Of a DNA stretch of 38,738 bases, positions 1 to 38,738 are shown in pieces. The number at the start of each line of letters is the position of its first letter. Position 1 is the first letter of the stretch. The notes under the pieces are model-generated. The model was not told the origin of the DNA and did not search any database. It was given only the letters and a program-made list of their open reading frames with translations. Source of the DNA: a virus; the IMG/VR virus record IMGVR_UViG_3300048091_000302, positions 1 through 38,738 of that record; one strand, 5' to 3'. A program made the position numbers and the translations under genes.

Positions 1-36
1 CGCGCCTCGACAGACAGAACATGTTTGAAGAGATAC

Positions 37-126
37 GGTGAAGTGTCCGAGTGGCTTAAGGAGCACGCCTGGAAAGTGTGTATACAGGAAACTGTATCGA
101 GAGTTCGAATCTCTCCTTCACCGCCA
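37..126 (+). tRNA. tRNA-Ser (anticodon GGA)
   Basis: The acceptor stem GGTGAAG (37-43) pairs with CTTCACC (116-122). The discriminator G is at 123 and an encoded CCA at 124-126. The anticodon GGA is at 71-73 in a loop beginning CT. A long variable arm typical of class II serine tRNAs precedes the T arm GTTCGAATC. The gene remains complete because the phage att core restores its 3' end. Confidence 0.96.
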
Positions 127-193
127 TATTCAGTAAACGCAAACCCCTGATTTTCCTAGAGAAAGTCGGGGGTTTGTGGTTTTTGGCGTCTGG
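104..193. repeat. attL, left 90-bp direct repeat
   Basis: Bases 104-193 recur at 38519-38608 with two mismatches (127 T/C and 187 C/T). The repeat starts in the T arm of tRNA-Ser, runs through the tRNA 3' end and includes the tRNA terminator hairpin. It is therefore the attachment core plus flanking identity. The right boundary is approximate, because weak similarity continues a few bases past 193. Bases 194-329 hold no gene that I can support. Confidence 0.93.
141..182 (+). terminator. Terminator of tRNA-Ser, inside attL
   Basis: AAACCCC (141-147) pairs with GGGGTTT (169-175), with TGA/TCG extending the stem imperfectly. T-rich sequence follows to about 184. The same hairpin is carried in attR, so integration keeps the terminator for the tRNA and leaves a second copy at the right end. 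Confidence 0.75.
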
Positions 194-329
194 AAAAGGG
201 CGATATGGGAACATTATGGGAATTTTAACCATTTTTTCCCTCTTTCTATGAGGAAGGGATCCTCACATAGGCTGATGGACGGGAAGTCGCAGTTAAGTGC
301 TAGGGCGAACCATTTTTTAGAGATCGCAA

Positions 330-1676
330 ATGGAGAGTGCAGTGATGGGAGAGTTCACACTTGATCGTTTTGGTCGGGACACATCGCATTTGCGTGATTC
401 CACCGGACTTAAACCTGTGGAGTTTGCGACGGATTGCATTGCTGCTGTCGAAGATCTTTTTGGTAGGGCTTGGTTAGAGGGAGCGGATGGACACCGACTT
501 CAAACGCTCTGGAAGCGAAAGGATTGGTTGGCTACCAACGAGCTATTTGGACTTGGAAAAACCATTATAGAGCTGACCAGAATACATAGGAAGTGGCTAG
601 TCACGACAGCTAAAAAAATTAAGTCAAATATTGAAAACTCTCATGGGTTTATTACCGAAATTTTGACTTGTGGATCTATTAGGGCGCGCTCCGGAAAAGT
701 TGCTCCGGCCTCGGGAAATCAAAAAGGTTATGATTTCGTAGTTGATTTCCCAAGTGGCTTCAAGTATTTCATATCAATTAAAAGTCAAACGATGTCTTTG
801 CATGAGACGGAATTTCATCGATTAAGCGATTTGCTAAAGGATGCTTTCGCTGAAAGAGTTCGGAAATTGGGCGTATGTGCTAGATTGGTTTTGTTTTCTG
901 ATTCGTACATCCAGGCAAGTACTTTTGAATACCTGATAGATTTCGTTCGCAATAAACTCAAAAGATACGATTCATACAATTATCAAGGTTGCACGATGAG
1001 GTTTTATGAGCTTGAGCCTTCTCAGGAGACCTTCGCTTCATCGTTCTATTCTCATGCCGTATTGGTTTATTGTCCTCAACATCGTAATGCATTAAAAAAT
1101 GCGAGAGATAAGTTAACTCAAGCAGGCGAAAATTTACGGGCTCAATTGCCATTGGCTGATAATTACTTCCGAATTCTCTGGGTCAGGGTGCACAGCTCCA
1201 CCGAGCTTTCAGTCTTAAAAGAAGCATGCGAATCAATGTTGGAAGAGCATGAGAATGACTATGGATTTGATGGGGTATTCTTTTTTCAGCCATCTGTAAC
1301 TAGGGAAGGTTCTAATAGCGTAATTAATACTTATTTTGTTCCGGTGATGGCTCAGCTACATCAAGGGTTTAATTGCGCAGTCGCAGACCGTAAAGTCGAT
1401 CTCTTAACTGTAGAAATACCGGTGGGGTCGCTATCGCTCAAGCCGTCAGAAATGTATATATTTGGTGATCAAGGAAGAGCAAAAATTCCTGAGGGAACCT
1501 ACGTATATCAAAAAGCAGATCTTTATCATTTGTTGAAGCGGGAGGGTGACGCGTTGGTAGGTACTTTTTCTTCACCCGCTTCTGGTGTTCATCATCATCT
1601 TGTTCATAAGCATGAGATGGGTGAGGCTCTGTTTAGTGCCCTTCAAGTAGATGTGGATGAAACTCTAATTATTTGA
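330..1676 (+). CDS. Cargo protein of unknown function, possible PD-(D/E)XK-like fold
   Basis: This 448-aa protein lies between attL and the convergent integrase gene, in sequence visibly richer in A and T than the phage core genes. I do not recognise the family. A segment around residues 108-153 (E110 in a helix, D135 and D139 in a strand, then the strand FISIKS with K151) resembles the E/D/xxK layout of PD-(D/E)XK nucleases. The usual acidic residue two before the lysine is Ser, so this is only a weak suggestion. A start at 345 (M6) is also possible, because GGAG at 332-335 precedes it. There is no signal peptide or membrane segment. The end-of-prophage position is typical for accessory or defence cargo, but no function is shown. 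Confidence 0.8.
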   Translation: MESAVMGEFTLDRFGRDTSHLRDSTGLKPVEFATDCIAAVEDLFGRAWLEGADGHRLQTLWKRKDWLATNELFGLGKTIIELTRIHRKWLVTTAKKIKSNIENSHGFITEILTCGSIRARSGKVAPASGNQKGYDFVVDFPSGFKYFISIKSQTMSLHETEFHRLSDLLKDAFAERVRKLGVCARLVLFSDSYIQASTFEYLIDFVRNKLKRYDSYNYQGCTMRFYELEPSQETFASSFYSHAVLVYCPQHRNALKNARDKLTQAGENLRAQLPLADNYFRILWVRVHSSTELSVLKEACESMLEEHENDYGFDGVFFFQPSVTREGSNSVINTYFVPVMAQLHQGFNCAVADRKVDLLTVEIPVGSLSLKPSEMYIFGDQGRAKIPEGTYVYQKADLYHLLKREGDALVGTFSSPASGVHHHLVHKHEMGEALFSALQVDVDETLII

Positions 1677-1687
1677 TGCATGATTAT

Positions 1688-1748
1688 GCTGGCAGGCCTG
1701 GTAATTATAAGTAGGAGACAAGTTTATGGGTTGCTGTGGCCTGCCAGC
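1688..1748. repeat. 11-bp inverted repeat between cargo gene and int
   Basis: GCTGGCAGGCC (1688-1698) and GGCCTGCCAGC (1738-1748) are perfect inverted copies 39 nt apart, in the gap between two converging genes. A T-rich stretch follows (about 1764-1777). It could be a long-loop terminator or a protein-binding site near attP. The sequence does not decide between these. Confidence 0.55.
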
Positions 1749-1833
1749 CAAATGGTGGATGCATTTACATTATTTTTTACTGAGTAATAAAAATATATTT
1801 GGCGCGCGTCCATAAAGGACAAACTGAAAATGG

Positions 1834-3000
1834 TTACAGTTTTAGCGCAATCTCCAAAATTCCAATCACATCCGGCCCATCTTCATTAATCCAAGTCCCA
1901 TAATGCTGCCGGATCATATTCCCATTCGTATGCCCCATCTGCTCCGCAATCCAGTCAATCGAAGCCACCCCCGTCGTCAGTAACTGACTGGCATACGTAT
2001 GCCGACACTGCCCCGGCCCTCGGTACCGAACCCCAGCCGCATTCAAATGCGTCTTAAAAAACCGATCCCTGACCACAAAATCACTCACATGCGGCAATCC
2101 GCTTTTGCTGTTCAAAAAAACGAAGCGCAGCGTGTGCTTGCGAACCGTCTTGTTATCTCGCTCAACAATCTCGACCGTCTCGGTTCTTTTCACTTTGTTG
2201 ATCGCATCGATCCTGCGCAACGCATCCCAAGCCGGTGCCAACAGCCTAACCCTCCGCGTCGACCGCCTAGTCTTCGTCACCCGATAAGCCCCCCGCACCT
2301 TCGATCGGCGAAACGTCACCGTCCCTTGCTCCAGATCTACATCCTCCCAAGCCAGCGCGATCGTTTCTGAAACCCGCGGTCCCGCCCAAATCATGAACTG
2401 CACCATCAATACCTCTTGAGTGCGTGACGTTGGCGTTTCCAGGATCTGCTTGATCTCCGCTCGGGTGAACGGATCCGGCGCCTCAGGATCCGGCAGGCGC
2501 ACGAACAGTCCCTCCGTAGGATCATGCGCGACCTTTTTCCGGGTGCGATACAGCCGAAACACCTGCCGCACATTGCAGATGATGTCGCGAATGGTCTTGT
2601 TCTTGAGTCGTTTCGAAAGCGAGTCCTGTACCCACTCCTGCAGGTCCAGATGATCGATTTGGTCGATCTGAACCTTCCCCCAGCGCGGCCGCACATGCAC
2701 CTCGGCCTTGTTGGAGTAACCTCGGTAAGACGTTGCGGCAACGCTGTTGCTTTTGATCTTTAGCCACAGATTCAGGTAATGGCCGAAAGTGTTTTCAACC
2801 AGCTTGCCTGAGTCGGGAAAGTGCCGGCTGTAATCGAATGTTCCAGCCTGAATCTCGTATTCGATTATGTTCACCAGGCGGGCTGCATGCTCCCGGTTGG
2901 CCGCTGTGTTGCCTCCCGGGATGCGCTCCCGGCAAAGCTCGCCATTGAAACGAAAGTAGACCCGCACGGAATTCCCGCGGGCCTCTACGCCATCTGCCAT
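1834..3000 (-). CDS. int: Tyrosine recombinase integrase
   Basis: This tyrosine-family integrase recombines attP with the tRNA-Ser attB. The start at 3000 (MADGVEARGN) is chosen because AGGAGGT lies 5 nt upstream; longer versions lack a site. An N-terminal arm-binding region (YFRFNGELCRERI) comes first, then the core-binding domain, then the catalytic domain. That domain shows GPRVSE (first Arg), GPGQCRHTYAS (second Arg) and MGHTNGNMIRQHYG (His and nucleophilic Tyr). The usual His of the HxxR box is absent, the tetrad reading GQCR. Many phage integrases of this type vary there, so I expect activity. It is the last gene of the leftward early operon and the closest to attL apart from one cargo gene. 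Confidence 0.95.
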   Translation of the reverse strand: MADGVEARGNSVRVYFRFNGELCRERIPGGNTAANREHAARLVNIIEYEIQAGTFDYSRHFPDSGKLVENTFGHYLNLWLKIKSNSVAATSYRGYSNKAEVHVRPRWGKVQIDQIDHLDLQEWVQDSLSKRLKNKTIRDIICNVRQVFRLYRTRKKVAHDPTEGLFVRLPDPEAPDPFTRAEIKQILETPTSRTQEVLMVQFMIWAGPRVSETIALAWEDVDLEQGTVTFRRSKVRGAYRVTKTRRSTRRVRLLAPAWDALRRIDAINKVKRTETVEIVERDNKTVRKHTLRFVFLNSKSGLPHVSDFVVRDRFFKTHLNAAGVRYRGPGQCRHTYASQLLTTGVASIDWIAEQMGHTNGNMIRQHYGTWINEDGPDVIGILEIALKL

Positions 3001-3029
3001 ATGCACCTCCTGTGCTGTGTGTGCTGATC

Positions 3030-3239
3030 TCAGTCCTGACGCAACAACCAAAACACCCCAGCACTCCGTCTCCGAGTCGAGGGCTTTCCTGTCCGGGCCT
3101 CCTCAACTCGACGCTGTGCCGCCGCCAACTGCCGCGCCTTGCTACACCGCTGATGGTCACCATGCGCCCGTGACTTTCCGCACTGATCACAAATACCGTT
3201 CAAATCCAGACTCCAGGGGAACGCTTTTCTCCTCTTCAT
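3030..3239 (-). CDS. Small Cys/His-rich (zinc-finger-like) protein
   Basis: A 69-aa basic protein with CDQCGKSRAHGDHQRC near residues 17-32. This C-X2-C...H...C pattern suggests a small zinc-binding module. GGGAGG/GGAG sits directly upstream of the ATG at the expected distance. It ends 29 nt before int and follows another small gene, so the three are probably cotranscribed. Similar short proteins occur next to integrases in Pseudomonas prophages as I recall them, but no function is known to me. An excisionase-like or regulatory role is possible and unproven. Confidence 0.75.
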   Translation of the reverse strand: MKRRKAFPWSLDLNGICDQCGKSRAHGDHQRCSKARQLAAAQRRVEEARTGKPSTRRRSAGVFWLLRQD

Positions 3240-3251
3240 AACTCCCTCCCA

Positions 3252-3347
3252 TCAACGTCGAAAGAGCAGGTGTGTAAGTTGAAATGTCGCTTCACCCTCG
3301 AGGCGGGCGAAAGCCATAAATCCATCGTCTGCATTGTGTTGCTCCAT
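3252..3347 (-). CDS. Hypothetical 31-aa protein
   Basis: An ATG at 3347 opens a 31-codon frame (begins MEQHNADDGF, ends LLFRR) that stops 12 nt before the next start. The motif GGGAT lies about 8 nt upstream. It fills the space between the replication gene and the zinc-finger-like gene without a gap in the operon, which supports translation. No homologue or function is recognised. Confidence 0.5.
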   Translation of the reverse strand: MEQHNADDGFMAFARLEGEATFQLTHLLFRR

Positions 3348-3397
3348 TGAGTACATCCCAGCACCATGGCACCGGGTCATCCTTTGATTGCAGGGGG

Positions 3398-6121
3398 TTA
3401 GGCACGCTGAAAAATCCAGCAGCGCACCGTTGTGGTTTTTTTGGGTATCCCATGGCAGGCGGCTTGCGCAGCACGCACCGCGCTGTAGATCGCCTTATTG
3501 GTCTCCACCCACTTGCGGCTGCGGCTATTCACCAACAGCCCGCGCAATGTCTTGAGGTCGCCCAGGTTCTGTCGATGCACGCTGGCCATTTCGGCGAACT
3601 CGTTGAGATTGATGGCGATCAGTTTCGGGTCGATGCTGTGATTGACCTGCGGGCCTTCGCCAATACTTTCGAGGTATTCGAAAACCTCCCAAAACTCGGC
3701 AACCAGCGGGTGGTCAGCGCTGATCGCGGCTTGTCGCTCCAGCGCCATGCATATCAGCGCTTGTTGTGTTGTGGCTACTTGGTTGTCGTCGAGCGCGCAC
3801 ACCAAACGCAGACAATCCACCAGAGCCATCAACTGGCTGTGGTTCTTGATAATCCGTTCAACGCGAATATCTTTGAGTTCGCGTAACTGCCGCTCATGAA
3901 CAAGCACGCGCTCGGCGAACCGAGTCATCACCTGCGTTTCAGCGCGTACGGCCAGCAGCAAAAAATGACTCAACTGCTCAACCGGGATCAGATTCAAATT
4001 GTCAGCGGCCGCACGACTCTCAGTCGTGACCTCCGGCCGCGCAAAGTGCGATTTGATGATCCGCGTGAGGATGGCTTCGGAAGCGCTGACATCGGCGTTC
4101 TGACTGATCGCAATCGCACCGCGAAACGGCGGCTCGTAAGTCTCGTTCCCGCTGGTTTTCATGCCCTTGGTGCCGAGCGTGCCGCCGCCGTAATAGTCCT
4201 TCAGCTCGTCCCAGTCGAAGCCTTTGGCGTGCGCTTTGTCTGGTTCATTCCGGTCACCTTCGATCAGCACCACCGGCATATTGGAAACTTGCCCCATCGC
4301 CCGCTGACGTCCGGCCCGGGTCGATTTCGACGGATCAAAACCCTCATGCTCGCGGCCGAGAAGCTTCCACAAAAAAGTCAGTAATGTGGTCTTGCCGGCG
4401 CCGGCCTCACCGGTGACTTCAAGGAACGGAAACGACTTGTACTTCGCTCGGATCTGCTCGGCGAAGAGCGAGCCAAACCAGAAGGCGAGGGCGACAATGC
4501 CCTTGGCACCAAAGCACAGCCACAACATCGGCAGCCAGTCAGTACGGTACTGCTTCCCGTCGCGCTGAATGTGCATGGTGATCGACTTCTGGAGTGTCTT
4601 GAGTCGCAGCTTGCCGAATTCGAAAAAGTCTTCCTTGTTCACCAGGCTGACGATGCCGCCCCGTACTGCGAGATCGCCGAACACGTAGCAACTGTGCTGC
4701 TTGCTGTAACCGATGAAATCCACCGTCTCAACGGTCTTCAAGCCGAACAGCTGATCCTTCATGATCTTGTCGAGCTGCTTACTACTGCCGGTAAACACCG
4801 CGCCGGCAGCCATCCCCAACAACCGTTTTTTGAACTCACTGGCGGCGGCGACCTGGCCACCGGTGAAAGTGTTTTTCACACTGCCACTGTCGTGGGGAAA
4901 GTCGACGCGAAAGTAATACCAGGATTCATCGGTGACTTCGTTGCGTTGAAAATACAGGGCCTGCGGGTAACAGTTGGCGATCTCTACGACACCACCACAT
5001 TGCCGCAGGGCTTTTTGCCGGCGCTGGCCTTCGCTGAGAAGCTGGTCTTCGTGAAGGTCGGAAGATTCCAGCGCATGCATCGCCCGGCTGAACTTCTCCA
5101 GGTCCATCTTGAACCAGTACAAACGGCTGTCGAAGCCGAAGTGAAATTCATGGCGCTCGCGCCAGTCATACATCAGCACGCCTTTTTCCGAGGCGCTTTC
5201 CGCTATCAGCAAGGAGCCGTGATAGCGGGCGGTGGCCATGTCTTTTTTGATCTGCTCGGCGCGCTGATTTTCGTCATCTATGAAAGCCCAGCGCTGATGT
5301 AGATCGTTCCAGTCGACCTTGCGGCTGTCCGTCTGGGGGATCTGCGCTGCCTCGCATTCGTAACCCAGGACGCGAGCCTTGCGCACCCAGCGCTTGGTGT
5401 ACTTGTGCGCGCCCGGTTCGTTGTCCAGTGCCCAAACCAGCTTGGGCAACTTGCCGCCGCGCTGGCGCGCCAGCTCCTTCAATGAGTCCTCAGGGAAAAG
5501 GTTTGACGACATCGCGGACACTGCCGCGATGCCGTTATGCACCAGAGCGATCGCGTCGAAAATGCCCTCGACAATCCACAGCTCTTTGACCTCCAGCAGC
5601 TCGATAGAGGGCGGGTACCACCAGACACCACGCGGACTGTCGCCGGGCTTGAAGCGCGCTTTCATCTTGCCGAAGCGATGCGGCCGATCGATCAGGCGCT
5701 CCCAGTAACCTCCCTTTTCCAGCGTGAACCGCACCGTGGCGCTGCCGGCGTTTAATGCCTCAGAGAAATACGTTTCCTGAGAGAACCAGCCCTGAATCAG
5801 TTCAAACCGAAAGCCTCGGGCAAACTCAAGGTAAGCCCGAGCGGTCGCCAAGGGAAATTGCTCAGAGGAGGGCGCACGCTTGCTCCAATCATCGAACAAG
5901 TCTTCGTAGATATCCTTGAGGTGCCACCGCTGCGCGCATTTGCTTTCTCGTCCGCAAATGAGCAGCCAAGGCTCTGAATAGCGCGTGTAGAGTTCCTTTT
6001 TTCCACACGCGGGGCATTTGCCGCCTCGCAGATAATCGGTGCTCAAGCGGCGCTTGAGTCCGTAGTCATCTGCGAGGCGCTGCAATACATCGGCGTGCAA
6101 AGTGCTGGGAAAGGCACTCAC
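3398..6121 (-). CDS. TOPRIM/P-loop replication protein (primase-helicase type)
   Basis: This protein of about 907 aa starts DNA replication of the phage. It opens with a zinc ribbon (C37, C40, C57, C63). A TOPRIM-like segment follows (LWIVEGIFD with E186; WALDNE with D234), typical of DnaG-like primases. Further on is an ATPase with Walker A GEAGAGKT at 572-579 and Walker B VVLIEGD near 618-624. This layout matches phage primase-helicases of Pseudomonas P2/phiCTX relatives and takes the place of P2 gene A. The GTG start at 6121 overlaps the TGA of the upstream gene (GTGA), with AAGG about 8 nt before it; a TTG one codon earlier is less likely. Long antisense open frames across it are shadows. 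Confidence 0.92.
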   Translation of the reverse strand: MSAFPSTLHADVLQRLADDYGLKRRLSTDYLRGGKCPACGKKELYTRYSEPWLLICGRESKCAQRWHLKDIYEDLFDDWSKRAPSSEQFPLATARAYLEFARGFRFELIQGWFSQETYFSEALNAGSATVRFTLEKGGYWERLIDRPHRFGKMKARFKPGDSPRGVWWYPPSIELLEVKELWIVEGIFDAIALVHNGIAAVSAMSSNLFPEDSLKELARQRGGKLPKLVWALDNEPGAHKYTKRWVRKARVLGYECEAAQIPQTDSRKVDWNDLHQRWAFIDDENQRAEQIKKDMATARYHGSLLIAESASEKGVLMYDWRERHEFHFGFDSRLYWFKMDLEKFSRAMHALESSDLHEDQLLSEGQRRQKALRQCGGVVEIANCYPQALYFQRNEVTDESWYYFRVDFPHDSGSVKNTFTGGQVAAASEFKKRLLGMAAGAVFTGSSKQLDKIMKDQLFGLKTVETVDFIGYSKQHSCYVFGDLAVRGGIVSLVNKEDFFEFGKLRLKTLQKSITMHIQRDGKQYRTDWLPMLWLCFGAKGIVALAFWFGSLFAEQIRAKYKSFPFLEVTGEAGAGKTTLLTFLWKLLGREHEGFDPSKSTRAGRQRAMGQVSNMPVVLIEGDRNEPDKAHAKGFDWDELKDYYGGGTLGTKGMKTSGNETYEPPFRGAIAISQNADVSASEAILTRIIKSHFARPEVTTESRAAADNLNLIPVEQLSHFLLLAVRAETQVMTRFAERVLVHERQLRELKDIRVERIIKNHSQLMALVDCLRLVCALDDNQVATTQQALICMALERQAAISADHPLVAEFWEVFEYLESIGEGPQVNHSIDPKLIAINLNEFAEMASVHRQNLGDLKTLRGLLVNSRSRKWVETNKAIYSAVRAAQAACHGIPKKTTTVRCWIFQRA

Positions 6122-6357
6122 CAAGAACGCCTTCTCCAGATTTCTTCAGAGAGCGCAGTGATCAACTGCTGCTTAACTTTCAACGACGGAATGGCTGCCA
6201 GCATTGCGTTGAGCCTGTGTTCGATGGGAATGAGGCTGAATAGCTCTTCGTCCCAGTGCTTTTGATGAAGTGCGGCATACAGATCGCGAATGTCATCCAG
6301 AAGCTTGCACGCTTCGATACGGCTCAGTGTCAGGTTGATGCAGATGGAATCTTCCAT
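6118..6357 (-). CDS. Hypothetical early-operon protein
   Basis: A 79-aa protein starting MEDSICINLTLSRIEAC. The start at 6357 is preferred because GAGG lies 5-6 nt upstream, whereas an in-frame ATG 12 codons earlier has no good site. The sequence is predicted mostly helical, with no membrane segment. Its stop overlaps the start of the replication gene by 4 nt, so translation is probably coupled. Function unknown. Confidence 0.78.
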   Translation of the reverse strand: MEDSICINLTLSRIEACKLLDDIRDLYAALHQKHWDEELFSLIPIEHRLNAMLAAIPSLKVKQQLITALSEEIWRRRSW

Positions 6358-6450
6358 GAAATCCTCGATTTTTAGGCAAAGCATTCCCATCACCCTGCGG
6401 ATCAGGGATGCGGGGTACTGATATGAGAAGGGTTAGAGCGTGTCGGTGAC

Positions 6451-6675
6451 CTAGCCCGGCGCGCGTTCGGCCTGCAGCAAGTCATTCCACGCCAGGTACA
6501 CCAGCTTTTCTGCGAGGTTGGCCGGAACCTCAAGGGCTACGATCAAATGGTGTTCGGCGCTGCTGAACAAGCGATCTGAGTCGACGAGGTACTCAGCTCG
6601 ATGCCGCAACAGGTAGGCGTGAGCTGCGTCCTGCATGCAGGTGCGATAGTCAGGGGCGAAATGGATGGTGTTCAT
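6451..6675 (-). CDS. Hypothetical early-operon protein
   Basis: A 74-aa protein (MNTIHFAPDYRTCMQDAAHA...) with GGAGG 6 nt before the ATG. Its start overlaps the stop of the Ogr-like gene (ATGA), indicating a coupled pair. It is helical, with no recognised domain, signal or membrane segment. Small genes of this kind are common between the regulator and replication genes of Pseudomonas P2-like phages. Function unknown. Confidence 0.78.
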   Translation of the reverse strand: MNTIHFAPDYRTCMQDAAHAYLLRHRAEYLVDSDRLFSSAEHHLIVALEVPANLAEKLVYLAWNDLLQAERAPG

Positions 6676-6962
6676 CGTCCGGCCTCCATTGCCTGAGGCG
6701 GAATCAACGACATCTGATTGTCATCGGGCTGCATGGCCGCTCGACGCAGCGCCACACACGCCAGGGGAAGTTGCACGGTAGGGTCTGCCATACCGCTGGG
6801 GCTCATCTCATGCGTCATCTCAAACTCAGCCCGGACAGACCAGCCGCAGGCTTCGTTGAGGCATTGCAGATAAGCGACACGCAGAAAAATGTGAGTGCCT
6901 TCGCTGGTGCGTATTCGCATGCGGTTATGGCAATGGGGGCAAACAAGTTTGTAAGTGCTCAA
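6672..6962 (-). CDS. ogr: Ogr/Delta-type late gene activator
   Basis: From the TTG start the protein has cysteines at 8, 11, 34 and 39, that is C-X2-C-X22-C-X4-C, the zinc motif of P2 Ogr and P4 Delta. These proteins bind upstream of late promoters and recruit RNA polymerase. TTG at 6962 (MSTYKLVCPHC) is chosen because AAGGA lies 8 nt upstream; the in-frame ATG at 6971 has no room for a binding site. The gene sits in the early operon rather than next to D as in P2. Its targets are probably the TGT-N13-ACA boxes at 21906, 26496 and 32473. Confidence 0.9.
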   Translation of the reverse strand: MSTYKLVCPHCHNRMRIRTSEGTHIFLRVAYLQCLNEACGWSVRAEFEMTHEMSPSGMADPTVQLPLACVALRRAAMQPDDNQMSLIPPQAMEAGR

Positions 6963-6998
6963 TGGCGGCATCCTTGCGTTGAGTGAACGATTTGAATC

Positions 6999-7205
6999 TC
7001 AGTCTCCGGCGCTAACAGTGCCGACCTTGATGCCCAGCAACACCGCAGCGTTATGAGCTTTGCCGCGAAGTCCTTTCTTGCGGCCGTTGAGCAAATCACT
7101 GACCAAGTTGCTATTGAGGTCATTACGGCGACAAAACTCGGCAAGGCTGATGCCTTTCCGATCAAGTTCCGCTCGGGCTTGCTCGGTTGTGAGTGGGGCG
7201 GGCAT
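6999..7205 (-). CDS. HTH DNA-binding protein, BcepMu gp16-like, in the Cox position
   Basis: A 68-aa protein with an HTH-like core (LDRKGISLAEFCRRNDLNSN...LLNGRKKGLRG) that resembles the BcepMu gp16 family known from Mu-like phages. It is the first gene leftward from the early promoter and diverges from the repressor, the place of cox/apl in P2-type phages. It may therefore act as early repressor or excision factor. In-frame starts exist at 7205, 7214 and 7244. None has a strong ribosome site, and 7205 (MPAPLTTEQARAEL) fits the family length best. Confidence 0.82.
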   Translation of the reverse strand: MPAPLTTEQARAELDRKGISLAEFCRRNDLNSNLVSDLLNGRKKGLRGKAHNAAVLLGIKVGTVSAGD

Positions 7206-7242
7206 AGTGTCCATTCGTGTGCATTCGTGTTGGTTTGATTTC

Positions 7243-7270
7243 ATTATGCCCAAATAGTTGGGCCTGTAAA
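7243..7270 (-). promoter_or_regulatory. Early (lytic) promoter with repressor operator in its spacer
   Basis: On the minus strand TTTACA (7270-7265) and CATAAT (7248-7243) are 16 nt apart, each one mismatch from consensus. Between and touching them is a perfect 16-bp palindrome GCCCAAATAGTTGGGC (7248-7263, plus strand). Binding of the divergent CI-like protein there would shut off the cox-ogr-replication-int operon. A direct repeat ATTCGTGT (7213-7220 and 7223-7230) just downstream could be a second operator type. Inferred from sequence alone. Confidence 0.7.
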
Positions 7271-7280
7271 GGGTGAAAGC

Positions 7281-7655
7281 TTGAAAAGTTGTGCATCTCA
7301 GGAAGACTTGGACGTTGGAGTAGGTGAGCGCTTGCGCGAGGAAAGGACGCGCCTGGGCCTTAACCAAGATGCCTTTGCACAGCAGGGCGGCATCACTCGC
7401 AACACGCAGGGCAGCTATGAAAAAGGCGAGCGTAATCCTGATTCTGCCTACCTCATCGCCGTGGCCAGAGCCGGTGCGGACGTCCTTTACGTCTTGACCG
7501 GTGTACGTCTATCGCCAACTGCCAACGAGCTGGATGCTGCTGAGAACCAACTCATTCAACAGCTTCGAACGCTGTCTGAATATGACCAAAAAGCTGTGCA
7601 TCGAATTGTCGGCGCTATGGCCGAAGTCACCCACCTTTCTGCTGCCAAGAAATAA
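7281..7655 (+). CDS. CI-like XRE-family repressor
   Basis: A 124-aa protein with an XRE helix-turn-helix at about residues 15-68 (GERLREERTRLGLNQDAFAQQGGITRNTQGSYEKGERNPD). A short helical tail follows, with no S24 peptidase domain, so this is the short P2-C type of repressor. That type is not directly cleaved by RecA. The start is TTG at 7281 with AGGG about 7 nt upstream; TTG at 7308 has its purine tract too close. It diverges from the cox-like gene around the operator palindrome and should maintain lysogeny. Confidence 0.9.
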   Translation: MKSCASQEDLDVGVGERLREERTRLGLNQDAFAQQGGITRNTQGSYEKGERNPDSAYLIAVARAGADVLYVLTGVRLSPTANELDAAENQLIQQLRTLSEYDQKAVHRIVGAMAEVTHLSAAKK

Positions 7656-7757
7656 CTCGTCGAGATTTAAAACATTCGTTACGACGGATTTCAGTTTTGA
7701 TTTTCCACACTCATGAGTAACGTTGCCCCTCAATGCACTTAATGGAGTAGTGGGCAT

Positions 7758-7922
7758 TTGGATCAAGACAAAAAAGAGAACATACGCACGGATAAACCAA
7801 AGTGCGAAATGTCCGAGTTAACGCAAGAAGAGCGGAATCTTCTTACATGGTATAGAGCGATGTCTGAAGCGGATCGTGGATACATACAGCGCATATCACA
7901 GGCGCTTATCCACAAGCCGTGA
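7758..7922 (+). CDS. Hypothetical 54-aa protein with TTG start
   Basis: An open frame of 54 codons begins with TTG at 7758, preceded by GGAG at 7744-7747 (10 nt). The sequence MDQDKKENIR...ELTQEERNLLTWYRAMSEADRGYIQRISQAL looks like a real helical protein with charged amphipathic segments. It follows the repressor gene on the same strand, probably as part of the lysogeny transcript, and is followed by a terminator. No family or function recognised. Confidence 0.62.
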   Translation: MDQDKKENIRTDKPKCEMSELTQEERNLLTWYRAMSEADRGYIQRISQALIHKP

Positions 7923-7988
7923 TACTTGTTCAGTTCGAGCGACCCATAACTTTTGTGATTAATTGGATAGAAATGGAAAGCCCAAAGG

Positions 7989-8014
7989 AAGCCCGGCCCT
8001 GCGTCGGGCTTTTT
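7989..8014 (+). terminator. Rho-independent terminator after the repressor transcript
   Basis: AAGCCCG (7989-7995) pairs with CGGGCTT (8005-8011) around a 9-nt loop, followed by a run of T to 8014. It would end the repressor and 54-aa gene transcript. Confidence 0.82.
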
Positions 8015-8084
8015 GATGCTTGGGGGAGGGCGCCAAAGCACGCCCAACCACCGTCGAAGCACTCAAACGCAGAAGCTCCGCTCG

Positions 8085-8378
8085 CTATTTTGCGGCTTTC
8101 AGAGTCACCGGGCCGGGGCGTGGTGACATGGCTTTGAGGACATCATCGACCACCGCTTTTGCGAACACCGTCAGGAAGTGTGCGCCCCAGGCATATCGGT
8201 CAGTTTCCTTCGCGAAAGCGGCGTCCTCTGCCAGTGATTTGGCCAGGCACAGCAGATCTGATGCCTGAGTCAATGCGTCCTTGAACGGAACGCCCGCACA
8301 AACCTGAAACAGTGGCTTGTCCGCGCAATAGATGAAGTGGGTGTGACCGATGGTTTTTTCTTCGGCTTCTTCGATCAT
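8085..8378 (-). CDS. DUF3077 domain protein
   Basis: A 97-aa protein containing PLFQVCAGVPFKDALTQASDLLCLAKSLAEDA, characteristic of the DUF3077 family common in Pseudomonas chromosomes. GGAGG lies 7 nt before the ATG. Its start overlaps the stop of a 31-codon upstream frame (ATGA), so expression is probably coupled to that leader. It points against the flanking genes and has its own upstream structured region, so it looks like an acquired host-type module. Biochemical role unknown. Confidence 0.86.
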   Translation of the reverse strand: MIEEAEEKTIGHTHFIYCADKPLFQVCAGVPFKDALTQASDLLCLAKSLAEDAAFAKETDRYAWGAHFLTVFAKAVVDDVLKAMSPRPGPVTLKAAK

Positions 8379-8470
8379 TTGGCACCTCCATATGTGGAGA
8401 CGTTATGAAAGAAGACTGATGCAGTGCTTAGAGGGTGATGCGGGAGTTGAAGCGGATTTATAGAAGGCAT
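8375..8470 (-). CDS. 31-aa leader ORF coupled to the DUF3077 gene
   Basis: ATG at 8470 has AAGGAG at an ideal distance (8 nt). The frame runs 31 codons (MPSINPLQLPHH...STYGGAK) and its TGA overlaps the ATG of the DUF3077 gene. The combination of a strong ribosome site and a 4-nt overlap indicates translational coupling. It may be a regulatory leader peptide rather than a functional protein. Confidence 0.6.
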   Translation of the reverse strand: MPSINPLQLPHHPLSTASVFFHNVSTYGGAK

Positions 8471-8477
8471 TGTCTAA

Positions 8478-8620
8478 CTCCTTGACATAGGGTGCTGCCG
8501 ATTTCGTTACCAAGCGAAATGGGTGGCAGCTGTGCGCAGGTTGGTAAACCGGGAGTCAAGGGAACCGGCACGCCCGAAGGCGTCCCACGCACAGCCGCCA
8601 TAACACACGATTTCGGACTA
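8478..8620 (-). ncRNA. Structured 5' leader RNA of the DUF3077 module
   Basis: Read on the minus strand, a 12-bp stem (8599-8588 with 8536-8525, one G-U pair) encloses a hairpin ACGCC-UUCG-GGCGU with a stable tetraloop. Just downstream, AUUUCG-CUUGGUAA-CGAAAU forms a second hairpin. The element ends at the ribosome site of the 31-aa leader ORF. Comparable structured sequences are familiar to me upstream of small Pseudomonas genes, but I cannot name an Rfam family. It could be a cis-regulatory leader or an independent small RNA. Confidence 0.5.
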
Positions 8621-8644
8621 GAAAGCCTGCAATAGTGAGCGGGG

Positions 8645-8702
8645 CGCTGTTACGCAACTCGTCGGGTTACCAAGCCCGATCGCTGGATGTGCAGCGACGG
8701 TT
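8645..8702 (-). repeat. Degenerate second copy of the CUUGGUAA hairpin element
   Basis: On the minus strand CGCUG-CACAUC-CAGCG is followed by UCGGG-CUUGGUAA-CCCGA. The 8-nt loop is identical to that at 8500-8519, while the stem bases differ but still pair. This suggests a duplicated structured element rather than chance. The 12-mer TTACGCAACTCG beside it (8650-8661) recurs at 8772-8783. I see no supported protein gene between 8471 and 8901. Confidence 0.45.
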
Positions 8703-8901
8703 AGAGAATATTCCGGCGAGTTGAGGATGGGCAAGGCGCTTACCTACTCAAAGCTGAGAAGTCGTGCTTCCTTACGCAACTCGCGGATTTTGCCTACAAC
8801 TTCGACCAGAGTCACTCGATATTCTGATGTTCCTGCCAACAAGCCGCGGACTCACTTGCCTGTGACGCGTAGGCTTTCCATGAGAGATCAGGAGTCATCC
8901 A

Positions 8902-9123
8902 GTGAGCAACATGAGATACAACGGCTATGCGGGCCGAATTGAATACAGTGATGAAGATGGCCTTTTTGTCGGCCAGATAATAGGTATCAAAGATCTCGTT
9001 GGATTCCACGGGGCTTCAGTCGCAGAGCTGCAAATAGCGTTTCAAGAGGCTGTAGTCGATTATCTCGAAACCTGTGCCCGACTTGATCGCGTAACTCAAA
9101 AGCCGTATTCGGGAAATCGCTGA
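8902..9123 (+). CDS. HicB-family antitoxin-like protein, lacking the C-terminal DNA-binding part
   Basis: A 73-aa protein (YNGYAGRIEYSDEDGLFVGQIIGIKDLVGFHGASVAELQIAFQEAVVDYLETCARL) with the partial RNase-H-like fold of HicB antitoxins. Full HicB proteins continue after KPYSG into a ribbon-helix-helix or HTH domain. Here the frame ends right after KPYSGNR, and no remnant is seen downstream. No hicA gene lies on either side. The GTG start at 8902 has AGGAG 7 nt upstream. It may be an orphan antitoxin that neutralises a host HicA, or a decayed gene. Confidence 0.83.
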   Translation: MSNMRYNGYAGRIEYSDEDGLFVGQIIGIKDLVGFHGASVAELQIAFQEAVVDYLETCARLDRVTQKPYSGNR

Positions 9124-9153
9124 CACCGTACCTGCAAACGGCAGGCGAAAAAA

Positions 9154-9179
9154 AACCGCCTTTGCAGGGCGGTTCTTTT
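9154..9179. terminator. Terminator after hicB-like gene, possibly bidirectional
   Basis: AACCGCC (9154-9160) pairs with GGCGGTT (9168-9174), followed by TTTT. The hairpin is preceded by a run of A, so it could terminate from both directions. Confidence 0.82.
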
Positions 9180-9619
9180 GTTAAGCCTTCGCTTGCGGCT
9201 CGGGCTAAGTACGTCTCACAGACAATACTGGCGTACGGTCATGGTATTAATCTTCGCTCATCCTCGCAAGGTGATTTTTGAGCCACACGACCAAATCGCC
9301 GAAAAGTGCTTTTTGGTCGATACCCCGAAGCGATGATGCTGGCAGAAATACCGATTTACAAAAGCCCCTCATCCTTTTGCCAGAGAACCCCTGTGGATCA
9401 GGTTAAGATGCCGTCGCTCGTATGCCAGTGCGGCGGTGAGGTTTGGCTGGTGGCATAACAGATTTATGCCCTCTGACACGGTTTTGCACCCGTGCCGGAT
9501 GATGCCTCGGAGGGGTCTCAACCGGCCGCCTCACAGGCAATACTGGCGTATCTGCTGAAGGCACGCGTGATCCGGTAAGTGTGCTGGAGGTTTGGCCCCC
9601 AACCTGGAGGCCAAAACGT
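9180..9619. other. 440-bp stretch without a supported gene, containing a 21-bp direct repeat
   Basis: The segments 9215-9235 and 9530-9550 are the same 21-mer (begins CTCACAG, ends ATACTGGCGTA) with a single A/G difference. A partial inverted copy, TATGCCAGTGCGGCGGTGAGG-like, lies near 9420-9440. Short frames here (for example a 31-codon frame at 9241-9336) have no ribosome site. The stretch may hold regulatory or RNA elements, but I cannot assign any. Confidence 0.5.
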
Positions 9620-9718
9620 ATGAAGCTTTTGCTGCGTACGCTGAGCCTCGTATGGAGATTGTTTAAAGCGTTTCGCTTTTACGAGTTCCTGCGAGACCAC
9701 TTCGACGACCTGAAGTAG
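9620..9718 (+). CDS. Hypothetical 32-aa basic/aromatic small protein
   Basis: A 32-codon frame MKLLLRTLSLVWRLFKAFRF...HFDDLK begins with ATG, preceded by GGAGG at 9606-9610 (spacing 9). The N-terminal half is hydrophobic and basic (amphipathic, possibly membrane-associated); the C-terminal end is acidic. A strong terminator follows 22 nt after the stop, so this is a complete small transcription unit. Function unknown. Confidence 0.65.
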   Translation: MKLLLRTLSLVWRLFKAFRFYEFLRDHFDDLK

Positions 9719-9740
9719 TAGTCGTTTTTGTGGGGAAAAG

Positions 9741-9776
9741 CCCGTTTCAGTTTCGGCTGAGACGGGTTTTTTTTTT
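9741..9776 (+). terminator. Rho-independent terminator
   Basis: CCCGTTTCAG (9741-9750) pairs with CTGAGACGGG (9757-9766, one G-U), with a 10-nt T run after it. It isolates the 32-aa gene from the SOS operon downstream. Confidence 0.9.
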
Positions 9777-9881
9777 GCCTTTAAAAACTGTCAAAAATAA
9801 TATTTTCCATCATTCATTTCTTGAAGTCGCGTAGGGCATTTCGTCGGCATCTGTAGGTATCATCCGAAGACCCTGAATATA

Positions 9882-9897
9882 CTGGTTATGCGTACAG
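9882..9897 (+). promoter_or_regulatory. LexA (SOS) box of the umuDC operon
   Basis: CTGGTTATGCGTACAG has the CTG-N10-CAG spacing of the gammaproteobacterial LexA site. TATTAT follows at once (9898-9903) and can serve as the -10 element. The three-gene umuDC operon begins 27 nt further on. This places the operon under host SOS control. Confidence 0.8.
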
Positions 9898-9923
9898 TAT
9901 TATTCGCATGGGAAACTGAATCG

Positions 9924-10175
9924 ATGAAAAGCTCAATCACTGTCACATCTGTCGCACAGCCAAAAGACCTAACGCACTGGCAGGCGATGCTCGCCGATAG
10001 ATCCGCGCTTTTCGCTCGACCAGGCGCTCACCACAAAGCACTCCTGACCGGAGCCCGCACCCTATACACAAATAAGGTGATTGATAGCGAGGACCTCTGC
10101 GATCTGCTTGAGTTGGCGGATGGGGCGCTAGCCTTTGCGGTGGAATCGATGCTCGACATCAATAGCGATGAGTAG
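9924..10175 (+). CDS. Hypothetical protein, first gene of the SOS operon
   Basis: An 83-aa protein from MKSSITVTSVAQPKDLTHWQ. An earlier ATG at 9888 falls inside the LexA box and so would lie upstream of transcription; 9924 is therefore chosen. The protein is predicted helical and acidic at its end (DINSDE). Short genes of this type occur in front of umuD-like genes in Pseudomonas as I know them, but the function is unknown. It is followed by umuD and umuC on the same strand. Confidence 0.78.
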   Translation: MKSSITVTSVAQPKDLTHWQAMLADRSALFARPGAHHKALLTGARTLYTNKVIDSEDLCDLLELADGALAFAVESMLDINSDE

Positions 10176-10228
10176 GCAGTGACGGGGCATCTCGTCTCTA
10201 CAGTCCATTTCTCATCCAGGTTCGAATC

Positions 10229-10660
10229 ATGAGTGTCACCATCCTTGGCCCGTTGTCGGCGGGCGGCGAAACGCTCCCGCTTTACTCGTTCCGTATACCG
10301 GCGGGTTTTCCGTCCCCAGCCGCCGACCACATCGAAAAGCATATCTCCCTGGACGAGCTGTTCGATATCCGAGCGCCGCACGTCTACCTTGCCAAGATCG
10401 AGGGCGACAGCATGCAAGGCGCGGGAATATTTTGCGGCGATCTGGTCATCGTCAATCGCAGCCTCAATGCCGAACACGGCGATATTGTCATCGCCGGCCT
10501 CAACGCCGAACCCATCTGCAAACGCCTACACCGCCGCGACAACGTCGTCATGCTGCTATCGGCAAACAGCAAATACCCGCCGCGCTACGTAATGGAGGGT
10601 GACGAATTGGTGATTTGGGGTGTAGTGACCTATAGCGTGCGCGACCATGGCAGGTCGTGA
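10229..10660 (+). CDS. umuD: UmuD-like S24 self-cleaving subunit of translesion polymerase
   Basis: A 143-aa protein close in length to E. coli UmuD (139). The cleavage site is A25-G26 in FRIPAGFPSPAAD. The catalytic Ser is S61 in GDSM and the general-base Lys is K98 in ICKRL, both in the expected spacing. RecA filaments should trigger self-cleavage to the active form, which then joins UmuC in an error-prone polymerase. It overlaps umuC by 14 nt, so translation is coupled. It may also be the rulA/prophage-type variant. Confidence 0.94.
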   Translation: MSVTILGPLSAGGETLPLYSFRIPAGFPSPAADHIEKHISLDELFDIRAPHVYLAKIEGDSMQGAGIFCGDLVIVNRSLNAEHGDIVIAGLNAEPICKRLHRRDNVVMLLSANSKYPPRYVMEGDELVIWGVVTYSVRDHGRS

Positions 10661-11927
10661 GCAGGTCTTTGCCCTCATTGACTGCAACAGCTTCTACGCA
10701 AGCTGCGAGCGAGTCTTTCGCCCTGATCTAGCCAAGACCCCCATCGTCGTCCTGAGCAACAACGATGGGTGCGTTATTGCCCGCAGCTATGACGCCAAAC
10801 CCTTCGTGAAAATGGGCGCGCCGTACTTTCAAATCAAAGACGTTTTGCGCCACCAAGGCGTGCAGGTCTTCAGCAGCAACTACGCGCTGTACGGCGACAT
10901 GAGCGAACGCGTGATGACAATCATCGAGTCCATGGTGCCCGCCGTTGAGGTCTACAGCATTGATGAGGCTTTCGCCGATTTGACCGGCATACCCGGGGAT
11001 CTGACTGCATTCGGCAGAACGATTCGCGCAACTGTCTACAAGGGTACGGGCATCCCGGTAGGCGTCGGCATCGCTCCAACAAAAACCCTGGCGAAACTCG
11101 CCAACTACACTGCAAAGCGGCTGCAAGCCCACACTGGCGGCGTGGTGGATATCTGCGATCCCGTGAAAAGGGATTGGGTGCTGCGTAACACCGATGCCGG
11201 TGAAGTCTGGGGCGTCGGGCGCCGGATGAAAGCTCACCTTGAGACCATGAACATCAAAACCGCGATGGATCTGGCCAAGGCTGATCCTTGGACGCTTCGA
11301 CAGAAATTCAGCGTAGTGATCGAGAAAACCGCGCGTGAGCTCTCTGGCACCTCATGCCTGGAACTCACCGAGGCCGAGCCAGCCAAGCAAGAGATCTGCA
11401 GTAGCCGTATGTTCGGCAAACGCCTGACCACCATCGAGCCGATCAAGGAAGCGGTGGCCACCTATGTGGAAAGGGCAGCCGAAAAGCTGCGCGCGCAGAG
11501 TTCACTGTGCAAGAAAATCCGCGTCAGCATCCGCACGGGCATGTTCAACCCCGAGGAAGCGAAGTATGCCAATGGCGCGCTGGTTGAACTGCCATATCCC
11601 ACCAACGACGTGCGTCTGCTGACCAAGGCGGCCGTGGAGGCGGTCAACCGTCTGTTTCGGCCTGGCTTCAAATACAGTAAGGCTGAAGTTTTGCTGATGG
11701 ATCTGCGGCAGCCGGGTGAGTTCACCGATGACCTGTTTGCTCAGTCCCAGCCAGCTGCTGCGGAAAAGGTCATGGGAGTTCTGGATGAGATCAATCAGCG
11801 CTGGGGCAGGGGGACGCTGCGTACTGGAAGCGTGCCTGCGACGCCTGATTGGGGGATGCGTCGAGAGATGATGAGTCAGACGTTTACCACTAGTCTTGAT
11901 CAGCTATGGACTGTGAAGTGCAATTGA
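10647..11927 (+). CDS. umuC: UmuC-like Y-family DNA polymerase
   Basis: The 426-aa length matches UmuC (422 aa in E. coli). It opens with FALIDCNSFYASCERVFRPDL, whose Asp binds metal. The second motif SIDEAFADL carries the remaining acidic residues. The helix-hairpin-helix, little finger and the C-terminal UmuC extension (SARTG-like FTDDLFAQSQP...RWGRGTLRTGS) follow. It carries out translesion synthesis with UmuD'. Carriage by the phage gives the lysogen extra SOS mutagenesis. Confidence 0.95.
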   Translation: MAGREQVFALIDCNSFYASCERVFRPDLAKTPIVVLSNNDGCVIARSYDAKPFVKMGAPYFQIKDVLRHQGVQVFSSNYALYGDMSERVMTIIESMVPAVEVYSIDEAFADLTGIPGDLTAFGRTIRATVYKGTGIPVGVGIAPTKTLAKLANYTAKRLQAHTGGVVDICDPVKRDWVLRNTDAGEVWGVGRRMKAHLETMNIKTAMDLAKADPWTLRQKFSVVIEKTARELSGTSCLELTEAEPAKQEICSSRMFGKRLTTIEPIKEAVATYVERAAEKLRAQSSLCKKIRVSIRTGMFNPEEAKYANGALVELPYPTNDVRLLTKAAVEAVNRLFRPGFKYSKAEVLLMDLRQPGEFTDDLFAQSQPAAAEKVMGVLDEINQRWGRGTLRTGSVPATPDWGMRREMMSQTFTTSLDQLWTVKCN

Positions 11928-12058
11928 CATTCAGGGTTGAGGAGGAAGCTTGTCCGGTAGTGTCTGAGCATTCATCAGGCGGAGTGCTTCACAGTGTCAA
12001 TTCTGTCGATGTTCTCATCACGATCACTTCATGCCTCAACACTGATTGTCAGCGTTTC

Positions 12059-13096
12059 TCAGATGCAAGGTCCGCTGTTAAGCACTGAGCAATATCGAAC
12101 CGGGCACGTCATAGGACTTATGTTTTTTGATGAAATAAAATTGGTATGCGTGTCCTTCAAATAGTGGATGGGGGCTAGTGGCTTTCGTTCCACTATCGGT
12201 GGTTGGATTTTGCACTCTTCAATGGTGAAGGTATAGCCAAGTTCTCTGTCTGGTTTCGCTACGACTGTTTTTTTATCATTAATTAGTGCAATTTTTGTTC
12301 CGGTAATTGAGGTTTTTATATCGCATGCTTCGGGGGGGAGATGAAATGAAGAGAAGACTAGTATCTTTTTTAACTGTGCGTCGGCTGAAGAGGCAAGGGA
12401 TTGTAAAAACCCTAGATATATAATTACGGAGTATGAAAAGCCGAGCGTCAAAATAAGCCCTCTGTAGGAAAGTTTTTTGTTGAAAATTGAGTTTGTAGTG
12501 TAGGAGTTTACATATTTTGGTGTTTTTTTGTTAGATCTTATAAAATTTAATGCAGCATGCGTTGCGATTAATAGATATGTAGGTAGGCTGATGCGCATGA
12601 TTATGTAGAGCCATATGCCAATAACTCCTATGAATGTGAACATTTTCTGGGCCGCCGAAAATTGACCGGCCTCTACATTCGTGTAGCCAGTAATGGCATC
12701 ATCTGCGAGGCTGTTGGCTATCAATGTGATGATAATGGTTAGTATGGCGCCCAGCAGATTGAAAGCTGTGGTGTTTGAAAGGTAAAGTCTATGAATGCGA
12801 TAGTGAATGATAGCAAATATGACAGTGCTGCCGCATATGATCGAATATAGCGAGTAGGCTATCGATTTAGGGAAGGTAAAACCAAGGGTGATTAATAGCG
12901 CTAAAGCTATAAAGATAGCTGTACTGCCAATTAAGAGTAAAGCGATAACATCAAGAGTTGTCCAGCTTTTGAAGCTGTAATTTATGATTATTTGTAATGG
13001 TTTATTAGGTGGTTTTTTTACGGATACCATTTTTTCCAATGCGCAAAATATAAAAAGAGAAGCGAAAAATAAAATTAATACTGAAATTATTGCCAT
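12059..13096 (-). CDS. Multi-pass membrane protein of unknown function (cargo)
   Basis: A 345-aa protein with about six predicted membrane helices (near 2-20, 48-72, 78-97, 109-130, 153-185, 212-233). A soluble C-terminal part of about 110 aa contains four cysteines. The DNA is much richer in A and T than the phage core, which points to recent acquisition. It starts 9 nt after the stop of the partner gene (13106-14200), so the two form an operon. The ribosome site is weak. I recognise no family. Location between umuC and the late genes suggests a lysogenic-conversion or defence module; a role in lysis cannot be excluded but there is no evidence for it. Confidence 0.75.
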   Translation of the reverse strand: MAIISVLILFFASLFIFCALEKMVSVKKPPNKPLQIIINYSFKSWTTLDVIALLLIGSTAIFIALALLITLGFTFPKSIAYSLYSIICGSTVIFAIIHYRIHRLYLSNTTAFNLLGAILTIIITLIANSLADDAITGYTNVEAGQFSAAQKMFTFIGVIGIWLYIIMRISLPTYLLIATHAALNFIRSNKKTPKYVNSYTTNSIFNKKLSYRGLILTLGFSYSVIIYLGFLQSLASSADAQLKKILVFSSFHLPPEACDIKTSITGTKIALINDKKTVVAKPDRELGYTFTIEECKIQPPIVERKPLAPIHYLKDTHTNFISSKNISPMTCPVRYCSVLNSGPCI

Positions 13097-13105
13097 TGTA
13101 TTGGT

Positions 13106-14200
13106 CTACTTCTCAGAGGTTTCTTGTTCGATGGCTTGAGCTTGGGCCTTCCGTTGGGCGGTGACCACTTTATGAATGCTCGGTTGGGCGAGGTTTAATA
13201 TCTCAGAGATCTCTAGATAGTAATAAGGATGGGAGTTGTATTTATCACCCTTGTCAATGGCTAAATATTCTTTTTTATCGAAGAAACTGACGTCGTAACC
13301 TGAAAACTCGCAGAGTACGCGCAGATATGAGCGAATGTATCTATAAGAGCCTATTAGCTCTTTAGTTGTACTGCCGACGCATGTAAAAGTAAGGTTGTTG
13401 GGCGAAGAAAGATTGACGGCGTCATAAATTGTATAATCTTTACTAGCTGATTTTAGCGTCTCATATATGTTTGGTAGTGTTAATAGCCCCGCCAAGGCAT
13501 AGATTTTATTGCATGCATCTGCGTAGTTTAATGCGGCGGTTGTATGTGGGGTTTCCTTTAGGAGCGCAGCGTGAATATGAATTTGAATTGCTGTCAAGTT
13601 TTCAATTGCTGAATCAAATCGAGCAGTATCTACCTTCGGTGTTCCATTTGTCGGGCCTTCATCTTTAAAGAAACGTAAATGCAGTCTAGGATGCGCGTGG
13701 AAGTCACCTTCTATGTCGCCTGGGTATGTAATCTGCTTCAAGGTGCCGAAGTACTCAAACATTGCTTTTCGATGAGCGTAATAGCCATCCATATTGTTTT
13801 TTACATTGGTGGCGGTAATCTGGATAGATGTTTGATGGGTTGCATGTATTCGCGCGACCAGAATTGATAGCGGGATAGAGAGCGAGAGAAGTGCTATTGG
13901 TAAGGTGCTGATTCTCAAAAATTCGGATAGCCCGTCCGAGTTGATCGAGATTGTATACCCTTGCCAAGAAAAGTAACCGAGAGTGAAAAAGTACAAGACC
14001 GGAGCTAAAATGCTTAGCCATAGATAACCTTGCTCTGCTAATCCTCTACTGGCATCAAGAGAAAAGGGAGTCAGTTCTTTATATTGATTATTAAGTCGTT
14101 TTTTTAATGAGTTATATGCTTTGAATGCAATTTTAACTATAAGAATACTGAAGGCAAAGGGCAGAATAATGCAGGCTAGAAGCTTAAAAAATTCGTCCAT
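13106..14200 (-). CDS. Membrane-anchored protein of unknown function (cargo partner)
   Basis: A 364-aa protein with three predicted membrane helices (about 5-27, 58-80, 97-117), then a long cytoplasmic part. Right after the last helix is ARIHATHQT...NNMDGYYAHRKAMFEYF, a motif I have seen in uncharacterised membrane-tethered bacterial proteins but cannot name. It is AT-rich and is the upstream gene of the two-gene operon. The start at 14200 follows AGAG at a suitable distance. Its own promoter is probably in the 154-bp gap before the methyltransferase gene. Function unknown; a phage-exclusion role is an inference from context. Confidence 0.75.
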   Translation of the reverse strand: MDEFFKLLACIILPFAFSILIVKIAFKAYNSLKKRLNNQYKELTPFSLDASRGLAEQGYLWLSILAPVLYFFTLGYFSWQGYTISINSDGLSEFLRISTLPIALLSLSIPLSILVARIHATHQTSIQITATNVKNNMDGYYAHRKAMFEYFGTLKQITYPGDIEGDFHAHPRLHLRFFKDEGPTNGTPKVDTARFDSAIENLTAIQIHIHAALLKETPHTTAALNYADACNKIYALAGLLTLPNIYETLKSASKDYTIYDAVNLSSPNNLTFTCVGSTTKELIGSYRYIRSYLRVLCEFSGYDVSFFDKKEYLAIDKGDKYNSHPYYYLEISEILNLAQPSIHKVVTAQRKAQAQAIEQETSEK

Positions 14201-14354
14201 GAAAGAACTCTATCGTGGTGTTGGTTGTGATGCTATTGTGCCATCGTCGTTGCTGAATGCAAGAAATACTCCGGTAGTGAGGTTCAGGACCCAGTTATGC
14301 AATTGGTTAATTGCGCGCAGAGTTCTAGATTGCTCCAGGCCTCTACGCATTGAT

Positions 14355-15206
14355 TCATGTTGTCGACATCAAACCGCTTCCTATCCACTCCGCCACCTGC
14401 GTAACAACGGCATTTCCGGCACCGAAAGCCTCTGCAAGGTTGGCCGCATCCAATCCGAGGCAAAACCCATCATCCTCAGCCGCTCGCTGCCGCTCAGCCA
14501 TCTGATCCCATCCGTTCGCGTGAGCGACGAGAGTGGTACAGCCCATAGCGATCTGAGAGGCGGCTCTGTCCGCAAGTAGAGTATTGGCAGCCCAGACATC
14601 CGCGGGGCGTGGCCAGTGCTGCGATTGAGACGCTGGAGGTATTGCGTCCACTGGCGCGGCGTCAGCCAGGAACTCGAAGGGGGGCATTTGTCGATAACCG
14701 GCGACCAGGAATATTCGACGACGTTGCTGGGGGACTCCGAAATATTGAGCATTAAGCACTCGCCAGAATCCCACATACCCGCAGTCCGCAAGGGCCCGGA
14801 TGACTGTTTCAAAGTCGTGGCTATCGTTGACAGCGAGCAGGTTAACGACGTTCTCAAGCACCACCCAGCGAGGTTGAATTTCCTTGAGGATTCGTATGAC
14901 TTCCCAAAACAATCCGCTGCGCTCGCCGCGCAGTCCGCAGGTGTCTCGGTTGCTTTCTCGGGCGCCGGCGATGCTGATGTCCTGGCAGGGGAATCCTGCT
15001 GTGAGGACGTCGACGCTGCTGAGGTTGTGAGCGCCGCAGTGGCGCACGTCTTCGAATTGCTGGGCGTGGGGAAATCGATCGGCAAGCACAGCTCGGTTGA
15101 TGGGGTTGAGTTCAACTTGCCAGGCGCTGCGGTAACCCGCGTTTTCAAATCCGACATCAAAGCCTCCTATGCCTGCGAACAGGCTGCCAAGGGTGGGTTT
15201 GGGCAT
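14355..15206 (-). CDS. DNA (cytosine-5) methyltransferase
   Basis: A 283-aa C5-methyltransferase. Motif I is LFAGIGGFDVG (9-19), motif IV is GFPCQDIS with catalytic C74, motif VI is ENV (118-120), motif VIII is QRRRIF (161-166) and motif X is GNAVV (264-268). The target-recognition part between VIII and IX is short. All key residues are present. No restriction enzyme gene is adjacent, so this is an orphan enzyme that probably protects phage DNA or changes expression. It overlaps the com-like gene by 40 nt, with GAG about 8 nt before the ATG, suggesting coupling. Confidence 0.93.
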   Translation of the reverse strand: MPKPTLGSLFAGIGGFDVGFENAGYRSAWQVELNPINRAVLADRFPHAQQFEDVRHCGAHNLSSVDVLTAGFPCQDISIAGARESNRDTCGLRGERSGLFWEVIRILKEIQPRWVVLENVVNLLAVNDSHDFETVIRALADCGYVGFWRVLNAQYFGVPQQRRRIFLVAGYRQMPPFEFLADAAPVDAIPPASQSQHWPRPADVWAANTLLADRAASQIAMGCTTLVAHANGWDQMAERQRAAEDDGFCLGLDAANLAEAFGAGNAVVTQVAEWIGSGLMSTT

Positions 15207-15367
15207 TCAGGAACTCGTTGTTCTGGATGCTCGCGGCACGCTGGGGGGAGGCTCGGGGCCTTCAAGTGGTTGAGTGTCCGGCAGCGCGGGCACTTGATCT
15301 GTAATTCAGTGAAGCCGCTGGCAGCGGCGAGTTTGCGGCAGCAGTGGCCGCATCGTATGTCCTGCAT
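15167..15367 (-). CDS. com: Com-like zinc-binding regulator
   Basis: A 66-aa protein starting MQDIRCGHCCRKLAAASGFTELQIKCPRC. Two CX2C pairs (C6/C9, C26/C29) match the Mu Com family. In Mu, Com binds mRNA and activates translation of the mom DNA-modification gene. Here it overlaps a cytosine methyltransferase gene, so it may switch on that gene in the same way (inference). AAGGA lies 7 nt before the ATG. The C-terminal third is Pro-rich and unconserved-looking. Confidence 0.87.
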   Translation of the reverse strand: MQDIRCGHCCRKLAAASGFTELQIKCPRCRTLNHLKAPSLPPACREHPEQRVPECPNPPLAACSQA

Positions 15368-15385
15368 GCAATCGTCCTTGATGGG

Positions 15386-16654
15386 TCATGGTTTTTCTCG
15401 TTGTAGCTTTTTCCATTCGCGATCTGCCGCACGTTTGGCGGTGCTCTCAGTGGCGTACAGCCAACGTAAGCGTTTTGGCTTGCGCTGGTCTCCAGTCGTT
15501 ACCGGCTTCTGCACACCGTTTTTCTTGTCTCGGTAGTACGCGATGACGCCTGTGAATTCGCCTTTGTTCTCCTCGGCCAACCCCTCTATCGTGTCTTCCG
15601 GCAACTTGCTCTCAAGCTCAAGGCTGACGGTGTAGCCGCTGTCTGCGCTGAGGGAGTGCTGCACGTTGCCGCCATACCAGATGATTTCGTCGATCTCAGG
15701 TTTCACACCTTCGAGCGTGTAGGTCAGTTCCGGGATCAGATCGGGTCGGCCGATGGCAAGCGTGTAGCTGAGCGTCGCGCTGCCGCGTTGAAGTCGGTTG
15801 AATTCGGCGCGGGCGGCGCGTAGGGCCGATTGCCGATCGCTATAGGTGTGCCGCAAATCCTTGAGGTTTTCGCCGCCACCCGCGATGGCATGCTGCTTTT
15901 CGGCGCTGTTCACGTCGTAGAAATAGGCGCGCACTCCGTCGTAACTATCGCGGTCGGCTTGCAGGTAGCGGTGTTGGTCGCCGTCGGCGCGAGTCAGGGT
16001 GATGTGGGGCAGTTCGGCGCCGCTGGCGGTCTTTCCGCCGCCGGCCGGGAGACACAACAGGCAGCCAGCCTTGACGGTGATGACGGCATCGAATTCTTCG
16101 CCCATGCGGCTGATCAGATTGGCGTCGGATTCGTTGGCCTGGTCGAGTTGCAGGATGGGTAAACCGTCAAGAGTGCCGGCAATCGTGGTGCTCAGGCCGT
16201 TGCCTAAGGCGATGTCTCCGAGCACGTCGCCGAGGGTGGTGTTACTCCAACTGCGTTCGCGCTTGGTCTTCAGACTTTTACGTAAATCGACGGATCGAGC
16301 GCGAATGGTCAGCACATCGGGCGCGCCGGAGTGTTCGGTTTCGTCGACGGTGTAGGTGCCTTTGTCGATCAGGCCGTTGTCGCTCCAGCCCAGCCACAAG
16401 CGAATTAGCGCGCCTGTGGGAGGTATGGCCAACAGGCCGTCATGGTCGCTGAAGGTGATGCTGAGCTGATCGGCTTCGATGCCGCGGTTGTCGGTGAGGT
16501 CCAGACTCATCAGGCGCGGGCTGATCATCTGGGCGATGTCGTTGCCGTCTACAGTGATGCGGAACGCCGGCACTGGATACGCGGCTTCGCTCTGGTAACG
16601 TGAAAGTGTCTTGTCCAGATAACCGGTGACGCGGGAGAGGGCGACGTCGATCAC
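15386..16654 (-). CDS. D: Tail protein / late control protein D (gpD)
   Basis: A 422-aa gpD/VgrG-Pvc8-like protein (PAFRITVDGNDIAQMISPRLMSLDLTDNRGIEADQLSITFSDHDG...). It forms the hub-like part of the contractile tail between tube and baseplate. The start is GTG at 16654 with GAGG about 8 nt upstream; it overlaps the stop of U (GTGA). It is the last gene of the FI-D operon. The basic C-terminal tail (DREWKKLQREKP) is complete. P2 D is 387 aa, so this one is slightly longer. Confidence 0.93.
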   Translation of the reverse strand: MIDVALSRVTGYLDKTLSRYQSEAAYPVPAFRITVDGNDIAQMISPRLMSLDLTDNRGIEADQLSITFSDHDGLLAIPPTGALIRLWLGWSDNGLIDKGTYTVDETEHSGAPDVLTIRARSVDLRKSLKTKRERSWSNTTLGDVLGDIALGNGLSTTIAGTLDGLPILQLDQANESDANLISRMGEEFDAVITVKAGCLLCLPAGGGKTASGAELPHITLTRADGDQHRYLQADRDSYDGVRAYFYDVNSAEKQHAIAGGGENLKDLRHTYSDRQSALRAARAEFNRLQRGSATLSYTLAIGRPDLIPELTYTLEGVKPEIDEIIWYGGNVQHSLSADSGYTVSLELESKLPEDTIEGLAEENKGEFTGVIAYYRDKKNGVQKPVTTGDQRKPKRLRWLYATESTAKRAADREWKKLQREKP

Positions 16655-17091
16655 AGCAGTGCCCTCATGATGCTGATGCCCACGCTGGTCCCGGTGCCGA
16701 TCAGATCGATACGGTCGTCATCGATGCGCTTGAGGCTCACCGTGAATTCAATACGCCGGGGTGTGCCGTCACGGAAAAACAGGGTCTTGGTTTCGCTCAG
16801 GCTTTCGATGATCCACAAGCCGTAGATCCGTCCGCTGCCTTCGACCATCGGCCAAGCTTTACCGGTGTTGGCCATCAGCCGCAGTGCATCGAGGCTGAGA
16901 GCGCTGCCGGCCAGTTCAGGCAGGATGACGCCGGGCAGGGTGATCGAGTCGTCACCTCGGCCCAAAAACTGCCGAGCCGGTGCCGAGCCGACACGGTTGC
17001 TGCTCGCGTGGCGCCATTCGGTCTGGCGTTGCAGAGCTTGGTAAGCAGCGGTCGAGAGACTGAAGACGAACATGCCCAAGGCAAGCATCAT
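16651..17091 (-). CDS. U: Tail terminator-type protein U (gpU)
   Basis: A 146-aa protein (MMLALGMFVFSLSTAAYQALQRQTEWRHASSNRVG...) with gpU hallmarks; these proteins cap the tail end and stop tube growth. The start at 17091 is set by GGAG 8 nt upstream and by family length. The longer open frame upstream is only the other-frame shadow of the tape-measure gene. The start lies 6 nt downstream of the T stop codon, and the stop overlaps D by 4 nt. Confidence 0.92.
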   Translation of the reverse strand: MMLALGMFVFSLSTAAYQALQRQTEWRHASSNRVGSAPARQFLGRGDDSITLPGVILPELAGSALSLDALRLMANTGKAWPMVEGSGRIYGLWIIESLSETKTLFFRDGTPRRIEFTVSLKRIDDDRIDLIGTGTSVGISIMRALL

Positions 17092-17096
17092 TGGCG

Positions 17097-19655
17097 TTAC
17101 TCCAGGTCGGCCAAACGGCTGCGTTGGCGGGCTTCTTTCTCGTACTGGACGCGGGTCATCTCGGCGCGTACCGCACGACCAATCGCCAACGGATCCATGC
17201 CCGGGGCAGGGTGGATGTTGATCTCGTAAATGTCGTGGCTGTCGTGAGTCGAAGGTGTAGAAGGTTTGAGCGGAGATCGCTTGTCGACGGTCAGCGAGTG
17301 GCTTTTCCCGCCTGGCATAACGCTGATCGCGTTGGCTGTGTCGTTGAGTTGCCAAGCCAACTCACTCAGCACGCCGATAGGTTGACGCCGATGACGCTCC
17401 AGTCCTTGAGCGAAGCCGGCCATGGTGAAACCGCCCAACTCGGCAAAGACGCGGGAAGGGCTGTTGATACCGAGCTTTTCCTTGAACCAGCCAATGGTGG
17501 AGTCGCCGATATCGCCCATGACATTTTTCAGCTCGCCGATCCCGGCCTTCAGCCCTTTAATCAGCCCGTCGATAATCATCCCGCCGAACTCGGTAAACCG
17601 GCCGGGCAGCTCAATGCCGAGGTATTTCATGACGGCCGCGAAGGCCTGATAAAGCAAACCCACGGGGCTGAAGTTGATCAGGGTCTTGAGGATGCCGGTC
17701 GTGCCACCGTTGAAACCTGCTTTGATCTCTTTCCAGGCATCGGTGAAGTAGAGCTTTACCGCGTCCCAGTTTTCATAGAGCAGATAGGCGGCGCCGGCGA
17801 TAGCGGTGATGGCCAAGCCTACGGGGTTCAACATCAGCGCGCGCCCCAAGAGCAGCAGCGCTTTACCCACGAACGGCAGTACCTTGCGGCCAAGGCTCCA
17901 CAACAGGCTGATCAGGCTGGGTAGGCGAATCCCCAAGCTCAGGAGCATGAGTCGCAACGCCACAAAGGGCAGCATGACACCGGCAACCGTCACCATCAGG
18001 CCGCCGAGCACCACCACTAACCCCGCGATGATTGCTAAGGTTTTCACAATGGCGGCCGCCAGTTCTGGATGCTCGGCAGCCCAGCTTTTTACACCGCGAA
18101 TAACCTCCGTAAGGGATTGGATCAGCGACCGTAAAGGCCCGTCCTGCTGATCCTGCAACTCAATGCCCAGATCCTGCCAGGCACTGCCTAGCGTCGTCAG
18201 GTCGCCTTTTAAATTGTCAGCCATGACTTTGGCGGTGCGAGCCGCTTCGCCTTGGCTTTCACGCAGGCTGGCAATCAGTTTTTGCAGCTCGCCATTGCCG
18301 GCTTGATCCACCAATTGGGCCATGCCTTTGACGGCTTCTTCACCGGCAATGGCCTTGAACAGTCCACCTTTTTTCGCAGTGCCCAAGTCTTTGGTTTTGT
18401 CGTGAATCTCTTTGAGGATGTCCGGCATTTTCCGCAAGTTGCCGTGAGCATCAGCAGTGCGGATCTGCAATTGTGCGAGTGCTTTTTCTGCAGCTTTGGG
18501 CGGCGCTGCCAAGCGGTTCATGATCGAACTCAGGGCCGTGCCGCCCATGCTGCCTTGCAAACCAGCATCACCCAATTTGCCGGCCATCGCGGCGGCGGTT
18601 TCCAGCTCGACGCCGTAGGTCTTGGCCATTGGTGCGGCGTATTTCATGGTTTCGCCGAGCATCTGCAGATTGGTGTTGGAGCGGGTAAACGTGCCGACGA
18701 GTACGTCGCCCAGTTTGCTCATGTGCTCGGCATCCATGCCGAGTCCGGAGAGAATGTTTGAAGCGATATCGGCGGTCTGGGCCAACTCAGTACCGCCGGC
18801 AGAGGCGAGGTCGAGCATGCCGGGCATGGCGGCTTTGATCGCTTTCGGCTGGAAGCCGGCCATGCCCAGAAACCCCTGAGCATCGGCGGCTTGGCCGGCA
18901 GTGAATTGTGTGGAGCTGCCCAACCCTCGTGCCTGCTTGCGCAGATCGGATAGCTCGGGAGCGTTTTGATCGAGGCGGGTAATCGCTTGCACTTTGCTCA
19001 TGCTTGCGTCGAAGTCGATGCCGGGCAGGATCATCTTTGCGCCGGCATACAGCGCCGCGCCTCCGCTCGCGGCCGCTGCTGTGCCTTTTCCAGCCATTGA
19101 ACTGGCGACATCTCGATGATTTTGTAGTGCGGTGCGGGCCGCTGCCAGCCTTCGCTGTTGAGCCGCCAAGGCCGCCAAACTTAGGGTTTGCTCAGTGATG
19201 CTTTGATTTGTAGCATCGGTTTGCTCACGCAGGCGACGTTCGTGCTGGCTGAGGTTTTTGGTACTGAGACCGGCGTCGTGTAGCCGAGTACGAAGGCGCT
19301 GTAGCTGCTCGCCGTTGTGCTGGTGTTGTTGCTTGAGCTTCTGCGCTTCACGGACGGCATTGCGCAATTCTTGTGTCATGGTCTTGGTTGGCGCGGCAGT
19401 GGCGGCCATTTGCTGACTTAACGTTCTGACTTTGTTGCGTGCTGCTTGCAGCGCCTGAGCCGTCATCTCGGCCGCCGCACGTTGCGAGCGCCAGGCGCTC
19501 ACATCCTTCTGTTGCGAGTTGAGCGCCTTGAGCTTTTCGCGGGCGTCCTTCAAGGCGCGGGCAGCGCCGATGCTGCTGTTGTTGATCGCCCTCAGTGGCC
19601 GAGTAGCCTGATCGATGGCACTCAGCAATACACGCAGCTTCAGATCATTCGCCAT
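17097..19655 (-). CDS. T: Tail tape measure protein (gpT)
   Basis: An 852-aa protein that sets tail length. The first 190 residues are coiled-coil rich (REKLKALNSQQKDVSAWRSQRAAAEM...). The TP901-like core follows (GIDFDASMSKVQAITRLD...SGLGMDAEHMSKLGDVLVGTF...). A hydrophobic stretch (about 542-600, IVKTLAIIAGLVVVLGGLMVTVAGVMLPF) probably inserts in the host membrane on DNA entry. The ATG at 19655 (MANDLKLRVLL) has GGAG at a good distance and overlaps the E' stop; a GTG three codons earlier is less likely. P2 T is 815 aa. Confidence 0.95.
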   Translation of the reverse strand: MANDLKLRVLLSAIDQATRPLRAINNSSIGAARALKDAREKLKALNSQQKDVSAWRSQRAAAEMTAQALQAARNKVRTLSQQMAATAAPTKTMTQELRNAVREAQKLKQQHQHNGEQLQRLRTRLHDAGLSTKNLSQHERRLREQTDATNQSITEQTLSLAALAAQQRRLAAARTALQNHRDVASSMAGKGTAAAASGGAALYAGAKMILPGIDFDASMSKVQAITRLDQNAPELSDLRKQARGLGSSTQFTAGQAADAQGFLGMAGFQPKAIKAAMPGMLDLASAGGTELAQTADIASNILSGLGMDAEHMSKLGDVLVGTFTRSNTNLQMLGETMKYAAPMAKTYGVELETAAAMAGKLGDAGLQGSMGGTALSSIMNRLAAPPKAAEKALAQLQIRTADAHGNLRKMPDILKEIHDKTKDLGTAKKGGLFKAIAGEEAVKGMAQLVDQAGNGELQKLIASLRESQGEAARTAKVMADNLKGDLTTLGSAWQDLGIELQDQQDGPLRSLIQSLTEVIRGVKSWAAEHPELAAAIVKTLAIIAGLVVVLGGLMVTVAGVMLPFVALRLMLLSLGIRLPSLISLLWSLGRKVLPFVGKALLLLGRALMLNPVGLAITAIAGAAYLLYENWDAVKLYFTDAWKEIKAGFNGGTTGILKTLINFSPVGLLYQAFAAVMKYLGIELPGRFTEFGGMIIDGLIKGLKAGIGELKNVMGDIGDSTIGWFKEKLGINSPSRVFAELGGFTMAGFAQGLERHRRQPIGVLSELAWQLNDTANAISVMPGGKSHSLTVDKRSPLKPSTPSTHDSHDIYEINIHPAPGMDPLAIGRAVRAEMTRVQYEKEARQRSRLADLE

Positions 19656-19764
19656 CGACGACACTCCGCAACCTGGCGCGCTCGCGCCAGTCCATCAGCT
19701 CTTGCAGGTCCAGCGCATCCATGTCCGCTGGCGCCCAATGAAAGACCACCGCCAGGTCAGCCAT
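19645..19764 (-). CDS. Tail protein E' (GpE family), read by frameshift from E
   Basis: A 39-aa frame MADLAVVFHWAPADMDALDLQELMDWRERARLRSVVDGE, the signature of the P2 GpE family. In P2 this stretch is made mainly as the C-terminal part of the E+E' fusion through a -1 frameshift. The same is expected here, because the frame is open upstream as far as the slippery site at 19815-19821. Independent translation from 19764 is possible, but I see no strong ribosome site. It overlaps the tape-measure start by 11 nt. Confidence 0.88.
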   Translation of the reverse strand: MADLAVVFHWAPADMDALDLQELMDWRERARLRSVVDGE

Positions 19765-19772
19765 GGCGTCCT

Positions 19773-20102
19773 CTACGCAACGAGGCAGACATCCGTCCTC
19801 ACCGACTTCTGCAACAAAAAAGCGGAAATCTTGCTGCCACAGGCCAGCAGGTCCGCCGGATCCATGCCGGCAGCTTCCGGCGCTGTGATGCTCGGCGAAG
19901 TGATGCGCGGCAGGATTTTGATCAGGGTTGCCACATCCATGTTCAGCAACTCGATCAACTGCACGCCGCGCAGTTCGCCAGATTGAGGTTTGCGCAGAGT
20001 GAGCGTATCGATCGTGGTTTTGCCGCGAGTGATGGGCGTGTCGAGGATGACGCTGTTGTCATCGGCAGAAGGGGTGGTTTCGTGTGTTTCGGTAGCCTGC
20101 AT
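19773..20102 (-). CDS. E: Tail assembly chaperone E (gpE)
   Basis: A 109-aa protein from MQATETHETTPSADDNSVILDTPI; the central part TLTLRKPQSGELRGVQLIELLNMDVATLIKILPRIT is typical of the family. It helps load the tape measure before tube assembly. The start at 20102 has GGA about 8 nt upstream; an earlier ATG would overlap FII by 20 nt. Ribosomes that slip near codon 96 make the longer E+E' form. It lies between FII and T, as in P2. Confidence 0.9.
   Translation of the reverse strand: MQATETHETTPSADDNSVILDTPITRGKTTIDTLTLRKPQSGELRGVQLIELLNMDVATLIKILPRITSPSITAPEAAGMDPADLLACGSKISAFLLQKSVRTDVCLVA
19815..19821 (-). other. Slippery heptamer T TTT TTG for -1 frameshift (E to E+E')
   Basis: In the E frame the codons read GCT TTT TTG, so the heptamer T-TTT-TTG is exactly in register for tandem slippage. 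After the shift the frame stays open to 19645, giving a fusion of about 152 aa (96 + 56). P2 uses TTTTTTG for the same event, and tail-chaperone frameshifts are conserved in tailed phages. Confidence 0.88.
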
Positions 20103-20127
20103 GGGAGTGTCCAAAGGTTGGGGAAGG

Positions 20128-20643
20128 TCAGAGACCGATCGCGGCACGCTGCTTTTCGAGCATGTCGACGCCGTTCACTTTCTCGATGAAATTGAGCAGA
20201 TCGATCTCGATGATTTCTTCGTTATCGACGATGAGCTTGTAGTAGGAACACGTGGTGGTGATGCTGTGTTCGGTGTCTTCGCCGGGTTGGTTGTCGCCCA
20301 TTTCGATGGTCTCGTGACGGCCGCGCATGACCACTTCAACGGCGCTTACATCACCGGTGTCGTCCTGCTGGAAGGCGCCGGCGAAACGCAGGGCGATACC
20401 CGAAGCGTTCACGGCGCCGAACTGGCGCAGCGCGATCAGGTCCAGCCCGCCGGTCTTCCATTCGAACTGGATGCCGTCATCGGAGAAGCCCAGATCAGCC
20501 TTGACCGGGCCGTTCATGCCGCCGCCGCGATAGCTCTCCATCTTGCGGCCGAGCGGCGGCAGGGTGACGCTCTTGACCACGCCGACATAGCTGTTGGCAT
20601 CGTTGAACAGGTTGAGGTTTTTCAGTTTGCGTGGCAGGGCCAT
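20128..20643 (-). CDS. FII: Major tail tube protein (gpFII)
   Basis: At 171 aa it is nearly identical in length to P2 FII (172). The opening MALPRKLKNLNLFNDANSYVGVVKSVTLPPLGRKMESYRGGGMNGPVKADLGF is the family signature. It stacks in hexamers to form the inner tail tube inside the sheath. It lies 15 nt downstream of FI and is cotranscribed with it. Confidence 0.96.
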   Translation of the reverse strand: MALPRKLKNLNLFNDANSYVGVVKSVTLPPLGRKMESYRGGGMNGPVKADLGFSDDGIQFEWKTGGLDLIALRQFGAVNASGIALRFAGAFQQDDTGDVSAVEVVMRGRHETIEMGDNQPGEDTEHSITTTCSYYKLIVDNEEIIEIDLLNFIEKVNGVDMLEKQRAAIGL

Positions 20644-20658
20644 GGCGCCGTTCTCCGG

Positions 20659-21828
20659 TTAGCGGTTGATCTGGCTGGCGAAGTTGATGAGGTAGCGGTC
20701 GGTGATGCGTTGACGCAGGGTCAGGTCTTCCAGCGGCGGGATCGGTGTGTAGTCGTAATCCAGCCAGAGCTTGCCGGCCTTGAGGGTGTCTTTTGTGTTG
20801 ATGTCTTCGGGATACCAGCAGCCCCCGCCGACCAGATACCCTGCCGCGACCTTAGTGCGAAATTCGGCGTTGACCGCCTCGATCATGTCGCGCACCAGTG
20901 AGGCGTGCATGGGCTTGTCCATCGCCCACATCTGCGCGCCGGCCATGGTGTCGGACAGGACTTGTGCGGTGCGGGTGTAGTTCTCGAAAGCGAACTGCGG
21001 ATCGTCGCTGCAGGTGCGGCTACCCCAGAACCGAAAGCCGCCCTCGTTGATCAGCGTGGTGACTTCGTGGCTGTTGAGGTAGTTGGCATCGGTCACCGGG
21101 TTTTGCAGATCCCAGAACACGTCGGCGTTGATGCCGGTGACGCCATTCACGGCGACGTTGGATAAGGTTTTGTGCCAGCCGGTTTGCTGATCGATCTTGG
21201 CGCGCAGGCCTAGCGCATTGGCCACCGCGCTCGCGTTCGCAGTCTTGTTGGTGGCGGTGTTCCAGTTGAGGAAATCAGGCCAGATGACCATGGCTTCCCG
21301 CGCGCCGAAGTTGCGGCGGTAGGTAACGGCCTCTTCTTTGGTCTGGCAGCCCCAGGCGCTGATGTAGGCGAATGCGCGTAGTTGTTGAGCGAGCGATGTG
21401 AGAGCGGTGGCCACAGGCAACGAGTCGAGTCCGGGCACGCCCAGAATGCGCGGTACCAGTCCCAGTCGGGATTTAGCGGCAAGTAGCGCTTTCATTCCGG
21501 TGTATTTACCGGACTCGGTGGTGGTGCCGATCAAGGCGCTGGCTGTTTCCGCTTCGTCCTGGCCTTCCTTCACGCGCACCACGATGACGTAGGGTTTGGT
21601 CTGGTTGACGATGGCTTGCAGGCTGATCGCCAACGTGCCTTTTTCACCGGCCTTGCCGATGGCGCTCTGTACGCTGCTGATCAGCACAGGCGTGTCCAGT
21701 GGGAAGGTCGTTGTATCGGCGTCATCGGCGGTGCAAACCATGCCGATGACGGCGGTCGGGATCGTGCGGATCGGGCGTGAGCCATCGTTAAGTTCGATGA
21801 CTCGGACACCATGAAGATAATCGGACAT
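20659..21828 (-). CDS. FI: Contractile tail sheath protein (gpFI)
   Basis: At 389 aa it is close to P2 FI (396). MSDYLHGVRVIELNDGSRPIRTIPTAVIGMVCTADDAD at the start and the C-terminal LWLDYDYTPIPPLEDLTLRQRITDRYLINFASQIN are typical of P2-type sheaths. It polymerises around the tube and contracts on infection. It is the first gene of its operon; a 106-bp leader with an Ogr-type box precedes it. Confidence 0.96.
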   Translation of the reverse strand: MSDYLHGVRVIELNDGSRPIRTIPTAVIGMVCTADDADTTTFPLDTPVLISSVQSAIGKAGEKGTLAISLQAIVNQTKPYVIVVRVKEGQDEAETASALIGTTTESGKYTGMKALLAAKSRLGLVPRILGVPGLDSLPVATALTSLAQQLRAFAYISAWGCQTKEEAVTYRRNFGAREAMVIWPDFLNWNTATNKTANASAVANALGLRAKIDQQTGWHKTLSNVAVNGVTGINADVFWDLQNPVTDANYLNSHEVTTLINEGGFRFWGSRTCSDDPQFAFENYTRTAQVLSDTMAGAQMWAMDKPMHASLVRDMIEAVNAEFRTKVAAGYLVGGGCWYPEDINTKDTLKAGKLWLDYDYTPIPPLEDLTLRQRITDRYLINFASQINR

Positions 21829-21905
21829 GGAAGCGGCCTGTGCGGTGAGTTTGAAGTCGAGGCACAGGTTGACGCTGGAGGATGATTACGTCGCGCGGCG
21901 GTCGT

Positions 21906-21924
21906 TGTGGCGGGCGGGTCTACA
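21906..21924 (-). promoter_or_regulatory. Late-promoter activator box upstream of FI
   Basis: TGT (21906-21908) and ACA (21922-21924) are separated by 13 nt. The box lies about 80 nt before the FI start. P2 Ogr sites are TGT-N12-ACA near -55; here all three boxes found have N13. The gap 21829-21934 contains no gene. Confidence 0.6.
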
Positions 21925-21934
21925 GTACGCAGCG

Positions 21935-22501
21935 TTACCGGCGCAGTTGCTCATGAGGCGCTGTCGGCCATTGGATGTTGTCGGGAAACTGATCCTGCTG
22001 TTCGATGCGGTTAAGCTCGACGCTGTAGCGCATCCACGTCACCAGCCATTCCATTTCGGAGTCTGTCGCGGTGCCGAGCTTTTCTGCGTATTGCAGTGGT
22101 GCAATGCGCAGTTGTGCTTCGCGTAGCAATTCGTCGCGGCGATCCAGAGCTTGCAGGGTTTGAGTGACGCGCTGAGCTGATTTGTCGAGCGTCCACTTGC
22201 CGTTTTTCCAGATGAAATGTTCACTTGGGCGAGGTTCGCGAGTGAGGCCTTCGGGCAGATCCCCTAGCGCGTACCAACCGAGTTCGCTGCCGTCGTTAGT
22301 CCGGAAGACTGGGCCACGCAGATCGCGGATCTGTTGAGGGCGGCCCTCAATCATGGCCCAGATGTGTTCAGACTTCGCAGGCGCAAGAGCCTTGGGCAGT
22401 TGCACGGCATTACCTGGCACTTGCGGGCCGAAACCAGGGATCGGGGGAAACGTCACCGGCCCGGCCAAAGCTCCGGCGTCGTCAATCAAATAAGTAATCA
22501 T
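21935..22501 (-). CDS. Tail fibre assembly protein (Tfa, gpG position)
   Basis: A 188-aa protein with SEHFIWKNGKWTLDKSAQRVTQTLQALDRRDELLREAQLRIAPLQYAEKLG...EMEWLVTWMRYSVELNRIEQQDQFPDNIQWP, the C-terminal signature of tail fibre assembly chaperones. It helps fold and trimerise the fibre encoded just upstream and is cotranscribed with it (7-nt gap). The N-terminal half differs from P2 G, as is normal for these mosaic proteins. Confidence 0.92.
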   Translation of the reverse strand: MITYLIDDAGALAGPVTFPPIPGFGPQVPGNAVQLPKALAPAKSEHIWAMIEGRPQQIRDLRGPVFRTNDGSELGWYALGDLPEGLTREPRPSEHFIWKNGKWTLDKSAQRVTQTLQALDRRDELLREAQLRIAPLQYAEKLGTATDSEMEWLVTWMRYSVELNRIEQQDQFPDNIQWPTAPHEQLRR

Positions 22502-22508
22502 CGGAACC

Positions 22509-24011
22509 TCAAATCATCTTGATACAGCCGGGATAGGCGATGTTTCGTGGACGGGTTTCGGCGTCGCCTATGCGGCCGAGGTAGGGAGGTGAAAAGTTGT
22601 GTGAGACAACATGCTGCAAGCGGGCACTGCCACGGGCTACGGATGCAGGAACCAGCGAATCGAGATTGCCGGTGCCTTCACCCAGTGACGCGGCGTGGGT
22701 GTGCTGCTCGAAAGCGTCAGACGTCCATGAGCCAGCTACTCGCCCCGCGACTTTCCAGGTACCGGGACCCTCGGAATTCGATTTGGTCGAAACGACGATT
22801 TCCCCATCGTTCACTGCAATGATTTTGGTTCCTCTCGGAAAATTGCTGCCTTCGAAAGGCATCCCGGCTATGAGCGTTGTCTGGGTTCTAACCTCTGTAA
22901 TGATGGGACTGCCTATTTTTGCGATACCGGTAAGGGTGGATTTTTCGACGTAGCGACCTTGATCGAGCACTCTGAGAAACTCGCCTCGCGCCTCGGGGGA
23001 GCGAAACGTCGTTTTGCCGTCACCTGTACTCCATGCACCTTCCATTCGCCGCTCTCTTTCCGGATAGAGCATTCCTGACTGCTGGGCGTGATCCCACAGC
23101 CACGGCCATTCAATGCGCTTGAGCAATTGACCATTCAGCGCGCCATAACCACCGGGGTTGAACACAGTGGTGGTTTCGAAAACCGGGCGTCCCAAGGGCG
23201 TACCGTCGAAGCGACCGACCGGCCACCAACTACCGGCGCCGTCGCTGCGCAGATGCCACCAATCGCCGGCCCCCATCAATACGAGAAATGGGTAACCGGC
23301 GAGGTTGAGATGAGTGTGAAATTTCAGAGCGTTATTCTCCGCCGCTTTCACCATGAGCCGGTGGATGCTGTTGTCTGTGCGGTGAACGATGACATCGCGG
23401 GTACCCAAGGCTGCGTTGGCGGATGGGAGCTCAACGGTGAGCGGGGCAACGCTGGCATCAATCAAAACGATGCCCAGCTCTTTGGGCTTCAGACTTCTTG
23501 AAGACGACACGTATGTAAAAACAGGCCCGGCGCGGACCGAGCGATCAACATAGTCACGGGTAGCCATCACCACCGACGGATCAATCTTCAGCTGAATATT
23601 TGACGTACCGCTGGTGATGATGTGCATCCGCACCACCTGGTTACGACCGGAACCCTGAACGAGCAGTGGCTTGTAGCTCGGCGCCACGTTGGCGATTGCC
23701 GAAAACACGCCATCATCGTCTTCGAGTGCCAGTTCGCGAATCCACCAACCACCGACATCCGGAGGAAGCACCAGCTCGGCGATGAGGACGTTTTCGTCGG
23801 TCGGTGAAACGTACAGCTGGTTGAGTTGGGCACGGTATCGCTGATTGATCAGCTTGGTTTGCGTCGTACCGGGCACAGGGTCCGTGCCGTTGGCGTCACC
23901 GATCAGCATATAGCTCGGCTGCCACGGAACGCCGAGGGCGTCGCAGTGGGTTTTCTTGGCGGCGCCCAACGTCGTGAGCATGCCGCCGAAAATAGAGTTC
24001 TGATCAACCAT
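22509..24011 (-). CDS. Tail fibre protein (gpH position)
   Basis: A 500-aa fibre. The N-terminal domain (MVDQNSIFGGMLTTLGAAKKTHCDALGVPWQPSYMLIGDANGTDPVP) is the baseplate-attachment domain of P2-like fibres. The C-terminal part (FRSPEARGEFLRVLDQGR..., ending in RPRNIAYPGCIKMI) is a short tip domain of the collar type, which binds the cell surface. The start at 24011 overlaps I by 8 nt; an ATG four codons earlier is possible. It is shorter than P2 H (669 aa) and is the likely host-range determinant. Confidence 0.92.
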   Translation of the reverse strand: MVDQNSIFGGMLTTLGAAKKTHCDALGVPWQPSYMLIGDANGTDPVPGTTQTKLINQRYRAQLNQLYVSPTDENVLIAELVLPPDVGGWWIRELALEDDDGVFSAIANVAPSYKPLLVQGSGRNQVVRMHIITSGTSNIQLKIDPSVVMATRDYVDRSVRAGPVFTYVSSSRSLKPKELGIVLIDASVAPLTVELPSANAALGTRDVIVHRTDNSIHRLMVKAAENNALKFHTHLNLAGYPFLVLMGAGDWWHLRSDGAGSWWPVGRFDGTPLGRPVFETTTVFNPGGYGALNGQLLKRIEWPWLWDHAQQSGMLYPERERRMEGAWSTGDGKTTFRSPEARGEFLRVLDQGRYVEKSTLTGIAKIGSPIITEVRTQTTLIAGMPFEGSNFPRGTKIIAVNDGEIVVSTKSNSEGPGTWKVAGRVAGSWTSDAFEQHTHAASLGEGTGNLDSLVPASVARGSARLQHVVSHNFSPPYLGRIGDAETRPRNIAYPGCIKMI

Positions 24012-24627
24012 GAGGGTACACATCCAGTTCGTCGAGGGTGTAAAGACTCACGCCGCTGTAGCCCCGGACTGATACGTCGATATCCGGGTTGTTCCACGGG
24101 TACACGTCGATATCGTCACCGTCGTAAACGGCGACACCCACGAACGTGTCGAGTCGGGTTTCAAGAATGATGTCGAGGCCGGTCAGGTGCCGGGTGAGGG
24201 GCTTGGCGTCGTCGATGAGCCACACCAGTTCCTGGTACATGGCTTCGGTGATGCCGGAGTCGAGGACGCCGATGCGTAGGGTGAAGGTGCCGGGTGTGCC
24301 GGGTGGGATGGTCTGCCACCATTCAGCGATCTCGATCAGGTAGCCCAGCGGTTCGACAACACGGCGTAAGGCGCCGATGGTGCCCTTGTGGGAGTGCACG
24401 TAATACGCGGCTCTGCACGCGGCACGTTTTGCGGCTTCTGACCATTTGCTGTCCCAGCGATCAACCGAAAACGCCCAGGCCAGATACGGCAGTAAGGGCA
24501 GGGGGCACTGGTCAGGGTTGTAGAGCGTGCGCAACGGAATCGGCACGCGCTGAATTTCTGCCAAGGCCTGCGCGGCTTGGCGTTCCAGTGGTGTCGAGTT
24601 GCCGGGTAGCAGTGGCTGGTAGGTCAT
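24004..24627 (-). CDS. I: Baseplate protein I (gpI)
   Basis: A 207-aa tail protein I (LLPGNSTPLERQAAQALAEIQRVPIPLRTLYNPDQCPLPLLPYLAWAFSVDRWDSKW) with the motif LPYLAWAFSVDRWD typical of the family. The C-terminal repeats of DIDVYPWNN/ELDVYPHG type are short Asp/Tyr repeats. It joins the baseplate wedge to the fibre. The ATG at 24627 overlaps the stop of J, with a GGGG tract about 7-10 nt before it. Confidence 0.94.
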   Translation of the reverse strand: MTYQPLLPGNSTPLERQAAQALAEIQRVPIPLRTLYNPDQCPLPLLPYLAWAFSVDRWDSKWSEAAKRAACRAAYYVHSHKGTIGALRRVVEPLGYLIEIAEWWQTIPPGTPGTFTLRIGVLDSGITEAMYQELVWLIDDAKPLTRHLTGLDIILETRLDTFVGVAVYDGDDIDVYPWNNPDIDVSVRGYSGVSLYTLDELDVYPHG

Positions 24628-25538
24628 CACTCAACCCCCAATGTCAGTTCCACGCTCGTGCAATACGGCGCCTGGTACTTGGTGGCGACGATGTCTTCCC
24701 AGTCTTCCAGCACGACTTTGCGCACGCCCTCGACGTGCAGCGCGGCATGCACGATGGATTCGGAAACCTCCAGTGCGAGGCGTCGGCGCTGATGTACAAA
24801 CTGGAGCAACTGGGCTTCGGCCGCTGCGAGAACCAATTCGGTTTCAGGTCCATTGCTCAAAGGGTAGATCCGCGCCTTGATCTGGTAGTTGATGATCTCG
24901 GCGCCCTGGACGGTGAGGCGATCCGCGACGGGGCGGCGGTCGTCATCGCTGAGGTAGGTTTTGACTTTGTCGAGCAGAGCCGGGGACGCTGTTCCATCGC
25001 CCAGCACGGATTGCACGGTGACCACGGCTTCGGCCGGCGCCGGGCTTTCGGCGGTGGCGTCGGCAACCTGTCCGTCAGCGGACCGGGCATGAAAGATGTA
25101 GCTGTTGCGCGGGCCGGCGGTGCTGAGGCCTTCCCATGCCATTTGCGCGCGTTCGCGCAAGCTGTCGTCGCTTTCCATCAGCTTGGGGAGGGGCGGCACG
25201 GCAGCTGGGTTTGCAGCTTGAATGACCAGCCGCTTCACGTTGAAGTTAGCGGCGAGTTGTTCGAGGTCTGTGCCCTTGGCCAGGGCGAGCATATTGGCAA
25301 CGGATGCTTCATTGACCCGCTGACGCCAGACGGTTTCCCGGTAGGCGTTTTCCTCGAGTAATTTGGTCAGCGGCTCCGATTCCATGTTGAGCCGGGCGGC
25401 GATCTCGGGTTGTTCTTCGATCGGCCAGAGGCTGACGGCGTAGGCCTTGCGCTCGGCGAGGATTTGTTCGTAATCGATCTGTTCGACGATTTGCGGCGCC
25501 GGCAGTTGACCAAGGTCGATGGCGACAAAAGTATTCAT
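24627..25538 (-). CDS. J: Baseplate wedge protein J (gpJ)
   Basis: A 303-aa J-family protein, the same length as P2 J (302). The start MNTFVAIDLGQLPAPQIVEQIDYEQILAERKAYAVSLWP and the motif RETVWRQRVNEASVANMLALAKGTDLEQLAANFNVKRL are characteristic. It forms baseplate wedges with W and I. Its start overlaps W by 4 nt and its stop overlaps I. Confidence 0.95.
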   Translation of the reverse strand: MNTFVAIDLGQLPAPQIVEQIDYEQILAERKAYAVSLWPIEEQPEIAARLNMESEPLTKLLEENAYRETVWRQRVNEASVANMLALAKGTDLEQLAANFNVKRLVIQAANPAAVPPLPKLMESDDSLRERAQMAWEGLSTAGPRNSYIFHARSADGQVADATAESPAPAEAVVTVQSVLGDGTASPALLDKVKTYLSDDDRRPVADRLTVQGAEIINYQIKARIYPLSNGPETELVLAAAEAQLLQFVHQRRRLALEVSESIVHAALHVEGVRKVVLEDWEDIVATKYQAPYCTSVELTLGVE

Positions 25539-25879
25539 ACGCTGCCCCCCAGTTGCAGAGGCACGCTCAGGCTCAGCGGCTGATTGTTATCGACGATGGT
25601 GCCTTCGAACTCCAGCGACGCCTGGCCCTGAAGGTTCGCGCCGATGAACTGGATACGGCTGAGGCTGATGCGGGTTTCCCAACGCATTAGGGCCATGACG
25701 GTGGCGGCGTACAACTGCAATCGGGTGAAGTCGTTGAACGGCTGATCCACCAGCTCGGGGAGCAGGCTGCCGTATTCGCGGCGCATGACGCGGGTGCCGA
25801 TGCGGGTGGTCAGGATGTCGGTGATGGACTGGGCGATGTGTTCGACAAGGCCGAGGGCTGCGCCGGTTTCTCGGTTCAT
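25535..25879 (-). CDS. W: Baseplate wedge protein W (gpW, gp25-like)
   Basis: A 114-aa gp25-like protein with IAQSITDILTTRIGTRVMRREYGSLLPELVDQPFND, the conserved EPR-like lysozyme-fold motif region of T4 gp25 relatives. It nucleates sheath assembly in the baseplate. The start overlaps V by 4 nt (ATGA). P2 W is 115 aa. Confidence 0.95.
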   Translation of the reverse strand: MNRETGAALGLVEHIAQSITDILTTRIGTRVMRREYGSLLPELVDQPFNDFTRLQLYAATVMALMRWETRISLSRIQFIGANLQGQASLEFEGTIVDNNQPLSLSVPLQLGGSV

Positions 25880-26448
25880 TCCGGTTTTCCCGTTTTCGCG
25901 TTGCCGGGCATTACGTTGCCGTGCGGGTGGTTGACCAGGCTGATGTTGGCCGCGATCACGTCCAAGGACACGGTAACTTTGCCGGTGACGTTCTGGTTGC
26001 CTGTCTGGGTGTAGTCGCCTTCGTGGGTGATCGGGCCAACGATGTGGATGCCGCCGGTGCTGGTCAGGTTGGTGGTGCCTCCTTTGGCTATTGTGGCGTT
26101 GAGGTGGTGTGCGAGGCTGTCGTATTCGATAACGGTGCCGTCGCGGTACGTGATGCGGTGAAGACCTTCGCGGTCGCCGTTTGCAGGGATGCGATCGCTA
26201 AACAGACCGGTCAGGACGATGCCGTTGCCGAGCAGGCCGGAGGGACTGAAGAGGATGACTTGCTCGCCTTTGGTTGGTGGATTCCACGCACGGTCGGCAC
26301 CGGCGCGGGTGGCGATCCATGGAAGCCAAGCGGTAGCGAGTGATCCTGTTTTGACTTGCACGCGCGGGGGCTCCATCTGGATGTCGATGATAGTGCCCAG
26401 GCGGATGAGGTTTTCGACGAGTCGGGAGAGGGTGATTAAGTTATTCAT
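25876..26448 (-). CDS. V: Baseplate spike protein V (gpV)
   Basis: A 190-aa spike. An OB-fold-like N-terminal part (NLIRLGTIIDIQMEPPRVQVKTGSLATAWLPWIATRAG) is followed by a beta-helical needle. The tip carries HPHG near the end (NISLVNHPHGNVMPGN), consistent with the HxH metal-binding apex of P2 V. It pierces the outer membrane. The start at 26448 (MNNLI) fits the family, and 26454 (MDMNNLI) is equally open. The ribosome site is poor in either case. It is the first gene of its operon. Confidence 0.93.
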   Translation of the reverse strand: MNNLITLSRLVENLIRLGTIIDIQMEPPRVQVKTGSLATAWLPWIATRAGADRAWNPPTKGEQVILFSPSGLLGNGIVLTGLFSDRIPANGDREGLHRITYRDGTVIEYDSLAHHLNATIAKGGTTNLTSTGGIHIVGPITHEGDYTQTGNQNVTGKVTVSLDVIAANISLVNHPHGNVMPGNAKTGKPE

Positions 26449-26495
26449 GTCCATGATTATTATTTTTTTTGGGGCTCTAGGTAGCCTCGGAGAAT

Positions 26496-26514
26496 TGTAA
26501 AGGGCATAGTTACA
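26496..26514 (-). promoter_or_regulatory. Late-promoter activator box upstream of V
   Basis: TGT (26496-26498) and ACA (26512-26514) with 13 nt between, extendable to TGTA-N11-TACA. It lies 48 nt before the V start, closer than the boxes of FI and O. The rest of the gap 26449-26658 is AT-rich and holds the divergent start region of the cargo gene, with no other feature seen. Confidence 0.58.
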
Positions 26515-26658
26515 TCTCCAGGCTGGAGCGTGTCGCAGGGAGCGGTTTCTAATTAAATTGTTAAGATCAAGTGTGGTTTAGGGGGATAAGAAATTTTTCG
26601 TTTATGAACGGGCAGTTACACAACTGTCTCTGTGTTTTTAACTTGTCAATGGTATTAA

Positions 26659-28032
26659 ATGGTGTTGTCGGTGAAAGGGAATTTGACTTTTCGTGGCGGT
26701 GAACCTTCCTGGGCGAATGCTTGTGTGGGTGACAACGGGTCTCCTGATTTTTTTTACTATGCTAAAGGTTATTCTTCTGCGGCTAATTTGCTGATAAGGG
26801 CAGCGCTGAGTGACTACTCTTCGAAGTATCCAGTGGATTTGTTTGTATACCCAATTTGTTTTAATATGCGACATTCAGTTGAATTGCGTCTAAAGGGGGC
26901 GTTCGAAGCGCTTGAGAAAATATCAGAACACAGGCATCCATTGCCTTTCTTTAGTTTAAAAGGATCACACGACATAGGGAGAATTTGGTGTTATATAAAG
27001 CAGGAGTCTATAAGGTTAGATGAGCGCTTTGTTTTTTTTACCTCATTTCTTGATCGCTATATTCTTGATATTGCAGCCGTGGATGCGACAGGGCAAACGT
27101 TTAGGTATCCGAATGACAGTGATAATGTAAAGCATCTCGTTGAGGTCGATACTATAAATGTTGGAGTGCTTTTTAGGCGATTTAATGCTCTGGAGAAGTT
27201 GCTGGATAATTTTGAATCATTTTGTTGTGAGATTGTTTCTGAATATGATTTAAAAACATATACAACAAATCTCTCTAGATCCCAGCTATTTGAAATTGCT
27301 GACTTGATTCCTCCTGAATCGGAATGGGGGTCTCAGCAGTTCAAAGATCTAAAAAATGAGTTGAAGGCTAAGTATGGTATTGGGAGCAAGGAGTTTGGCG
27401 ATGCACTCTGCAAAATAAAAGGTCACTATGGCGCAGCACCTGCGCTGGAGCCCCCACCGTTGAAATTTTTAACGGTAGATGTTCTGTTTTGTTTTTTTGA
27501 TGCGTGGTGCGACCTTAATGATGTTGAATTATTAAGAAATAGGCCGAAAATCGAAACAATTGATTTTTCTGATGATTCCCAAGTGATCAGCGGTTTTGAG
27601 AGAATTCGAGAGCGTGGGTTGAAAGAGGTTGAGGTTTGGCCAGTAATAAAAGAAAAAATTAATATTAACCAAGTTGCTGAGCTAAAGGCGTTATTTGGGT
27701 CGTGTGACTCTCAATATTCGGAGGTTTATGTTCATTGTGTTGAGGTTGAAAAGGAAAAGTTTGCTGCTTGTGCGGATGTTTCAAAAATAATTAAGCATGA
27801 GGTTCTTCGTCTTCTTCGAAATGGTCAGGCGTTTGACTACGTTTTAAAAGTCTTATACCTCATTGGTCATCACAAAATTGCAGAGCTGATAGTCGAACGT
27901 TACAAGGTAGGTGATTGTTTTGAGTGGTTAGATGCCGCTAGGAACAGGCGGCTATTTGTTGAACCCTATCGTAGGGTGTTTAGCCAAACTCTTGATGCAT
28001 TTGTTGATGATCATGAGGCAGGAGTGGAGTAG
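26659..28032 (+). CDS. AT-rich cargo protein of unknown function inserted between S and V
   Basis: A 457-aa protein on the strand opposite to the flanking tail genes, in visibly AT-rich DNA. It has no membrane segment or signal peptide. Around residues 60-85, VYPICFNMRHSVELRLKGAFEALEKI resembles the helical opening of HEPN-like proteins, but I see no R-X4-6-H catalytic motif, so this is only a resemblance. The ATG at 26659 has a weak ribosome site. Placement in the gap between two late operons, with own orientation, is typical of a moron expressed in the lysogen. A defence role is possible and unproven. Confidence 0.78.
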   Translation: MVLSVKGNLTFRGGEPSWANACVGDNGSPDFFYYAKGYSSAANLLIRAALSDYSSKYPVDLFVYPICFNMRHSVELRLKGAFEALEKISEHRHPLPFFSLKGSHDIGRIWCYIKQESIRLDERFVFFTSFLDRYILDIAAVDATGQTFRYPNDSDNVKHLVEVDTINVGVLFRRFNALEKLLDNFESFCCEIVSEYDLKTYTTNLSRSQLFEIADLIPPESEWGSQQFKDLKNELKAKYGIGSKEFGDALCKIKGHYGAAPALEPPPLKFLTVDVLFCFFDAWCDLNDVELLRNRPKIETIDFSDDSQVISGFERIRERGLKEVEVWPVIKEKININQVAELKALFGSCDSQYSEVYVHCVEVEKEKFAACADVSKIIKHEVLRLLRNGQAFDYVLKVLYLIGHHKIAELIVERYKVGDCFEWLDAARNRRLFVEPYRRVFSQTLDAFVDDHEAGVE

Positions 28033-28072
28033 CCTTGTTTGTCGTATTGTAGGGCTTGGCGAGGGGCTGGTT

Positions 28073-28534
28073 CTACGTTGCTAGTAGGCTCCCCAGTAAT
28101 TTATCTCTTATAAGGTTTTGCTCGATTTTTGTTAGACCTAATAATTGTCTGGTTCTATATTGAGTAAGGGGTGCCTTGCGTGTTGTACGGTCTTTGAGTC
28201 CGAATTGATGAACTTTGCCAATTCGGGCTGTCCGACCGGTAAGTCCGATACAGATAGTGTTCACGTCGCAGTGCAATTTGAGAAGCTTGGCTGTGCGAAG
28301 CGTCTGAAACATTTTAAGTTTTCGCTTCACTCGCCCCTCTTTACCGCGTAGGCGGCGGTATTTTCTCGGAGGGTACTTACTGCCGTCGGGGTTCTGTTGA
28401 ACAGTGATCCTTTTCTGTTGGCTTCTCCGCAGTGCGTGTCCAATGTTACGAGTCAGCTTGTTGCGCGATGCTGGCTCAAGCTGCCCAAGCAATCCCGCCG
28501 CCCAGTCTTCCAGCGTTTCCAGTCGGTTGGTCAT
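28073..28534 (-). CDS. S: Tail completion protein S (gpS)
   Basis: A 153-aa phage virion morphogenesis protein (MTNRLETLEDWAAGLLGQLEPASRNKLTRNIGHALRRSQQKRI...GKVHQFGLKDR). The motif VHQFG is a family marker, and P2 S is 150 aa. It completes tails together with R. The start at 28534 overlaps the R stop (ATGA); a longer frame to 28549 lies inside R. It converges with the inserted cargo gene 40 nt away. Confidence 0.93.
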   Translation of the reverse strand: MTNRLETLEDWAAGLLGQLEPASRNKLTRNIGHALRRSQQKRITVQQNPDGSKYPPRKYRRLRGKEGRVKRKLKMFQTLRTAKLLKLHCDVNTICIGLTGRTARIGKVHQFGLKDRTTRKAPLTQYRTRQLLGLTKIEQNLIRDKLLGSLLAT

Positions 28535-29007
28535 TGCGGTAGTACCCACTCGCTACCAGTGCTCTGTGCGCCAGGTATCCAGTTCGGACCTAGGACGTCA
28601 GCAGTCCGTTGTGGTTCTCCGGGATGGCATACGGTGGTGTTGCCCAAATCGTCCTTGCCCACCACTACTCGTTCGGTCAGGGGCAGCGTTAGGCTCATAT
28701 CGACTTTGCTGTTGTCGAGGATGTCGGCCTCGAACTGGATGCCGTCCGAGGCTTTGCTCAGGTTCTCCAGCAGTTCGGACTGGTGGACGCTCAACCAACC
28801 GAGCACCGGCAACATGACACTGTCGGGATGGCCAGCGAAGTCGGTAAAGATGACCTGCAGGTCGAAGCTGTACTCGAACGAGAGCGTGTGCGCGGCGGTA
28901 CAGCGAATCCTGCCGTTGTCGATGAAGATCAAAAGCCGGTCAGGGTTGTGCTTCAGCTCACTGACGGTGGCGAGCAAATGAGCACGCAGGTTATCAGGTT
29001 TGTTCAT
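28531..29007 (-). CDS. R: Tail completion protein R (gpR)
   Basis: A 158-aa R-family protein (MNKPDNLRAHLLATVSELKHNPDRLLIFIDNGRIRCT...SFEYSFDLQVIFTDFAGHPD), similar to P2 R (155 aa). It begins only 9 nt after the stop of X. In P2 the holin, endolysin and spanin genes lie at exactly this junction, and none is present here. Its N-terminus is complete, so this is not a visible broken junction. Confidence 0.93.
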   Translation of the reverse strand: MNKPDNLRAHLLATVSELKHNPDRLLIFIDNGRIRCTAAHTLSFEYSFDLQVIFTDFAGHPDSVMLPVLGWLSVHQSELLENLSKASDGIQFEADILDNSKVDMSLTLPLTERVVVGKDDLGNTTVCHPGEPQRTADVLGPNWIPGAQSTGSEWVLPQ

Positions 29008-29016
29008 TGTTGGTTC

Positions 29017-29229
29017 TCAGTCCCATAGGCTCACTATCTGCCGTCGCGGGGCGGCGGCTTGGGCTTCGGGCATTTGCACCACAAGGCCTTGCGGCAAGGT
29101 CGGGCCGTGGTCGGCGAGTCCGGGGTTGGCGTCGAGCACTGCTTCGGTCACGCCGGCGGTGCGGCCATAGTGACGCCAGCACAGGGCATCGACGGTGTCG
29201 TTCTGCTGGGCGCGGATGCTGATGGCCAT
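29017..29229 (-). CDS. X: Tail protein X (gpX)
   Basis: A 70-aa LysM-like tail protein (MAISIRAQQNDTVDALCWRHYGRTAGVTEAVLDANPGLADHGPTLPQGLVVQMP). P2 X is 67 aa. The motif DTVDALCWRHYG is diagnostic. The start at 29229 overlaps the stop of L (TGATG); an open extension upstream belongs to L's shadow. It ends 9 nt before R. Confidence 0.95.
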   Translation of the reverse strand: MAISIRAQQNDTVDALCWRHYGRTAGVTEAVLDANPGLADHGPTLPQGLVVQMPEAQAAAPRRQIVSLWD

Positions 29230-29699
29230 CAGATCAACTCCACGGTGGTACGGCCGAGGCCGAGAAAGTCGCGCACAGCCCAACGTTGGTCGCGGCGCAA
29301 TTCGTCGATGCTCGGGGTCAGTTCGTCGGCGTTCTGGTTGCCGCTGTTGGTGCTGTCGTAGGAGCGGTAACGCTCGCAGATCTCCGCGCCGGTCGCGGCG
29401 TAGATCGCCCGTTGATAGAGGTGAACGAGTTCAGATTTGTCCTCGATTTGTTCGGCTGGTACGTCCGTGAGGGTGGCATAGCCTTCGGCCTGTTTGGCGC
29501 GGCGCCATTTGGCGAACTCACGGTTCACGCTGATGGCCGCAGCGATGGTCGCGGTTTCCAGTCGGATAGGCGTGACGCTGGAGTCGATACGCAAAGTGCC
29601 GCGCACGTCGTCGAGGTTGATCGACGGCCAGAAGGGGTCGGTGTTGATGTGGCCGCTGGTGGCCGGATTACCGCTGCTGCCCGCTACGAATCCGCTCAT
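29229..29699 (-). CDS. L: Head completion protein L (gpL)
   Basis: A 156-aa head completion/stabilisation protein (DPFWPSINLDDVRGTLRIDSSVTPIRLETATIAAAISVNREFAKWR...DEIRRDQRWAVRDFLGLGRTTVELI-type C-terminus). It seals the packaged head before the tail joins. P2 L is 169 aa. The gap of 104 bp to M holds no gene or clear promoter. Confidence 0.93.
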   Translation of the reverse strand: MSGFVAGSSGNPATSGHINTDPFWPSINLDDVRGTLRIDSSVTPIRLETATIAAAISVNREFAKWRRAKQAEGYATLTDVPAEQIEDKSELVHLYQRAIYAATGAEICERYRSYDSTNSGNQNADELTPSIDELRRDQRWAVRDFLGLGRTTVELI

Positions 29700-29803
29700 G
29701 AATCTGCGCTCTGTTGTAGGTCGCCGGTGGTCGAGGCTTCACGTACAGGACGAGTGTACTGGCCGATCCGCCCCGAGCCGGCGGGGTGCGTGGGGACGCT
29801 CGG

Positions 29804-30502
29804 TTAGCTGCCGGTGGCAGCGAGTTTGTTGAGCAGGCGTTCGGCCCGCTCCAGATCTTTTTTGCCACCGCAGGCGTCGTGCAGGTCGATGGCTTTTTTC
29901 AGCAGGTCGATACCGGCTTGCACCTGACCAGGTTTGCCGGGCTTTTCGTCGGTGATGCCTTGCAGCGTTACGCGTCCCATGGCTAGAAACAGCTTGGCGC
30001 GTGCCTGATCGGGCATGTCCTCGGCGTCGGTAAGTTCAGCGGTGCGTTGCAGAATCGCCAGCCCAAACGGTTCGCCGACTTTCAGCGCCTTGAGCGCGAC
30101 GGTGGCGATTTCTTCCGCGACCAGGCAGCCGGTGGTGCGCTCGAACCGGTCGGGCATGATCAGTTTGTGTTTGAGCACGTAGTCGGCAATGTCGAGGGCA
30201 CCGCTGAAGTCTTCGGCGTCGATGCGCCAGACCATGATGGTGGTCAGCACTTCATCTTGTGCGCCTTTGCCGCCCTCGAGCACGCCTTGCACGTAGGGGA
30301 TGTAATCGGGCAGCAACTGACGCTTGAGTTCGGCTTTGCCCTGGTTGGATTGCACCTGTTTCAGGCGCAGACGGTCTTGCAGCAGTTGATTGAGCTGATG
30401 TTCGTAGGCCGTGGCGCCGGCCATGGTTTGAGTGGGATTGGCCGCTGCCGCTTCGATGGCGGCACTGACACGAACAAAATGGCGACGGCAGGGGTTGGTC
30501 AT
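29804..30502 (-). CDS. M: Terminase small subunit (gpM)
   Basis: A 232-aa terminase endonuclease subunit (TNPCRRHFVRVSAAIEAAAANPTQTMAGATAYEHQLNQLLQDRLRLKQVQS...LLPDYIPYVQGVLEGGKGAQDEVLTTIMVWRID). In P2, M with P cuts cos. The C-terminal helical repeats (QVQAGIDLLKKAIDLHDACGGKKDLERAERLL) are typical. It lies between N and L as expected. Confidence 0.94.
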   Translation of the reverse strand: MTNPCRRHFVRVSAAIEAAAANPTQTMAGATAYEHQLNQLLQDRLRLKQVQSNQGKAELKRQLLPDYIPYVQGVLEGGKGAQDEVLTTIMVWRIDAEDFSGALDIADYVLKHKLIMPDRFERTTGCLVAEEIATVALKALKVGEPFGLAILQRTAELTDAEDMPDQARAKLFLAMGRVTLQGITDEKPGKPGQVQAGIDLLKKAIDLHDACGGKKDLERAERLLNKLAATGS

Positions 30503-30512
30503 GGTGTCCGCC

Positions 30513-31520
30513 TCAGCTCAGAGTGATATTTTCAGCCATGGCTGCACAGCCAAGGTCTTCGATCACGTAGCTTTCGTTAACCGATTCGAAGTTTTCGATG
30601 CGGTCGCGTTTAGCGTTGTCGACGACGGTGCGGCGTCGGGTACCTTCCTGCCAGTAGATCGACAGGTTATCGAGGCGAGTGACCAGCAGGCCGTTGGCCG
30701 GGAAGTGCGGTACGCGCACAGCCGGCAGATTGCCCAATCGCTTTTGGCTGGTGACGATGTCAGCAGCGAGCATTTCGGTCGGCGCTTGGGTTTTGTTGAT
30801 GATCGGGAAGTATTTGTCGGCCAACAGCTGACGGCCGCAGATGACCACCAGATCGGTGTCTTCCTGATACCAGGGGTCGATGAACTCGTTGACCATGCTG
30901 ACAACCAGCGCGTCGATATTTTCGAAGTCCTTGCCGGCGCCGATTTCGATCTTGCCACTGCCAGCCACAACTTCGGCCATGACGCGGGCTTCGTTCTCTA
31001 GGCGCATTTTTTGCAGCCAACCGACGTTGACGTCCTGCAACAGCGGGTTGGTTGCCGGGTTTGAGGTGGCGGCGCGGCTGGTGCCGTTCCAGCCGATCAT
31101 GATCCGGTTGAGCGCCTGAACTTTGATGATCGCGTCACGGATGCGCGCCTGAAAGTCTTTGAACTTCGCCCACTGATCCAGCTTTTGGTAACGCAGTCCG
31201 GTGTCAAAGTTGGTTTGGGTGCAGGTGTACCCGCGGTTGTCCAGGCTGCTCGGGTCACGGGGTTCGCGATCCTTCACGGTAGTGTCGGTGGTGCTGGCAA
31301 TAGTGCCGTCGATACCGATGCCGATCTTCTCGCCAGACTGCTCAGATACGCCGTAGATGTTGATCGAGGTGAGGAACGCGCTTGACTCCTGAATGCGGGT
31401 TTCGAGCGTTTGGGCAACGCTCGGTGCAGCGGTGAATTTGGTGGTGACGTCGCTCACGCCGTGCAGTTGGGCGAGCTGTTGCAGGTACGCGTTAAAGAGA
31501 ACGCGTGTGTCGTTGCGCAT
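30513..31520 (-). CDS. N: Major capsid protein precursor (gpN)
   Basis: A 335-aa protein of the HK97-fold P2 N family (357 aa in P2). MRNDTRVLFNAYLQQLAQLHGVSDVTTKFTAAPSVAQTLETRIQESSAFL at the start is diagnostic. Residues about 1-31 should be removed by the O protease on maturation, by analogy with P2. It is cotranscribed with O (32-nt gap) and M (10-nt gap). Confidence 0.96.
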   Translation of the reverse strand: MRNDTRVLFNAYLQQLAQLHGVSDVTTKFTAAPSVAQTLETRIQESSAFLTSINIYGVSEQSGEKIGIGIDGTIASTTDTTVKDREPRDPSSLDNRGYTCTQTNFDTGLRYQKLDQWAKFKDFQARIRDAIIKVQALNRIMIGWNGTSRAATSNPATNPLLQDVNVGWLQKMRLENEARVMAEVVAGSGKIEIGAGKDFENIDALVVSMVNEFIDPWYQEDTDLVVICGRQLLADKYFPIINKTQAPTEMLAADIVTSQKRLGNLPAVRVPHFPANGLLVTRLDNLSIYWQEGTRRRTVVDNAKRDRIENFESVNESYVIEDLGCAAMAENITLS

Positions 31521-31552
31521 GATGGTCGTCCTTGGTTATGCGGGGCTGACTT

Positions 31553-32383
31553 TCAGCAGTCAGTCACTACCGAGTTGTCGCCGCCGGTTGCCGGAGGGCG
31601 CGTCTTCTGGTTGGGATCCTGGGTGGTGGAAAGTTGGGTTTTCAGTTCGGTGAAGTCTTTGCTCAGTTGATCCAGTCGGGTCTGCAGGTTTGTCGAAAAC
31701 TTCTTCTCGGCTGCCATTTGGGCGGGCAAATCCTTGACGTGTTCGGCGACGGTTTCGACTGCTTGGCTGATTTGAGTGAACTCGTTGTCATCCTTGCTCT
31801 GCTTGCCGCCGAGCAGGTTTCTCACCGTGCTGAGTAGGTGAGCGCCGATGCTCGGTTTTTCTTCGAATTCCTCGAACGTCAGCTCTGTTTCCAGCGCCTC
31901 GGTGAACATCGAAGTCGCGGAGTAGTGGCGATCCTTGAACGGGCTGACGTCCGGTTTCTGGGCCGAGAACGACAAAACATCGGTGCCAAGGCTGGCGGGT
32001 GAATCGGTCACGCCGAGACCCACGATGTACGCCTCACCGGTATCGGCGAAGCTGTCGTCGATTTCGATTGAGGTGTAGATCTTCTGTTTTGCTTTGTTCA
32101 TGGCGATCAGGTCAGCCGTCGGCTCGACCTGGGCGAACAGGGCCAGTTTCTTTTGTCCGTTGATGTCCACTTCCTCGGTTCTCACCGCCAGAACATCGCC
32201 GTAGGCCTTGAATGGGCTATCGGGTAGCAAGCTGCGGAAATGCTCTAGCCAGATCCGTGCGCCGTAAGTGGATGGGTTGAAGTTCTTCGCCGCCTGTTCC
32301 AGCCAGTTGCGTTTGATGGTGCGCTTGTCCGAGGTAGCGCCCTCGACGGCGACGCGGAACCAGTTGCTGCGGAATTTCTTCAT
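31553..32383 (-). CDS. O: Capsid scaffold and maturation protease (gpO)
   Basis: A 276-aa GPO-family protein. The N-terminal serine protease shows D19, H48 (IWLEHFRS) and S105 (YTSIEI), matching the D/H/S triad known for P2 O. The C-terminal half is a coiled-coil scaffold (AAEKKFSTNLQTRLDQLSKDFTELKTQL). It directs procapsid assembly with N and then cleaves N, Q and itself. It is the first gene of the O-S operon. Confidence 0.95.
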   Translation of the reverse strand: MKKFRSNWFRVAVEGATSDKRTIKRNWLEQAAKNFNPSTYGARIWLEHFRSLLPDSPFKAYGDVLAVRTEEVDINGQKKLALFAQVEPTADLIAMNKAKQKIYTSIEIDDSFADTGEAYIVGLGVTDSPASLGTDVLSFSAQKPDVSPFKDRHYSATSMFTEALETELTFEEFEEKPSIGAHLLSTVRNLLGGKQSKDDNEFTQISQAVETVAEHVKDLPAQMAAEKKFSTNLQTRLDQLSKDFTELKTQLSTTQDPNQKTRPPATGGDNSVVTDC

Positions 32384-32472
32384 GCCGTGAAGTCCTCAAT
32401 TGTGTGGGCGCTGAATGCCTGCGATGAGAGGCATGGTCGTGACGCGCGCGAGTTGCGGCAATGAGGCGGGAC

Positions 32473-32491
32473 TGTAGGGAAGGGCGGTACA
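32473..32491. promoter_or_regulatory. Late-promoter activator box between O and P
   Basis: TGT (32473-32475) and ACA (32489-32491) with 13 nt between, extendable to TGTA-N11-TACA, in the divergent O/P intergenic gap. The distance to the O start (about 90 nt) fits an activator site for O. A single palindromic site might serve P as well. No second box was found in this gap. Confidence 0.6.
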
Positions 32492-32538
32492 AGAGGCGGC
32501 GCTATTGAGTCCTCGGCATGGGCGGCAGCATCGCGGCC

Positions 32539-34296
32539 ATGACTACGACCGCACTGCTGCCCATCGATCCGCGCCGCCAATCCAAGTTTCTGTATTGGAT
32601 GGGGTGGCGCGTCTGCGAGATTGCCGAGGCTACGGGCGAAAAGGAAAAGACGCTACATAGCTGGAAGGCTCGCGATGAATGGGACCGGGCCGACAACGTC
32701 GAACGCATTGGCGGCGCACTGGAAGCGCGGTTGGTGCAGCTGATCCTCAAGGAAGGGAAAAGCGGTGGTGACTTCAAAGAGATTGATTTGCTGCACCGCC
32801 AGTTGGAGCGGCAGGCGCGTATCCAGCGCTTTCAGGGCGGTGGTACCGAAACTGACCTTAATCCAAACCTTGCCAAGCGCAACGCCGAGCCGAAGAAGAA
32901 GGCGGTCAAAAACGAGATTGATGAAGACCAGATCGAGCTGCTGCGTGAGGCCTTTATCGATGGCTGTTTCGACTACCAGAAAGAGTGGTACCGGGCCGGT
33001 AATCAGCGCACCCGCGTCATCCTCAAGAGCCGGCAGATCGGAGCGACTTACTACTTCGCACGCGAGGCGTTCATCGATGCGCTGGACACCGGGCGCAACC
33101 AGATTTTCCTGTCGGCCTCGAAGAACCAAGCGTATTTGTTTCGGGGCTACATTCAGGCGTTCTGCCGCGAGATTATCGGCGTCGAGCTGACTGGCGATCC
33201 CATCGTTCTGCCAAACGGCGCCGAGCTGTTTTTCCTCGGTACTAACGCACGTACCGCCCAGGGCTATCACGGCAATTTCTACTTCGATGAATTCTTCTGG
33301 ACGTTCAAGTTTGAAGAGCTGAATAAGGTCGCCTCGGGCATGGCGATGCACAAGAAGTGGCGCAAGACCTACTTTTCCACGCCGTCGAGCATGGCCCACG
33401 AAGCGTACACCTTCTGGACGGGCGAGCGCTTCAACAAGGGCAAGCCCGCCTCACAGCATACGAAGGTTGACGTGTCCCACGGCGCGCTCCAGCAGGGGCG
33501 GTTCTGCGAGGATCGGTTGTGGCGGCAGATCGTCACGATCCTCGACGCGGAGCGGGGCGGGTGCGATCTTTTCGACATCGAAGAGCTGCGCCGCGAATAC
33601 AGTCCCGAGGCGTTCGCCAATCTGCTGATGTGTGACTTCGTCGACGACGGCGCGAGCATCTTTCCGCTGACCCTGTTGCAGTCGTGCATGGTGGACAGCT
33701 GGGTCGAGTGGGCCGAGGACTACAAGCCCTTCGCCGTGCGCCCGTTCGGCGACCGACAGGTCTGGATCGGTTATGACCCGGCCGAGACCGGCGACTGTTC
33801 CGGCCTGGTGGTGGTCGCGCCGCCGCTGGTGCCAGGTGGCAAGTTCCGCATCCTCGAACGCCATCAGTTCCGGGGCATGGACTTCGCCGCGCAGGCCGCA
33901 TTCATCAAGAGCGTCTGCGACCGCTACTGGGTGACCTACATCGGGATCGACGTCACCGGTCTGGGCAGCGGCGTGGCCCAGCTGGTGCGCCAGTTCTTCC
34001 CGGCGGTGACCACCTTCAGCTACTCGCCCGAAGTCAAAACCCGCCTGGTACTCAAGGCCTACGACGTAATCCACAAGGGCCGGCTCGAATTCGATGCCGG
34101 CTGGACCGACATGGCCCAGTCGCTGATGGCTATCCGCAAAACCGTCACCGCCGGCGGACGTCAGTACACCTACACCGCCGGCCGCAACGACAACACCGGC
34201 CACGCCGATCTGGCCTGGGCGCTCTTTCACGCACTGCACCACGAACCGCTTGAGGGGCAGACGACTGCCAACACCGGGCGCATGGAGATTTACTGA
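32539..34296 (+). CDS. P: Terminase large subunit / ATPase (gpP)
   Basis: A 585-aa terminase. The N-terminal HTH (MGWRVCEIAEATGEKEKTLHSWK) binds DNA. Walker A is KSRQIGATY (163-171) and Walker B is NFYFDE (246-251). The nuclease part opens with WIGYDPAETGDCSGLVVV near 410. It packages DNA into procapsids and, with M, cuts cos. The start at 32539 (MTTTALLPIDPRRQ) is preferred from the family N-terminus; 32518 is open too, and neither has a strong site. The stop overlaps Q. Confidence 0.95.
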   Translation: MTTTALLPIDPRRQSKFLYWMGWRVCEIAEATGEKEKTLHSWKARDEWDRADNVERIGGALEARLVQLILKEGKSGGDFKEIDLLHRQLERQARIQRFQGGGTETDLNPNLAKRNAEPKKKAVKNEIDEDQIELLREAFIDGCFDYQKEWYRAGNQRTRVILKSRQIGATYYFAREAFIDALDTGRNQIFLSASKNQAYLFRGYIQAFCREIIGVELTGDPIVLPNGAELFFLGTNARTAQGYHGNFYFDEFFWTFKFEELNKVASGMAMHKKWRKTYFSTPSSMAHEAYTFWTGERFNKGKPASQHTKVDVSHGALQQGRFCEDRLWRQIVTILDAERGGCDLFDIEELRREYSPEAFANLLMCDFVDDGASIFPLTLLQSCMVDSWVEWAEDYKPFAVRPFGDRQVWIGYDPAETGDCSGLVVVAPPLVPGGKFRILERHQFRGMDFAAQAAFIKSVCDRYWVTYIGIDVTGLGSGVAQLVRQFFPAVTTFSYSPEVKTRLVLKAYDVIHKGRLEFDAGWTDMAQSLMAIRKTVTAGGRQYTYTAGRNDNTGHADLAWALFHALHHEPLEGQTTANTGRMEIY

Positions 34297-35318
34297 TGAC
34301 AGAACAACTCGCCAACCAGACGTTACCCGCGACCTTACCTGCCACTGGCGCCGGAACTCAGGTGTTTTCCTTCGGCGAGCCGACGCCGGTGCTGGGGGGG
34401 CGGGAGGTTTTCGACTATCTGGAGTGCTGGTTCAACGGGCGGTGGTATGAGCCGCCGTTGTCGCTGGATGGGCTGGCTCGTTCGGTGGGGGCGAGCGTGC
34501 ATCTGCATTCGGGGTTGATGTTTAAGCGCAATTTGTTGAGCAAGACATTTATCCCGCATCCGCTGCTTTCGCGGGCTTCGTTTGAGCAGTTTGCGTTGGA
34601 TTTTTTGTGCTTGGGTAATGGGTACTTTGAGGGGCGGCGTTCGCGGCTGGGCGGGGTTCGGAAGCTGGAGACGCCGTTGGCCAAGTACATGCGTGCTGGG
34701 TCGGACGGGCAGTTTTACCAAGTGCGTGAGTGGAAGGATGAGCATACGTTTGAGCCGGATAGCATTTTTCATCTGCGAGAGGCGGATCTGCATCAGGAGA
34801 TTTATGGGGTGCCGGAGTGGATCAGTGCGTTGCAGTCGGCGTTGTTGAACGAGTCGGCTACGTTGTTTCGGCGGAAGTATTACGAGAACGGGAGTCATGC
34901 TGGGTTCATTCTGTACATGACGGACGCGGCGCAGACAGAGGCGGATATTGATGCGTTGCGCAAAGCGCTTAAGGAATCGAAGGGGCCGGGGAATTTTCGG
35001 AATTTGTTCGTTTATTCGCCGACCGGCAAGAAAGACGGGATTCAGTTGATCCCGGTCAGCGAGGTGGCGGCGAAGGATGAATTCAACTCGATCAAGAATC
35101 AGACGCGGGATGACGTGCTAGCCAGCCTGCGGATTCCACCGCAGTTGATGGGAATTGTGCCGCAGAATGCGGGTGGGTTTGGATCTATTCGGGAAGCGGC
35201 ACAGATCTATGCGACGAATGAACTTGAGCCGATCCAAGCGCGAATGACTCAGTTGAATGACTGGCTGGGTGAAGAAGTTATTCGATTCAGAAGATACGAC
35301 TTTGGATCTGAGGATTAA
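34296..35318 (+). CDS. Q: Portal protein (gpQ)
   Basis: A 340-aa portal protein (344 aa in P2), with GEPTPVLGGREVFDYLECWFNGRWYEPPLSLDGLARSVGASVHLHSGLMFKRN at the N-terminus. The C-terminal PPQLMGIVPQNAGGFGSIREAAQIYATNELEPIQARMTQLNDWLG is highly typical. It forms the dodecameric ring through which DNA enters. Its start overlaps P (TGATG). Two cargo genes, not cos, follow directly. Confidence 0.96.
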   Translation: MTEQLANQTLPATLPATGAGTQVFSFGEPTPVLGGREVFDYLECWFNGRWYEPPLSLDGLARSVGASVHLHSGLMFKRNLLSKTFIPHPLLSRASFEQFALDFLCLGNGYFEGRRSRLGGVRKLETPLAKYMRAGSDGQFYQVREWKDEHTFEPDSIFHLREADLHQEIYGVPEWISALQSALLNESATLFRRKYYENGSHAGFILYMTDAAQTEADIDALRKALKESKGPGNFRNLFVYSPTGKKDGIQLIPVSEVAAKDEFNSIKNQTRDDVLASLRIPPQLMGIVPQNAGGFGSIREAAQIYATNELEPIQARMTQLNDWLGEEVIRFRRYDFGSED

Positions 35319-35423
35319 GCACGGTTCGCTAAAAAAACGTTGAAAGCGAAAAGTGCGAATGATTTGGAGGTGTTTGAATATTTATGGCTTAATGTTTTTC
35401 TCAGCAAGGAGATGTTGGAACTC

Positions 35424-36263
35424 ATGATTTACGAAAAGAAAAAGGTAAGTAGCGGAAGGTTTTTATACTTGGTGGTGCTCCCGGTATGCTTTTTGGTTGG
35501 TGAGTTGATTTACTTGTATGCAAATTTTTCAAGCGACTTTTGGAATGTCAAGTTTGTTGATGTGGCAAATATTATTGCTCAGTTCGCCACCGCTGGTGCG
35601 TTTTATTTAGGATTTCATCAGTATCATCGAACTAAAAAAGTTGAACGTCAGGCTGCTATCATATCTGAATGTAATAGCTTAATAATGAAGATGGCAGCTG
35701 TAAGCAAGGAGTTCGATGTTGGGGAGAAAACCAATTTTCCCAACGTTAAGCGTTCTTGTATAAAGCTTGGCAATCTTGCATCTGATTTTGACGTGTTGTT
35801 TACTGCTTTAAATGAGGGGGTGCAGAAGGCGATAGTTAGGATGCATTGGCAAGAAATGTATTTCAATGAGCTACAGCATGTAATGCAGAGCCTCGAACTG
35901 AGCGCAGCTCTTAGTATTTCTGGTGAGAATCGACCTCGTTATCATGTTGCATTAGCTTACGCGAATGAGAAGGCTAAAGATGGAGGTGTTTCTGATGAAT
36001 TAAAGAGGTATTTCATTTTTAGAGAGGTCTTGAGTAGTTATATTAAGGCCGAGATTGTTGATTTTAAGTTTGAGTTCTCGGATCTATATATGTTCTTCTT
36101 GTTCTTCTTTGAAAGTGATTTTACTAATGAATATATGTACGGAAGTTTGTCTCGCTTGGATGCTAGAGTGAAATCGCCATTAATTGCTGCAATCAAAGAC
36201 TCTTTCGGTGTCGATATGGAGGCGCCCTCCAAAGAGGTTGGAGGCAGAGTGCGTTACAATTGA
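35424..36263 (+). CDS. Two-TM protein of unknown function (cargo between portal and cos)
   Basis: From the ATG at 35424 the protein is 279 aa. The open frame extends to a TTG at 35340 without a ribosome site, whereas AAGGAG (35406-35411) stands 12 nt before 35424. There are two predicted membrane helices near the N-terminus (LYLVVLPVCFLVGELIYLYA and VANIIAQFATAGAFYLGFHQ). A cytoplasmic helical part with HRTKKVERQAAIISECNS follows. AT-rich, unlike Q. No family recognised. It is read with Q and ends at a hairpin shared with the convergent KAP gene; the pair may act together. Confidence 0.72.
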   Translation: MIYEKKKVSSGRFLYLVVLPVCFLVGELIYLYANFSSDFWNVKFVDVANIIAQFATAGAFYLGFHQYHRTKKVERQAAIISECNSLIMKMAAVSKEFDVGEKTNFPNVKRSCIKLGNLASDFDVLFTALNEGVQKAIVRMHWQEMYFNELQHVMQSLELSAALSISGENRPRYHVALAYANEKAKDGGVSDELKRYFIFREVLSSYIKAEIVDFKFEFSDLYMFFLFFFESDFTNEYMYGSLSRLDARVKSPLIAAIKDSFGVDMEAPSKEVGGRVRYN

Positions 36264-36295
36264 GCTTGCTGCGTGATTGTTGTAATGATGAATCT

Positions 36296-36350
36296 GGTCG
36301 GCGATGCGCTCTTAACGAGAGGAGCCGACCAATGGTTGGTTCTTCTTTTT
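36296..36350. terminator. Hairpin terminator between converging cargo genes
   Basis: GGTCGGC (36296-36302) pairs with GCCGACC (36324-36330); CTCT/AGAG extends the stem inside the loop. A T-rich tract reaches 36350, touching the stop of the KAP gene. It would end transcription of the two-TM gene. Confidence 0.68.
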
Positions 36351-37662
36351 AGCCAGCTGAAAAACTATTAAGTTTTTGAGTCATTATTCCTAATATTTTC
36401 CCCCTTTCTGGATAGTATCTAGCCATCCCCTTTATTTCGTGACCATGATCGAGGTTTTTGAATTCATCCTCGCTCATAACGCACATCTCTAACCATTTCA
36501 TCACGTACTCCATCACATAATTATCGCTTTTTGGGTCAGGATAATATTTAAAAGCGTCTTGAATGTCCTGAATGCTTACATTCGAGTCGGTCATCCTCAG
36601 GAATATTCCAGGTCGCATAACTTTCAGAACACATATGGCAGACGTTAAGGCGGTATTGATGTCCGCATTAGGTCGTTCCGTCATGAGCATGATGGCAAGA
36701 TTTGAGAAAATTCTTTCGAGTTCTCGTAGAGAACAATTCAATTGCGTTCCTAAGCTCGTAAATAGTTCGACCCAGTCTTTGTCCGTGACTTCATATTGGG
36801 TTGCTAAATAATGGCAGTATTTTTGAATGTTGCTATTGCGTCCTTTCTTTTTTGGTAAGGTCGCCTCGATAGTGATGAATTTTTGTAGATATGTATGTGC
36901 ATTGATATTGGCGCCGTAAGTTGCTTTGATAGACTCTTGGAGCTGTTCTTTGTTGATCACTAATAAGAAGTTAACGTTTTCTACAGAAAATAGATGCTTG
37001 ATTTTCTCCAGCATTTCCACTGCGAATGACGGTCTGCATCGATCAAGTTCATCGATGATAATGGTAAGAGGGCTGTCGGATTTATTAGTTAGTTCTTTTG
37101 GGATCGTTGATAGGACAGTCTTAAAGTGCTCGATGGAGTCTCGCTCTTTTTTATGATTTGTAAGGCGTTCTTTTATGTATTTCTCTGCACTTGTGCTTAT
37201 GTCTTTAGAAATATCTTCCCCGATCTTTCCAAGTTCTTTTAGATCTGATTCCTTAACGATTCCAGCAGATATCGCTCGTATGCTAACCTTCGCGCTCAGC
37301 GATAATATGTGCGCGCCGACATTTTTGGCTTTATCGATGAATTCTTTTGATTTTTTTGGCGGGGCGTTTGCTGAGACGTATTCTGTTATCGCACCGGCGA
37401 CAACCATAAATGCGTCATCTACATAATCTGATTCAAAAGCATCAATATAGATGTTTGGTATATTTTCTTTTTTGAGGATATTTTGCCATGATTTAACGAA
37501 TGTCGACTTGCCTTCGCCCCAGTTTCCATCCAGACCAATAACTAAGGGGGCTTTGGAGTTCTTAACTATATTTGCTAAAGCTATGCCAAAATTTTTCCGT
37601 TCAAATAAGTCTTCGCCGAAATCTTCTTCGGAGATTTGATGTGGCTGAGCGACTAATCTCAA
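36349..37662 (-). CDS. KAP-family P-loop NTPase (cargo, probable defence protein)
   Basis: A 437-aa KAP NTPase. Walker A is GNWGEGKST (46-54). Walker B with the sensor is LTIIIDELDRCRPSFAVEMLEKIKHLF near 195-225, the family signature. No clear membrane hairpin is inserted, unlike many KAP proteins. The start is TTG at 37662 with AAGGG upstream. AT-rich. KAP ATPases occur in several antiphage systems, such as QatA in Qat; no other Qat gene is present here. Together with the two-TM protein it sits between portal and cos, where phiCTX carries its cytotoxin gene. Confidence 0.88.
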   Translation of the reverse strand: MRLVAQPHQISEEDFGEDLFERKNFGIALANIVKNSKAPLVIGLDGNWGEGKSTFVKSWQNILKKENIPNIYIDAFESDYVDDAFMVVAGAITEYVSANAPPKKSKEFIDKAKNVGAHILSLSAKVSIRAISAGIVKESDLKELGKIGEDISKDISTSAEKYIKERLTNHKKERDSIEHFKTVLSTIPKELTNKSDSPLTIIIDELDRCRPSFAVEMLEKIKHLFSVENVNFLLVINKEQLQESIKATYGANINAHTYLQKFITIEATLPKKKGRNSNIQKYCHYLATQYEVTDKDWVELFTSLGTQLNCSLRELERIFSNLAIMLMTERPNADINTALTSAICVLKVMRPGIFLRMTDSNVSIQDIQDAFKYYPDPKSDNYVMEYVMKWLEMCVMSEDEFKNLDHGHEIKGMARYYPERGKILGIMTQKLNSFSAG

Positions 37663-37849
37663 TGTGTTTTCCCTTTCTTTCTAATTCCGACTTCTATATC
37701 AGACATTGCTCTGCGCCAATCCTACGAGCCTAGCAGGCCAATTGCTAGCATGATCTCTTTTGCTGGCTATCAATGGGGTTCGTGGTGAGCAGCTTTTGGC
37801 TGAGTTCATCCGATACGCTGTGTCAGGGCGGTAACACGCCTTACTCCGC
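37663..37849. other. Noncoding leader of the KAP gene
   Basis: About 190 bp between the KAP start and the cos dyad hold no open frame of note. It presumably contains the KAP promoter, but no convincing -35/-10 pair stands out. Together with the following features the gene-free stretch runs to the end of the window. Confidence 0.4.
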
Positions 37850-37882
37850 GCGCGCCGTCGTCCCCCCACCTCGCCGGCGCGC
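37850..37882. other. cos site (cosN) with flanking dyad
   Basis: On the minus strand 37875-37857 reads GGCGAGGTGGGGGGACGAC. It shares GGCGAGG-N-GGGG with the 19-base cohesive end of P2 as I recall it (GGCGAGGCGGGGAAAGCAC). GCGCGCC (37850-37856) and GGCGCGC (37876-37882) form a perfect 7-bp inverted repeat that encloses exactly these 19 bases. This is the geometry expected for symmetric staggered terminase nicks giving 19-base ends. The position past Q is where P2-type phages keep cos. Confidence 0.75.
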
Positions 37883-38081
37883 TAAATGGGTCTTTTTTTC
37901 CGCACTCCTGCGATCCACTGAGCGCAGCCACGGCTGGGTTTTGTGATGGTCAATGAATGACACAAAAAGCCTGCGAATCCCTGCGAAGGGTCGGGCACCC
38001 GATGCGTCTTACCAAGGTCGTTTGTTCGTCAGACATGAGGCATCGTCAGGCGCTGATTTTCAGGAGCGGGGTCAGAAAAAA

Positions 38082-38278
38082 GTAATGTGGTAATTCGGAT
38101 ATCGGTATACCGCTGAAAGCCCCGTATTCACTGGCTTTGCTGAATTACTTCAGAAAGTAATTTTGAGTAATGAAAAAGGTAATGTGATCGTAAGTGGTTG
38201 ATTTATAAGGGGTGGATAAATGAAGAAATTACTTCCTTAAAAGGTAATTACCTTACCTCTACATTACTTAAAAATTAC
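38082..38278. repeat. Cluster of 11 ARGTAATK repeats in both orientations
   Basis: GTAAT occurs at 38082, 38090, 38157, 38167, 38179 and 38244. ATTAC occurs at 38144, 38228, 38247, 38263 and 38274. Aligned in one direction, almost all extend to A-A/G-GTAAT-T/G. Fewer than one would be expected by chance in 197 bp. The cluster lies 206-412 bp from the cos centre and 240-440 bp from the attR core. It could be a terminase (cosB) array, integrase arm sites or replication iterons; the sequence does not decide. Confidence 0.7.
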
Positions 38279-38377
38279 CTTGTGCCGGTCCCTTGCAGTC
38301 CAGTTAAATCAAGGCTCTCAGGCCGATCAGTTGAATAAGTTACCTAAATCACCTGTTTCCGATGCCTTCCCGAAAAA

Positions 38378-38465
38378 GCCGATAACCCTCATGGTCCTTT
38401 GCGTGCGCAACTGCCGAGCAAACCCATGGGACTGCCATGGGAACGCTTGCGCGCTAACTATCGGC
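38378..38465. repeat. Dense dyad region next to attR
   Basis: GCCGATA (38378-38384) and TATCGGC (38459-38465) enclose the near-palindrome TTGCGTGCGCAA (38399-38410) and the inverted pair CCCATGG (38423-38429)/CCATGGG (38435-38441). Such stacked dyads within 150 bp of the core suggest recombination-protein binding, but this is inference. No gene is supported between 37883 and 38518. Confidence 0.45.
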
Positions 38466-38518
38466 CTGAACCCCCTATAAACCGGGCCTTGACTTCACGA
38501 AAATCGCAAACGGGCGGT

Positions 38519-38608
38519 TTCGAATCTCTCCTTCACCGCCACATTCAGTAAACGCAAACCCCTGATTTTCCTAGAGAAAGTCGGGGGTTTGTGGTTTTTG
38601 GTGTCTGG
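38519..38608. repeat. attR, right 90-bp direct repeat
   Basis: Copy of 104-193 with two mismatches (38542 and 38602). It holds the tRNA T arm and 3' end without the rest of a tRNA, followed by the terminator hairpin (38556-38597). The sequence after 38608 should be chromosomal. Confidence 0.93.
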
Positions 38609-38716
38609 CAAAAGGCAATATTGGACCAAATTTGGGACAGACCTGCCTATGATTGCTATCGCACGAATGTGGATCTGTGCCGCCCACTACTGACCTTTTC
38701 TAAAAAATGCCATGGC

Positions 38717-38738
38717 GCTAGGAGAGTCCTCCTAGCTT
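38717..38738. terminator. Perfect hairpin at window end
   Basis: GCTAGGAG (38717-38724) pairs with CTCCTAGC (38729-38736) around a 4-nt loop, with TT at the window edge. It may be a terminator of a chromosomal gene to the right; the window ends too soon to confirm a T run. Confidence 0.4.

Follow-up and report, generated by a model that had tools for sequence, protein, structure and literature searches.

A 13-slot iteron array as the proposed replication origin of P2-type phages that encode a Toprim primase-helicase and no gene A

We propose that a 274-bp intergenic array of short repeats, carried by a phiCTX-like prophage of P2 type, is highly likely to be the iteron replication origin of its phage, or else the single cis-acting replication region that contains it. 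Three findings are brought together here: an initiator, Rep, whose AlphaFold2 (AF2) model has the helicase fold of SaPIBov1 Rep and Cch; one AT-rich array of short repeats per replicon (13 slots in 274 bp, and a single cluster of its word in 9 of the 10 genomes checked); and a repeat ‘word’ that is, by correlation only, specific to the cognate Rep. We infer from these that Rep binds the array and that the array has origin activity.

The window, by which we mean the whole 38,738-nt stretch of DNA analysed, is the IMG/VR virus record IMGVR_UViG_3300048091_000302, and its prophage (Peduoviridae; the phiCTX genus is Citexvirus) has a P2-like capsid, terminase and portal. It is integrated in a tRNA-Ser (gga) gene at 37-126, with attL (104-186) at the 3′ end of that gene and a matching plus-strand copy, attR, at 38519-38601, whilst a cos-like core, CGTCGTCCCCCCACCTCGCC, lies on the minus strand at approximately 37856-37875, as read from the sequence and in comparison with the annotated cosR of phiCTX record D13409. 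The repeats fall between cos and attR, just as the original prediction had placed them.

Their clustering is far from random. Exact copies of the 8-mer ARGTAATK number 12 in the window against 2.7 expected, a count reached in 0 of 100 shuffles, and nine of them (four forward, five reverse) fall within 38080-38280. The original prediction had counted eleven such copies, six forward and five reverse; a dense, non-random cluster is indeed present, but nine of its members are exact and the other two are RGTAAT cores; the six-plus-five division belongs to this 6-mer core (forward at 38081, 38089, 38156, 38166, 38178 and 38243; reverse at 38144, 38228, 38247, 38263 and 38274). The claim of a density far above chance is borne out, as the best 274-bp stretch of the window holds 11 copies of RGTAAT against a maximum of 4 across 300 shuffled windows, and shuffles of the array's own sequence give at most 4. 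The limits first assigned to the cluster, 38082-38278, proved too short: register alignment with 19 relatives sets the unit at 38080-38353 and adds two degenerate copies that had been missed.

Read on the minus strand, with slot 0 at 38353, the array has slots that start, counting from the first copy, at 0>, 9>, 74>, 85>, 96>, 105<, 120>, 171<, 183<, 193<, 205>, 259< and 268<. All 13 are filled in the window, and 11 of 12 copies fit the register, a result matched by none of 2000 random placements. The geometry is one of two outer pairs, 9 bp apart and facing inward, with two inner blocks. One outer pair (slots 268 and 259; 38081-38094, plus strand) consists of AGTAAT at 38081-38086 and GGTAAT at 38089-38094; the other (slots 9 and 0; 38339-38353, minus strand) is degenerate, consists of GGTAAC at 38339-38344 and GGTGAT at 38348-38353, and was recognised from the alignment with relatives. 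The inner blocks are of mixed orientation, the first (slots 205, 193, 183 and 171; 38144-38183) having one reverse and three forward RGTAAT copies, and the second (slots 120, 105, 96, 85 and 74; 38228-38279) including GGTAAG at 38252-38257. Between them, at 38184-38227, lies an AT-rich spacer with a minus-strand box, CCCTTATAAATCAACCACTTACG, that is kept in most relatives; it matches the phiCTX/Dobby box at 19 of 23 positions and is supported by the alignment too, and a box like CCCTTATAAATCAAnnACTTACA, read on the same strand of the window, recurs in the AT-rich spacers of most members. We regard this spacer as a candidate unwinding element. The array as a whole has a GC content of 39%, against 54% for the genome. 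Cumulative GC skew does not single it out, and does not single out the known P2 ori either.

The original prediction had called for a search of relatives, and the cluster is conserved among them: phiCTX, Dobby, Sirocco, Smp131 and Halomonas phage 4908 all have the same register in the cos-att interval. At this location GGTAAT occupies 12 of the 13 slots in Dobby, Sirocco, OQ658368, D14A and phiCTX, the phiCTX copy (D13409) lying between the attP core and cosR in a deposited record that annotates no repeats or origin there; the word is GGTAAC in Smp131 and GGTAAC/GGTAAT in Halomonas phage 4908, and many further carriers occur among the IMG/VR relatives. Other words, including TGTCAG, ATCACA/CATCAC, CGTCAC, GGTTAC and GTAAGT, occupy the same 13-slot register. 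It is fitted by 9 of 10 TGTCAG copies in PfPro and 7 of 7 GCGATA copies in L183 (random placements, 0% in both), and by 6 of 7 copies of ATCACA in ESSI2 (0.4%), of ATCACA in L110 (0.15%) and of GTAACT in phage 2F_1 (0.1%), giving randomisation P ≤ 0.004 for the words TGTCAG, GCGATA, ATCACA and GTAACT. A scan that ignores the word altogether finds 6-12 of the 13 slots in the window (score 6) and in about 40 Rep-bearing records, and finds no match in 69 Markov shuffles or in P2, 186, HP1 and P4. In nearly every complete Rep-bearing phage examined, the strongest short-repeat cluster is such an array. Judged from these alignments, the slots resemble binding sites arranged on an unvarying scaffold, whose word has been rewritten in concert.

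Two arrays mix words within one register, namely L253 at 8587-8860 (GTAAGT and TGTCAG) and L183 at 11484-11757 (GCGATA and GTAAT), and these are possibly intermediates of word replacement. Two other candidates were set aside, the end repeat of L165 (score 37) being of a different, tandem type, and the register-scan score of 6 in L011 having a shifted offset and no significance. About half of the examined prophage contigs have no array; the one looked at, L228, stops in a cargo gene before cos. Many array-less IMG/VR contigs appear truncated, so that absence says little, and they were not scored as losses. The record of Bacillus phage ZY1 (L009, OR820920.1) starts and ends exactly at ORF borders, and the intergenic region expected to hold its array seems to be missing from it. 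Microcystis phage Mae-JY29 (L017) has, at about 11930-12200, a weaker, mirrored array with the interleaved words ACGGTA and GGAATAT; its neighbours are a cos-like sequence rich in GC and a gene for which the annotation reads only ‘recombinase family protein’. The kinship of this array with the 13-slot array is suggestive only.

Iterons, a terminase array and integrase arm sites were the three readings first offered for the cluster; the iteron origin is now the best supported, and the other two find no support once the words are set against the proteins. The co-variation check, which had been framed around terminase M, Int and the replication protein, points to the last: judged by sequence, array word and layout follow Rep along lineages, and not Int or terminase. 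Groups of words correspond to clades of the Rep tree, one word per clade, with the exception of a neighbouring pair in the ATCACA clade (ATCACA versus CGTCAC). In phi3, its relative L100 and JFK, whose Reps are only about 33% identical to that of the window, the array has a layout of its own, immediately 3′ of rep, with the word GGAACA in phi3 and TGGAAG in JFK. The GCGATA array of L183 was excluded from this comparison because its position, on the far side of int and a host chemoreceptor gene, makes its own Rep uncertain.

The thought that these are arm-type sites of attP, bound by the integrase, draws on the presence of 11-13 short sites near att, the array being about 165 bp from attR, and on the similar words of phiCTX and Halomonas phage 4908, whose Ints are 55-57% identical to that of the window (56% for phiCTX). 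The window gene (1834-3051, minus strand) encodes a tyrosine integrase with an Arm-DNA-bind_2 domain, and yet we do not read it as the partner of the array. The Ints of the window and Dobby have no detectable similarity and share word and register, whereas those of Dobby and PfPro are 70% identical and go with GGTAAT and TGTCAG, respectively; the integrase-arm reading fails because unrelated Ints share the array and Ints that are 70% identical differ in word. A whole rep gene, moreover, separates array from int in phi3 and JFK, and 13 one-sided sites far exceed the annotated arms of P2 (one on each side) and P4 (a handful), all of which leaves this reading extremely improbable.

Q is the gene that borders cos in P2. 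Binding of the array by gpM, the terminase small subunit, so as to steer packaging at the adjacent cos is in keeping with the distance of about 200 bp between array and cos in Citexvirus-like phages, but the array lies well away from Q in PfPro, phi3 and JFK, and cos also occurs in P2, 186 and HP1, where there is no array. This reading fails because the near-identical terminases of phi3 and JFK (M 88% and, over the aligned part, P 100% identical) accompany different words, and because PfPro combines a terminase of phi3 type (63% for M, 72% for P) with the register of the window; we hold it to be very improbable.

Rep itself (3398-6124, minus strand) is a Toprim primase/helicase of 908 aa, PHROG 1139 (DNA primase), and our proposed iteron-binding initiator. 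In its AF2 model (mean pLDDT 86), residues 83-310 form a DnaG-like primase (Toprim) core (e.g. 5guj, Z 14.4, rmsd 3.7), and residues 325-907 match SCCmec Cch (5dgk, Z 24.5, rmsd 5.1, 460 residues aligned) and SaPIBov1 Rep (8tch, Z 22.4); the model thus predicts a Toprim primase fused to an initiator helicase like SaPIBov1 Rep and Cch. When the C-terminal 208 residues were modelled alone, fold matches were weak; residues 103-208 gave several of them, to small domains that include an oriT-DNA-binding protein (5vfx, Z 5.1). In SaPI, Rep binds the iteron origin through its C-terminal domain (PMC7581432). Sliding identity along the phage Reps gave no clear word-specific patch, and no residue-level covariation between word and C-terminal domain was seen.

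Since Rep also marks phage lineage, its correlation with the word could arise if another small, co-inherited DNA-binding protein possibly bound the array. In the annotation tables, Rep is present in every array-bearing phage, and no small protein was recognised that they all have. The same observation weighs against a parS-like partition site or an operator array for another phage protein, such as a repressor or small early protein. A fixed register could serve any cooperative DNA-binding protein, and some relatives have genes with a ParB domain or a partition annotation; however, array-bearing phages integrate, and neither in Dobby nor in the window is the array next to an early promoter or the start of a gene. 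We consider a partition or operator function improbable.

The P2 family serves in textbooks as the model of gene-A rolling-circle replication, and the original prediction had accordingly called an iteron origin unexpected, given that P2 starts replication inside gene A. That objection does not apply, because the prophage has no gpA and encodes a Toprim primase-helicase: no match to the gpA family (PF05840) was found in the record, and P2 gpA has no similarity to the window Rep. P2, 186 and HP1 have the same virion genes, cos and capsid family as the window, but they use the rolling-circle nickase gpA, with its nick site inside gene A, and have no array.

P4 ori/crr and SaPI ori are, by analogy, the best guides to how the array would work. 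The likeness to SaPI rep-ori and SCCmec Cch lies in the initiator helicase fold (Z 22-24), in the multiple short iterons, and in a SaPI ori that sits 3′ of rep (PMC7581432), as does the array of phi3, L100 and JFK. It differs in that the prophage Rep has a DnaG-type Toprim primase fused to the helicase, in that most members have 3-5 kb between rep and the phage array, whose 13-slot register is fixed, and in that the carrier is a full P2-type phage and not a satellite island. With P4, the resemblances are that alpha is a fused primase-helicase whose Toprim motif is similar to that of Rep, that 8-bp type 1 repeats occur in both orientations with outer pairs 9 bp apart, and that an annotated 300-bp crr lies just 3′ of alpha, again as in phi3, L100 and JFK. 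However, alpha has a D5_N/Pox_D5 helicase and Zn_Ribbon_Prim, neither of which Pfam finds in the window Rep; P4 iterons occur at two separate sites (ori and crr) and not in a single cluster; and the P4 repeats fall outside the 13-slot register. Given this register mismatch and the different helicase class of alpha, the phage system is not to be equated simply with a P4 origin.

In P4, ori and crr are distinct and alpha binds to each, and the array might correspond to crr, that is, to a replication enhancer and not the start site. The pairs 9 bp apart and the mixed orientation do resemble crr, but a further cluster of the same word is absent from 9 of the 10 genomes checked, and so no separate iteron ori is seen; we deem this alternative unlikely. 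For the same reason, we favour an array that probably acts as origin and P4-type crr at once, the two roles being inseparable by sequence.

With the array taken as an origin, we suggest that Rep would bind each slot, probably via its C-terminal domain, and that Rep oligomers would form on the two mirror-like half-arrays. The AT-rich spacers might then melt, such that the Rep helicase could be loaded in the manner of SaPI Rep, with the fused DnaG-like primase domain laying primers for the host DNA polymerase. Within the circle formed on excision, the array would adjoin attP and cos, some 3-5 kb past the 3′ end of rep and beyond int.

We favour, with rather less assurance, the broader proposal that this previously unannotated 13-slot origin serves replication in a large clade of P2-type phages, with the word rewritten at nearly all slots along with the initiator. 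If so, a defined double-oligomer loading complex would account for the fixed geometry, and the words would amount to a natural, varied code for origin reading by a self-loading helicase. Phages including phiCTX, Smp131, PfPro and ESSI2 appear to start replication in the manner of P4 and SaPI, unlike P2, from a proposed origin that can be specified down to the base and is unannotated in the deposited records examined. Fixed slots with swapped words provide natural variants for studying how such a helicase recognises and opens DNA, and variants of register and word offer a basis for predicting which phages and satellites use the same replication origin. What appears to be new, on the sequence evidence, is an iteron origin for a primase-helicase initiator in P2-type phages without gene A, having a rigid 13-slot register and swappable words. 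No description of the array, or of an origin at this place, was found in the literature searched, to which the original phiCTX papers are external; for Smp131, the published account places repeats upstream of attP and none in the stretch from attP to orf44, and its accessible passages make no mention of the array.

Several further features of the prophage were noted. A KAP P-loop NTPase gene (36349-37662, minus strand) lies between the portal gene and cos; its best PADLOC matches are to PDC-S20 candidate defence models, with weaker ones to QatA and PifA, and it looks like cargo at a lysogenic-conversion locus. Neither Pfam nor PADLOC gives a match for a 448-aa ORF (330-1676, plus strand) that lies between attL and int and is probably cargo as well. 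Three large ORFs at 12059-14200 (minus strand), 26659-28032 and 35340-36263 (both plus strand), some of them membrane-associated in appearance, are likewise unmatched in Pfam and PADLOC and sit at module borders, which are typical cargo positions. Genes for a UmuD-like S24 peptidase and a UmuC-like polymerase occupy 10229-11927 (plus strand), and similarly annotated UmuD/UmuC-type genes occur in Halomonas phage 4908 and Bacillus phage ZY1. An Rfam search gave no RNA element at the array, its matches being limited to tRNA, C4 RNA and C4 target elsewhere. The C4 antisense RNA and its a1/b1 target, at 8519-8605 and 8659-8711 (minus strand), score above the Rfam gathering thresholds and adjoin the early region, and constitute a P4/P1-type RNA immunity within a P2-type prophage.
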